DNA of 64,000 nucleotides. Source: Thermothielavioides terrestris NRRL 8126 (lineage: Eukaryota; Ascomycota; Sordariomycetes; Sordariales; Chaetomiaceae). Made by a program: the position numbers and the translations under genes. Position 1 is the stretch's first letter, and each line of letters begins with the position of its first letter. This document shows, one piece after another, positions 1 to 64,000 of this stretch. The notes beneath the pieces are model-generated. The model was not told the DNA's origin and made no database searches. It saw only the letters and a list, made by a program, of their open reading frames with translations. The stretch lies in the NCBI RefSeq assembly GCF_000226115.1, contig NC_016458.1, positions 5,862,001-5,926,000 of the forward strand. Reading direction: 5' to 3'.

Positions 1-304
1 AGGGACCCATTGGGCCAGGTGGGGGGGTTTGGAGGTGGAACGGACGGCCCAGCTGGGGGTGATCGGAAGCACCCAGATCCGCGGCATCAACGGCGCTGTG
101 TTTCGGCCAGGGTCGGGCGCTCGGCCACTGCGGTCGCGACTGGAAGTGGAAGCTGGGCGGCGCTGGTGCATACGGCCCCGGCACGCGCTGCGTCAGGTAC
201 GGAGGAGGTCGACCAGGATATCCGTAACCGTGTCCGTACTGCTCGGCGGGAGAGGCAGCTCCGCCGCCAGCAGCGTCGTCCGCCGAGTCGGGCTTGTCCA
301 GCAT
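1..304 (-). CDS. Proline-rich protein, N-terminal part (runs off left edge)
   Basis: On the minus strand a frame stays open from an ATG at 304 to the window edge (about 101 codons). It begins MLDKPDSADDAAGG and continues with Tyr/Pro/Gly-rich sequence (GYGYPGRPPPY, then PGPYAPAPPSF and QTPPPGPMGP). A stop lies upstream in the same frame near 376, so this ATG is the first possible start in the visible sequence. The Pro/Tyr-rich composition with a polyalanine-coding stretch just upstream suggests a disordered N-terminus of a larger protein. No domain is visible and the function is unknown. The remainder lies outside the window, so the reading frame cannot be confirmed by length. It could still be a chance frame in GC-rich DNA. 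Confidence 0.45.
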   Translation of the reverse strand, partial: MLDKPDSADDAAGGGAASPAEQYGHGYGYPGRPPPYLTQRVPGPYAPAPPSFHFQSRPQWPSARPWPKHSAVDAADLGASDHPQLGRPFHLQTPPPGPMGP

Positions 305-3271
305 TGCTGCTGCCGCCGCGGCGAGAGGAGGTGAGCTATCCGAGCTGGCGGAGGAGCCGTCGAACGGTGGAAATGGTCATGGGCCGCGGCCTCGAATTTA
401 TTGTTATTTTTTCTCTGGCGTGGCCCGACCAGCGCCCAAATGAGCACGGCCGTAGTCCCAGCACACTGGACCCGCTTGCTTGGGATGTTGGGAATTAACG
501 TTAGTGGGTGGACCAGGCAGGGCCCGGGGTTCCTGTGATCCCGGTCGTGCCACGGTCACAGCGGGATTTCGAACTGCATACCAGGGACGGCGACGGGAGG
601 AATCCAAGTTCCAATGTCATACGCTCGAGAAAGGTAGAAGCAACTGCCCCTCTCAAATGAGGATTGGCTGCAGACCCAGCATTGCCATTGTCAACAGCCA
701 GCAACCAGTCCGAGGCCTCTCCCCAACCGTTTTAGGCACAGGCGGCAAGAATCGAGTGCCGGTGCGATCGAATGCCCCTGCAGCCAGATAAATTGCTGCG
801 CTCACAGGCCTCTCGGTTGATTGCACGGCATGCGAGTTGCCGCCTGGGCTGCCGTTCCCCTCGATGCGGTCATGCAGGAGGAACTGCCGCCTGCTGCAAC
901 AGCACTCTCGCTCGGGCCGACGTACGTCGCAAAAACAAACGCAAATAGAATTGCTGCGAAGCGAAGGGGATTTGGTGCTGGAATTGAGCCTTCATCTGCT
1001 ATCAAAACCGAAAATCAAGACGGGTGAGCCTCGCTCGGAAGGGATTTGGGGATTGCCGGCAGTTGCTGGCTCCAATGGTCACAGTCCCAACAGGTAAGGT
1101 ACTCCAGTAAGCCGCAGCGCAGCAACCGAGGCAGGTGCCTGAGTGTATGGAGTATTCCGTAATGTAAGGTACCTGCTGTGAACACCAGCTGCAGGTGTAT
1201 TCCGCACCTAACAGGAGTAACGCGGATTACGACCACAAGCAACTGTTCGAGCATCCGCGACAGCCAGCTCCTGAATTAGTGTCTGTGCAACTGCGCCTAC
1301 GGGCATGACGGAGTGCACGACCACCTCGCGTGAGTTATGGGCTGAGCAGAAGCAACAACAACTTGCAACAAGGTGGCGGGCGCATCAGGCACACACATAT
1401 TGGCCCAAGAAAAGAAAAAAGCCAATGCCATTGTCAGGAGCTTCAAGCAAAAGTGGCAGGCCATTTCTGGCTTCGAATGTTTCACAGCCAAACAACCGAC
1501 TCGGACCCTCTGATGTTGGAGAGTAAAAGAAACGGCTACGGCGCGTGCCATCAGGGCTGCTGCTTGGTTGGTTGCAAAAAGCATCTATTGCCCTCCCTCA
1601 TGTCTCTGTTGTTCTGCTGTCTTGGCTTGAAACACACGATAAGACGAGAAGACTCTTTGTGCCGTACGGAGACATGGACAATTTTACGAAGACGCTTCCG
1701 GTCAGTTGATGAGCAACTGAAACTATGCCCGTTTAAGCAACCTCCAGCCCTGCCTGTTGGTGTGGAAGCTTCCAAATTTTCCGTATTACTTCATAGCGCG
1801 CCCAGGTCTGTTGGTTAGCTCGGGACTTACTAACAGCTCCTGGCTGAGTTGCTTTTGAGCATCCACAGGACCTCTGACTGGGTCATCCAGCCAATCATAC
1901 TTGCTGGCTTGCCCGCCCCACCGAGGTCACGCACTAACGGGCTTTGGGGGATTTGAGTATGGAAGATCGGGCGTGCACAATACGGAAATGCAAAACCGAT
2001 CTCAGCCGTTGGCTCCGGCGGTCGCAGTCGCCAGCTTTGTTCGACATTCTTTGCACTCAGCGTTTCCAGATTCTCCAGTTGATGCAGTAGCCACCTGCTG
2101 AACAACGGAACTAGCAGAGGTTGAGGCCAGGTTCAGCCTCATCGCTCTCATCCATGCTTGGACGGCGGGCCACGCAGTCTCAGCTCCTGGCTTCGCAGCT
2201 CAACGATCGCCTGCTGCAGACGCGTCAGAACGAGCTGTCAAGACGACGCCGTGGCACAGCTAGGGATGGGTGAAGCAAAACCGGTTCACGCCACCACATG
2301 CGGCAGCAGACACCACAAAAAACGCTCCCTAGAAAAGGAAACGGACGATTCAGCATAACCTCGTTCTCCCCGACCTCTTTGATCAACGGATGGTGCAGCA
2401 GCAGCCATGAGCCTCCCACTCTCGCTCGGTCGGCGCTCCCAGCAGAGCCATGGAACCTTCCAGGTTGGAAGCACCCCGGTGCGGCACAAAGTTTCGCCGG
2501 AACGCCGATTCCTCATGTTGCACGTGACCTCTTCCTCGAGCGTCCTCGTAACCAACGTGGACCATCATCGCCCATGCCAACACGCTCCAGTTGCGAGCGT
2601 CCTGGTTGGCCCAGTTGGGTGAGGCCTTCAGGGCAAACGGCCCAAAATTCTGTGTTGCGTGCTGCTGTTTGCCAAGACTGGCAGGGTGAGCTTCGTCGCT
2701 TGTGGGCCACTGGGAAGCCTGACCACTGGAAGCTCAGAGATTACCCGGACCTGCAGCAAGGGCCAACCGTCACAGTCAGTCCCGCCCACCGAGCAGCTCC
2801 CCTGACCTCATCAGCAGCAGCCGAGCTCTGTTCCCTTCGGTATGGAGTGTACTGTGCACAGTGCATACAGTACACTGGCCCGCTCTGGCTGCCTAAGGCT
2901 TGAACTTCTCCAATGCTGCGTGCACCAGCCCTGCCCCAGCAGGCGCGGCGAGAGCTCCCCGCTCCGGTTTCTCCGCAACTCCCCTCTGCCTGACGAGCGC
3001 CCGTCCCCCCTCCCCACCCCCTTCTGTCTCTCGCTGATTCCATGGAGTCCTGCGCTGGGGGGAAGGGGAGGTACGTACCACTTGGCTAGAGCTCCCAGCC
3101 TTTGCCCGTCCACCACCCCCCGATCCCCCCCTTCCTGGCAGCCTTCCTCCCCTTCTCTCTTTCTTTTCTACTCAGGTCTTCCCCATCTACCTGCCATCAA
3201 AATCTGCCCTCCTGCACCCTCAGATATCCCTCCTGTCACCAATTGACGCTTTTGCAAAGCCACATCCCACA
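305..3271. other. Intergenic region, about 3 kb, no supported gene
   Basis: Open frames here are short, overlap on both strands and lack recognisable domains or a coherent exon structure, so no gene is called. The last 250 bases (about 3000-3270) become strongly CT-rich on the plus strand and end at the ATG of the acidic-protein gene. That is the usual appearance of a promoter and 5' leader in filamentous ascomycetes. The left end should contain the promoter of the minus-strand Pro-rich gene. Confidence 0.5.
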
Positions 3272-4206
3272 ATGTCAGGTCGCAAGAGAAAGCAGGATGA
3301 GGAGGACGAGCTCGTTTCCCTGCCCAGCGGCGAAGAGGAGGAAGAGGAGTAAGTAGCTTTCCAGCTGTCGCAAAACTCGCCCGACATCGTGCCTTTCGTC
3401 GTTTGTATGATGCGACGCCGTCCGGAATCGCGAGAACGCGATGGCATGCGGGCGCACCGCGGCGCAAACCCCTGCTGGCGATGCGCTTGCCATCAGCCTT
3501 CGCGGAGCGTTTGCTCCGCAGGTGTCGCGTTGCCATTCGATGGCCTGCTTCGCATATCCGACCCAAGTTCCTGGCCTTGGGCTTCGCTCCTCTGCACCTC
3601 GAGTTGCTGACCCCTTGCCTACAGATATGTAGAAGATGAGGAGGAGGATGAAGAGGAGATCGATGATGAAGAGGACGAGGACTTCGACGAGGAGGGTGAG
3701 GGTGAAGAAGGCGAGGACGAAGAGGGCAATGGCGTCCCAGGTAAGCCCAACCATCCATCTCCCTCAACTGAGGTCAACCTCATCCACCCTTGGGCGACAA
3801 CACTGCTCCGAGTCGACGTGAATCGTCGATGTTAACCCTCGCTTTCACGCCGGCGCGGGCATCGCTGACAGAACCCCCAGACCAAGCTCCTCCCAAGAAG
3901 AAGCTAAAGACGGCACCGGCCGCCGAGGGCGAAGTGCCTCGCAAGAACGGCACCGCCGCGAACGGTGACGGAGAGGAGGAGGAGGCTGAAGACGAGGAGG
4001 AAGAAGAGTTTGACGAGGAGGAAGAAGGTGAAGGCGAGGAGGAAGAAGGCGAAGGCGAGGAGGAGGAGGAAGAAGAGGAAGAGGAGGAGGGCGGCGAGGA
4101 GGAAGAGGAAGCACCCGCAAAGGGCGTTGGCAAGGTCGCCGGTGGCCCCAAGGCCGCCAAGGCCCAGTCCCAGGCGGTTGCTGCCGGCGGTGACGAGGAG
4201 GACTGA
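3272..4206 (+). CDS. Highly acidic nuclear-type protein, three exons
   Basis: Exons 3272-3348, 3625-3740 and 3881-4206 join in frame to a 172-residue protein. The introns have GTAAGT and GTAAGC donors and CAG acceptors. The product starts MSGRKRKQDEEDE. It is dominated by Glu/Asp runs split by a basic patch (PPKKKLKTAP, around residue 70) that resembles a nuclear localisation signal, and ends in a Lys/Ala-rich tail closing GGDEED. Acidic proteins of this type often act as histone chaperones or chromatin-associated factors. That role is inferred from composition only, and no CHZ or nucleoplasmin core can be recognised. The CT-rich leader upstream and clean splice sites support a real, expressed gene. 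The low-complexity sequence makes homology-based naming unsafe. Confidence 0.8.
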
Positions 4207-5020
4207 TGGACGCGCCGCAGCCTCCGGCGCCGCGTCCCTCCCCCACCTGCCGCTTCACCTTGCCCCAGGCGCTCGCTCCATCAGGTTGAACTGTAACTTC
4301 TCGTCGTGTCTTGCCTCCTTCAATGCTAGAATGGCTGGTCCCGTCTCTGGTGCGTTTCGAAATGCATCGAGCCGGGTTTGTTTGTGAGTCCCTGCCGACA
4401 ATCCAGATTAGGAACAAGACTGGGGTTGAGTTGGAGAGGATTGGTCGTTGAAATCCATCCTGGCCTTTGTCGCGTAAAGCCTAGGCGACTTTGAGTGGCT
4501 TGGCTCATTTTTTTCCTCGCGCCCTTTCATCCACTCCTGTCTGGCCGGCCCCATGTATCGCCGGCTCCGGATTCCTCTTCGACCCTATGCCGAACCATTA
4601 GCGCGCGATGTTCAACAACTCGAGCCTGGAGGAGCGACAACGTCACCCGCATTTCCGGTGTCAAGAGTTGGGTTTGAATTGTCGAAGGCAGCAACAGCAA
4701 GCCAGCCGATTGCAGACATCTGCCACCTCACTCGCCTCTTTATACACCACCGCAAATGCAAATGCGTGCGGTCCGTCCATCGCAGTCCCATGACTCCACG
4801 CCCCGCCCTTCCTCCCCACGTTCAAACCCAAACGCAACCCCCTCGCTGCCCAACCACCCAAGCAAGGAGCGGCACGCCGCGGCGTCATCCCCCATTCGCC
4901 GCCTTGTTTTACTCTGAGAGACTTGGCTTCAAATTGCTCTGCGTACGGATTGCACAGCATATGAAACATCCGCGTCGGGATACCCTCTCGCCTTGTTCGG
5001 GCTCCACCTCGCTCGCTTCC

Positions 5021-5059
<39 letters not shown>

Positions 5060-6148
5060 TCTTTTCTTTCCAAGTGGTGGGTGTCTTTTGCTATCAGCTC
5101 CGGGGAACTAACAGCCCTGGTTACAGCATCAACAACGGCGCCGAGCCCCGACTTCCAGGCCTTCTGGGCCTTCCGACAATCTCACTTCTCCCACTTCCCG
5201 TCGCGCTCATATCGGTCTAACGTGGCGTTGTCTTGATCCTTTCTTTCATCGAGTCTCCAATGTTAGACTACGAGCCACATGCCGGAGCTGCTGGCACTCT
5301 ACGGAGTATACCTATCCCTTCCTAGCGCACGGAACCGGGCGCGATGGATCCCACCGACAGTTGAGTCCGACAACCACAGAAGAAGAGTCCGAGCTCGGGT
5401 CTCACAGCTTCCCGAGCTCCCAGGAGCAGCCAACCTGATGTGGCCATTCGAACGAGACACCAGCTGCCGCAATGCCGCTGCCCGTTCCGAGGTCAGTAAA
5501 AAAAACAACTTGCATCAACTTCCGTGCTACGCGCAGTGCCGTACATATTGCGTAGGGTGATTGACTTCTGCTCTGCCACGAGTCTGGATGCGGCTGCCTG
5601 CTTCTCGTGAGGGTGGTTATCCCTTAGACAGCCGCTAACGTTAGCTGGGGTCCCATAAGCGGCAGGAAGCTGTCTTAAGTCGAAAGCTACCAGAAGGCAC
5701 GGGCAGACTTCCGGTCGATATGAAGCGGAAACTGGAGTCGGAGATAGGACACTAAAGCACCCCGGTGCCCGACACCTGTCGGGTGGAGGTCAAGCTGCAC
5801 CTTCCTAGTACCGTAACATTAGTATCACCCTCAGCAGGTTTAATGGTGCAGTGTAATTCCTTCGCACTTATGTAAGGAAGGTGCGAATCCCGTGTCGATG
5901 TTTCAAGTTGTCGCGGAGTTCGGTCTCTTCACCCACCCGCTACCGAAAGACCCCGTTAACCCCGCTGCTGCCCAGATGTCAGGCGGCCTGTAAGCAAATA
6001 TCAAGGTTCAAGCTCTTTGTGTTCGCCTTCCACGTTATCAGATAAATAGGACACACAATACAGTTGGTTTGGCAGCACATTCACACTTCGTCCACCTCCC
6101 ATCGAACATCTTCGGCTAGTTAACCCAGAAGTGCGAATCAAACCAAGC
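4207..6148. other. Intergenic region with a T20-A17 palindromic homopolymer
   Basis: About 1.9 kb without a supported gene between two plus-strand genes. The first part should hold the 3' UTR of the acidic-protein gene and the last part the promoter of the NmrA-like gene. It contains a T20 run followed at once by an A17 run. A small inverted repeat (TTCGCAC ... GTGCGAA) lies near 5861-5887. I see no tRNA or other RNA gene. Confidence 0.5.
5023..5059. repeat. T20/A17 homopolymer palindrome
   Basis: Twenty Ts (5023-5042) are followed directly by seventeen As (5043-5059). The sequence is self-complementary and could form a hairpin. It may be a true microsatellite, the junction of two retroposon tails, or an assembly artefact. 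Confidence 0.9.
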
Positions 6149-7185
6149 ATGGCTCCCCCCAAGTCACTCGAGAACATAGCCGTTGTCGGCGTACGTCCCT
6201 CCTTCACCTATCCCTCTTGCCGGCTCTCGACCTTGCTTGCTTTCCGATATCTAACGGTTAACAGGCCACTGGACACATCGGCGGGGTCATTGTGTCCGCG
6301 CTGCTCAAGACCGGCAAGCACACCATCACCGCCCTGACTCGCGCCGCGAGCAGGGGTGTCCTGCCGGCCGGCGTCAAGCGCGTCCAGGTCGACTACAACG
6401 ACCAGGAAACGCTGGTCGCCGCTCTGCGCGGCCAGGACTTCCTCATCATCACCCTCGCCGTCAGGGCGCCTGGGGACACCCACAGCAAGCTCGTCCAGGC
6501 CGCCGCCGCCGCCGGCGTGCCGTACGTCATGCCCAACAACTACGGCAGCGACATCCGCAACCCCAAGCTCGCTGAGGATACCTACGGGGCCGTGATCAAG
6601 GAGCAGATCGACGAGATAGAGAGACTCGGGGTGGCCTACGTCTCGCTGGCGTGCGCCGTGTGGTACGAGTGGAGCCTGGCCCTGGGCGAGCCGTGGTTCG
6701 GCTTCGACATCAAGGCCCGCAAGGTGACCTTCTTCGACGACGGCAAGACGGTGGTCAACACGAGCACCTGGGAGCAGTGCGGCCGGGCCGTGGCCGCGCT
6801 GCTCAGCCTGCCCGAGACGGGCGCGTCGCCCGCGCTGGCCGACTGGAAGAACGAGCCCGTCTACATCCGCAGCTTCCAGGTCAGCCAGCGCGAGATGCTC
6901 GACAGCCTCCACCGCGTGCTCGGCACCACCGACGCCGACTGGACCATCTCGTACGAGCCGGCCGCCAAGCGCGCCCAGGACGGGCAGGCCGAGCTCGCCA
7001 ACGGCGTGCTCACGGGCGTCGCCAAGACCATGTATGCTAAGTACTTCATGCGCTCCAAGGCGGGCGAGCTGGACTTCCCCAAGCTGGACAACGCCGTGCT
7101 CGGCCTGCCGGAAGAGAGCTTGGACGAAGCTACCAAGCGCGCTGTGGAGATGGTCGAAAGCGGCTGGAACCCGCTTGATGGTTGA
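6149..7185 (+). CDS. NmrA-like / isoflavone-reductase-like NAD(P)-binding protein
   Basis: Exon 1 is 6149-6190 and exon 2 is 6265-7185, giving 320 residues. The 74-nt intron has a GTACGT donor and an ACAG acceptor. Splicing joins IAVVG to ATGHIGG, rebuilding the Gly-rich dinucleotide-binding motif GATGHIG (residues 14-20) after a first beta strand. Acidic and basic residues after strand 2, and the segment PYVMPNNYGSD around residue 125, fit the atypical short-chain dehydrogenase NmrA/isoflavone-reductase family. Members either reduce small aromatic substrates with NADPH or act as redox-sensing regulators. Which applies here cannot be told. The length matches the family (about 300-320). It is soluble and probably cytosolic. 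No pathway neighbours are evident. Confidence 0.88.
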
Positions 7186-8497
<1,312 letters not shown>

Positions 8498-9478
8498 ATG
8501 CAAGAAAAATCAGGGAGAGACACACGTCAACTAGGGATCATGGCCATATGCAACCAAGAAGACACGGAATCAAGCAACGGAAACGACGAGACCAATCATG
8601 GACCCAAGTATTTGAATTCAAACAAGGCAGAGTCGAGGAAGAGACCCCGGAGCCCAGAGCCAGAGTCACCAGGAAGAACAACCACAAGCTCAAAGCCCGG
8701 GCACCAACACGCACCTCAGCGCCTAAAACGGACGGCATCATCACCGACCAACGCCAAAGCAACGCAGGAGCCCCCAGGCGCGGCCCCCGAGACCAGCCAC
8801 ACCCACGACTCCATCCCCGATCCCAACCCACCACCCCCACCACCACCAGCCAAGGCCGACCGGCCGTCCAACAAGCGCAAGAAGAACCACCGCAACGTCA
8901 TCGAGCAGCGGTACCGCCAGCGCCTCAACGCGCAGTTCGACCGCCTCCTCGCCGTGCTCCCGCCCGCCGACGACGCAGGCACCCCGAGCACCCACCACCA
9001 CCACCACCACCGCCACCATCGCCACCAATACGAGCATGAAACACCGCCGCGCCCACAGGCCGGTGGTTCGGGTTCGCGACCAGCCGACCACCTCGCCAAC
9101 CGCAGCGCATTCGCATCCACAGAGCAGGGAGCGGGCACCACCCAGACAGGGACGGCATCAGCACCACCCCATCACAGTGATCGTGCCAGCGGTGCCGACG
9201 GCGGCGGCGATGGTGGTGCTGGCGGCGGCAGCCAGGCTGCAAACAACGCGGATGGCGCGGGCGGGGGGACTACAGACGCGGGGCGCGAGTTGCTGGAGGA
9301 AGGGGTGTGCGAGGCGGCGGCGGCGGGCAGGGTGAGCAAGGCGGAGGTGCTGCGGCGGGCGAAGGCGTATATCCGGGCGCTGGAGCGGGAGAACCGGCGG
9401 CTGGTGGCGGAGCGGAGGGAGTTGGAGGTGCGGTGGGAGGAGAAGAAACATCGGGGAGTGGGGGTGAAGGGGGGTTAG
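8498..9478 (+). CDS. bHLH transcription factor with SREBP-type basic region and very long loop
   Basis: A single-exon frame encodes 326 residues from the ATG at 8498. The ATG at 8540 has better context (ATCATGG) and would remove 14 residues. The basic region and helix 1 (about residues 124-155) read NHRNVIEQRYRQRLNAQF. A tyrosine in EQRYR sits where most bHLH proteins have arginine, a hallmark of the SREBP class that allows binding to sterol regulatory elements as well as E-boxes. Helix 2 begins at VSKAEVLRRAKAYIRALE (about 278) and runs into a charged coiled coil to the C-terminus. Between them lies a loop of roughly 120 residues rich in His, Gly and Ala. No membrane segments are present, so it is not a full SREBP. 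The N-terminus is Ser/Pro-rich. Targets are unknown. Confidence 0.85.
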   Translation: MQEKSGRDTRQLGIMAICNQEDTESSNGNDETNHGPKYLNSNKAESRKRPRSPEPESPGRTTTSSKPGHQHAPQRLKRTASSPTNAKATQEPPGAAPETSHTHDSIPDPNPPPPPPPAKADRPSNKRKKNHRNVIEQRYRQRLNAQFDRLLAVLPPADDAGTPSTHHHHHHRHHRHQYEHETPPRPQAGGSGSRPADHLANRSAFASTEQGAGTTQTGTASAPPHHSDRASGADGGGDGGAGGGSQAANNADGAGGGTTDAGRELLEEGVCEAAAAGRVSKAEVLRRAKAYIRALERENRRLVAERRELEVRWEEKKHRGVGVKGG

Positions 9479-9875
9479 GTTTTCAGGCCCGCCGCCTGGG
9501 GAGGGGAGGGGGGAGGGGGGATGATGGGATGGTGGGGTCAGGGATGAAGGGGAAGAAGGGAGGAAGGGAGAGAAAGGGGGCGGGGAATGGGGGCAATGGA
9601 GAGGAGATGACGGCAACCTGCGACGTGTCATCACTGGGCTGTTTTTTGGAGTAGGTGCCCAACAATCACTTGTCTCAAGAAGAGGAGAGCCTGGGGCTCA
9701 CAGGGAGAAACTGCTGGTATTACATTAGGGCTATGGAGATGGACGGTCGTGATCCAGCAATATCTCTTCAAGCCCGCTGACTTGTAAACGTCGCCCCAAA
9801 AAGGCCCTCTTGCTGATGGAATTTCCGGCCCAGGTCGACAACTCATGTGGTCTTCTCCGAGACACGCTCCTCAGA
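9479..9875. other. Convergent intergenic spacer
   Basis: About 400 bases separate two genes that converge (bHLH on plus, four-helix membrane protein on minus). The first 150 bases are a purine-rich, G-rich stretch on the plus strand. It should hold both 3' UTRs; no other element is seen. Confidence 0.5.
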
Positions 9876-11161
9876 TTACGAGGGCCCCTGTTGTGGTGCT
9901 TGTTGAGGTGCGGGGGGCGGTGAAGCAGCCGACTGCGACTGAGCGTGGCGCTGTGACCGTCGAGACCCAGAACCGGACGCGGGAGGCGGAGCTGACGACT
10001 GGGGCTGGGAGGACCGGGCAGACCTGTTTGTGGGCGCAGGTGCCGGTGCGTAGTATTCGTACACCGGCTGGGTAGTGTTCGCCTGCTGCTGGGAGGCTCT
10101 CCAAGCCATTTCCGGCGGCGCAGGCGCATAGTACCCGCCGTACAGAGCGACAGGCTCGGGCGCCGCAGGTGCGGTCTTGCCATCGGGTTGCCGTGGCACC
10201 TGGCTCATCAAAGGCACCGGGTACTGCCCTGGATGAGACCCTGGCGGCGCCACGAGCGACTGAGGAGGCCCATAGAGCGGGTATTGACCCCCTGCGTAGG
10301 GGGCACCTGCCGGGTACGGGACCCTCACGACAACCACTCCTCTCCTCGCTTTCTCGACCGCATTCGTCTCAACACACGATCCCACAAAGAGGATGAACTG
10401 GGCGAGGAGAAGAACAGAGTCGAATCCAAGCACAACCTGCTCATAAACCACGTATTGGGACACTAGCGTGTAGAGACGCGTCCGCGGGGCCTCGTAGTCA
10501 GGGAAGTCGCCGTACGCAACATAGAGGGCGGTAACGACGACGGCTCCAAGCGCCGCTAGCCACGTGATGAGGTGGAACGCGACGAGAACACCGGGATGCA
10601 ACCCTTGTCGCCGGGCGGAGAGAGATGTCGTCAGGAACTCCAGCGCCGTAACGACCATGGCGAGACCGGCCTGTGTCACGGTCAGTTTTGAACAGCAACA
10701 CACGGCCAAAGGGAGAGGCCGTTCCAACATACCGCAGCGCCCGAAGTCCCGACCACCTGGTCAGCGCCGGAGGGGTCGTAACGTCCGAAATATCGGGCAG
10801 AGTAGTAGCCGAAAGCGACGCTAACGCCAACAATCACTGCCGCCACCACCAACGACAACGATCCCAACGCCAATTTCGTCTTGTCCCATGCCGGGAAGTG
10901 TGGGCGTTCGGAGTCGGTCAGTGGGGAGGGTGGCTGGGCGAGTATGGTTTGCGGCAGGGGAGCGAAGCGCACACCCGGGAATGGTGGTGGCAGTGGCTGG
11001 CCCTGAAGAGCTGCCGGGGGAGGAGGGGCCTGAGATCTCGGAGGCAATGGCGGGGATGGCCTGCTTTGCTGAGGCCTCGCCTCATTCTCTGCAGGAGCCG
11101 TTTCCTGGTGCCCGCTGGATCGCATCGGCGACTCGGTGGCCGCCCCATCGTCTCCTGCCAT
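9876..11161 (-). CDS. Four-helix membrane protein with Pro-rich termini (MARVEL-like topology)
   Basis: Exon 1 is 11161-10733 and exon 2 is 10670-9876 on the minus strand, with a 62-nt GTATGT...ACAG intron in phase 0, giving 407 residues. The ATG at 11161 is the first true ATG in the frame. The N-terminal 110 or so residues are Pro/Gln-rich. Four hydrophobic segments follow: one in exon 1 (LGSLSLVVAAVIVG), then AGLAMVVTALEFLTT, FHLITWLAALGAVVVTALY and SVLLLAQFILFVGS. The C-terminal 140 residues are again Pro/Tyr/Ser-rich. Four helices with short connecting loops and disordered cytosolic ends resemble fungal MARVEL-type proteins of the plasma membrane or vesicles, but this is topology only. 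Function unknown. Confidence 0.8.
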
Positions 11162-11958
11162 CGTTCTCCGCCCTCCCGCGAGGGTGAAATTTGGTCGTGT
11201 GTTGTGTAAAGGAGTTGTGGATGACTCGGGTTGGGGGCAGAGAACGAGCGGACCGATCAAGAGTACGAACCACACACCAAAAAAGCGCAGGATGAAGAAA
11301 AAGGAAAACGAGCGTGATGTTGGAACGAGCGACAGAGAGCGGTCGGTGGCGGCGGGGCGGTGGTGTTGGTTTTTATTTAAGATTGCATCCAGACTTCTTC
11401 ACAGGAAGGATTGGAACAGGCCGCCATCCAGGCTCCAACGGCGCGCCGTTCGGTCATGGCTTAGCGGGCCTTGGCGGACGGGAGCCGCGACGGGAAAGGC
11501 AGGCGTTTGCCAAGCCGACAGGACCCTTGGCTCAGCGGGTACCTATTCGGAATTGGGCGCAGCATTGCTGCGCTCACGATGCTTGAACGTCGACTGGAAG
11601 GACTTCTGTGCAGACGAACAAAACGAGCAATGCCTGAAACATCATGAGAACTGGCCCGGAGGCAGACTTACCAAAGGTCCTAACTGACGGTCCGCCGAAA
11701 CGGCAGAGTTTTTCGAAGGAGTGGCCGTTTCGGCCGACCAGGCAATCGTCCCACTGACACAAGTTCTTTGCATGGTCGATGCGACGCCCCCATTACACAG
11801 CACGGTGAACGGGCCACGACGGCAGAAGAGACTGTCCTTTCTCACGCACTTCCAAGGACAATCAACCAGTGAGGACGCAAGATCAGCCGATTTGGCTTTG
11901 GGCTGTTGCTTGTCACGAACCACGGCAAGAAACCCTGAACGTATGGCATTGCATCGTG
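11162..11958. other. Intergenic spacer between two tandem minus-strand genes
   Basis: About 800 bases lie between the 3' end of SEC11 and the start of the four-helix membrane protein gene, and should include the latter's promoter. No further gene or repeat is evident. Confidence 0.5.
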
Positions 11959-12706
11959 CTATTCTCGCTGCATGACCACCATCAGACCCATCAAGCCCAG
12001 CATGACGGTCTTGAGCCACGGGTGCTCGGAGAGCATGATGGTCACGTAACCGACGAAGGGGATATACGCGACAACGCTCCTGTCTCTCTGCGTCAGTGTC
12101 TGGCGCTCAGGCCGGAAGGTTAGGACGGGCACGCGCCCTCCTTACCCAACAATATCTTTCCTAGTCAGATAATCTTGACCGCGCGCGTAAAGTTCCGTAT
12201 CGTCGGCCGCATTGTTGTCTCCCTTGGTCAGCAGCTTCGCATCCGGCCTGGAGGAAGAAGGAAGCGGTTAGCCCTAGCTGGACTTGGCCCGCTATCTGAA
12301 CCATTCCCGGCAGGCAGGAACACAGACCCAGTGCCAAATTTCCTGACTATGCGGTGCACGATCGGTATGTCTTTGCCCTTTACGTTGTAGACAACAACCT
12401 CGCCCACGTTGGTCTCGGAGAAGAGGTTGCGGTTCCAGAGCACGAGCAGGTCGCCGCGCTGGAAGGCGGGCTCCATGCTCCCGGAGAGGACGACGACGAT
12501 CGGCGACGGCGAGTCGGCGATGACTGAGAGGCCTTTCCACGTCTAACACGGCAGGTCAGCAGGCCAAGATTTCGGAAATCAGCGGCAGCGAGGTTGCTGC
12601 TCGGCCGCGGAGCTTGAAAACCCACCATGAACGCGGTCGACAAGATCAGGCCGAAATTCAGGAGCTGCGCGGCAGCTTGCCGCGGGTTCTGCAAGCTGGA
12701 CAGCAT
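11959..12706 (-). CDS. SEC11: Signal peptidase complex catalytic subunit SEC11
   Basis: Four exons (12706-12626, 12542-12328, 12247-12146, 12079-11959) join in frame to 172 residues, the usual size for fungal Sec11. The protein removes signal peptides from secretory precursors in the ER membrane, as the serine protease of the signal peptidase complex. The visible signature is a short N-terminus with one membrane helix ([11 protein letters not shown]), then the catalytic box [12 protein letters not shown] with Ser49, the box IPIVHR with His90, and [20 protein letters not shown] with the acidic catalytic residue (Asp109 or Asp115). Intron 2 uses a rare GTCTGT donor. That choice restores the family sequence across the junction (KFGTG/PDAKLL), so I trust it. 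The C-terminus ends in a second hydrophobic stretch and QRE. It is an essential housekeeping gene. Confidence 0.97.
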
Positions 12707-13581
12707 CTTGGAAGATGCGCACGGTCGCTATTGGGCTGCCGCGCAAGCTGATGGGCTCATATGAAGTTGCTGCAGAGTCGTGCGCCTACGACTTCTTGAG
12801 AGCTGTTCTGTTGTTCCTGGATGGGCAGTGGCAGCTGCAGCTCGAATGGACACAGTGACCACGGCACTGAATTGGCGGGCGGTAATTGGCCAGCAACCAT
12901 TCAACAAAACAGTGGGGCCGCCTCACCTCCGGTTTCCCCAAACTCCGTCCCGGAAACCTCGACCACTCGCTCGTCCCAGATCGATGGCTGGACAAACCCA
13001 GCGCGAGGGGACTTCAACTCCAACTGCTCGGATTTGATGTACTGTGTGGAATGCAATCACTGAATGAATTCGAGAGGTGCTTGCACTCGAGTAAGCCCTG
13101 CGTGCTGCCGCCACTCGCAGGGAGCTGATGTCGCCGGAAACCGCGCTGGTGGCTCCCGGAAGGCGGCATCGTGCCTGTCTGGCTGTTGGGACGGCGTGGT
13201 TAAAGGGGGCGGCTTCTTTCCCGCCGACCTCCCCCGTCAAAGCGTGCAGCCTCAGTCTACGAACCTCGGATACTTCACAAAGGAAGTTCCACCCGATGTT
13301 GAGGCAGGCCCCTGCCTGCCACCCCCATGGTCCGGAAAAAGACGTGCTGCGAGGAAGGTGCAGCCCCTACGGTCATGTGTAATGCCTTTTGGCGACAAGC
13401 GCAGGCTTCCAGCTTGGCCACAATGACATCCCGTCTCTTGCTCAGCTGTTTCACCCAGCGCCAGTTCCTCTTGTCCAACCCCTTCCCTTACCCATACGGA
13501 GGGAGTTGCAGTAGGCTGCTTCCAGTTCTACAGGACCCCCCTCGCTGAGCAGAAGCCCTCGACACTCTTTCCGCAATCACG
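12707..13581. other. Divergent promoter region, SEC11 and membrane-protein gene
   Basis: SEC11 (minus) and the multi-pass membrane protein gene (plus) diverge from this 875-base segment, so it should carry both promoters. The 100 bases before 13582 are pyrimidine-rich (CTTGTCCAACCCCTTCCC and similar), as expected of a 5' leader. No gene is supported inside. Confidence 0.5.
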
Positions 13582-14774
13582 ATGCCGTCGCAGGAGACCA
13601 CGCCGCTCCTTTCGGATCACCAGGCCCTTCCTTTGCACAATGGAACCCGACAGACCCAAGGTTCTGTGCCCATCTCCGTTCTCGTCTCTCGGTCCGCCTG
13701 GCCCGGCCTGAGCTCGCGTGCCTTGCACTTCCTCCGTGCCGGAATCCTAGCTTATCTCGCGGCTCTCGTGCCCATGCTGGTCCGCTATAAGGCAGCGGAG
13801 AAGGCCGCAGCCAATGTGACACCTTGGAGCATCCTTTTCGATTTCTCGATGCTCTCATATATCCTTCAGTTGCACTGGCACCTCCTTAGCTATGTCCGTC
13901 GTGCCCTTGAAGAACCTCTGCTCCGTTTGTTTGTCGCTCACGGAGGGCCCTGCGTATCAGCTCTGGAACCTGCGGTACCGTCACGACTCTCGCCACGCGG
14001 CTCACGACGAGGATGTCGTTCATTGTTTCTTGATCAGGGCACTCCTCAACTTTTCGCAGCCAGGCCAGCCGCGGTCTTCGTCCAATAACTTCTGCCCGAG
14101 CCTCCTGTACACCGCTGCCCTTGTGTTCAACTTCATGAACGCAACCATGTATTGGACTTTGCTGGTGCCCAAGGGTATGCCAGCTTTCCCAAGGGCGATG
14201 ACAATGGCGGAGTGCTTGGACACGGCTGGCTCCAGACATTCTCCGTCATCAACATGTACGGCGTCACACCGCTAATCGCCATTGCCGAGGTCCTGTTTCT
14301 CAACACTATCACACACCAGCATGTGAGTCTTTTGTCGCATCAGCGGAAGACCATGGTTGACGCAAGCTGCAGGCGGTCGCCCGCCACGTCCTATCCACGA
14401 CATATCTCTTAATGGGTTACCTCGCATGGGCAGCCATTGGCAACACCATGACGGGTCAATACCCGCTTTTCTGGATGGATCCAACGGAGATTGGGGGCGC
14501 CGGACGCGTCGCGGCTTGTGCTTTCGGCTTCGTAGGCTTGGGCGTATCAGGTGAGTCATTAATCCCAGGCTGAGCCATGGCCGCATGGCAGGATAGCGGG
14601 ATGTGTTGCTAACGGAGCCTTCCCCGTGTAGCATTCGCTGCTGTGTACGGCCTGACCGTACTGCGGGAGAAGCTCGCAAAGTACGCTACGCGGAAGACGC
14701 AGTATAGCCCGGTACCCGATTCCGAGCATGAGCACGAGCGGGCGGCCGATCAGATGCCAAGAAGGCGTGCTTAA
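13582..14774 (+). CDS. Multi-pass membrane protein, unknown function, with apparent frame break
   Basis: The protein starts MPSQETTPLLSDHQ. Probable exons are 13582-13893, 13961-14322, 14373-14550 and 14632-14774, with an optional in-frame intron 13975-14037. Hydrophobic segments include FLRAGILAYLAALVPMLV, LLYTAALVFNFMNATMYW, INMYGVTPLIAIAEVLF and AACAFGFVGLGVSAFAAVY. The C-terminus is charged and ends in RRRA. The overall look is that of a small polytopic membrane protein, perhaps related to FAR-17a/AIG1-like proteins, but I cannot confirm this. Near 14171-14194 the frame must change from MYWTLLVPKG to FPKGDDNGGVLGHGW. No acceptable intron explains this, and two copies of CCCAAGGG 20 bases apart flank the spot. 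It is therefore either a real frameshift, a sequencing or assembly error, or an unusual micro-intron. Other exon junctions are good. Confidence 0.65.
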
Positions 14775-16437
14775 GAGACTCTCGGAGTAGCAGGTCGAGT
14801 TGAGAATGCCCGGGAAGCCTGCTCTCGTCGGAATCGAGCGTAGCGTCCACGTCACAATGGGTGAACAGGGAGAGATGACTGAAGGCTTGCACTCGGGCAG
14901 AGTATTTGGCACGTTATGTCACGATGCAAATGGATGGAACGAGGATGGAACGAGGATGGGATTCGTTTGGACGCGTGGCGCGGGTGTTGTGAGTTACCTC
15001 TATACCTTATCGTTCGCCGGCTCATACCGTTTTATCCTGATGGTTGACTCACGAAGGTAACTCGAACCAAAATTGTCTATCTCTTGATGGCTGCTTCTCC
15101 ACACCGGTATCTCAATGCCAATCCGGGAGCTTGCGTTTTCAGGTCCTGCCGTTCCATGAACGCCGTTCACAGATCGTGCAGTCGAGGTACTTGTGACTAG
15201 CCAATCATAGTGTGGAGTGTTGGGTATCTGGCCCTTGCTTGAAGTCGTGGGAGTCCGTCGATGTTCACGTCAACTTAGCGCCGAGTGGCAGTGGGGCTCC
15301 GACCATGCTCTGAACAAGGCCTTGGCCCCACTTCTCCCGCACTTTCGGGTCAAGACCCCTGTCGACTCCATCCGCACTTCAGCCGATTCGGGCACCACCT
15401 TTGCAAGCGTGCATTGAAGGCCGAGGGTTATCACAAAAAGCCCGAGGCGCACAAAGTGTATGCGGATTAATCGACAGCTGAATGCCCCTTCTCTTCTGCC
15501 AGTTGTTGGATTTCAGTGAGGCTGTGTCCGGCAATGCTGGCCGTATGCCTCGCTGTCAATGGCCAATCACTGTTCACGTGCTGCCGGAAAACGGCAGCAT
15601 CAATCCCAATTCGATGCAACGGCAACTCAGCTGGCCAATGTAACGTTTTGGCTTCTTGGCCCGTCTGATGCGAGTGCACTGATGAGCAGGCACCCGGGGG
15701 AGTGAGATCAAACGGCCTAACGATCGGAGAGATGGAGTCACCAAACCGGCGGTGCCCATGCTTCGTCGTATATACCTTGTATGCACAAGCTGCCAGACAC
15801 GTCAGGAAACAGGGCGCTGAGGTGCCGTGCCGCTGGTTGGAGAGGTTCCTTCACTCACATTCACGCCGAAGTCGACGAAGCTGCTGACGACGTCAATTGC
15901 TGCAATGTCCGCGCCAGCCAGACGGGATGCTTGGCCAATGAAAGCGGGCAGGGCGAGCACTGCAGGCAGGCGGCCTGCTGCTGCAGCATCCTGTCGTCCC
16001 CCAGCCCTGCTTTTCCTGCCAATCTGGGATGTTCCCAGGCACACAGACCCTTGCGTTGCCCCTCACCACCAGCCGCCGGTATAAATACGCCGCTAACCCC
16101 CCCACTTCTTGAACCCTTCTCTCCTTTTTTCTCCCTCCCCCCGTCACACAACCCAAGGGTCGCAAAGCTGTTGCTGGAGTTGTCTCAGGAGTTTTCTCTC
16201 TCTGGGATAACGCCGCCCGGACCCCGTCAATCGTTTTTTTGTGCGTCTATCCTTTACACTCTTTTACCTCCGAGTCCTTCCTTCTCTTTCGTCGCTCTCT
16301 TATCGCTTGGAAACGGTGGCGTCTGTCTTTCCCTTCGCCATCATTTCCTATTCCCGTGTTCGTCGGGCACCTGTACCATAATCCCCTCGTCAACTTACAG
16401 TCAAATACCGCAAACCGCCGAACCGCAGACCGCCACC
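14775..16437. other. Intergenic region and BTB-gene promoter/leader
   Basis: About 1.66 kb without a supported coding gene. The reading frame of the downstream BTB gene happens to stay open from 15781, but the leader composition argues that this part is untranslated. From about 16090 to 16400 the plus strand is strongly pyrimidine-rich. Confidence 0.5.
16079..16087 (+). promoter_or_regulatory. TATA-like box upstream of the BTB gene
   Basis: The sequence GGTATAAATACGC occurs about 350 bases before the BTB start codon and is followed by a long CT-rich stretch, a common arrangement of strongly expressed fungal genes. The transcription start is not known. Confidence 0.45.
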
Positions 16438-17430
16438 ATGTTCAAGCGCTCGTTTCGAAGCCGCGACGCCAGCACCTCCCAGCGGGAGGCTGCCTCGACG
16501 ACGATGGATTCGCAACACCGAGTGGACAAGTCTGCGAGGCTGACGAGGAGGGCTGCCACGCGGGATCCGCAGAAAGTGTCGAAACTGCAGCGGTCGCTCC
16601 GGGGCGACGAGGCCTCGCGCATGCAGACTTCGCAGGCGAGGCTCGATGACAAGTCCCTCGCGCCCTCGCCCATCATCACCCTAGTGGTGGGCAGCGAGGC
16701 GCGGCTGTTCGCAGCGCACGAGAACGTGCTGTGCCAGGCGCCTTTTTTCGAGAAGGTCCTGCGCGGCACCTATGTCGATGCGCAGAATCGGAGGATCTCG
16801 CTCCCGGACGAGGAGCCGGAGGTCTTCAGCGCGATCCTCGAGTATCTCTACAAGGGCGACTACTATCCCCGCCTGCTGCTCAACAAGCAGCGCAACTCAT
16901 GGGAACTCGAGGACGCGCTGCCCCCTCGTCGGGCCACCCCGCAAGCCTCCCCGACGATTCACGAAACCCTAAAGCTCGGAGGTGGTCGCGCAGGGCAGAC
17001 CCCCCAGACCCCTTCGGCTGTCGAGGCGACCGTGTACCTCCCGAGCATCGGTCAGTACGTGCTCCGCGACACGGTCATCTACTGCGCCGCGGAGCGCTAC
17101 GGGCTCGAGGAGCTCAAGAGGCTGGCGCTGCGGAAGCAAGGGTTGCAGTCCGGCATCGACGTCGGCACGATCCTCCGCAGCGCGCAGTACTGCTACGCCA
17201 ACACGCCCGACTCGGACAGCCGCCTGCGCGCCCATTACCTGGCGCTCATCATCCGGTGCCGCAAGACCTTCAAGCGCAGCGGCACCATGCAGGCCGAGAT
17301 GGAGAAGTGCGGCAGCGACGTGTACGGCCCGGGAAGCGGGAAGCTGTTCTTCGACCTGTTCGTCGCCATGTGCAACCACCTCGACGACGTCATCGAGGCG
17401 AGCAACGCGCGGACCCCGAAGACGATCTGA
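16438..17430 (+). CDS. BTB/POZ domain protein
   Basis: A single-exon gene of 330 residues. The ATG at 16438 has an excellent context (CGCCACCATG) and follows a CT-rich leader. The frame is open upstream to 15781, so a longer N-terminus cannot be excluded, but it would be translated leader-like sequence. After a basic, Ser-rich N-terminus, residues about 78-145 form a BTB fold: PIITLVVGSEARLFAAHENVL (strands and the conserved H), SQAPFF-type helix as LCQAPFFEKVLRG, then PEVFSAILEYLYKGDYYP. The BTB is interrupted or extended by a loop (LLNKQRNSWE to SAVEATVYLP). The C-terminal part carries ERYGLEELKRLALRK, the usual fourth helix pair. Such fungal proteins mediate protein-protein contacts; a Cullin-3 adaptor role is possible but not shown. 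Confidence 0.88.
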   Translation: MFKRSFRSRDASTSQREAASTTMDSQHRVDKSARLTRRAATRDPQKVSKLQRSLRGDEASRMQTSQARLDDKSLAPSPIITLVVGSEARLFAAHENVLCQAPFFEKVLRGTYVDAQNRRISLPDEEPEVFSAILEYLYKGDYYPRLLLNKQRNSWELEDALPPRRATPQASPTIHETLKLGGGRAGQTPQTPSAVEATVYLPSIGQYVLRDTVIYCAAERYGLEELKRLALRKQGLQSGIDVGTILRSAQYCYANTPDSDSRLRAHYLALIIRCRKTFKRSGTMQAEMEKCGSDVYGPGSGKLFFDLFVAMCNHLDDVIEASNARTPKTI

Positions 17431-18763
17431 GAGGCCGGGTCACATTGTACATTGATGCGTAACGGACGGGTTTCTGGCGTTCCACGGCGTAATTTGGGGA
17501 TACTCACAAGTAGGGAACGGCCAACGAGGGTTGCGTCTTTCTCTGCTCTTCCAACATCCGGCGTTTGGGTCTTTTCTCATCGAGCTCCCATATCTTGGCA
17601 CCAGATTGGAACACCATTTGGGAGATCTTTCATTCTGTGAAACATCTTCACTTCTCGCGAGGTTGGCCGACCAATTTAGGGTTCAAGATCTGCGGAGCGA
17701 GAGGGGCTTAATGCCGATACACGATGTGGGCGTGTGCAGGAAGACGTGCGCAGCTCGCTGCCCCCCTCGACTGTCTCAGTTCTCTTCTTGATTCTCGGTT
17801 TGCGCTGTTTTCGGAGACCAGTCTGGTTTGGGCTTTTCACGGATCCCCGGCGTTCTTTGCTTTTTCCGGATTGCATCAGATTGGTTGGCATCGTCGCTGG
17901 TCGAACGATTCGCAGAAGAAGAAAAGGACACCAGGCGGAAAGGAGGTCGCAAACCAGGGGAGGCACGGCCTCTCGGCACACATCCTCGACGGCCAATCTT
18001 CGACAAGACAACACACGCCGTTCGATCTCGCCGCACTTGGGCACCCATCTCACAACAACCATGGATCGTGTTCTTTCTGTCGCTCTGTCTGCTTGGGCTG
18101 GACTTGTTTGTCATGGGATTTTTCGTTCCCAGGCGTTCGGAAACATACAAGGAGGCTTGGAGTCGGAGCCGCAACACGCCACTCAGACTGGAACAAGATG
18201 GGGGATGTTGAGGGGGCCGGGACGGTGACTTAATCCGCCGCGCGCTCTCTTCGCTGCCACTCATCGACACCACTCTCACGCGCTCGGCCGCGTATAAATC
18301 TCCTTTGTCTAAAAAGGACACATTGGATCCGGATGGTCATGGTTGGCAAGGGGGCGGGGCAAGCACAGCCCCTCCCCAAAGCGCCTGCATGGTTGCTTGC
18401 AATGTTCTCGCCGCGCAGAGTTTGGGCGGTCACTCGTTTGTAACGATACATGATGATGACGACCTTGACTTCTTGATGAACTCGGGCTTTCTATCATCGG
18501 GTCGGGCAAGGGGTTGTTGCGCCCTCCCTCCTCGATGGAGGGAGCCAGCGACCCCTTAGTCCGATTCCAGCTCAACTCTACGCCCGCTTGAGGGGCTAGG
18601 TAATGGAAAATATTCGGCCACCTCATACTGTCGTCCCTATGTAACTCCCCTTTTCCCGTGACATGCATTGCGATGTGAATAAGTAGGTACATGCGACATG
18701 CCAGCCACCACCCATCATCATTCATCCGTCGTGACTTTACTTCCCATTACTCCCCGAACGTGA
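17431..18763. other. Intergenic region, 1.3 kb, no supported gene
   Basis: Between the convergent BTB (plus) and DUF1349 (minus) genes. Overlapping frames on both strands around 17730-18320 are open for 160-180 codons, but neither has a domain, a consistent start context or splice signals. A TATAAATC stretch occurs at about 18293. I see no RNA gene. Confidence 0.45.
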
Positions 18764-19586
18764 TCACGTCGCCCACTTCACCTCCAGCCCCGCAAACTCC
18801 ACCACCAAGCCCCCCTCCGCCCCCTTCGCCGGCCGCGCTGCCATCGCCCGCACCTCCACGTCCCACTCCTCCGGCGCGTCCCCAAACACCCAGCACACCT
18901 CCCGCAGCGGCACCTTCTCCCCCGTCGCCTCCGCCACCCGGTACACCCACACGCCCGTGCCGTTGCCGTCCTGGTCCTTCTCCACCAGCAGCGTCGTCCA
19001 CCCTGTCTCGGTTGTGGTGGTGGTGGCGGCGGCGGTATTGGTGGAGGAGGGAGAAGGATGCAGGTCGGCGACGGACCAGTCCGCCCAGGCGTCGCACGCC
19101 ACGGTCGACAGGCGCGGCGCGCCGTTGTAATGCTCGACGCCGGCCTTGATCCATTTTTGTGGTTTTTGGTGCGGAGCGGGGCTGTCGCTGGCGTTGGAGG
19201 GGGGGTTGCGGCGGTAGAAGCTGAGGAGCAGGCCGCCTTGGTCGTACTGCTCCTTTGGGGTGAAGTTGAGGGATAGGCGGGCCGAGAGGAAGGAGGTTAG
19301 GGGCCCGGAGGTGCGCAGGTTGGTGGCTGTGGTCGTGCTGGATTCGGGGAGGGCGGTCGGTGCTGAGATGGGGGTGGTGGTGGTGGTGGCGGGTGTTAGT
19401 TATGCCGTTTGGGAACACATACTAGGAGTGCATGGGGTAGGTGTTGGGGAGCGGGGTGGTTTGGGGTCAGGCAGGGACTTGGGGCGCCAAGCTCTATGTA
19501 CCGTTAAAGACATCTGTCGCGGGCGGCTTGCGCCAGATGTCGGTGCCCGGGGCGGCAGTGATGGTGAACGTGTCCGAGGGCGCCAT
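18764..19586 (-). CDS. DUF1349 family protein (REE1-like, concanavalin-like fold)
   Basis: Exon 1 is 19586-19502 and exon 2 is 19362-18764 on minus. The 139-nt intron has a GTACAT donor and a CTCAG acceptor. The joined product is 227 residues and starts MAPSDTFTITAAPGTDIWRK. The family pattern is visible along its length: TDIWRKPP near residue 15, FLSARLSLNFTPKEQYDQGG, LLLSFYRR, KWIKAGVEHYNGAPRLSTV, then ADWSVADL, and GVWVYRVAE with a final strand EFAGLEVKW. DUF1349 proteins have a beta-sandwich fold. The yeast member Ree1 is linked to regulation of enolase, but the biochemical role is unresolved. A Thr-rich insert (SSTNTAAATTTTTETG) interrupts the fold between two strands and is probably a surface loop. 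No partner gene is evident nearby. Confidence 0.9.
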
Positions 19587-20589
19587 GGCGAGTTCGCTGT
19601 GTTCCAGTTGTTTGTGTGGTCTGCGACTCCTCAGAGGCTAAGATTGGACCCAACCGCCAGCACCCTCCCATTTATACTTGGCTGCGGTCCGGAGGCGCGC
19701 CCGCCCTGTGGGATACGAGAGGCAAGAGACAACACGTTCCACTAGTGGGTAAATGGCATTGCGCAGTCCGCGGTCTCATGCCTACGTTGCATGCCAGACG
19801 CGGCAGTTTCCGAGGCTGCAGCGGAAAGAACTCGTCGGGCCAGAAACGGATCACAAGGCACCGGCTCAACTTCATGATCCATCCAACGGCCCGCATACCC
19901 GCATTGCTGCTGCATGAGCTTTCGATCATTCGCTCTCATGCGTATTCAGCACCCTTCGGCGGATAATACTCGGCGGGGGTCAAAATGGGCTTGGTGAAGC
20001 AGTGCCTGTTCCCGGAATGGCGGGGTCTTTTCAATGCTTGGGTGTGGGGCCATGACGTTAAAGTTCGATCTTGGTTAACGTTCAAATTTAAGCTGCCTCA
20101 ACATCAGTTCGAACCGTGATGCTCTGACCCCTGCGCCTTTGACTCATCAGCAGGGTGGCCCGAGCTTTTGAGGGTTTTCTTGTGGTTCCCACACACTCCG
20201 CTGGGCTAACTGCGATTCTTTCAGAAATTTCGACCCCACCAGTGACTCCGACCGACAATTTCGCCCACCACCAGTACCCCCAACTCACCTCCTTCTCACC
20301 AATCGTCTAACACGTCCTTTTCATCCAGAAGAATTGTTGCTTGCGAGGCGGCAATGGCCTAGAATCACGGAGGAAAGCGCCGTACGAAAGAACACAAGGC
20401 AGTCTCGACGACCTTGGTCGGGGACGACCCGACTTCGCTGGCATCGTTTCCATCGCTGCAACCCGCCATCCTCGCTCTCGCTGTCAACCCGCCAAGGCTC
20501 ACCAGGCAGGGGCTCACACGACCCCTATGTAACGAACCCAAACCACAGCATCAGGCTGATCTCCCCACATTGTCACATCCACAGCAACA
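19587..20589. other. Divergent promoter region, DUF1349 gene and BRF1
   Basis: One kilobase separates the two divergent genes and should contain both promoters. No gene or repeat is supported. Bases just before BRF1 read CATTGTCACATCCACAGCAACAATG, a plausible leader. Confidence 0.5.
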
Positions 20590-23127
20590 ATGTCCTCTCC
20601 GCCCGTGATCAAAGCCGGCGGGGGCTCGGACAAGCCCCAGCGCAAGCCCAAGCCTAAACGGGTGAACAACGTCCGCCGCATCATGCACCGGGAGCAGCGC
20701 ATCCGCGAGAGGTCTGTAGCGTCCTCGCCACCAGTGAGCGCGCCCGCCGCTCCCGCCGCTCCCGCCACCTCCTCGGGGCCGGTGTGCAATAATCCGCAGT
20801 GTGAGAAGTCCGACGTCCGTGATGGGGTCTGCCAGAACTGCGGCCGTGTCATGTACGAGAGCAACATCGTCGCCGAGATCACCTTTGGTGAGACTGCCTC
20901 CGGTGCCGCCGTGGTCCATGGTAGCTATCTTGCCGCCGATCAAGGCAGCATCCGCCCTACTGCCAGCGGGCCCGCCTTTCGACGCGTCCCCGGTGCTGGC
21001 GGGAGCGAGGCCCGCGAACGCAGCCTTAGGGAGGCGAAGCAGATCATGAACCAGTTTGCGCACCAGCTGCGCATACCGCTCCACCTGGTCGACAAAGCCC
21101 ACCGGTTGTACAGGGCTGCGTCGACCAGCAACTTCATTCAGGGCCGACGCAAGCACACGGTGGCTGCGGTCTGCCTTTACGCCATCTGCCGGAAGGAGGA
21201 TCACAACAAGGTCATGCTGATTGACTTGGCCGACATCATCAAGACGGACGTCTTCTTGCTCGGAAAAAGCTACAAAGACCTGCTCAACTCTCATCCCAAC
21301 CTGAAAGAGGGCACCAAGCCGATCATCATCGAGGATCTCATCTTCCGCTTCGCCAGCAAGCTCGAGTTCCTCCACGACACCAACAAGGTGGCTCTCTCAG
21401 CCGTGCGCATTGCCCAGCGCATGCGCCATGACAACATTACCCACGGCCGCCGGCCTGCCGGCATCTGCGGTGCCGCACTCATCATGGCTGCCCGCGCGCA
21501 CAACTACCGCCGCACCGTCCGCGAGGTGGTCTACATCGCCAAGGTTACCATGGCCACCCTGCAGGAGCGCATGGAGGAGTTCGCCAATGTGCCCGCGGCC
21601 CAGATGACGGTCGCCCAGTTCCAGGAAGCCGAGAGCTTCCCCGAGACCTCACACGACCCGCCGTTCGTCTACAAGCAGACGAAGGAGTGGCAGGAGAAGC
21701 ATCCGAAGAGAGTCAGAAAGAGGAAGCGGAAGGCGAATGAAGTTGACCCTGCCACGAGCCCGTCCGGCGAAGGATCGGAGGAGCAGGGTGCTGCGAAACG
21801 GCAGAAGCTGGACTCGAACGAGTCTCAGCCGCCCTCTGTTCCCATCGACCCGGCGCTCCAAGAAGCCTCCACGGAGGGAGCAGCGCCGTCGGCGCCGGAA
21901 CCGCACGGGGAATGCTCATCCGCACCTGCTGTCAACGACAGTGGCGCTGGCGTTCGTATACGCATACCGACTGCCGAGGAACTCTCCATTGCCAATGCTG
22001 CAACGGCAGACGTTGAAAATCAGCTCGAGGAACTGGCAGGCGAGTTTGGGGACCCCCAGGATGAGGAAGTAGAAGAGGAGCTGGACCCGAGCAGCGAGAT
22101 GGCCATGGCGGCGGCACAGGGGATTCAAGTCCCGGGCATGGAAAATATGAAGATCAAGCCGAGAAAGGACCCTTCGACCACAAGCCCCGGCGATGGGTTT
22201 GCCGCGGGCAAAGGGAGGAGAAAGCCGAAATTGACTATCGACGAAGCATGGGAGCAGGAGGAGAACGAGCTCGAACAGGAGATGCAAGGCCATCTGAACG
22301 ATCCTGCCTTGATCGACGCGTCCGCACTTGTTACTCAAGATATCGAGCGGCGGCGCGAGCAGCGGTTCGCTGCCCAAACGGATTCACCTGCTATTACGGC
22401 GGCGGAGACGACCACCAACCAACTCGTTCCTGACCCCTCGGACCCCCGCTTCACGCCCATCTCCAAGGTTTCGGATGACCCCATCGTGCACGAGGACGAA
22501 TTCAAAGACGACCCGGAGGTCATGTTCTGCAAACTCACGGAGAAAGACGTGATGATGAAGGAGATGATCTGGGTCAACCACAACAAGGACTACTTGCGCA
22601 AGATGCAGCAGAAGATCTTCGAAGCCAAGACGTCCAAAGGCAAGCCGGTCAAGCAGAGGAGCGGGCGCGCCAGGAAACCGCGCATCGGAGAAGGCCAGGC
22701 CACGCCCGCCAGCTCCGCCGCCGAGGCTGCGCAGAACATGCTGCGCACCCGGGCCATCAGCACCAAGCTGGACTACCAGCGGATGGGCAACCTGTTCGAG
22801 TTCACCAAGGGCGGCCCTGGCAGCACGTACGGCGGCGCCAGTTCGGTCGGCAGCCGCAGCGCCCTCCCCAGCAGCGCGGGGAGTGATGTCGAGAGCGACG
22901 ACGAGGGCGGCTCGGATGCCGACGAGGCGCAGAACCAGACGTCAGCAGCCACCGCGGCGGCGGCCGCTGCTACCGCGCGAGAGAAGGCCGCCAGGGCGCT
23001 TGCACCGCCCGACGAGGAGGACGAAGACGAGGGCGAGGGCGACCAGGAGTTTGGGGGCGAAGACGACTTCCAGGACGGAGAGGAGGAATTTGACCCGTTC
23101 GGAGATAACGGCGGGGAGGATTACTAG
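20590..23127 (+). CDS. BRF1: TFIIIB subunit BRF1 (RNA polymerase III initiation factor)
   Basis: A single-exon gene of 845 residues. Brf1 bridges TFIIIC, TBP and RNA polymerase III at tRNA and 5S promoters in the nucleus. After a basic N-terminal extension (residues 1-60) comes a TFIIB-type zinc ribbon with Cys66, Cys71, Cys81 and Cys84 (VCQNCGRVMYES style). Two cyclin repeats follow (about 140-330), with signatures such as LVDKAHRLYRAA, GRRKHTVAAVCLYAICR and GRRPAGICGAALIMAAR. The Brf1 homology block that contacts TBP is near 620-680 (DPIVHEDEFKDDPEVMFCK). The C-terminus is Asp/Glu-rich. The first Cys pair is spaced by four residues. Length is typical of filamentous ascomycetes. A tRNA-Glu gene, one of its likely targets, lies in the same window, though this is coincidence rather than linkage. 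Confidence 0.96.
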   Translation: MSSPPVIKAGGGSDKPQRKPKPKRVNNVRRIMHREQRIRERSVASSPPVSAPAAPAAPATSSGPVCNNPQCEKSDVRDGVCQNCGRVMYESNIVAEITFGETASGAAVVHGSYLAADQGSIRPTASGPAFRRVPGAGGSEARERSLREAKQIMNQFAHQLRIPLHLVDKAHRLYRAASTSNFIQGRRKHTVAAVCLYAICRKEDHNKVMLIDLADIIKTDVFLLGKSYKDLLNSHPNLKEGTKPIIIEDLIFRFASKLEFLHDTNKVALSAVRIAQRMRHDNITHGRRPAGICGAALIMAARAHNYRRTVREVVYIAKVTMATLQERMEEFANVPAAQMTVAQFQEAESFPETSHDPPFVYKQTKEWQEKHPKRVRKRKRKANEVDPATSPSGEGSEEQGAAKRQKLDSNESQPPSVPIDPALQEASTEGAAPSAPEPHGECSSAPAVNDSGAGVRIRIPTAEELSIANAATADVENQLEELAGEFGDPQDEEVEEELDPSSEMAMAAAQGIQVPGMENMKIKPRKDPSTTSPGDGFAAGKGRRKPKLTIDEAWEQEENELEQEMQGHLNDPALIDASALVTQDIERRREQRFAAQTDSPAITAAETTTNQLVPDPSDPRFTPISKVSDDPIVHEDEFKDDPEVMFCKLTEKDVMMKEMIWVNHNKDYLRKMQQKIFEAKTSKGKPVKQRSGRARKPRIGEGQATPASSAAEAAQNMLRTRAISTKLDYQRMGNLFEFTKGGPGSTYGGASSVGSRSALPSSAGSDVESDDEGGSDADEAQNQTSAATAAAAAATAREKAARALAPPDEEDEDEGEGDQEFGGEDDFQDGEEEFDPFGDNGGEDY

Positions 23128-24494
23128 GAGTGAAGCGGCGCTGATATTGCGCAGACCAGCCATCTCTTCCGCATTCATGGGCTAAGATCTGTAAGAACAC
23201 AGGTTCTGGGATGGCTGGCATGTTTTTCCGATAGAGGAGATGTAGGGTAACCACAGGGTAGCGTGGGCGGCAATCTTAACGGGGGTCTCTTTCAATTCAA
23301 ATCCATCAAGCTAGGATGAGCAGCTGGTGTCCTCTCTGTCGAATCTGGGGTAGAAAGGTTGAGCGATGCCCATTTCCCCCGTTAAGAAACACTGACTCTA
23401 TCGTTCACATCACTGAGGGTTCGAAGTATCGGTGACTGGCTCAATTCCACGCAGGCCCTTGAGCCTCAGGTTCAGGGAGTGGAGGGTGAAGTTGGGGGGC
23501 AAGAAGACCTACAGTTGGGGCCGAGTTGGCGAGGACTACATTTACACTGCTGGGACTCTGATTAGATACGGGAGTGAGGCGCGTCCCCATCTGTCCCGCA
23601 TGTCCAGGCCAACTCGGGGCAGCGGCGTGGCGGGGACGCCCGAGGGAGTTGGAACGGTACGACATTCTAGCGCCCCTAGACACCCGAACCAGGAGGACAG
23701 AGAAACTGCCAGGGCCGGCTTTCAATACACGGCGCATCTGGCATCGCGCACGTGAAGCTTCCCAGGACTGTACCCGCCCTTCTTTCGGTTGCTTTCATTT
23801 GACCGTAATTCAGTGTCGACGTCTGACCGTGGACATGTTCCCCTGCAAGGACTGTCGCACTTCACAGCCTTCCCGTTGGGGAAAGTCCGCGACTTAGCCC
23901 GATGCCAGAATGTGGCGGGTCTCGGTCCGTTTCCTCTCACGCTTATGTGTACCCCTCGGAGCCCTCGGTGGGCAGAGGATAAAAGTCCCGACTCAACGCC
24001 ATGCCAGCTGGTTCGCAGCGTCCAGTTCTCCCACGAACCTGGCTCCATAGTCTAGACTCCGGGACAATAGTTAGCAGCGACACAGCGCTATATCAGCACA
24101 CCCATCCAGCCTATTCTGCGGAAACGTTGCCTGCGGGGATTCATATCGGGGTTACTCTCGTTGTTCCGTGGCCATCTGGCCACCTGATTCGGCAAAACCC
24201 CCCGGTCGGACTCCGGGAGCTTACTTGGGGTTCGGCACACTCAGCTCCTCCTGCCTTATCAAGGCCGATCCCCGCCATTCTCACCATCGCCGAGAGTGCT
24301 CAACTTGCCGAAAACTAACCTTGGCTGGATCGGCCATATCGAAGCCTCAGCGTATCTGACTTTGGTTCCATTTCACTCTGCGTCCGCCGATCCCGCCATC
24401 CTTGACTTTCCGACCTACGCTCCTGAGAATTAGGCCAACATCACACGCCAGCGGCCGGCTTTCCACTTATTACCCGGCGCGTAATCAGACACAC
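23128..24494. other. Intergenic region, 1.4 kb, no supported gene
   Basis: Between BRF1 and the small two-exon gene, both on plus. It should contain the BRF1 3' UTR and the downstream promoter. Short frames on both strands show no domains. Confidence 0.5.
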
Positions 24495-25349
24495 ATGTCA
24501 GCAATGGACCTTCCAACTTCACCACTACCCCGAGCACGACCGCCCCGACCGCTTCCCCCGCCAGCGCCCTTCCCGCCCGCGTACATCAGCCCACCCTCAT
24601 CCGCGTCCTCCCTCCTCCCCGAAGAGCTGACCGCCCCCGACGCGCTGCGCGTCCCGGTCTCCTGGCGCTGCGGCACCTGCGCCGCCACCCGCCCGGTTCT
24701 CGAGTTGATGACCCGGCCGTTCCTCTCCTCACCACCATCACCATCACCATCACCACCGCCACCACCATCATCGTCATCATCAGCAGACAACGCCGCCGCC
24801 CCGACAAGCGACAGCGGCATCATCACCACCTGCTGCGCGACCCCCTCGCTGCAGGCCGTCTACGACCAGTTCGGGCACATCTACCTCTTCTGGCGGGACG
24901 ACCCGGCCGTGGCCGACCTGCGGGACCCGCGCATGGCGCGCGAGGCGCGCCGCCGCGTGTGGAGCGCCGGCGGCGCGTGCTGGGATGCCGTGGTGTCCTC
25001 GTCCCAGGCCTCGAGGGTGGGCGGCGCATGGGGGGATGGGCTTGGGTTGGATGGGGACGGACCCAGGGATGGGGATGGCCCGGATCGGGCTGGGAATGGG
25101 GTCAGGATGAGGGCGGTCGGGGGAAGGAGGACTATGGGGAGGAGGTTGACTTGTGATTCGTAAGTCTTTTTGGAAATGCAATTTTCTTTTTCTTTTCTTT
25201 TCTTTTCTTTGTTTTTCTCTCTCTTCTCTGTCTTTTCGCTTTCATTATTTTATGCCCTCGACTAACTTGATTGACCTAGGCAATCCAGTGCGGCGAGTGA
25301 CGGGTCTCAAGATTCGCTTGACGCTGGCTCGATGGCGATGGATGAATGA
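24495..25349 (+). CDS. Hypothetical two-exon protein with conserved-looking Cys pair
   Basis: Exon 1 is 24495-25159 and exon 2 is 25280-25349, giving 244 residues. The 120-nt intron has a GTAAGT donor, an ACTAAC branch site and a CCTAG acceptor, and splicing extends the protein by a Ser/Asp-rich tail (AASDGSQDSLDAGS). The N-terminus is very Pro-rich. A central segment reads VSWRCGTCAATRPV and, after a Ser/Pro spacer, ITTCCATPSLQAVYDQFGHIYLFWRDDPA, which looks like a small zinc- or disulfide-stabilised unit. The C-terminal 60 residues are Gly/Asp-rich. I do not recognise a family. The strong intron signals are the main reason for calling it real. Confidence 0.6.
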
Positions 25350-25669
25350 CAAAGGAGAGCGCGAAGTTTGATTCAGGCGCTTGTAGAGGGCAAGGTTTCG
25401 CAATAAGGACTGTCATCTCCCACAGCAAAATCATGACTCGTTGTCTCTATGAATGCAACAATAGGTAGGTAGTCTTGTAGTAAGAGCCTCAATGAAGGAT
25501 TTGCTTGTAGAAATGCACTGACGTTCCTTTATAAGATGAAAAAAAAAATGAAAAAAAAAAATAGAGAAGAAAGTGAGAGACTGTCTTCTTTGCCGGTGAT
25601 TTTGGAACCCCAATTTCCCCTACACAAGAAGGGCTTGTCCGACCGACCTACCGTCATGAATTTATTAAG
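25350..25669. other. AT-rich intergenic spacer left of the MITE
   Basis: About 320 bases with short A runs (25541-25561) and no coding signal. It contains the 3' flank of the two-exon gene and abuts the TA target site of the MITE. Confidence 0.5.
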
Positions 25670-26079
25670 TACCCGAGGGCTGAAGGAAAAGTAGGGATTT
25701 TCGCTTCCGGGAGAGAGGGGCACAACATTGGCGGACGTCACATAATTGGCGGACAATCACCGATACACCTAATCTACACCAAACTTTGTTAGTGCAAGAC
25801 AAAACTTTAAATATCTCAGCAACCACTTAACTAAACTCAATAAAATTTTAAAATTATAGTTTTTAATAGAATAGCTCTCTATTTTTTCTTTTAAAAGACT
25901 TTTAGTTCTTTTGCCTTAGGGTTAGGGTTATAGGTAGCTTATTTTCCCGAGGGTTAGGGTTACTAGTGGTTAGAGGTAGGTGTCGTTTTTTTATAGGGGT
26001 GTCCGCCAATTTTGTGCCCCTCTCTCCTGGAAGGAGAGACGGCTGCGAAAATCCCCACTTTTCCTTCAGCCCTCGGGTA
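25670..26079. mobile_element. TA-flanked MITE with long terminal inverted repeats and TTAGGG motifs
   Basis: The left end reads TA-CCCGAGGGCTGAAGGAAAAG and the right end is its reverse complement, closing with CCCTCGGG-TA. The two arms stay similar for about 85 bases, including GAGAGAGGGGCAC and the motif ATTGGCGGAC. The body is 406 bp (25672-26077) between TA dinucleotides, as made by Tc1/mariner-type transposases. The centre is AT-rich, unlike its surroundings, and has no transposase, so it is a non-autonomous element. Two blocks near 25914-25932 and 25950-25962 carry tandem TTAGGG, the fungal telomere unit. The right end sits about 145 bp past the stop codon of the neighbouring minus-strand gene. 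Confidence 0.85.
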
Positions 26080-26222
26080 ACGCCCCCGTGGTAGGCTCCG
26101 CTGCCCTCATAGGCCCCGTAGCCTCCAGGGCCACCGGCAGCTGCAGGGCCACCGGTTCCTCCATGGCCAGAAGGCATAGCAGAAGATATGAAGAGGCCGC
26201 CAAGGGGCCCGAATTGTCGTGG

Positions 26223-27281
26223 TTAGCGCTGGCTCCTGTAAGGCAGGGCACGATGTGGCACCGATTGTGATTGGTAGAACCGTGTGACGCTGCTCAGCAC
26301 CATCCCCTCTTCCAGGTCGAGGCGGCGATAGTATATCATTGGGGCGATGTACTGTTTTCCCGACTCGTCCAGGAACACCTTCCGCTCGGGCTTCTGGAAG
26401 AACTTGCCGATGACGTCGTGAAACCCAGCCGTGTGCCAGTCGATCGGGGGGCAATCGCTGCCGGGAAGGGGACGGAACCTTTCGCGGTTAGAGTCATACA
26501 GCTCAGGTTCCTTGTCTGGCGATAACTCCTCGGCCTGTTCTGGGCTTACGATGCCCTCGATATCCCATGCCACCAAGCCGAGATAATGCAGACGAACGAA
26601 AACTTGGGCGCTACAAAGACGTTGAATGTGAACAAAGGCAAGTCGTCAGCGATGTCAGTTCATGTGGGGAAGAGAGCCCCACACTCGTGACGGGATGTTC
26701 TGCTGTATCTCACAAGACCTAAGAGGGCAGGACGGGGAGAGGCCAGATGAGCGAACTTACATCCAATCCCGGCATCCATCGTAAAGAGGTGAACCGCCGT
26801 GTGGAATTTCCACAAAGTGGAAGACAGCCAAGTTGCTTCTCATGGAGTCCGGCAAGCGCCTGTGGGTTCCGCAGATCGCGTTGATGGCCTCCGAAAGCGG
26901 CCACGGACGGCTGACTTGGAATTGAAAGGCAGCCCGTGCGCGGGCTGTTCTTCCAGTATAGGAACAGACCTTGAGTAAACAGGCGCCTGGTCCCTGATGA
27001 CCATTCTCATCACGGTGCAATTCCATGGACAGTCGGCAAGATACAAAATTTCTGCCTCCAACCTGGTACCCTTCGGTAAAGTTGAACTTGAAAATAACGT
27101 GGGGTTTGACCTCGTTGGTGAGCAGAAACTCAATCCAACAATGGCGGACGTGCGAGTTTAATGCCGAGAGCAGCACAGGGTGAGTCAACAGCCGTGGAGT
27201 GAAGTCTCCAATGTCGAACTCGTTGCTATCCACGTCGGTCTTGGAGACCGACATCGGGAACTCGACGGTATTCCCGGCCAT
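26223..27281 (-). CDS. Unknown two-exon protein
   Basis: Exon 1 is 27281-26761 and exon 2 is 26610-26223 on minus. The 150-nt intron has a GTAAGT donor and a TTTGTAG acceptor. The joined product has 302 residues and starts MAGNTVEFPMSVSKTD. It has no signal peptide or membrane helix. Segments such as RHCWIEFLLTNEVKPHVIFK, HRRLPDSMRSNLAVFHFVE and LGLVAWDIEGIVSPEQ look like an ordered globular protein, but I do not recognise the family. Past the stop, the same strand holds an open Gly/Tyr-rich frame (GGPGGYGAYEGSGAYHGG) that runs into the MITE. The original C-terminus may have been longer, or a further exon may exist. Function unknown. Confidence 0.7.
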
Positions 27282-28429
27282 GTTATGAACTGCTTGGTTG
27301 ACTCAGGGGACACGGCAGAGAGAGTTTTGTCACTGTCTGCCTGACAGAAGGGCCAGAGAGCATGAACGATTAGCATTGACTGGCAGCTGGGCCTGCAGGA
27401 GAATGCTCACTCGTAGTGCTGGTGTAGGTGAACGCGGAAGCAGTGCTGTTAGTGTTGCAAACGCTGGTGTTGTTGTAGCTCCTTTTGCCAGGAGAATAAT
27501 GATTGCCAGAAGCGTATCGCTAGTCGGCTCAAGACAGTGAGATGGGAGGAGGGGTGCCCGTTGTGCTCGGGCAGGGCCCAGGCACCCGGCTGCTTAAGTA
27601 CATGGTGCTCCAGGTCCTGGGGTGGTTTCGGTCCCAGTTGGTCGCTGCCAGTACTCGCGTGAAAGCCGAGCTGTCAAAGCCGGCAAACATGCGTGACTTC
27701 GCCTCCATTCTCGTGACTGTCTCGTTGGTGGTGTGCAGTGACCAACCTGCACTCAACCAGTTCCCAGGCGGCGCAGCCAGGTGCGTAGTGCGCATCTCAA
27801 TGAGACATATCTCTCACTGTTGCTGTTCCCTATGGACCGCAGCTTTGTCCTGTGGTCATTTAGGCGAGGCGAAAGGGAATGTCTCGTGTGGCCAAATGAA
27901 TGCCTCCTCATATTATAGGCTTCTGGTTGGCCGGCTAGATTTGTTAGAGCTGTTGGCTTCCGCCGGTTTGGGCGGATGATTGCCATTTCGAGCAGGTGGT
28001 ACGGAGTCATGTTGACTTATGTCGAGTTTCGGAATCGTTCGGTACAACAGGTGACACAGCCTTATTGTCTGCAGGTTGGCGCGCTGGTTCAAGTTGGGGT
28101 TGGCAAATCATCTGCTCAGGGGCAAGTTGGTGTGCGGGTGGCGCAAAACAGCCCCGGCTGCCGTCAGTTGGCCCGTCGGACAGTGAGCTGCATGCAACCT
28201 ACATAAAGGGCACACATAGGTAGGTAGTTAATTACCTACCTGAGGTAGAAAACTGTGAGCAGGCAACAGTCATCCCCGCCTCAATCAATCACTCGATCTC
28301 CACGCACCGCATTTCATAGAGCAGCATCATAAGCGCCTCGCGATCGGAGAACCAAGTTCAAGGGAGACGGGACTTCAGCATCTCCTTCTGTATTTGTCGA
28401 GTATAAATTACTTCCCTTGGTCCAACAGC
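27282..28429. other. Divergent promoter region with a TACCTACC palindrome
   Basis: About 1.15 kb between the divergent unknown gene (minus) and the APH-like kinase (plus). No coding region is supported. It contains a perfect inverted repeat about 190 bases before the kinase start. Confidence 0.5.
28218..28241. promoter_or_regulatory. Perfect palindrome AGGTAGGTA-N6-TACCTACCT
   Basis: Nine-base arms (28218-28226 and 28233-28241) flank the core GTTAAT. The position upstream of the kinase gene would suit a dimeric regulator site, but function is not shown. A related TACCTA-rich palindrome occurs at 57463-57513 in another divergent promoter. Confidence 0.4.
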
Positions 28430-29471
28430 ATGTCTGAGCTCGCAGCTGCCGCTGGCGCCAGCTCACCTCCACGGTCTCCACCACTCGAACCTTGCGCAGA
28501 TGAGAACGAGGCAGCGAGGCGGTTCGCTCAAGCTGTCTCGGAAGACGAATTATGGCAAAGGAGCGAGCAGCGCCTGCCGTACGGCCACTTCGCTTACCCA
28601 ACCGACCGCCCACTTGTCTGGGTCAAGTTTGGAGAGCCTTGGAGGCTGGCCGAGGCCGACATGCAGAGGCTCGCCTGGCAATGGCTCCGCAGTCAACGCG
28701 AGACGAAGCAATGTAGTCCTGATATCCACGTTCCTGAAGTCTTCAGGACGTTTACCCGGGGCCCGCGGGCCTTCATTATCATGGAGCTGGTGGACGGGAC
28801 AGTGCTCGCCAAGTCGGTGTTCGCAAAGCCCATGGGTTCTCTTCACCCAGTGGAGCAGTGCTTCGACCTGATCGCCGAGGGAATTCAGGTGCTACGGCAA
28901 ATGCCCGTCCCTCCAGACGCGACACCAGGCCCGTATACGGCGGAATACGGGCATAGGATTATCAGGCATCCGATTTTCAAAGACCAGGCGGCTCGATTCG
29001 TGTACCGCGACGTCGACCAACTGGAGCGTCACCTCAACAAGGTAGGGTCCTGCATACCCAATCGAGCTCGAATCAGCTCTGTCCTTTCTACCTACTAACG
29101 CTGTTCGATAGGTCATCGCATGCCGATTCCCGCGCGGGGAAGCTCCAACACTTCATCTCGAGAGGCAGCTTGTTTTCTCGTATTGCGATCTGAACGACGA
29201 GAACTTCATGTTCAAGAGAGACGCTAACGGTCGTCTTCGCCTCTACATCGTCGATTTCGAGCACGCTTCCTTCCTGCCACTGTGCTTCCTCGCCTATGCC
29301 GTCCTACGGCACTCCCAATGGTGGAGCCAGCCGCCCATCGCCGAAAGAATCGGGGCCACATTCCCGGACACCAACCTCGACCTTCTAGGACACGCCGATT
29401 ATGTCTTCAAGGTTTTCGTCTGGTGTGTCGGACTTGAGAAGACGCCTACGGGCTGGGCCCTCCCGTCTTGA
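28430..29471 (+). CDS. APH-like (aminoglycoside phosphotransferase-fold) kinase protein
   Basis: Exon 1 is 28430-29041 and exon 2 is 29112-29471, with a 70-nt intron, giving 323 residues. The start MSELAAAAG is the only ATG near the beginning of the coding-like sequence. The kinase-like core is visible: AFIIMELVDGTVLAKS forms the hinge after the N-lobe; the catalytic loop reads YCDLNDENFMF, where the canonical first His is Tyr but the catalytic Asp and the metal-binding Asn are kept; the second metal site is IVDFEHASFLP. This places it in the fungal APH/choline-kinase-like superfamily, whose members phosphorylate small molecules or are substrate-less. The substrate is unknown. A decayed relative lies on the minus strand at 60122-60946. 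The hAT-like insertion begins about 230 bp downstream. Confidence 0.85.
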
Positions 29472-29707
29472 CTCTGTCTCGCTGCTGGGGAATCTTCTCA
29501 TTACCTTCCCAAAGGATTTTTTTTTTTTTTTTCGTTTACATTTCGGGGTTGTTGGTGTTCTTGCTCACTTGGAACTCCTGTTAGGACGTCCACTGCCAGC
29601 ACCCTGCACCGCTCGGCTTGAGGAGTTGCGGGGATGTGACTAGAAGCAGGGGCAAAAGTGTGTAGCACTGCTAGAAGAGGTCCAGTCTAGTGCGTCTGCA
29701 GAGTTTG

Positions 29708-29830
29708 GAATTAGTACAGTACTAATTAGTAGTACTAAAGTAGTACTAGACTAGTACTAGTACTAGTACAGGTCCAGTACTAGACTAGCCTAGTACTAGT
29801 ACTAGTCTAGTACTATACTAGGAAAATACT
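29708..29830. repeat. Left subterminal GTACTA repeats of the hAT-like element
   Basis: Repeated TAGTAC/CTAGTACTAG units occupy the left end. They match, in inverted orientation, the units at 46500-46615. Such subterminal arrays are typical transposase-binding regions of hAT elements. Confidence 0.7.
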
Positions 29831-29948
29831 AGAGTACTAATGAAATTTTAGTTACTTAAAATAACTAATAATGTATATAGTAATTTTCTTTGATTTTTTA
29901 GAAATATAAAAAGTATATATACTAGAGGTATTACTAATCGCTTAGTTC

Positions 29949-30197
29949 TATAACGTACTAGCCTTATAGCGTCTACAGATAAGCGTACAATGTTCTATTC
30001 AACTACCTTAAGGAAGGAAAAAGGAGAAGTATAGGCTATAGTCTCTACGTACAGAGTTTTTTAGGGGCTCGCGAAGTAGGTTCGGACCAACGTTATTCTA
30101 GGTATAAGGCAGGCCTACTATAGGTCCGTCCTAAGGCCGCTATAGATCCTAGGCGTAGCCCTATATATCTAGCCTAGGTATAGCCTAGTCTATAATA
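29949..30197 (-). repeat. Gypsy LTR (3' in element orientation)
   Basis: 249 bp, matching 44803-45051 over its full length. In element orientation it should start TG and end CA; both ends now carry TA changes consistent with RIP. It lies next to the polypurine tract. Confidence 0.88.
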
Positions 30198-30559
30198 TAC
30201 CCCCCCCGCCCTATTAGGCAGTTGAATCAGAGTATATATAACGCTATATCGAGCGTAGTTCAGGTCCGGTATAGCGCTAGTTATAATATATATTGGCACC
30301 TACTACTTAGTTGTATAGCGCTTACCTCGTTATTAGAGTAGCCTAACGTAGTTGCCTACTAAGGCTTTACCGCTTATAGTCGTCCTATTGCCTAAACTTA
30401 AGTTGTTTATTTATATCGCCCTAGTAAGTCGCTAATTAGCCTTTCCCTACTTTATACGTTCGTATATCGTAACTATATTGTACTAGGCGTACCTACTAAT
30501 TGTATACGACCTAGCCCCCTCTTATACTATTAAAACCCCCTTCTCCTCTATAAACTTTA

Positions 30560-32150
30560 TACCCTACGTTTTTATCTCGCTTCCAATATATACCCCTATC
30601 CCTCCTTTATATTCCTATCCTCTATCCTCTCTATATATTGGCTCTTCCTACTTCGTCTCTATCTTATACCCATTTCTCAACCTCCTTATATATAGCAATG
30701 CTTATATCGCCTATACTATTTTCATTATATATTCGTTCTACGCCCTATTAGTAATATTTATTATTTTTTTATATAACTGTTCTATATCTATAACGCTACT
30801 ACTTTAACTTTAATATAAACTTAATAAAAATCTACTATATACCTAGTTTATTCTTATAACTCTTTCTCCTTATATATACTTAGCTTCCTACTATTTCCTT
30901 TATATATATATCTTATATATATTTTATCTATTTGCTCTAACCTCTATAGTAGCTTTCTATTTTCTTTATAATAGCGATATATTTTTGAAATTTATCTACT
31001 TCGTCCTTGTCTATATCCTTTAGAATATTAGCTATAGTCGCTTTACTTAGTAGTAACGAAGAGGGACGTTGTCTTAGAGGAGACAACAACTAGGACTATA
31101 ATATATATTATCCTTTATTAGGCCCGTTTTAGCTCTAGGCTAGAAGCTAATAGTATCTTAGATAAAACTACAATAATTATAATAACTCCTTTCGCTATAC
31201 TATTGACGGCTATATTGTCGAAGGCAACTTAGATAATAAGGATAACGCCCTTCCTAAAGAGGAAGGGGATATCTACCTAAACTACGTTAAGTAGCTTATA
31301 TATAGTAACTTCGTTAAATATATCTAAAGATATAGAAAGAGCTATATAAAGTATACTAAGTCGTACGCTAAATACTACTAGGATTTAGTACTCTAAGCGA
31401 CTAACCCCTCTCTATACGTTAGCTTAAAATGCCTAATTAAATTCTATATCAACAATAAAGCTATTATAGAGCCTACTTATAAGAAAACTAAAACTAAGCT
31501 AGCTTACTATATTATCTTAAAGGCGCTATTTATCGCCTTTATATATAGCTTCTATAATACAATTAGTATAGCCTTTATATACTAATCCCTAGTATACTTT
31601 GCCTTCGCCTCTAATATACCCCTAGTCACCTCCTCTACATCTTCGACCCTAAACTAGCGAGGAGCCCTAGTTCTATACTAGGCTCTTTAGGATAATCTTA
31701 CTATATAGTATTATAGTCGCCTTATTAAGTATATAGTACAATATCTTAATTCTTTCTAATAGGAGAATCAGCGTATTGCGAAAGCTATCTATACTATAGT
31801 ATAGTCTTAAGTAACCGTCCTTAAGACGAATTTACGTTTTATAGAGTATATTATTATATTTATTTCCCCTTCGCCCATCTATACCCTTTAGGGGTCTTGC
31901 CTCTGCTACTTACCCTATATATATATATCCCTCTACGACCTATACTATAGACGACGCCTATCCTCCCCTATAGAGGACGTCTTATATACCTATTAAACGT
32001 ATATACCGCCCTTGCCTTATACCCTTTGTACGCCTATTCCGCCCCTATATATACCCGCCCCGCCTATATACCTATTTAAGGATAAGGAGAAGAACCTACT
32101 AGATATAGGACCTATTATAGAGCTAGAGTAGATAGCGCCGTTTATACGTT
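30560..32150 (+). pseudogene. Coding-like frame antisense to Gypsy pol, in the extra 3' segment
   Basis: Between the end of Gypsy pol and its 3' LTR lie about 2 kb. On the plus strand, opposite to pol, a pyrimidine-rich stretch (30560-30720) is followed by a frame that reads as protein broken almost only by TAG/TAA. Examples from about 31190 onward are DGYIVEGNLDNKDNALPKEE, then YIKYTKSYAKYY and KCLIKFYINNKAIIEP. The absence of TGA stops fits RIP of CAG, CAA or TGG codons. I do not recognise the product. Limits are approximate, and an accessory gene captured by the element is only one explanation. Confidence 0.35.
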
Positions 32151-32199
32151 TTATTGTCTTTTTATATATAGCTACGTTCTATTTAGTTTTAAGAGGATA

Positions 32200-35100
32200 A
32201 CTAGACTTAAATATATTATAGTTTTTCTACATCTAGGTAGTTATATTTATCTAAGTTATTAGTCTTTATAAGGTAGTTTATATATAAATATAACGTTTCC
32301 CCTTTCTCCTTTAGTTCGATACTAGCCTATCGTTGTACTATGTATTTCCCTATTCCTACTTAAACTCGTTAAGTACAATAGTATCTAAGAAGTTCTCTAA
32401 GGGCTTCTATATTAGTTTATTGTAACCTATCTACTTGATATATATATTGTAGTTGTTTCTTCTCCCCTTTACGTTCTAAGCTTTAAAGATTACTTCTACC
32501 CTATACTTTTGCTAAGGAATACCCTCTTCCGATATAACCTATACAAGGTCTAGTCGCTTATCTATAACTTTCTATAAAGAGAGTAGGTCGGAGGCTACTC
32601 GCTTAACTAGGTCAATATAGAAGGTTAAGTATAGGCTACTTAGTATATTGAACGTCACTGTTAAAGAGGTAGGCACTATAACTACCTTATATTTAGCATT
32701 TAGCTAGTTAAGCTTCTTACTAAAGCGGTTCGTCTTTATATTATATAAGGAGAGCTATACTTCGTCCTTAACCTAGAACTACTTAGCTAGACGATAAGAG
32801 CAGTTCGTATTCGCCTAATACTACTACTATATATATACAATAGCTACTTAGGTCTACTCTATTCTCTTCTTTAGATAGTGGAGGAACCTAGTAACATAGT
32901 CTTCTAGGGAGGCTATAGGCACTATTAGAATTGTAATAAATTATATAGGACTTATATTAAACCTATAGAGGAGGTAGTTCGAGCTTACTCTAGTTATAGA
33001 CAAGTCCCTATTATTAAACGTAAACTAGTAGGCTAAGAGATATTTAAGCTAGTTGTACTATATAAAGGAAATGAAGATCTAGAGGATCGCCTATACCTCT
33101 TAATTAACCTACTCTATCCCTCTATTTATCTAAGGATAATAAGACGTCGATAAGAGCTACTCTACCCCTATCGCCTTATATAGTATAGTCTAGAACCTAT
33201 TTAGCTAGTCCAATCTATAGTTGGTTATAATTTAAGTTAAGAACCTATAGAAGCGCTATTATACATTATAGAGCTAAAAGGTATACTTTTCTACTCTTAT
33301 TAAATATATTGCTTCGAGCTATATATATTTAGAGAGGTAGTTGATAATTACTATAAAGTAGCTAAGCGCCCCTTTATCCCTTATAAAGAGGTTGGTTATA
33401 AAGTTAATAGAGATCTATTTCTAAAAGCGATTAGGGATAAGCAAAGGTTATAAGAGCCTTTAATATAGCTATCGAGAGATCTTACTCCGACAATATTAAT
33501 TATAGTTCCTAATAAACTACTTTATATCGGACAATATAAAGTCCTAATAATAATCTCTCTAAAGTATTTTAAATAGCCTATTATACCCTAGGTATCCTAA
33601 TATAGCTAAGTTATAGATCTACTAAATAATTATAGTAGTTAGAAGCTCTTATATAGGGAGCTAGAGATAGCTATAGAACTAAAGTACACTTTATATATTA
33701 AGGGAGTAGTCTATAATCTAGGTCTATACTATATTCGCTTCCTTTAGAAACTTCTAAGCCTTATTATAAACGGCTTAGAGCTAGTAAATATAGTACTTAT
33801 CTCTAATAATACCCTTATCCTATAGGGCAATAAGCTATTTATCTTCGAAGAGCGTCTCTCCTATAGATAACCTAGCCTCCTTCTATATATTAGTCTAGTA
33901 TACTTTGATCAGAGAAAGCAACTAAGCGATATACTAGCTATCTTTAGGCTCGTCCTATTTATACTAAGAGAGTACATTAGGGCGTAAGGCCTAGGATCCT
34001 AGCTAGTACTTTAGCTCGAAGTTAAATAGAGAGAGCATCTCTATCTATTAGGCCTATTGTTTACTAATTAGATATAGCTAGGTAAAGTACTTAAGGTTCT
34101 TATAGTCGATTAAGATAATAAAGGGGGCTACTATACTTTAGAGCTCTATTAACTAGGCCTTAAGGTAAAAGATAATAGTTAGTAGCTCCTTATTATAGAT
34201 AGTATAGTTATATTTAGTAAGGCTTAGCTTTGTAAAGTAGTAGGCTATAGGGTAGAGAACCTCGTCCTCTCTCTACTAAGACAAATACCTACTAAGTGCT
34301 ATATCGGAATAGTCTACTTCTATAACTATCTCCCTCTTAGGGTCCTACTAGACGAGGATTAGCTCTAATATAAATATAGTTTTAAACGTATTAAAAGCTT
34401 CCTATTCCTCTTTACCCTAGTGGAATAGGACGTTCTTATAGGTAAAGCGTATTAGTAGAGCCACCTTTTTAAAGAAGTTAGAGATAAAATTGTAATAGAA
34501 ATTAATAAATCTTAGGAAGCTTTATACTCCTTGGACCTTATAGGGCGCCTCCTACTTATAGATAGCCTTAATCTTCTTAGGGTCAAGGCGAATATAGACC
34601 TTTACCTCTACGATATACTCTAGATATTTAACTTCCTTTACTACGAATATATATTTCTTAAGGTCTAGGTTAAGGCCTATATCCCTCAATCTTCGAAGGA
34701 CTTTATATACCTTCCTTATATAGTCCTTTTAGCTTCTACTTAAGTATATTAAAACGTTGTTAAGATATACCGTTATATAGTCTCTTAACGTTAGACTAAG
34801 AGCGTTGTTAATATATCTCTAGAATGTTATAGGAGTATTTATAAGCCTAAAGGGGTAGACTAGCTATTTAAATAGTTTAAACTTTATATAAAACGCTATA
34901 AGGTACTTGTCCCCCTTAGCTATCTAGATATAGTAGAATATAGCTCTAACGTCTAGCTTTATAAGCTATTTAGCTCTAGCTAAAGACTAAAGAGTTTTTT
35001 TAATTAAAGAAAGTAGATACTAATCTTACTTAGTAATCTTATTTAAGGCTTAGTAGTCTATATAAAACCTTTATCCTCCTCCTAGCTTCTATATAAGAAG

Positions 35101-36990
35101 GACTAGGGCGACTACTAATAAAAAGCTTACCTAGATCTATCCCTTATCTAATAGGTCTATAACCTACTTCTAAATCTCTAGAAGGTAGTCCCTTAGTATA
35201 TTATATAAAGGTCCCTATAGGAGCTTAGAAGGTTTTTCATCTAGGCTTATCTTAAGACGGATATAATAGTCGGCCTCCCCCTAATAAAGGGGTAGGCTAT
35301 TCGCTTTCTCTTTGTCGAAGAGGTCGGCGAAGTTATATAGCTCCTTTAGCAGGGCGACCTTCAGGTCTAGTTTAGTATCGGGCTAGGAGATGGCTACTCC
35401 TAGTATAATAGTCATCTTGTAGATACTAGTGACAAGGAACGTATCTTATACCCCTTTAGACTTCTTCCTTTATATCCTATAGGCTATACCTATAAATACT
35501 ATATCTATAACTAAGGTAATATTGGTTTTCTTCCACTATAAGGAGCATTTATATACTTATAGGCCGCTTTATAAATTAATAGTAAAGACTTTATTAGCTA
35601 GGTCTAGTATAATCCTATAGTAGTTTATCTAAGGAAGCTCTAATATAACGTTATAGGCTAGCCCTAGGACTATATAGAATATAGTAGTACTAATCTACCT
35701 ATTGATATCTATTGTAATATAGGTAATATATATAATTTTCTTTATAATTTATACCTCTTTAACTACAATACCTAGGGTATAAGGAGTTAGTAGGCTTATC
35801 TACTCGATCTCTAACCTCTAATATACTCTTTCGCTAATAGCTCTATAGCTCTAGTATCTACTATCTACTTATATATTTATAAAACTAAAGGAGTTTAAGA
35901 AAATAAAGATAAGAAAAGGGGGCTTATCTATTCTCTCTCTAATCTCTAAAACTTATTCTATAAACGGCTAAGTCCTTTTAGCCCTTATATAAGACTTTAT
36001 ATAAAGGCTACTCTTTTCCCTCCTCCTCCTTAGAAGGGGAGTCCTCCTCTATCTATTCCTTAGCCTCTAACTTATTAATATTAACCTAAGGAGTTGGTCT
36101 CTTAGCTAAAGCGAAGGGATAGGTAGCTACGAAGTAGCCTTAGCGTCTATAATAGATATAGGCTCTAGCCTATTAATATACTATATATACTTTGTTGTTT
36201 ATCTACTTCGCCTATAGTACGTTTATACCTCGTTTTCCTCTGTTCTACTACTACTTTCCTCTACGACCTCTATTAGCTCCTCTCTAGGCTAGGGCAGTAT
36301 AGGTTATATTAATCCTAGTTATCGATATATCTCTATCTATATTCTTCTCTATATCTATATTAGGCCTAGGTCGCTTACTCTAGAACTGTTAGTGTTGTTC
36401 TTTTAAATAGAGGGCCTCTAAGTCGATAGCGATCTTATAGTACTTTACAATAGCTATAGTATAGTCGTTCTATAGGACCCTCTATCCTACTATAATATAT
36501 TTCAACTTTAGAGAGAGGTATCGTTATAGTCTAATAAATCGTATTTCGTTGCTCTAATTAAGTCCTCTAGTCTTCGATAGCTTCACTTTAAAGTAAACAA
36601 TAAAAGAGGAGAATAGCTCGTTGTCTCCTTAGTAGAATATATCTAGCTCCGTTAAAGCTATAACCTATTTATAAAGGTCTATATAGACTATCGAGAGATA
36701 CTTAAGAAACGCTCCTAAGTTATAGTTGTAGCTAGGTTCTTCCAACTTATAGAAGGCTACGACCTTAGCTTAGACCCTTTAGCTAAAGTTCTTCTAAATA
36801 AATATCTATTAGTCGTAGAGGCCCCTAATAAAGTCCTAGTCTACTACTAGGACGTATACTATTATAGCCTTCTAGGTAGTAAAGAGCTCCTTTTTACTAT
36901 CGAAGGGTTGTCCTATAGAGAGGCGCTTCTACTATATCTAGGGAGCTACTAAAGCTATAGCGTTAGTTGTTAGAGCTAAAGCGTTAGCTA
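32200..36990 (-). pseudogene. Gypsy gag-pol remnant
   Basis: Minus-strand order is gag (about 36950-36250, with FFSSFIVYFKVKL-like sequence shown as LFSSFIVYFKVKLSK), a protease region (about 36000-35400), reverse transcriptase (about 35250-34700, YLNNVLIY box), RNase H (about 34400-33700) and integrase (about 33500-32300). The domain limits are estimates. Many in-frame TAG and TAA codons replace Gln and Trp, as produced by RIP. A C-terminal chromodomain, common in fungal Gypsy elements, could not be recognised. Confidence 0.75.
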
Positions 36991-37044
36991 TTGCAAAGGT
37001 GTTTATAGTCTAAGCTATAGTAATCTAGGCTATACAAAGTTCTT

Positions 37045-37226
37045 TGTCGTATGCTAGTGCACACGTGACTCTATCTACTAGGCTCCCTACGCTCAAGGGG
37101 CATATGTCAGCTCTGCCTATATATATATATAGACCTCGGCGCTCCTCCCACCTAGCTTAAGAGGAGCACCTCTCTCAATACATATACCTCTGCATCCTAC
37201 ATAGCCCCACTTCGCTACTCTTCTCA
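37045..37226 (+). repeat. Copia 5' LTR
   Basis: 182 bp, TG...CA ends, with a TATATATATATATA stretch and the segment GGCGCTCCTC near its centre. It matches the 3' LTR along its length. Confidence 0.93.
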
Positions 37227-37403
37227 GTTATAAGCCTGGTTCATATACAACACTTATAACAGCGGTATAGCCTAGTTGGGGCTATCCTTCTTCTTTTCTC
37301 TAACAACCACTTCCAGTTTTCTCGATCGTCAACAACTCCTATAAGTTTATATCACCCCTATCGTTTAGTCTAAACAACGTAATATACCTCAGTTTACTTT
37401 AAG

Positions 37404-40400
37404 ATGATACTCGAAACTAAGAAAACCGTCACCGTTGCTGTTATAGCGTTTCTAACCCTTGATAGCTCTAAGGACTAGCTGAGATAGATCTCTATTGTTC
37501 GCTAAGAGGCTAACAACTTATATGTCTAGCACATTATCGACCTAGACACCGAGCTCGCTACCGAGACTAAGATACTCGGCCTTTCTATATAGCCTACCTA
37601 GGGTATAGCACGTTAAGCGGTCTAGGACCACTATCTTTAGGCGTAGTACACTGCACTATAAGCCTAGAAGGCAGCCAATTCTACTACCTATGGCGAGGAA
37701 CCTCAGTCAACCAATCCTATTAAGGAGGAGATCCGCTATAAATTCCTTAAGCTATATAAGGCGTTCTCGAAGTCTGCTATCGACATTATAGCGTTCTATA
37801 CTATCAATAAGCTCTATAAGATGATCAACGTGTCTATTAGCAACCACTATATATATACTGTATACGATATTATAGAGGCCAAGAACATCACTAATATACG
37901 TAGGTTTATATAGATGCTATATAAGATTATTGTACCCTCCAATAGCGCTACTTTCACTATATTTACCGAGGAGTACATAACTGTCTTTACTAGAGGTAGC
38001 TAGAGCGGCGTCGAACCTAGGACCTAGATTCTCAAGTATATATCGGTCCTCTATCGTATAAAGGCGGCCAATATCGCTATAGTCACTGATGTAATAGCCG
38101 TTACCACATTCCTCAAAACTATACAAAGACGCTTAGATCTAAAGTAGACGACTTATATACTAAAGGATATTAATATAACTAAGAAGCTTAGTAGCAAAGG
38201 ACCAACCCTTCTCAACTTAGCTCTCTTATTCGAGGCGATCCTCTAGACTAAAGCGGTGGTCTACCTAAAGCTTAGAGCCTACCCTATACTTCTAGGAGCG
38301 TAGAACAGTCAGAAGGGTAGTTAGAAGCGTAAGAAGAACTACGACTACCTATATAAGCTAAAGACTTTTTGCTATTAGTAGTTTCCCTCGGAATATCGGC
38401 AACTTCGGTATACTCTGATAGGGGAATCCCTAAACAGTGTAACGCTCCTAAACGACGTAGTAAATACAGTACGCTAACGATTCGCCAAGGAGCGCTAGAA
38501 CGACCTTCGAATAGAGCTTTAGAAGCTTAGTTAGAAGATCTAGAATATATTGTTAAACGCTAAGACCACTAGTTCTAATAGTAGCGTAGGTCCTTCATTT
38601 CTAAAAGCGCTCTAGGTATACGCTATTATCGACCTAGTGATTATAAATGAGCTTGAAGGTATATATAGCGTATTTGTATCTCTTGAGTTTAGCCTATACC
38701 TACTTAGTAAGTACATTCTATTTGACAACTGTAGGGCGGTCAATCTTATTAATAATAGGGCTCTCCTTGTCCCTAGTACGTTCGTCAAGACGAGCGGTAA
38801 GACTATTGAGGTAGGCACTATATCCTTCCTAATCTCTAGCTATAGTAAATAGATCATTAAGAACGTTTTAAACGACATATATAGCCTAGACACTGAGGAC
38901 CTTGTCATAGACAACGTTGCTATCGTCGAGGGCTTTTACGTCAATATTGTCTCTAAGAGACGCCTTCGAGCGTAGGGCACTTGGTACTATAGTCTAGATT
39001 ATATACTACGTTAAGGAACTTTAGAGAAGAGTATTGTACTTAGGCAACTAGTCGAGAAGTTCAACCTAACCTTCTTATAATACAATGCTCTTTCCTCCTA
39101 CTCTAATGCCCTTTGGGTACTCCCTAGAAGCTTTGCTAGACTTATAACTATAAGCGCTATAGTTATAAAGAACTTTGGGAGGAGCAAGCCCTCTAAGGAC
39201 CTACTCCTAGAGAGAGAAGACCTAGCTACTCTCTAGTATATTAGATCTAGTTATCTAAGTTCAGAGGCGTTAGAACATCTCGTCTTAAACACTAGAGGTA
39301 TATAGATTCGTAGGCCTCGTAGGCTAGAATACAAGGTATATATATAGGTATATGTAGAATAGGTTATTTTACGCCGCTTACTATCGAAGCTATTACTACA
39401 CCTATTTTAGAGGGTCTCTTAGGACCTATTCGACTTTCCAAGGGCACTTGACGGCTCGAACTAGCTACTAGTCATCAAGGACAAATATAGTAGGAAGCTT
39501 TTTACAACTCTACTTATATATAAGACGTACAATAGTATATACAATAAGCTCGTCCACTTTAAACGCTAGGTGAAATGCTAATTCGAGCTATCTATCTACA
39601 AGATTAGGTAGGATAGCGACACTAGTGTCATTAGTATCAAGGGATATATAGTGTACGAGCTTTGGGCGTAGGAGTAGGGCATCGACTTAGAGGTTACACC
39701 TTCGGATACTAAGGAGCTCAACGGCGGTTTAGAACATATAGATAAAGAACTTATTATAAAGAGCCTTGCAATACTTATAGGTACTAGACTTCCTTAGAAC
39801 CTATAGCTAGAGTCGACGGTTATAGCTATATACTTGTATAGTATAAGCCTAAGTCGCATTTATAACTACCGTTTACCAAACGAGGTGCTCGACTCTTAGT
39901 TTAGACACTAGTTTCGCTAGTATTAGCCTAATCTTATATATTCCCTGACTACCAACCTATACTTTAACTAGGGTAGCGTTTATATATATAGCTACTAAGC
40001 GTACCTACTGACGAAGGAATACGAAAAGGGGATTGAGAGGTATACTAGGAAGGTTAAGCCTAGAGTATATATTGGGTATCTTATTGGATATAGGGCGTCC
40101 AACATTTATTGTATCTAGGTACCGAAACTTAGGAAGGTTATTACAATATACAATGTAACCTTTAACGAACGTATATTCTACTAAGAGGGAGAGGAGTAGC
40201 TTGATATTCAATTGGTAGTAGTCGTTAGAAAGGTTGTTGAACTTATCGAACTCCCTATAGAGCCTTAGGACGCTAAGGCAATGCTGTTTAGAGTTATAGA
40301 TACCTATAAAGACCTAGTGACGGTTCCTAGCTCTCTAGGACATCTAGGGGGTATAACTGAATAGGAATTGGAAGGGTAGGCTCCTCCCTACTCTCTATCT

Positions 40401-42773
40401 TGTCTAGGGGGTATAGAAGTATTTGAGCATCGTAGCTAGAGTTCGGATAAGGAGCCTACTAATAGTCTTTATACTCTAGAACCAACACCGGAGCCGCGCT
40501 AGGAACGCCTAGACGGTTTTAGAGGGAGCGGCCCCCCTACTAATTACAGTACTAGCAATGACAGTAGACTAGTAGGAACTGTATTATCGGAGGCCTTTAA
40601 TACAGTTATCGGAGACGCTAATAGTAGTGTCGCTAGCGGTACAACTAGGAGTACTAGCTAGGGCAATACAACGGTAAATGCTACTATAGTCGATACTCCT
40701 AGTAAGGAAGAGGAGGTTGACCGCCCTAGCGATTAGCTAGAGGCTCTAAACGACTAGGAAGACGCCTTAAACTATAGTTCTTAGCCTAATTCTAGAACAC
40801 TCGTAGCTATACTAGTAAGGGAGAAGCGTAAATATATACGTAAGGTATATAGACCACCAACTCGTTACTTAAGACGGATCTGTAGATAGTCTCCTAGTGG
40901 CGGTATAGGCGGAAGTAGCGGTCTAGTGTACTTTGTAGCCCCTATATACTATAAGGAGAGTATCGATGTACCAGATTAGTATATATAGCATTCGTTTAGC
41001 TATACATTTTTAGATAACCCTATAATCGCTTTATAGAAGGGCGACAGTATCTAGTACTATATATTGTATATAGTTTTTATAGCGGTAGTCCACCAACATT
41101 GTAATACGTGTCCTAGGGCAACGCTAAGCAGGCCCTAGGTACATTTTAACGACCTTACTAAGCTTCCTAAACGCTAGATGGATCTCGCTAACTACCCTTA
41201 AGGGCCTAAGTTCATCAAAGCGGCTAAAGAGGAGATTCGTAATCTCGTCAATAGGAAGATATAGCGTAAGATTCGACGTAAGACCTTTAAAGGAAGACCA
41301 CTCCCTCTAAAGTAGGTTTTCGTCTATAAGTTCGATTAAAATAGCAACCTCGAGAAGTGTAAGTCTTGTATCTACGTTCAAAGCGACCTTTAGGAGCTTA
41401 CTACTCTATAAAGCACTTATATAGCTATATTTATAGCGTGCTCGTTCCGTATAATAATAGCTATCGCTACCTAGTTTGATCTTAAGGTTAAGCAGTTTAA
41501 TATAGCGTAGGCATTCTTGAATATAGACCTGCCTAAGGGTGTTGTTTATAAGATGCCTAAGGGGTTCGAAGAGCCTAGATTTCTTATAGAACTGCAAAGA
41601 GCTCTATATAGCTTATAAGAGTCTCCGTTGCTCTAATACCAAGAGTTCTCCAATATACTTCGGAAGCTTAGCCTTATAGCTTCGTCTAAGAAGCTATACT
41701 TGTTCTTCGACCGCCAATGGCATATACTTATACTGTTCTATATAGACGACTACCTAGTCTTCTACTATAGAGACTATACGAAGATAGCTCAGAGGATCAT
41801 CGACGCTCTAAAAGCGAAGTACAAAGTGTATAAAAAGGGGGATATAGCTTAGTTCCTAGGTATTAGGGTAATCTACGACTATATACAACGTAAAATCTAG
41901 CTCTACCTTGACTAGTATATCGAGAAGATTGTAAAGCGCTTTGATCTTATAGATCAAATCACCTTTCCAAGTATCTCTCTCCCTATAATAGAACTCTATA
42001 AGTTCACTAGCACTGCCACTCAAGCGTAGATCAAGCTATTCTAGGAGCTTGTTAGATCGCTACTCTACACTATAGTTGTACTGTATATAGAGGTCGTATT
42101 CCTAGCATCGTTGCTCTCGTACTTCCTGACGAACCTCTTAGAGATATACATTGATACTACAAAGTATATAATCTTCTACCTATTTAGTATATGCTTCCTC
42201 GCTATTTAGTTCAGGGGTATACTATAGGATGCTGCTTCTATATAAATCTTACTTATTGTAGAGGACGCGTTGTATATGGATGATCCTAATATACGTAGGT
42301 CGTTACAAGGCTATCTCATCTCTTTATTTGGTAGGCTCGTTCATTGGAAGGCTATACACTAGGATATAGTCACTACCTCGTCTATAGAGGCGGAGCTCCT
42401 CGCTTTGTCCACTATAGCGTAGAAGACAATGGCGTTTAAACGTTTCCTTAGCAACCTATAACTTGAGCTAGGTATACCTTGGACTATATTCTATAACAAT
42501 ATATAGACTATCCGGCTTATAGTAGAAGAGAACGAATATATTAGTACTTACCTACGTTATATTGATATCTACAATATATAGCTACATTAGAAATATATAA
42601 AGGGATCTTTCGAGGTCGTATATTTACCAACTACTAAGATACCTATAGATAGGCTTATAAAGGTGTTGACTCACTAGAAGTTCGAGCACTTTAGGGAGCT
42701 CCTTAACCTATAGGATATACGTTATATAGTATAGGGAGACGATTAAAGGGATAGGAACGTAAGGCTTAAATAA
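37404..42773 (+). pseudogene. Copia gag-pol remnant, frame length intact, stops from RIP
   Basis: From the ATG at 37404 to TAA at 42771-42773 the frame is exactly 1,790 codons, so no net indel has occurred. It is broken only by internal stops where Gln or Trp is expected. Recognisable parts are a gag start (MILETKKTVTVAVIAFLTLD), integrase (about 39200-40200; ELNGGLEHIDKEL and the closing GYLIGYRASNIYCIWVPKL), reverse transcriptase (about 41170-42000; KFIKAAKEEIRNLV, FDLKVKQFNIA, LPKGVVYKMPKGFEEP and the active site LFYIDDYLVFY) and RNase H (about 42230-42720; SSIEAELLALSTIA). The catalytic Asp pair of the polymerase survives. RIP of CpA explains the TAG/TAA codons. Confidence 0.9.
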
Positions 42774-42859
42774 AAATAAACTAAATATAGAAGTGTATAC
42801 CAATGTAAAATAGACTAGGGGGTGCCTATACCTATAAAACAATAAACAACAACGTAGAA

Positions 42860-43780
42860 CTACTTACTACCCTTCTTCTTCTTAGGAGTTATAGTAGCTA
42901 GCACCGTCGCCGCTATACTATACGCTAGTGCCTCTAGGTCAAAGCCCAGAGCAGCCTCCTCCTTACTCTTATCCTTATCCTCGTCCTCCTCCTTACTCTC
43001 CTCCTTCTTAGCCTTCTTAGACTTCTTAGTAGGCGTGGCCACCTTTGCCTTACCCTTGCCCTTGCCCTTAGTAGGCATAGGCGTACACTTGTCGTTATCG
43101 TCGTCGTTATCCTTAGCGTTAGCGTCCTTACCCTCTATAGCGAAGAAGGCGTATAGGGTAGTATATAGCGTCTTCTAGTTCTACTATATATAGTTAGACT
43201 AGCTCTTTTCCTTTATCTTTTTATTTATATTTACAAGATTAGGCTTAGGCTCCTAGCGCCCTTATATTAGGGCTAGGAAGTGCTTAGTAGTAGGGAGTAT
43301 ACTCATAGGACTAATTCATTAGTACTATATACCTTAGAACTATATTGACAAACTTATATAGAGCGATACTTCTTGCTATATATACAGTGTATGTACTAGG
43401 CCACTTTACTAGGGGCCTCCTAGCACTCCCTAGAGCTCTTATTGTATATAGCGGACTTTAGGCAACCTAGGCAAGGCTACTCTTTTAGGGCACCCTCCTC
43501 CTCCTTATCCTCCGAAGAGGAGGAGGAGGAGGAGGGGGGCGCTATACACTTGGAGAGGGTCTTCGGTATAGCAAAGGTCTTGCTATAAGTGTTAGAGACA
43601 CGGATATATACGCCACGCCAATTAGGCAGATTATAGTGTATTCACTTCTTACTAGCGCTAGCGCTAGCCTTAGTGGGGGTAGCTAGGAGTAGGGGAGGCT
43701 TGTTCTTAGCCGCTTTAGCGGCGTAGGCCTTCTCGAAAGCGGCAAGGCGAACAAAGGACGATATAGTTGTTATTGTTGAT
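42860..43780 (-). pseudogene. Antisense accessory gene carried by the Copia element
   Basis: Opposite to gag-pol, the segment before the 3' LTR has a coding-like minus-strand frame. Its 3' 72 codons are intact (start MPTKGKGKGKAKVATPTKK at 43078, stop at 42860) and encode Lys-rich, then Glu/Asp-rich, then AALGFDLEALAYSIAATVL. Upstream, broken by a few stops, come RLAAFEKAYAAKAAKNK, IPKTLSKCIAPP, an acidic Ser run, and a Cys-rich block (PCLGCLKSAIYNKSSREC followed by YIHCIYSKKYRS) that looks like a degenerate zinc-binding unit. A Lys-rich tail plus Cys block suggests a nucleic-acid-binding protein. It could be a captured host gene or an element-specific accessory gene. The start of the full frame is uncertain (about 43780 or beyond). 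Confidence 0.55.
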
Positions 43781-44411
43781 ATTGTTGTTGTTGCTAATAC
43801 TACTACTATTGCTCGTAGTCTATAGAGGAAGAGTTTAGAAGATAGTTTAAAGCGTATTCACTATAATTAAATACTTCTAGGAGTATAGCTATCGACTAGC
43901 CTATAGCACTACAGTATTGTCTATATAGCGTAAATACAACAATGGATAGCAATGGTAGATATACATTTAAGACGTTGAGCAACAATAGCTATAATAGTAT
44001 ATATACGAATGATCGTAATGCTCAATTACGCAACCTACACCTATAATCGAGGCGGCACAATTCAAAATACACGCCTAAATAGAGGATAGGAATAAAACGC
44101 GCTACGTAATTGGGAACTATATACAATACGATCAATGGCGTTTACAACAATGCCAACGATAGTGCCCTTAAATATCAACTTTAGCCCCCCTAGGTCTAAC
44201 TATATTCAACGCAATATACAATTCGCCAACGTATACGCTACAACGCTTATACAATAGCGTATAGACAGCTTGTACAATGGCGGCGGCTACGCGCAATGGT
44301 AGAATCAATACCGGAGGCTATAGTTCAATGCGCCTAGCAGTGCAAGCTCTAGAGTCAGTGCCTAGTATACGTGTTCTATAGACAGCCTCCTAAGAGTCTG
44401 TCTAGGGGGTA

Positions 44412-44593
44412 TGTCGTATACTAGTGTATACGTAACTCTATCTGCCAGGCTCCCTACGCTTAGGAGGCATATATCAGCTCTGCCTATATATATATATAGA
44501 CCTCGGCGCTCCTCTCACCTAGCTTGAGAGGAGCACCTCTCTCAATATATATGCCTCTGCATCCTGCATGGCCCCACTTCGCTGCTCTTCTCA
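44412..44593 (+). repeat. Copia 3' LTR
   Basis: 182 bp, preceded by the purine tract CTAGGGGGTA and followed by the target duplication TTCTT. Differences from the 5' LTR are almost all CA/TA or TG/TA. Confidence 0.93.
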
Positions 44594-44802
44594 TTCTTTA
44601 ATAGTTATATTCTAATATACAATCGTTTTCTATAGGAGCTAGAAGTGTTTATAGACCTAATCTAGATCTAAGACCTATAGGACGCCTAGGTTGTTTATAG
44701 TAATGTCTAGTCCGCTTAGTATCGACGTTGAGATGCCTAATATACTACTTTCGTCTATATCTAAAAGCAATAGCTACTCTATCTATATAAAGGTAGTTGA
44801 AC

Positions 44803-45051
44803 TATAATGTACTAGCCTTATAGCGTCTATAGATAAACGTATAATGTTCTATTCAACTACTTTAAAGAAGGAAAAAGGAGAAGTATAGGCTATAGTCTCT
44901 ATATATAGAGTTTTTTAGGGGCTTGCGAAGTAGGTTTGGACCAACGTTATTCTAAACGTAAGGTAGGCCTACTACAGGTCCGTCCTAGGGCCGCTATAGA
45001 TCTTGGACATAGCCCTATATACCTAGGCTAGGTATAGCCTAGTCTATAACA
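44803..45051 (-). repeat. Gypsy LTR (5' in element orientation)
   Basis: 249 bp, matching 29949-30197. It is followed on the plus strand by the target duplication AGTTC. Confidence 0.88.
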
Positions 45052-45250
45052 AGTTCTAGAAAATTAAGTACAAAGGTAAAGAACTTTTAGATATTTAAAA
45101 TATAGAGTATAATAGTAATAATATATAATATTTTTAAGACTTTATTAACATTAATATTATTTTAAAATACTTTAGTAAAAGTTGCTATATAGTATCTATT
45201 CTATTATAGTAGTTATAATGCTTTAAAGTTGAGTACTAATTGAGTATTTA

Positions 45251-45425
45251 AAGTACTAGTCTAGTATTAAAAGTACTAATCTAGTACTAGAGAATACTAA
45301 TCTAGTACTAAAGAGTACTAATTTAGTACTAGAGAGTACTAATCTAGTATTAGAGAGTACTAATTTAGTACTAGAGAGTACTAATCTAGTACTAGAAAGT
45401 ACTAACTTAATACTAAGAAAGTAGT
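45251..45425. repeat. Tandem array, about 21-bp unit (TCTAGTACTAGAGAGTACTAA)
   Basis: About eight imperfect copies, inside the right part of the hAT-like element. The spacing alternates between AATCTAG and AATTTAG versions, as expected after point mutation of an initially regular array. Confidence 0.85.
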
Positions 45426-46185
45426 ATAAAATACTTTATTATATAATATAAATAGCTAGAGTATAATATATAAGACGAGTTTAAAAATAGCTGTCGTATA
45501 GTATATAGAGTGCTCTTAGCCTTTATAGGGCAAGGATATCCTTTTACTCATTGTGACAATAGCTTATTACAATGTAGCATAGAGCATTGTAAGCTACTTT
45601 GAAAGCATTCTTAATAGTATACTAAGCTATTTTATATTAAGTACTATATATAGTACCTAATATATTAATTAGATCTATTGATTAAGATATACAACTACCT
45701 TCTTTTCTTTATTATATATCTATAGTTAGATTCTTATAAATATAATTTATTATATATAATACTCTATTGCTTAGACTATTTAATAAATCCTAACCTAGCT
45801 ACTTTAAGAATATAATTTTATAAAATATATATTAAGTTAATAGAGTTTTAGATTATAAAGTTAGCTAGTAAGATATTTGCACTATAAAAATAGTTTTTCT
45901 TACTTTTCAAACGCTTTTAAGCCTATTTTCTTACTACTCTTTATATACTTAGATATAAAAGCTATAAGCTATTGAGGCTTATAAATAAAATATTATATAG
46001 CTATACTATTATAAAATATAGTTAAGCTATGTATTTTATTTCAAAGAAATATTCTTCTTATTACTTAATATATCTTTATTATATTTACTTAGGAGAAGGT
46101 AGTATTTTTAAATATCATTTATACACTTATTTTTAAATATAGTAAAATAAGTTAATATAGAGGTTTTAAACTACTTTAGTAGATC

Positions 46186-46480
46186 TTAGATAATATTAAA
46201 ATAGTGCTAAAGTAATATTAAAATAATGTTAAAGTAGTACTAAAATAATATTAAAGTAGTACTAAAATAGTACTAAAATAGTACTAAAATAGTACTAAAA
46301 TAGTATTAAAGTAGTACTAAAGTAGTACTAAAGTAGTATTAGTGTAGTACTAAAGTAGTACTAAAGTAGTACTAAAGTAGTACTAAAGTAGTACTAAAGT
46401 AGTACTAAAGTAGTACTAATGGTACTAGAGTAGTACTAAAGTAGTACTAAAGTAGTACTAAAGTACTATAAGGTTAGTAC
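46186..46480. repeat. Tandem array, about 11-bp unit (AGTACTAAAGT)
   Basis: More than twenty copies of AGTACTAAAGT/AGTACTAAAAT, the right subterminal region of the hAT-like element. Each unit contains the palindrome AGTACT. Confidence 0.88.
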
Positions 46481-46685
46481 TAAAACAGTACTAAAATGCA
46501 CTAGTATTTTACTAATTACTAGCCTAGTACTCTAGTACTAGTACTGCCTCAGTACTATACTAGTCTAGTATAGTACTAGTACAGGGTCAGTACTAGACTA
46601 GTACTATACTAATCCAAACTCTGTGCGTCTGTGTAGGTTCGGCCCGTTGGGCCGAAAGCAACTTAAGCATAACCAGGGATCCAAG

Positions 46686-47235
46686 TCAAGTTACGCAGTA
46701 ATGTAAACCTGGCAAGCGAGAGCCGCCGAAGTCAGCCCCGCATGCAGCGCCTGCGTCCGCCGCAAAATCCGACTCGAGCTCGTTGCCGGGCACCAGCTCC
46801 ACTATCACGCGCTCGCCGTTCTCGTACCAACTGGTGACGTAGATGTTCGCGTCGCCGCACAGCCGGTTGATCCGACGGAGCCCAAGGCGAGATCCGGCGG
46901 GGACCCACGTTCGGGCTGGTCTCGACCAGACAGAGCCGCACCGGCTCGGTCAGTCCGGCTCGGCCGGCCGCCTCGTTGATAAGCGGAACTTGAGTTGGTC
47001 CGGCTCTCGGAAGTTCTCGTGCTCCGATAGGAGGCAGAGAAGCATGCGGAAGACGTTGTTGACGTGATCCTCTAGTTGAGCAACGGTCTCCGCGGTCTGG
47101 AGGTCTAACTTCTGGGCTGAGGAGCATGGCGGTTGGTGGCCGTGAGCTTGGTCTCCTCGCTCTTGTGCGGAGGTATATACATCCCGTTGGGCATCATCTC
47201 ATGGGTCGACACGGCGGGGGTCTTCCATGGCTGCT
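46686..47235 (-). pseudogene. Broken gene fragment beside the transposon stack
   Basis: Protein-like segments lie on minus in alternating frames: STHEMMPNGMYIPPHKSEE (about 47200), then QTAETVAQLEDHVNNVFRML and SEHENFREPDQL (about 47090-46990), then AGRAGLTEPVRLCLVETSPN in another frame (about 46970), then NRLCGDANIYVTSWYENGER and VIVELVPGNELESD in the earlier frame (about 46870-46780), with a stop at 46686. At least two compensating frame changes make a pseudogene the simplest reading, although an intron could explain one. The family is unknown. The right end of the hAT-like element lies about 60 bases downstream of the stop. Confidence 0.45.
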
Positions 47236-48284
47236 CTCGCGTTTCGGTCGTTCTATGTCTCCTTCGTCTTCAACCTTTTGGCCTTGCTGTGTTGTCCCCC
47301 CCCCCCCCCCTCCCCCCTTCCCGGGGCATTAGCAGGACGCTGGAGCAGAATGAGGCGCTCTCCTGGCGACCAGCAGGTCCTCGCGCGCCATGGAGGATTC
47401 CGTGGCTGCCTAAGCCTCCATGGGGGGAAGGGGCCGGGGTGCGTTTCACATCTGCCAATGAACGAGCTACTACCCCCAAAGCCAAGAAGGGACGAAGGGG
47501 AGTGTACGGAATCTTCCGTACGATACGGTATGCACATGCACGGAGGTCACAAAGTGTGTGCGGCTCCGACGTAGTGTACACTACGGTGCTGAAGGCCAAA
47601 GATGGGGAGTCAACTTCCCCTGGCAGACTGCCAGGGTTGAGGGGGTTTGGGCAATCCCTAATTAGTTACTGATTGGGAGTGGCGTGACGAGTGAGAATCT
47701 CATGGTTAGGCAGCCTTGCTGGGCGCGGGATCTGGGCCCCAGGTTATTTGGGGGCCGAGAAGAGGAAAACACCACGCCATGAACCACGAGACAAGGGCGC
47801 TGCCGAGAGTGGCTGTGGTTTCGGGATTCCCAATGCCGTAGGTCCCTAGCTACCTTATCCGTACCTGAATGCAGAATCGTAAGAGTGAGTCGATGGAAAG
47901 ACAAGGTCTTCCGAGGGGAAGATGCTATGGATGAAATGGCTGAGTTCTATCCTTCTTCATAAATGGAGTTTGTTTTTCTTGGCCCCTGACTTCGCCTGGG
48001 GGATACTTGGCCTCCTGGGAAGGCTGCTGCAGCTCCACGGCGCAGCCAGGCTCGACTATCCCAAGCATCCCATTCAAACCCCGGCCTTTCGTGGTTCAAT
48101 GGATTCTATCCTTTGACCGCTCATCTGAAAGACCAGCCAAGCATTCCGTAGTGAGCAGCGTGCACTCCGTACTGGAGTATTAAAGGGACACCCCTAGCAA
48201 CGGGTGAGAAAACCGCGATGATCCCCCCCCTTTTGCTTCGTTCTTCATAGTTACCTCGGTGCGTGTGCTGATGCCGGCCCGGCC
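47236..48284. other. Intergenic region with a poly(C) tract
   Basis: About 1 kb without a supported gene. It includes a run of 13 Cs near 47297-47309 followed by more C-rich sequence. The right end is the promoter of the Cys-rich membrane-protein gene. Frames on both strands show no domain. Confidence 0.5.
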
Positions 48285-49302
48285 ATGGCGCTCTCGACGG
48301 CTCATCTCCTCCTCCTTCTCGCCGGCCTGACAAGCCCGTCCTCGGCGCAATCACGGTCGACAAAACGGATATGCTACTTCCCGGACGGGAAAGAGTCGCC
48401 CGACTACGCGTGCGACGAGGGCGCAGACCAGAGCCCTTGTTGTGGTGTTCCGCCGTACGGGAACGCCTGCCTGTCCAACGGACTATGCCAGTTTGGCGAC
48501 GCCGGCTCTTTCAGTCGCGGCTCATGCACCGACCCGACGTGGCTATCGCCTGAGTGCCCTTCGTTCTGCGCCACCAACGGCGGTCAGTAGCTTTTTTAGT
48601 GGCTGTAATGGGCTGCGGGCCTGGATCCAGTCTGAGCTAACAACCACGGGGGCGAACCGTGTAGACCAGCCAAGCCGGGGCATCAATGTCATCCAGTGCA
48701 ACAACGGCACAGGGCCCGATTCGTTTTGTTGCGAGATTGATGGATCAGACTGCTGCGCTGCGCAAGGCAACCGGCTGAACCTGGGGCCGTCACACTTCGT
48801 CTGGGCCACCTTCGTTGCCTCGCCGACTCCTCGCTACACCGTGGTCAGGCCGCTCAGCTCGTCAACCTCCAGCCCGAGCACATCGCACGGCACTCCAACC
48901 GCCTCCCCCAGCGCGAGCGGCACGCCGACAGCACCGGGGGAAGCACAGCCAACCCAGACACCAGGCAGCACCAGCGGCTCCTCGGGGCTGTCCACGGGGG
49001 CGCGGGCCGGCATCGGCGTCGGCGTGGCGGCCGGCGCCGTGCTCATCGCCGTGGTGGCCTATCTGTTCTGGAGGATGCACAGGAAGAACAAGATGATGGA
49101 GGAAGCCCTGAATAACCAGCAGTGGGCCGCGCCGCCGCCGCCGCCGCCGCCGCCCGTCGTCTATTCCCCGGGCGGTTCTGGCGCAATACCGGCGGAGCAA
49201 GACCCCAAATACCCGATGGGTTCTCCGCCTCCCCCTCAGGCGTACGCCGAACTCCCTCACCAACAACAGGAGCACGCGGAGCTGCCTGCGTGGCAGGGTT
49301 GA
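48285..49302 (+). CDS. Secretory Cys-rich, Ser/Thr-rich single-pass membrane protein
   Basis: Exon 1 is 48285-48582 and exon 2 is 48665-49302, giving 311 residues. The 82-nt intron has a GTCAGT donor, a CTAAC branch site and a GTAG acceptor, and it is the only choice that joins the two frames. A signal peptide (MALSTAHLLLLLAGLTSPSSA) leads to a Cys-rich ectodomain (about ten Cys, such as QSPCCGVPPYGNACLSNGLC and FCCEIDGSDCCAAQ). A Ser/Thr/Pro-rich stalk follows, then one membrane helix (about residues 214-237, IGVGVAAGAVLIAVVAYLFW) and a cytosolic tail with a Pro run and QQQEHAE. The architecture resembles fungal cell-wall sensors of the Mid2/Wsc type, though the Cys pattern is not a clear WSC domain. 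Function is inferred from topology. Confidence 0.82.
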
Positions 49303-50471
49303 GCAAAAGGCCTGTGTCGTTTATACCACCGTCATCAGTGGCGCCACGGAGGGTGTTGTTTGGGTTCCATGGTGAATTGCACATTGTACGAGCATATACG
49401 TGCGTTCTCTGCAAGGCGGATAAGCGAGGATGGGAAGGTAGAGGGGACTAGGGCCGCCCTACAGGCACTCTCTAATTCTGGGTACATAACGTTCTGCCAT
49501 ACATTTGTCCAAGACAATGGTTGTGCACGTCGAGACTGGCTAACGTTAATAAATGGCAGTGCTTCTGGAATGAGAAAGTGGCTCGGCCAGGTAATGGTAT
49601 GATCAATCAGGTCTTACAGGGCCGGTACTTCGATATAATTCTATCATCTGCCAAATTGCAGAACTGGGGCATGGAAGTTACTGCTGTGGAAACGTTGGGG
49701 ATTTTAATAGTGTAGAGATCGGCCAGGTGGGACTGACTGGGCAGTACAGGGGTTAGCCGTACAGTTTCTCCTCACCGGAGAGTCTCCGGCCTACGGAATA
49801 CACTACATAGATCCTGTGGCCCTCCGTTTGTCAGGCCCTCCTCTGTGTCACCGCAATTCTCCTCTCTCGTTCGTTAACTGCAATCCTAGTTGCTGGTGTT
49901 CTCCGCGTATTCACAAAGCGCCGCGTCCGGCTCCTGATCTGTTGCGGCATTCCAGGTTTCTTTTCTTGTCACAAGTTTGAGCAATGGATTGTTAGCACCT
50001 CTCGAGCTCGTGCATCTTTCGAGCTCGTAGGCTTCAAAACCGTCTTCGAGCGGGCATTGATTACATATAAGAGCAGCTTGACGGGACACGCTATGATAGC
50101 TTGTGGCTCACCATTGATGCAAGATGAAAGTTCCAAGGGAACTTTGGGCGCGACTCTTGCCAGAAATATCTCGAAAGGTAACTATCTGGTCTCTGAAACG
50201 CAGTACTCAGCAGATTGTTGCTGATGCCTTTCGTCTAACAGTCCAGTCGTGCTGGACGACCTAGCTCAATGTATTCTAACCCATGCAGCATGATCGCAAC
50301 AACTCCATTGACACCAAGTCCGGAACGATCCATTCAACATCCGACATGCCCCCGTCTCCCCAAGTCCCGTTCCCGTCAGATCGTCTATATGCGCCCAGCA
50401 CCAAAACGCCCAGCAATGCAGTGATGAACAGCTCCTTCATTACCGCAGCCCCGAGACAACCGCCACCCGCT
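49303..50471. other. Intergenic region, 1.2 kb, no supported gene
   Basis: Lies between two convergent genes (Cys-rich membrane protein on plus, SGNH esterase on minus). It is less GC-rich than the flanking genes, with only short frames. No RNA gene or repeat family is recognised. Confidence 0.5.
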
Positions 50472-51322
50472 TTACGCGCCATCGTCGGGGACACCCGGGA
50501 CGAACTCGGGCGCCTGCAGCCAGCCGGCATCGCTGGCGGCCACGATGCCGGCGAACCAGATATTCGCCATCTTGCTGTAGCCCAGGTCGTTGGGGTGAGT
50601 GCTGTCCGACAGGTCGGCGAGGGTGGGGCCGTTGTCGCTGTGCATGTCGACGAGGACCAGGTGCTTGCCCTCGGCCCTGAGCTTCCTGGCGATGTCGCCG
50701 TACTGCCTGTTGATGGCCAGCACGTTGACCTCCGTGGCCGGCTTCTTGTTCACCAGCAGGGTGCTCAGCACGATGACGGCGCGCGGGCTGGCGGCCAGGA
50801 CGTCGCGGATGAGCCTCTCCATGCGGGCGCCGGCGGTGCCGACGCTGAAGTTCTGCGCCGCGTCGTTGGTGCCCGCGTTGATCAGTACCACGTTGGGCTT
50901 CCACTTGGGCACGGACGCGCTGGCCAGCGCCTTGGCGCGCACCTGCTCGATGCGGAAGCCGGGCCAGCCCTCGACGTCGTTGTCGCGCATCTTGCCGTGC
51001 TGCCGCGAGCCCACCATGTTGACGGGGTTGCCGGCCGCCACCAGCTGCGCACGCAGGTCCTCGCGGTAGCCGTTGCCGTCGGTCGAGGCCTGCCCGTACG
51101 TGATGGACGCGCCCAGCGGCATGACCCGGAGGGGCACGCCCCCGCCGAGCTGGTGGGTGGCGCGCGCCGCGAGGTTGAAGCTGTTGGTGGCGATCCCTTG
51201 GTTGGCAAGCGGGGCGGCAAGCGCTGCGAGGACAGGTTTAGTTATGCGGCGATTTGACGAGGGCACGGGGGCAGAAATGGGAACCTACCCAGCAGCAGGG
51301 TGTTTACCGGGAGGTAAACCAT
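50472..51322 (-). CDS. Secreted SGNH/GDSL-type esterase (CE3-like)
   Basis: Exon 1 is 51322-51289 and exon 2 is 51223-50472 on minus, with a 65-nt GTAGGT...GCAG intron, giving 261 residues. The ATG at 51322 has a CGCCATGG context. Splicing creates a short signal-peptide-like N-terminus (MVYLPVNTLLLALAAPLA), which the unspliced frame lacks. SGNH blocks are visible. Block I is RVMPLGASITYG with nucleophile Ser51 (GAS in place of GDS). Block III is VLINAGTND with the oxyanion Asn. Block V is DSTHPNDLGY with the catalytic Asp-x-x-His. The GYR motif after block I and overall length fit the CE3/XynB-like group. These enzymes remove acetyl or similar esters from polysaccharides. The exact substrate is not known. 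Confidence 0.88.
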
Positions 51323-52567
51323 GGCGACAGCCAGCAGACACTGGACGATTGCGTCTGGCGGGGAGAGTTGGGGGGTGGTAGGCCTCGAGGGTGCGAGGAA
51401 GAGGAGCGTCGGGCGAGGAAGGTCAAGGTGAGGACGGTACAAACCCTCGTCCAAGGCCCAATATATGGACAAACACGGGAGGAACGATTCCGGGCTGTGC
51501 TGCCGTTACTCGGCTGGGTGGTCTCGGCCGCGGCTGCACCCGCTGACGGTGGAACTGGGCGGCACCGGACGAAGATGCGGCGGTGACTCGGTCCAGCGGG
51601 TTGAATCAGAGCACCAATTCTGAGCAATACCGCGCAATATTGCTACCGCGGCGTGTTTGCTTGTGAGGTTGCTTCGCAGCCGCGTCGGGCTCGTCGGCGC
51701 GGCAGGTGCTCAGAATTGCGGGCGAACAGGCTAAAGCGGGCAAGCATGCACCGAGATATGCATGTGCTCAGCGGGATAGTTATCAGCTGCGGACGCAGCT
51801 TGCCGTTGCCATGTTCGCCGTTGCGTGTGCCATCGTCGACAATCGCAGATGCGGTGGGTGGTTGCGGTTGCCAGGTCACACGTTGGGATCCGAAACGGAG
51901 GAAGCAGTTGGCCAGCGGCGCGAGGCCCTGGGGAGGCACAGCTATTTCAGATCGGCCAGCTGCTGCGCCGTCGAAAATGCGAGCTACTGTATGGATCAGG
52001 TGTGTTATTAATGAGGCAGTTAACTACCCTGTTGGTGCTGAGAAGGGGTAAAAAGGCTTATTGATGGTGCCTGTCTGGGGTCTGGGCCCTGACAAGGGCC
52101 GGGGGGTTCTTCGCTGATAAGCACGCTCAGTGAAGTTCGCTGCGGCCTCCGCGGAGAGCGCCCCACGAGGAAACCAAGTGCATGCATGTTGTCGTGTATC
52201 ACAATGGCTTTGCTGTTGTCTCACGTGGAGTCCGCTGTCACAACCTCGCCGATTGCCGAGCGCAAATGGCTCTTCTGCGAGGTCTGCGCCCCCCAGGGCT
52301 TTCCGTCAGCTGTGGCGGACTGTTGTTGACCACATGCAAAGTTCTCGGCATCGACCTCGCGCCTGCATGCATCTGGCCGACGTGGCTTAGTTAAGGTACA
52401 CTCGGCACCGCGATCTGGTTGGCTCAATCTCACGACTTGCCAAAACCTTCTTCCGTCATTTCCTTGTCCCTGGAGCACGTTCGGGATGTGGCGGCGCAAC
52501 CAGTCCGCCATTGGACCAATTAATTCAGCAAGCGATACTATTTGGGCCGACGCGATGGGTCGGTGAC

Positions 52568-52612
52568 CGAAATAAGAATGAGCGAAATAAGAATGAGCGA
52601 AATAAGAATGAG
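52568..52612. repeat. Three exact tandem copies of a 15-bp unit
   Basis: The unit CGAAATAAGAATGAG is repeated three times without change. There are no spacers and no further copies, so this is a minisatellite. Confidence 0.9.
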
Positions 52613-53192
52613 CGAACATGCTCGGATGCGGGGAAGTAATGGACATTGCGGCATCGTCTGCACGAATTGCAGGCAAACATATCAAAGAGATGTCGCGTGT
52701 GAGACATTTGCATGCCCGTTGAGCTGGAAATGTGTATGGAGTAAGGGCGTCCTGCAGTACGGATGGAGGACCAGTCTCGTGTTTGCAGAGGAGCATGGGT
52801 CAGGAGGCAGCCAACCATCGTTGGTGGACTCTCAGGCAGTGAATTCGGCCCGGTGCACAACCCTCGCTTCCCAGATGCTTAGCTCATGCCAAGCCATGCC
52901 AAGCCATGCCGCACCCTGCCAAGCTCAGCCAAGCTTCCTCCAGAGCCGAAAGCCCTGGGTCGCGCCGAGAAGCGCAGTGGAGCGCCTGTTCCTTGCAATC
53001 CTCCTCTGTGCACACACTGCGAACCATGCTTGACCAAGCTGTTCCAGAAGTTTAAAATAGGACATCGACGGAGTATGGGACACATGAGCGTGCCCCCCAC
53101 GGAAGTCACTGGAGAAGGAAAAGAATTCACAGCGGGACTCATCCCTACGAGTTATTGTGAGTAGTACTTCCGTACACACTCTCTTTTAGGAG

Positions 53193-53198
53193 AAAAAA
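53193..53198 (-). terminator. RNA polymerase III T-tract terminator
   Basis: Six Ts on minus begin a few bases after the 3' end of the tRNA-Glu, as expected for pol III termination. Confidence 0.8.
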
Positions 53199-53202
53199 GC
53201 GA

Positions 53203-53294
53203 CTCGGATACCGGGAGTCGAACCCGGGGCTGTTGAGAGAGCAGTCACTGGTAGCCAGTGAGAGTCAACGATGTTACCGCTACACCATACCCGA
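53203..53294 (-). tRNA. tRNA-Glu (anticodon CTC) with intron
   Basis: The minus-strand acceptor arms TCGGGTA and TATCCGA pair over seven bases with one G-T pair. The D arm is GGTGTAGCGGTAACATC. The anticodon stem GTTGA/TCAAC closes a loop CTCTCAC with anticodon CTC (reads GAG, Glu). The T arm is CCGGG-TTCGACT-CCCGG and the variable loop AGCC. Between anticodon position 37 and the 3' half of the anticodon stem lies an intron of about 21 bases, which includes the self-complementary ACTGG...CCAGT. The A and B boxes are intact. The 3' CCA is not encoded, as usual in eukaryotes. Confidence 0.93.
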
Positions 53295-53558
53295 TTGAGT
53301 CGAGCTGGCTCCGACCGAACTGCTGGGATGGTTTCGACTTGGAACATAAGAGGTGCAAGACTAAACCAACTTTCAAACCAAACCATCACCGGGCCCAAAC
53401 CATGGTGTTCTTGCCCATGGCCTATCCTTTGGACGCTTCGCCTCGCCTTTGGAAACGCTCTTCTGCAAATTTTGTCACCCAATTGCAAGTTGGCACAAAT
53501 GTACGAGAATAATCAAAGTAATCAATTCTAGCGATTTTTCACTCTTTGAGAATGCGTT
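53295..53558. other. Spacer between tRNA-Glu and methyltransferase
   Basis: About 260 bases with no coding signal. It provides the tRNA upstream region and the methyltransferase 3' flank. Confidence 0.45.
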
Positions 53559-54494
53559 TTACAGCCTCTCGACGACAAACGACAGCCGCCGGGTCCTCGG
53601 ATCGTCCCACTGGCGCTGCTGCTGCGCAATGCCCAAGCCCTCGTCCAGGCTGGCGTGGACTTGCCACTTGGTGCCCGTCAGGCGCCCGACCTCCTCCCAC
53701 ATGGCCGCGAAAGTCTCGGCGTTTTGCTTAAAGATGCGCTTGCCGCCCGCGCCGGCCATCTCGACGCCGTCGAGGTGGCCGACGCTCTGGCCGATGACGA
53801 GCGAGCCCGGCCGCGGGCGCAGCAGCTCGACGACGCGGCGGCACGCCTCGACCTGGCCCGCGCGGTCCCACACGTGCAGGATCATGCCCAGCTGCACGAT
53901 GTCGACGTTGCCCTCGAGCGCGCGCGCCTGCGGGTGCTCCCGGTCCAGCAGGTCCGCGTGGATGAAGTGGTCGGCCGCCAGCCGGTCGGCGTCGCGGAAG
54001 AAGTCGAACGCCAGCGTGATGAACTCGGCCTGCTTCTCGAGCCCCCACAGGTTCGCCGCCGGCGCCCCGTCGTGCACCAGCTTGCGGATGTCCTGCGCGA
54101 AGCAGCACCCGACGTCCAGGAATTGCTCCCCGCCGTCCCGGATGCGCTCCAGGATGCGGCCGTACATCGGGTGCCGGCTGAGCGACAGGTCCAGGAAGCG
54201 GAACTGGCCCACGCACGGCCAGGGGAAGACGTCCCAGATTTTGTCGCGCTGGATATGGTAATCCGGTGAGTTAGCGAGCTTGGCACTCGGGGAAGGAAGA
54301 TTACGAGGAGGCACAAAGGAGCAGTTCGGACTGACCGTCTCGATGATCTTGGGGATGACCTCGTCCGGCTGGTAATGGCTGTAATTCTCGAGCAAATCCC
54401 GGACCGGCCCGCTCGCCGCAGCAGCGGCGTTGGTTGGCGGGTCGTACCAGCCAACCTCCTTGCTCTTGGACCCGATCTTGTGCTCGGACGCCAT
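53559..54494 (-). CDS. SAM-dependent class I methyltransferase
   Basis: Exon 1 is 54494-54336 and exon 2 is 54248-53559 on minus, with an 87-nt GTCAGT...TCCAG intron that carries GCTAAC, giving 282 residues. The intron length is a multiple of three and the frame stays open through it, so a retained-intron form is possible. I exclude it because the splice signals and branch site are good. The start at 54494 (ACAATGG) gives MASEHKIGSKSKEVGW; an in-frame ATG at 54608 would add 38 residues. Motif I reads QFLDVGCCFAQD (about residues 95-106). An acidic residue follows strand 2 (LWGLEKQAEF), and motif IV-like NVDIVQLGMILHVWD comes next. The DVGCC core with RRVVELLRPRPGSLV resembles fungal O-methyltransferases of secondary metabolism, but no synthase is nearby, so the substrate is unknown. 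Confidence 0.85.
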   Translation of the reverse strand: MASEHKIGSKSKEVGWYDPPTNAAAAASGPVRDLLENYSHYQPDEVIPKIIETVSPNCSFVPPRNLPSPSAKLANSPDYHIQRDKIWDVFPWPCVGQFRFLDLSLSRHPMYGRILERIRDGGEQFLDVGCCFAQDIRKLVHDGAPAANLWGLEKQAEFITLAFDFFRDADRLAADHFIHADLLDREHPQARALEGNVDIVQLGMILHVWDRAGQVEACRRVVELLRPRPGSLVIGQSVGHLDGVEMAGAGGKRIFKQNAETFAAMWEEVGRLTGTKWQVHASLDEGLGIAQQQRQWDDPRTRRLSFVVERL

Positions 54495-55175
54495 TGTCTG
54501 TTCGCCTCGGGAGTTGGATGTCTGGGCTGTAAGATGCTCGTTGTGTTGCCAGATGCCAAGTTGACCATGCACGGGCCACTGGGAAGTCGCCGGTGGCGTG
54601 GGAATCATTGGCAATTATCTACTCCGAAATGACTCGGCTCCGCAGGGGTGGTATAGTGGTATACGGAATACAGTATGTATTGTGCCGTAGCATCCGCGGA
54701 TGCGCTGCCCGTCTGCCTGCAGCAGACTAACGATAGCTAGTGTACGGCACAGCGCTGTTCGCTTGCACCTCCGTCCTCCCCCTGTCCATGACTTCCAAAC
54801 CCGAAGTTCCATTGTTCGTTCCTATGCTGTCTTCTTACACGATGAATTTTGCAATCCGCACAGATGTAGTATGCTGGCTTTATGGAAAGTTCTGAGCAAC
54901 TGGCATCGTTGCAATTCACGCCGAACGAAAAAAGAAAGGGAAAAAAAAAAAAAAAAAAAGGAAGAGAGAGCGCGCGCGAGAGAAAGAGATACATAGAGAG
55001 AGAGCCAGAGACCGCTGTAATTACATTGCAAAACTGCAAACTATGAAAGAGAGAGATAGAGAGAGACAGAGCCGCAGACTGCTCTAATTACAACGCAACA
55101 CTGCAAACGATGCCGTATGTATAGTTACGATATCGAACCCCCTGCTGATGCTGCAAAGACCCAGGACGAAGAGCC
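54495..55175. other. Intergenic spacer with poly(A), GA/CG-rich and tandem repeats
   Basis: 680 bases between two tandem minus-strand genes. The right half holds an A run (54941-54959), a GAGAG/CGCGCG stretch and two imperfect copies, about 62 bp apart, of a block ending in a CTGCAAAC(T/G)ATG-like motif (about 54995-55110). The MFS transporter 3' end lies right of it and the methyltransferase promoter on the left. Confidence 0.6.
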
Positions 55176-57003
55176 TCACAGACCGTGGGCCTCGTCTTTG
55201 GCAAGCACCGCGCGGCCTTCTTCCGAGTCGTCCGTGTGGAAGGGCGTGAACTCCCGGATGCGGTGGCCAGCCACCATCAGGAGGATGAGGAACAGGAAGG
55301 CAAAGACGGTGAAGAAGGCCATGCTGCCGTAGACCCAGCCGATGCCGACCTTGTCGATCCACGGGTTGATGTAGAAGTTGATGGACAGACCCAGGAACAG
55401 GCGCATCGAGTTGACCACCAGCGTGACCTCGGTCGTGTGCGAGCGGAAGCACTCGCAGATGTAGTTGACCGTCACGGGGATGCTGACCATGGAGCCGATG
55501 GTGACGAACAGCTGCCCGAACGCCATGGCGATCCAGTGCAGCTTGTACTCCATCGAGATGCCGACCAGCCCGAGGCCCAGCGGCATCAGCACGAAGTTGG
55601 TCGGCCACAGCGAGTACAGCCGGAACTCGGGCTTCCAGAGCCCCTTGTTGCGCCGCGCCAGCCACAGCGGGATCCGGTCGCTCAGGAAGTGGCCGTACAC
55701 GAGCCCGAACAGGAAGCCGATCCAGTGCACGAAGGTGACTGTTTGACATGGCACAAGCAGGTGGTTAGCCGCTGGTCTTCCGAGACTTGTACTACGGGCA
55801 AAACTCACAGCCGGCGTTCTCGGTAATGGTGAAGCCGTAGATGCCGCCGGCCTTCTTGGGCAGCTGCAGCCAGACCGGCGTCAAGGCGTTGAGCGCCACG
55901 TAGAAACCAAAGCTGATGGTGTCGAAGCCGGCAATGATGAGCAGGACCGGCGCGATGAAGAACTTGAAGGGCCGGAAGAAGACGACGGCCTGGAGGGCGA
56001 GAAAAAAAGTTAGCACTACCAAAATTCAGGGGAGAAAAAAACAGGAGGTCTAGACGTACCGTCTCGCGCCACGACTTGTGCGGGACGACCTTGTGTCCAG
56101 GGAAGAAAGTCTCAAAACGGTCCCTCAGGAAGCTGGCCGGCTTGACGCGGTTGACAGCGCCCTCGGAGCGGTCGTACGTGGTGTCCTCGAGGAACAAGAA
56201 AACAGGAATGAGCGTGAAGGCAGTCAGGCCGACGCTCCACCAGTACTCGACCGGCCAGTACTGGTTGGCGGCGATGAAGCCCGAGAAGGTCGGGCCGGCC
56301 GACGCGCCGAAGTTCAGGGCGAGATGCAGGACGGTGAAGGCGCGGCCGCGCTGGTGCAGGAAGAACATGTCAACCAGGTAGCGCGGGCCGAGCACGCTGA
56401 CCGAGACGCCGAAGAAGGCGGCGAAGTAGCGCGAGACCAGCTCGGGCGCGTACTGGTCCGGCCGCGTCATCAGGGGCGCCCATATCTGCGCGACGAGCAC
56501 GCCGACGAGGCACCAGAAGATGACGGAGCTGCGGCCGAACTTGTGCGACAGCGGCCACCAGACGTAGCCGCCCGTGGCCAGGCCGGCCGAGGCGGCGCTG
56601 TTGAAGTAGGTGATCTGCACTGTCGTCTTGTGGTAGAGCGCCGCCTGCTGGTTCAGGTTGAGCTGGCCGCAGAACGGGGCCGAGAAGCCGACGAACATGG
56701 CCAGGAACAGAACCAGCAGGATGATGATCTTCTTGGACAGCGGCCAGTTCTACAGAGCGATCCACTCACGTGGCTTGTCAGACGCGGCGGCTCTAAACAC
56801 CGTGTACGGAGATGCATGCGGAAGGGATCGGCAGGGTGTCTCACCAGCGGGTCGTTCGGATCGTCGGACGGCTGCGGGATGAGGATGATGCTGCCATCCT
56901 GCCGCTTCTCGTCGACGACGCTCGGGGCCGAGCCGGCGCTGGAAGGTTGGACTTGCTGGACTTTCTCGCCGGCATCGTCCGCCTTGATGTCGGACATGGT
57001 CAT
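55176..57003 (-). CDS. Major facilitator superfamily transporter
   Basis: Four exons (57003-56845, 56749-56060, 55989-55809, 55738-55176) join in frame to 530 residues. The introns are 95, 70 and 70 nt. The ATG at 57003 has a CCCACCATG context. The cytosolic N-terminus is polar (about 55 residues), followed by helix 1 (KKIIILLVLFLAMFVGFSAP). Helices 2-3 carry a motif A equivalent, WPLSHKFGRSSVIFW. Helix 4-5 sequence FFLHQRGRAFTVLHLALNFG is followed by the helix 5 Gly-rich segment ASAGPTFSGF. After a central loop with charged residues, six further helices follow, ending GHRIREFTPFHTDDS. The length and 12-helix layout fit the DHA1-like/other fungal MFS group. The substrate is unknown. It faces the divergent Pth11-like gene across 1.26 kb. 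Confidence 0.92.
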
Positions 57004-58266
57004 GGTGGGAACAGGGCGTTGGCTCTTTGTGAGCAACAATGACAGAGCCCGAGCAGAGTCCGTGAGCGGCAGCAGGAAAGAAGCACGGGGGCGGCACAAG
57101 ACGGCAAGACAAGAGACGGGAAGAGGGCGCACGGAAATCACCGCAGGGTAACGTTAAAAAGGTTTTGGGCGAGATGCAATGCTCGGCTCGCCGAGCCGAA
57201 AGAGGCTGCTGCAGACATGAAGGAGCCAACTGCTGCATTGAAGGGGCCCTGAAAGGGGGCGACAGGGACTGCTCTGTACGACGCGGCAGAACTTTCGGGA
57301 AAAAAAATCAGACTGCATATAGCCATCGTTTACTCCGTACATAAGGTAACTAGTGTATTGCTGCGGTCCCCTGTTGTTGCCGTGGTCAATTGGGTCGCTT
57401 GAACCAACTGCGTCGGACCATCGCCATGGCTAAACGTTACATACATACACAGTATACCAGTGTAGTGTATGTAGTAGGTAACTACCTATACTATACCTAC
57501 CCTACATACACTAGTGTAGATACATCAAGTGGCGTCCAATCCACCGTCGCGAAGGGACTCTGAGGCGACGGACCGAGTCCCGGACCAGATTTAGACCCCT
57601 GTCCTCTCTGCCGAGGTCCCACTCACACCATCAGCCTCGCCATCCCGACTGGCTCGGTGGCACACCGGTGGAGGATCGAGATACAGCATCGTCCCGTGTC
57701 GCCCACAGTACAAACTTACTTGCATATACGGAGGTAATAAGACATACATGCGCCATAACTCTGGGCCAGCCACTTACACGCCATTGTCTGCCGTGATTCC
57801 GGCCCACCCCCACGTCCCGGTGTGTTCGCTTCCCGACTTTGGAAAGCTTGCGACTCTGTGGCGTCCCAGGAACTCGCTATGCAAAACCTCGTCTCGCTCC
57901 TGTGATCCCACCTCCCGGCAAGACTCTCGGTGCTTGGGATCCCTTCCCTTCCTTCACCTTGCTCCCTTGCTCCCTCATCACCGGTCTCGCATGATTGTGT
58001 CGGGTTGTGGCTCCACAACACCGGTGTCTTGCTTTTCTTCCCCTTCAGCCCCCTCCCCTGAGAGAGGACTGGTGTAGTGTATAAAACACGAAAAACATCG
58101 TCAACGCCGCCGATCATTGCTCTTTCTTTCCCCCCCCCGGATCTACGCTGAGAGCCAGGCTCCAGGGACCCCACGATCTGGCAGAAAGAAAAACGAAGTC
58201 CACAGATTACGCACATAAGCCTGCGGCAACACCCGCAACTCACTGGGGGTATCCGATCGGATCTCG
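57004..58266. other. Divergent promoter region, MFS transporter and Pth11-like gene
   Basis: No gene is supported in these 1.26 kb. The segment carries the palindrome at 57463-57513 and presumably both promoters. A CT-rich leader with a C run (58130-58138) precedes the plus-strand start. Confidence 0.5.
57463..57513. promoter_or_regulatory. Imperfect palindrome in the divergent promoter
   Basis: TAGTGTATGTAG (57463-57474) and its exact complement CTACATACACTA (57502-57513) flank inner arms of the TAGGTA/TACCTA type. It lies between divergent MFS and rhodopsin-domain genes and could bind a shared regulator or form a cruciform. Function is not demonstrated. Confidence 0.4.
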
Positions 58267-59902
58267 ATGGATCGGCGGGAGGCGCTTGCCTGCCTCGCCG
58301 ACGACCCCGACGATGTGTACAACCGGCGCATGTTCGGCCTCGTGCCGACCACCATTGTCCTGGTGCTCTCAATTGTGACCTACGGCCTGCGCATCTACTG
58401 CCGCCGGAAGACCGGCCAGGGCGTCAAGTGGGATGACATCCTGATGGGCATCGGGACCGTGATTTCGTTTGAGCCGGCAATCTGCGAGTACCTGCGTAAG
58501 TCTCGTGCCTCTCTCTCTCTCTCTCTAGGACTTTGACCAGCCGCCAGCTAACAAATCCAAGTCCTTGCAAACGGGCTGGGACACCACATCTGCCACGTCC
58601 CTGCCGACCAGAGCAAGCGGTTCGCCGTGGTAAGTCCGCGTTCAGCTGACCGGAGTCGCTTCTTAACTGCTCAGGGGGTTCGACGGTTACTAACTGTGGC
58701 CGCCCGCTTGCAGATCAGCTTTGCGCTCCAAAGGGCAAACCAGCCCGCGCTCGCCTGCATCAAGCTCTCGATTCTGCTGTTCTACCTGCGCATTTTCTCG
58801 TCCGAGCGGTGGCTGCGCTGGGCCGCCTACGCGAACATGGCCTACACCATCTGCTGGGCCATCTCGACCTGGATCGTCAACCTCACCGTCTGCACCCCAA
58901 TCGCCTTCTACTACGACCATACCATCCCCGGCGGCAAATGCAAGAACCAGGTAATATCGGGCACCGCGAACGGCGCGCTCTCGCTGCTGGGCGACGTGTG
59001 CATCCTGGTCCTCCCGCTGCCCGTCATCTGGAAGCTCAAGATCAACACGCGGAGGAAGATTGCGCTGTGCGGCGTCTTCCTTCTGGGTTGCTTGTGAGTG
59101 TGCACCAACCGCGCCCGAGGCAACGGCTCGACAGTGCCAGACTGACAATGGCGACCCCCTGCAGGAGTTGCGTAGCCAGTGCCATCCGGATCGCCGCCTT
59201 GATCGACTTCGTCCCCACCGACGCCACCTACACCCAGGGTAAGTTCGCCCAGGTGGTTGACCCCCCCGTCACCGCCTCCACACCCACCCCCGGCGCCGCG
59301 TCCCCACCGGCCGGCAGCTGTTCCCCTTGCTCGCACTTCCACTCAATACTAACCAAACCTCCCTCGTCTCAGTCTACGCCTCAACCTGGACCGACCTCGA
59401 GCTCGGCGTGGCGGCCATCTCGGGCAACCTCCCTCTCCTGGCGCCGCTCTTCGACCGCCTCCTCCGGCGGCACGGCACGTCCTACTACTACAACCGGTAC
59501 CACGGCGGGGGGCACTCGGGCCCGCTGAGCAGCAGCGGGCTCAAGGGCTCCCGCAGCGGCGGCGGCGTGCTGTCGGGCAAGGGTGGCGGCGGCGGCAGCA
59601 GCACCGGCGGCGGGGGCGGCGGGGCCGGCGGCGGCAGCAGCAGCGCGCAGACGACGGTCGTCACAACGGCGAGCAACAAGAAGAGCCACCGGCACGAGTT
59701 CGGCCGGCTGAGCGACGACGATGACACCGAGTCGCAGACGCGGCTCGCCGGCGGCGGCAGCGACACCAACATCGAGCTCGACGACCGCGCCATCCTCGTG
59801 CGCACCCACGTCGACGTGACCACCGAGCCGGCGCAACCGCCGCTGGCCGCTGCCAAGGGCGGCTACGTCGCCGAGAGGAGCTGGGGGCCGATAGGGAGGT
59901 AG
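58267..59902 (+). CDS. Pth11-like rhodopsin-domain integral membrane protein
   Basis: Five exons (58267-58495, 58562-58629, 58714-59093, 59165-59238, 59373-59902) join in frame to 426 residues. All introns have GTAAG or GTGAG donors and AG acceptors, several with CTAAC branch sites. The protein has seven helices: TTIVLVLSIVTYGLRIYCRR with the family KWDDILM after helix 1, LGHHICHV after helix 2, FALQRANQPALACIKLSI, FYLRIFSSERWLRW, YTICWAISTWIVNLTVC then CKNQVISGTANGALSLLGDV, helix 6 VCILVLPLPVIWKL with INTRRKIALCGVFLLG, and a final helix with YASTWTDLELGVAAISGNLP. This is the fungal rhodopsin-domain (PF20684-type) receptor family, of which Pth11 is a member. The cytosolic tail is Gly/Ser-rich. 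Its ligand is unknown. Confidence 0.92.
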
Positions 59903-60121
59903 TAGGACTTGGCTTTTCGGGCGGGGTGGGTACGTGCAGTGGTGTGGTCGGGACCGCGTGGTGTGTAATCCGTATATAGCTGCGGCAGTGCACATAGTTG
60001 AGCTACTACGGGTGGTGGCACGTCGGGACTCATCTTGTACATATAAGGTTCGGTCTAGAAAAGAAAAGTGCGAGAATAAAATCAAAAGCCATCGCTGGCT
60101 CGGTTGCACACCTCTCAAGTC

Positions 60122-60946
60122 TCAACCTATTGTCTGATCACTTGGTGGGCCTTGAAGAAACCCCGTGTACCGTTCCGGCCGCTGGGACACGTCATGCACA
60201 ATCTTCATGACCTCCAGATTGCCCCTAGGCAGCGTGTGGCCGATCCTCTTCATCAGCGGCTCGGCCGTGATCCAGCGTCGCACCGAGCTGGCCTCGACAA
60301 GCAGGGAGTACGCGAGGAAGCTCGTGGGCAGGAACGACGCGTGCTCAAAGTCGAGGACGTAGAGGTGCAGGCGGCCGTCGGCATCCGTCTTGAACAGGAA
60401 GTTCTCGTCGTTCGGGTCGCAGTAGCAGAACTGAGGTCAGCTCCTTTTCGAGCTGGACTGTGGGGAAAGGAGGTTTCCTCCCCATTCTGGCCGCCTGATG
60501 ATTATTCAGCATGGTCAACGTTGCAATTGCCTGTCAAGCGTCGGTAGTACGTATGTAAACTGAGGACTTACCAGATTGATATGACTCTCCAGCACCTCGA
60601 CACTGCAGTAGGTACACGGGACTCGTGGTTGTTGAACAGCTGGTGCATGATTATCCTGCCTTCCATATCCTCCACGTAGCGACCGGACGAGGCATCCTGG
60701 GGCACCGGCACGCGGCGGAGCAGCTGTATGGCGTCGGCGATCAACGCGAATTGCCGGTCGCGCTGGCGGCGACGCTTGACTCGGCAAGCGGATCGGCGTC
60801 CACCACCAGCTCCATGATGATGAAGGCCTGCCCGTCACGGCGGAATATCCTGTAGACCTCCGGGACGTAGATGTCGGAGACCTCCTTACTGCGCAGCCAC
60901 TCCCACGCAAGCCGCTGCATGTTGCCCTCAGCCTAGGCAAGACGCC
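60122..60946 (-). pseudogene. Decayed APH-like kinase paralogue
   Basis: The minus strand carries clear relatives of the kinase at 28430-29471: MQRLAWEWLRSKEVSDIYVP against MQRLAWQWLRSQRETK; RDGQAFIIMELVVDADPLAE against RAFIIMELVDGTVLAK; and DPNDENFLFKTDADGRLHLY against DLNDENFMFKRDANGRLRLY, then VLDFEHASFLPTSFLAYSLL. The copy is broken. A TAG stands at 60933-60935 in the place of an Arg/Leu codon. The frame shifts after ASATG (about 60770), again after NNHESRV (about 60620), and again before the FCYCD loop. The N-terminal 70 residues are missing. The catalytic loop is YCDPNDEN. The intron and its flanks are also eroded. No RIP stop pattern is evident, so ordinary decay is likely. It ends at the TGA of 60122-60124. 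Confidence 0.85.
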
Positions 60947-61073
60947 GGAGCACGAGGAAATAGTGATTCGTAGCCCTGTGGATCTAGATGTATGCTCTAT
61001 CCAAGTCAACATAAAGAAAGGGGTATCTCGAACAGCATCGACGCCAGAAACATTCGACTCGTGCACTCATCCG

Positions 61074-64000
61074 CTAAACCGCGTCTCTCCCACCATCACT
61101 CTCTGAACCGTCAACCGCCTGTACATCCTCCTCTTCGTACCCAAGCCTGCTCATCTTACGCAGAGTCTCCTTGATAGCCGGATCCTGCTCCATGACCTGC
61201 CACAGCTCCACACCCCATTCCTCCAAGCTCCCACTGGCCCCATCCCCCATCCATGCTCCACCGCCGACGCCCGACGTCGACCAGAACGCCCGCTTCCACG
61301 TCGACCATCGCAACCACTTCCAGCCGAGCTTCCAAAGCCCCGCCACAATCAGGTTGCGCTTGACCGAGTTGTACGCCAGCTCCATACAGGACAGCACGCC
61401 AAGCACGGCGATGAGCGCCACCCACCAGGCGGGATCCGGGCCGAACGAGGTGAAGAAGCCCCCGCGGACGGCATACGGCCAGACACCCGGTTGGTAAACG
61501 CCTGCGAGGAAGACCTGCCACACCCACCAGCCGCCGACGGTGATGACGAAGGAGCCGATGACGATGCCGGTCTTGTAATACGTATCAAGGATCCTGGCAT
61601 GCCAAGTCAATGAGGTCCGTCTTGATGGAGGAGGCGGAGAAGGAGGAGAGAGGATGTACGGTACTCACAGAAGTTTCAGGTTCGTCCACAGCACATTGCA
61701 CGAGAACACCAGGTCGCCCAACGCAAACAGCCCGCCATCCTTGACCGGCGCCAGCCCGCCGTACATGACCCAGCACAACACCCAAATCAGCACGCCCTCC
61801 ACCGCGGCGGCGACCATCCAGCGCAGATACAGCCACCCATTCAACCCGCGCTCCCGCTGCCCAAAGACATACAGCTCCGGCACGGCCAACAACGTCTCGG
61901 CCCTCAAGTCCTGCTCCCACACGGCCGGCACGATCACACAGAGGCTCGTAAACAGGGTATTCAGCGCGGTCAGGCTCCACGCCTCGTACAGGCTCGGCCC
62001 CGTGTAGCCAACCAGGCGCTGATACAGGGCGGCGGGCAGGTAGAAGAACAACTCCTTCCAGAAGGTGGCCAGGACGAAGCGGGCGGTGCGCGCGTAGTTC
62101 CAGCGGCCGTGGACGAGCAGTAGGCGGGCGAGGAAGCGGAACTGCGCGATGGCGTAGTCGGCCACGCGCGCCGCCTGCAGGCCCTCGCGGCCCGAGATGC
62201 CCACGCCGACGTGCGCGGCCGAGAGCATAGCCAGGTCATTGGCGCCGTCGCCGATGGCGAGGGTGAGCGGCGCCGTGGACGGGTTGAGGGTTGCGCGGAG
62301 GCGTTGGAGGAGGGATGGGGAGGATGGGGATGCGGAGGGGGCCGAGGATGGGGAGGAAGCCGCGCGGACCGTGCGGACGAGGAGGGCCTTTTGCGCGGGC
62401 GAGGCGCGGCAGCAGATGACCGAGTCGATGGTAAGTATGAGGCGGTAGAAAAGGGTCTTGGCGTGGGCGGCGTCGGGCGCCTCGAGGGCAGCGAGGGTGT
62501 GCCCGTCGATGACGACCACGGTGTGGCCTGGCGTGTGCGAGGCGTTGGTCTCGGCTTGGAGCTGGAGGTCCTCCATGATGGTAAGGATTTGTACTTGCAG
62601 ATCGCCCTTGGCGACGTCGAGCACGAAAATATCGGACCCCGGCTGACAGATGCGGGCCGAGTGGGCGATGTTGATGGCAGTCTCGCGCTTGTCGCCCGTA
62701 AGCATCCAGATCTTGATGTTTGCGCGCCGGAGCCGGTCGATCGTTTCAGCGACGCCGTGCTGGAGCTGGTCCTCGATGCCCGAGGCACCAATCAGGTCGA
62801 GTGACTGTTCGATCATCTCTCCGACTGCCTCGATGCGGTCCTGGCGATCCACCAGACTCGTTTCAGCGTCTCGGTAGAGCTTCTTCCAGCTGTTGTACTC
62901 CTGCTCGCTGAGGAACCTATGCGCAAAGAGAAGCGTGCGGAGGCCTTCGGTGGCGAAGTCATCGATCTGCCGGAAGCAGCGAGCGAAGATGGCGGCATCG
63001 TCCGAGAGGGATGGATCCTCGAGGAAAGCAAACTTGCTCGGCACAGTCCGAGACGCCGCCGTGTGAGCGGCCTTGCTTCCAGCGCGGAGCAGGTCTAGGG
63101 AGGCCATACGAGAGTTGAGAGAAGGCCGAGATTCGACGTAGGCCATGGGGCTCAGGGCGCTGATCTCGAATGATCTGCTTCTGTCCACGTGTGGGCGCTT
63201 GCTGGTGCCGCCAGCGACCGACCCGTGCCGTCCAAGCGCGAGGCTCCGTCGGATCGTCAGGCTCGGCCGTCCCCCGAAGCTGTTGCGCGGTTCGCGGGCC
63301 TCGCTCTTGCGCAGCAGCTGGTGCTCAAACTCGAGGCTTTGACGGAGCTCCTTGGCCTTCTGCGCCGCCAGGTCGGCCATTCTCAGCCGCGGGACGATGA
63401 CCGAGTCGGCGCCCTTGGTGAGCAGCCAGATGCTCCCGTCGGGGCAGCGTACGATGATGGACATGCGTTTGCGCTTGCTGCTGAACTCGATCACGTCGAG
63501 AATCTGGTACGTGCGATCCGAATGACCGCCGCCGCCTGATATCCGGAGAGTTACTGTCTGCGACGTCCGCTGCACCACCAAGAAGCCAAGCTCCTGTGCC
63601 GCCCTGACCAGGGCCAGCTCGTCAGGCGAAGCCGCTTGGAAGTCGACGCGGCCGTCCTTGTGTTCCGGGAGGCAGGTGTGGCAGAGCGCCATTGCAAGGA
63701 TGAACTGCGTGGCGCGCCTGGAGAAATCCGAGTCCGGGCGCAGCCGAATGTATTCTAGCAAGTCAACGGTCGTGAGATCCGGCTGCACATGATCCGGTCG
63801 ACCTGACGACCGCCAGTGGGAGGAGGACCGGCGACCGGTGACCGGAGACGTTGGTGTCGCCGGCGACAGAAACCTTGTGAGGGTAGGGCCGTCAGGGGAT
63901 GTAGCGCCATGTTCGGGATTCGGGCTGAGCACCCCTGACACTGACACGCCCGGGCTCGACGCTCCAGTCGCCAGTGGGTCTTGAGCCGGGACGAGGTCCA
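61074..64000 (-). CDS. P4-type phospholipid-flippase ATPase, C-terminal part (runs off right edge)
   Basis: A long exon from the window edge to 61669, a 75-nt GTGAGT...CCAG intron (61668-61594) and a last exon 61593-61074 encode about 950 residues. The frame is open from the edge, so the N-terminus, with DKTGT and the A-domain, lies outside. P4-ATPases move aminophospholipids to the cytosolic leaflet using ATP. Visible are SPDELALVRAAQELGF with nucleotide-binding KGADSVIVPR, a long Ser-rich insert (SLALGRHGSV), MLTGDKRETAINIAHSARI and the hinge GDGANDLAMLSAAHVGVGISGREG. C-terminal helices follow: RFVLATFWKELFFYLPAALY, ALNTLFTSLCVIVPAVW, and after the intron YYKTGIVIGSFVITVGGWWV and WWVALIAVLGVLSCMEL. 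The tail is acidic. The N-domain insert and tail suggest the Dnf3-like branch. An adapter such as a Cdc50/Lem3 partner is not in the window. Confidence 0.93.

Follow-up and report, generated by a model that had tools for sequence, protein, structure and literature searches.

How did the repeat block at positions 29691–46631 of our 64,000-nucleotide window, the whole stretch of Thermothielavioides terrestris NRRL 8126 DNA that we analysed, of this heat-loving soil fungus come to be assembled, and can the order of the events be read from what is left? We found three transposons nested in one another, with exact target duplications at all three levels. A hAT-like element (29699–46623) contains a minus-strand Gypsy element (29949–45051), which in turn contains a plus-strand Copia element (37045–44593). 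As a sequence-only reading of the locus had proposed, the duplication pairs are TGCGTCTG (8 bp; 29691–29698 and 46624–46631), AGTTC (5 bp; 29944–29948 and 45052–45056) and TTCTT (5 bp; 37040–37044 and 44594–44598), and the two LTRs of each retrotransposon are equal in length. Excising each insert with one copy of its duplication restored the layer outside it, giving a Gypsy element of 7,549 bp and an outer element of 1,817 bp. We put the probability that the block is the product of three successive transposition events, each with its own target duplication, at about 95%. It is very improbable that the nest is an assembly artefact in which repeats lying apart in the chromosome were wrongly joined: repeats as abundant in this genome as Gypsy and Copia are of a kind that can be mis-joined, but a mis-join would not yield exact duplications at all three levels, and PMC8176577 calls the assembly telomere-to-telomere.

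The innermost layer is bounded by a 5′ LTR (37045–37226) and a 3′ LTR (44412–44593), both on the plus strand, of 182 bp and about 91% identical. The region between them (37227–44411, plus strand), degraded by repeat-induced point mutation (RIP), encodes a reverse-transcriptase domain, RVT_2 (residues 1357–1579, E 1.9e-18), which supports the Copia label. This domain is preceded by a match to SH3_retrovirus (residues 939–985; E 1.6e-5, with 25.2 bits falling below the curated cut-off of 27), and the integrase core gave no Pfam match in the nested copy. The LTR pair, the 5-bp duplication and the position of RVT_2 behind an integrase-side SH3 match are all shared with Ty1/Copia retrotransposons, whereas the division of the family into two cohorts, RIPed and un-RIPed, distinguishes the elements in this genome. 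A 5-bp duplication flanked all 12 un-RIPed Copia copies with paired LTRs.

The Copia landing site is still empty in sister copies of the Gypsy element. We used 28 Gypsy LTR loci as input, and ten matched the joined site. Nine of these each cross it in a single alignment (eight gap-free and one, L039, with a single gap), and in these nine loci the sequence of 36745–37044 is contiguous with that of the Gypsy remainder between Copia and LTR (44599–44802, minus strand). The tenth, L037, carries another insert 8 bp beyond the joined site. The 18 loci without a match all represent the other Gypsy LTR, from which the 1.5 kb fetched stops short of the Copia site. Only one TTCTT or TTCCT is present in the empty sites.

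The middle layer has a 3′ LTR at 29949–30197 and a 5′ LTR at 44803–45051 (249 bp, approximately 90% identical); its minus-strand orientation follows the reverse-transcriptase frame. Within its RIP-degraded internal region (30198–37039, minus strand), RVT_1 (E 3.2e-12) is followed by RT_RNaseH_2 (5e-15) and RT_RNaseH (2.1e-11) in one frame when stops are read as X, which supports the Gypsy assignment. Heavily RIPed as it is, this region gave no integrase match at E 0.1 in any of its three minus-strand frames. The element resembles Ty3/Gypsy retrotransposons in the order of RVT_1 and RNase H, in its 5-bp duplications and in its LTR pair, but differs from them in lacking a detectable integrase domain in this copy. 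Three other Gypsy LTR pairs in the genome span 7,547–7,548 bp, compared with 7,549 bp here when Copia is left out. The 5-bp duplication is exact in five of the six copies elsewhere that have pairable LTRs, and is preserved at four of five bases in the sixth.

The outermost layer consists of a left part (29699–29943, plus strand), which starts with the terminal inverted repeat CAGAGTTTGGAATTAGTACAGTACTA, and a right part (45057–46623, plus strand), in which 21-bp and 11-bp tandem arrays rich in TAGTACTA precede the right terminal repeat. The palindrome TAGTACTA occurs 26 times in the right part, against a Markov mean of 2.2. Inverted termini had been proposed for this element and are indeed present, although the version first read was too short: the repeats extend over about 25 bp, CAGAGTTTGGA[A]TTAGTAYAGTACTA, with one indel and one transition between them. 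Chance similarity between the termini is ruled out, because the exact extended pattern occurs at just four places in the genome, which are the ends of two elements, and the reversed-pattern control gave none. Shorter strings recur: the 10-mer CAGAGTTTGG has one further occurrence in the window, at 18416, as does TGCGTCTG, at 51350.

The second of these elements, on C5, was the only other copy of the outer element found in the genome. A 1.8-kb un-nested twin with the same termini had been anticipated, but the genome search did not recover one; the relative on C5 is 3,203 bp long with a different interior, and its clear homology is confined to the ends and to some 350 bp adjoining the left end. 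Degraded fragments may escape these searches, in which very frequent DNA words are passed over. A separate 65-base match, 82% identical, lies at C6:202512. The two copies differ at two positions in the first 144 nucleotides and at one in the last 124, and the C5 copy carries its own 8-bp duplication, GCCCTTGG. The C5 copy runs through the Gypsy site in the register of a single 5-bp copy: position 29935 corresponds to 3503 and position 45059 to 3519, a spacing of exactly one AGTTC. The two copies are about 75% alike at this point and the letters AGTTC are not kept; the evidence for an empty site is the spacing.

How far the outer element can be called hAT-like depends on its ends and duplications. 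Short inverted ends of the CAGNG type are a hAT trait, and we found them at all four ends of the two copies; we take CAGAG at the ends of the outer element to be a hAT-type start. Duplications of 8 bp flank both copies (TGCGTCTG here and GCCCTTGG on C5). These features uphold the label proposed from sequence, but only in part, as a transposase domain was found in neither copy: Pfam gave no match at E 0.1 in six frames, with stops read as X, across 45057–46117 and the whole C5 copy. Similarly, a conceptually spliced product from the interior of the C5 copy yielded 22 homologue candidates, none at E 0.001. Since the tested parts of both copies lack a transposase domain, the outer element would be at most a non-autonomous member of the hAT superfamily. 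With non-autonomous hAT elements of the Ds type it shares inverted ends that start with CAGAG, target duplications of 8 bp, ends that are conserved while the interiors differ, and many short subterminal repeats. It differs from them in that only two copies and no transposase source were found, and in its dense TAGTACTA palindromes.

Another superfamily that makes 8-bp duplications, such as KDZ/Zisupton or P-like elements, is an unlikely source of the outer element. The absence of Pfam domains from the tested parts of both copies would fit such an origin, as would the duplications themselves: hAT elements prefer nTnnnnAn targets, and neither TGCGTCTG nor GCCCTTGG fits this preference. By contrast, the CAGAG ends together with 8-bp duplications in two of two copies argue for hAT, and degraded hAT transposase domains do occur in the genome, in the form of five Dimer_Tnp_hAT relics. 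As to an autonomous partner with the same ends, none of these relics has any of the 14 exact CAGAGTTTGGA sites closer than 5 kb; RIP-altered ends would escape such a search, and the objection to a hAT assignment is accordingly weak.

The order hAT-like, then Gypsy, then Copia follows from the nesting, as the sequence-only reading had held, and is supported by sister copies in this genome in which the target of each inner insertion is unoccupied. In the most likely sequence of events, a hAT-like, non-autonomous DNA element some 1.8 kb long landed approximately 0.2 kb downstream of the gene THITE_2087957, duplicating TGCGTCTG, presumably moved by a transposase supplied from elsewhere, for which no source was found in the genome now. 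A 7.5-kb Gypsy retrotransposon then integrated into it, duplicating AGTTC, and a 7.5-kb Copia element into the Gypsy element, 204 bp from the Gypsy LTR, duplicating TTCTT. RIP, probably acting after or between the insertions, converted CpA to TpA in all layers.

The RIP signature is evident from composition in all layers and has a sharp edge at the boundary of the outer element; PMC6709928 lists DIM-2 for T. terrestris as well as RID, the type of methyltransferase looked for in a species with RIP. Compared with the near-identical un-RIPed Copia cohort, 637 of 645 substitutions in the nested Copia copy are of RIP type (C>T or G>A), leaving eight other differences in about 3,350 positions. The changes affected 346 of 527 CpA and 220 of 547 CpG sites, but only 27 of 514 CpC and 44 of 455 CpT sites. 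The LTR pairs of the nest differ by 9–10%. Because RIP has acted in all layers and nearly all differences are of RIP type, LTR identity cannot date the layers, and we dropped this approach.

Why should insertions nest here? Un-RIPed Copia copies are identical or one base apart over 1.7 kb, and 11 of 12 such young copies lie in AT-rich, TA-rich, RIP-like DNA, with one in GC-rich DNA. Nesting may arise because young Copia copies sit mostly in DNA of this kind. This distribution would fit a preference of retroelements for RIP-degraded DNA, and we suggest, at not quite even odds, a mutual reinforcement of RIP and retrotransposition: old elements become AT-rich, probably heterochromatic DNA through RIP, Copia prefers such DNA as a target, and nests grow at places on which RIP has acted before. 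One possible alternative, which concerns targeting and leaves the nest itself intact, is that nesting is random and that insertions merely persist better in AT-rich blocks than elsewhere; we consider this plausible but doubtful. The genome is haploid and gene-dense, and an insertion that disrupts a gene would not be retained; the figure of 17% for AT-rich DNA in the genome is an estimate, and one young copy did land in GC-rich DNA. Against it, the probability of at least 11 of the 12 near-identical copies falling in AT-rich DNA is 3e-8 to 8e-5 if 17–35% of permitted targets are AT-rich, and 0.003 at 50%.

Nests of transposons are ordinary in fungi, and this one is a new example of an already known kind, although unusually clean. 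For the finished genome of Mycosphaerella graminicola, PMC4522978 describes 78 nested clusters, including a 47-kb example with a 5-bp duplication, and a copia family with minimal RIP. Those clusters likewise hold LTR elements inside other elements and show RIP with a CpA bias, whereas the nest in T. terrestris is founded on a hAT-like DNA element of low copy number and both inner insertions have single-copy empty sites within one genome. The crapaud LTR elements of Podospora, a fungus of the same order, also include RIPed copies next to un-RIPed ones (PMC10787394); host and element differ, and the un-RIPed copies here are at most one base apart over 1.7 kb.

The locus thus offers a clean worked example, in which the order of three events is fixed and sister copies preserve the two inner landing sites unoccupied, and illustrates that LTR identity is no clock where RIP acts. 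If RIP and retrotransposition do reinforce each other, the two Copia cohorts would record a burst of transposition later than the last sexual cycle in which the strain could carry out RIP, and the nested copy would be a member of the earlier cohort. That young Copia copies land mostly in RIP-degraded DNA is an idea that could be tested in this species, whose genome contains both a RIPed and an un-RIPed cohort of the element.

Consistent with the three-layer nest proposed in the sequence-only reading, we found all six copies of the three target duplications in place: the 8-bp duplication of the outer hAT-like element (29691-29698 and 46624-46631), AGTTC around the Gypsy element (29944-29948 and 45052-45056) and TTCTT around the Copia element (37040-37044 and 44594-44598). 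The LTR pairs are equal in length, as had been claimed, at 249 bp (approximately 90% identity) and 182 bp (approximately 91% identity), and leaving out each inner element with one duplication restores the layer around it, giving a Gypsy element of 7,549 bp and an outer element of 1,817 bp. Copia lies on the plus strand (37045-44593), with an RVT_2 match (E 1.9e-18) preceded by an SH3 match slightly below its cut-off. Gypsy lies on the minus strand (29949-45051), which was scanned and holds RVT_1 (3.2e-12) and RNase H (5e-15) matches in one frame. The assembly (36,912,256 bases in six contigs; this window is G000:C2:5862001-5926000) is of a genome described as telomere-to-telomere (PMC8176577). 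The block does not interrupt the neighbouring gene THITE_2087957 (28430-29471; PF01636 in its record), which ends approximately 0.2 kb to its left; the flanking frame matched this protein of Thermothielavioides terrestris NRRL 8126 at 99%, with 75% of the query covered, and protein alignment placed residues 1-309 of 319 at 28430-29053 and 29112-29426. A second, diverged match to this protein (47-60% identity) lies on the minus strand at 60206-60932.

Sister copies in the same genome provided empty sites for the two inner insertions. For Copia, we joined 300 and 204 bases across a single TTCTT and compared this query with 28 Gypsy LTR loci. It aligned in one piece in nine of them, eight without gaps and one (L039) with one gap, and in L037, another Gypsy copy (C2:7343473 region), it was broken 8 bp beyond the site by a solo-LTR-like insert of approximately 745 bp (TGTTAAAC...TCTCAACA) with the duplication GTTGC. 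The remaining 18 gave no hit; all are loci of the other LTR, where the fetched sequence stops short of the site. The site reads TTCTT in five of the nine continuous loci (L022, L031, L035, L039 and L042) and TTCCT in the other four (L016, L024, L025 and L029), as well as in L037; if the C is ancestral, there is a hint, and only a hint, that the T of both window copies is older than Copia. For Gypsy, the copy of the outer element on contig C5 runs through in the register of a single AGTTC. The local sequence there is only approximately 75% alike, so this argument is carried by spacing rather than by letters.

The block bears the mark of repeat-induced point mutation (RIP), with TA/AT of 1.22-2.75 as compared with 0.62 and 0.68 in the flanks. 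Both edges are sharp: at 29698/29699, CA+TG per 100 bp falls from 16 to 5 as TA increases from 4 to 23, and at the right edge CA+TG rises from 6 to 13 and TA falls from 23 to 6. By the (CA+TG)/(AC+GT) index, the outer element scored 0.19 and 0.22, the main Gypsy part 0.22, the Gypsy LTRs and small piece 0.25-0.36, and Copia 0.50. This depletion order is the one expected from age, although the elements started from different compositions. The Copia LTRs alone (1.1 and 1.5) are not depleted by this index.

We found two copies of the outer family, one here (29699-46623) and one at C5:3422532-3425734 (minus strand; 3,203 bp), which has its own 8-bp duplication, GCCCTTGG. They differ at two positions in the first 144 nt and one in the last 124 nt, then at 13 of 94 (nine transversions) and 90 of 357 (46 transversions), with no clear homology farther in. 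When one transposase mobilizes several non-autonomous elements, conserved ends with unlike interiors are expected, and the two copies show this pattern. No domain was found in six frames of 45057-46117, and the C5 copy had no Pfam match. The palindrome TAGTACTA occurs 7 and 26 times in the two parts of the window copy (first-order Markov means, 0.7 and 2.2) and 18 times in the C5 copy (mean, 1.9), and is absent from the 47 kb outside the block, where the DNA is far more GC-rich. In plants, hAT transposases bind short subterminal repeats. Because RIP turns CA into TA, the palindromic form may be partly secondary. Five hAT dimerisation-domain matches in the genome, each with in-frame stops (C6:3202714, C6:3275226, C5:3742007, C1:6189256 and C4:4186050), had no exact CAGAGTTTGGA within 5 kb (14 such sites; reversed-pattern control, 9). 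In the interior of the C5 copy (approximately 4440-5605 of L013, which is C5:3419001-3429000; minus strand) there are open stretches with intron-like GT...AG joints, along with a single C2H2-like motif, WHCNRKDCKRLFNTKRDLKRH; the main predicted piece had no homologue.

A Copia LTR search, in which 40 of 90 candidate places were scored and 30 became loci, returned the two LTRs of the nested element, one locus of another RIPed copy (L045), 24 loci forming 12 complete un-RIPed elements, and three unpaired loci. The 5' sides of these elements (1,682 nt) are identical in 12 of 12; on the 3' side (1,680 nt, 14 loci), nine are identical, including the reference, and five share one C-to-A difference. 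This likeness could come partly from assembly finishing; the shared variant argues against a single sequence having been used to fill all of the copies. When the nested copy is compared with this cohort, C>T or G>A changes account for 315 of the 317 and 322 of the 328 substitutions, and there is one 9-bp gap. The two types are intermixed in all 150-bp bins except one empty end bin, a pattern suggesting that RIP acted in more than one round. Only eight differences in approximately 3,350 aligned positions (0.24%) are not of RIP type, and of the six that fall on the 3' side L045 shares three; these RIPed copies thus descend from a lineage of the family that is slightly older. A search with 1.5 kb of internal sequence scored 40 of 59 candidates, ranked by likeness to the RIPed query and therefore biased in their proportions. 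It returned the window, the un-RIPed cohort (17 of one identical score, with one slightly higher and one slightly lower) and 20 further matches, whether RIPed or not, at 81-89%. RID and DIM-2 are listed for T. terrestris (PMC6709928), and this RID-listed species carries the RIP-free cohort (L047-L073, contigs C1-C5) together with RIPed members of that Copia family.

Exact 5-bp duplications bound all 12 paired un-RIPed copies. Of these copies, 11 have flanks of 27-41% GC with TA/AT of at least 1.4 over 500 bp; in the exception (L066/L067) the flanks are 63-69% GC, yet the nearest 100 bp are 45-46%. From the GC of the strain (54.7%; PMC8176577 table), the window flanks (57-60%) and RIPed DNA (approximately 36%), we estimated that AT-rich DNA makes up approximately 17% of the genome. 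The chance of at least 11 of 12 falling there is 3e-8 at 17%, 8e-5 at 35% and 0.003 at 50%. Insertion preference and survivorship are both possible explanations. TA/AT was at least 1.2 in all 28 Gypsy outer flanks examined; these flanks are older, and mutation may have reached them once the elements were in place. Two further Gypsy copies are nests by length, one of 16.6 kb at C2:7327110-7343719 (exact duplication TTACC), which holds a Copia match of the internal search and the L037 insert, and one of 20.5 kb at C3:4272933-4293445 (exact duplication GTGCT). Nested insertions are therefore not uncommon in this genome.

In the literature covered, which did not extend to the genome paper of Berka et al. 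2011, we found no account of this locus and no detailed one of T. terrestris transposons; a fungal Copia paper (PMC5445492) mentions the species in its references only. Similar to this locus in joining nesting with RIP, M. graminicola is reported to have 78 nested clusters, one shown with its duplication (PMC4522978), and Podospora likewise carries RIPed beside un-RIPed copies (PMC10787394). The nest, itself well supported, is thus a new example of a known phenomenon, and where young Copia elements land is a mildly interesting side result.
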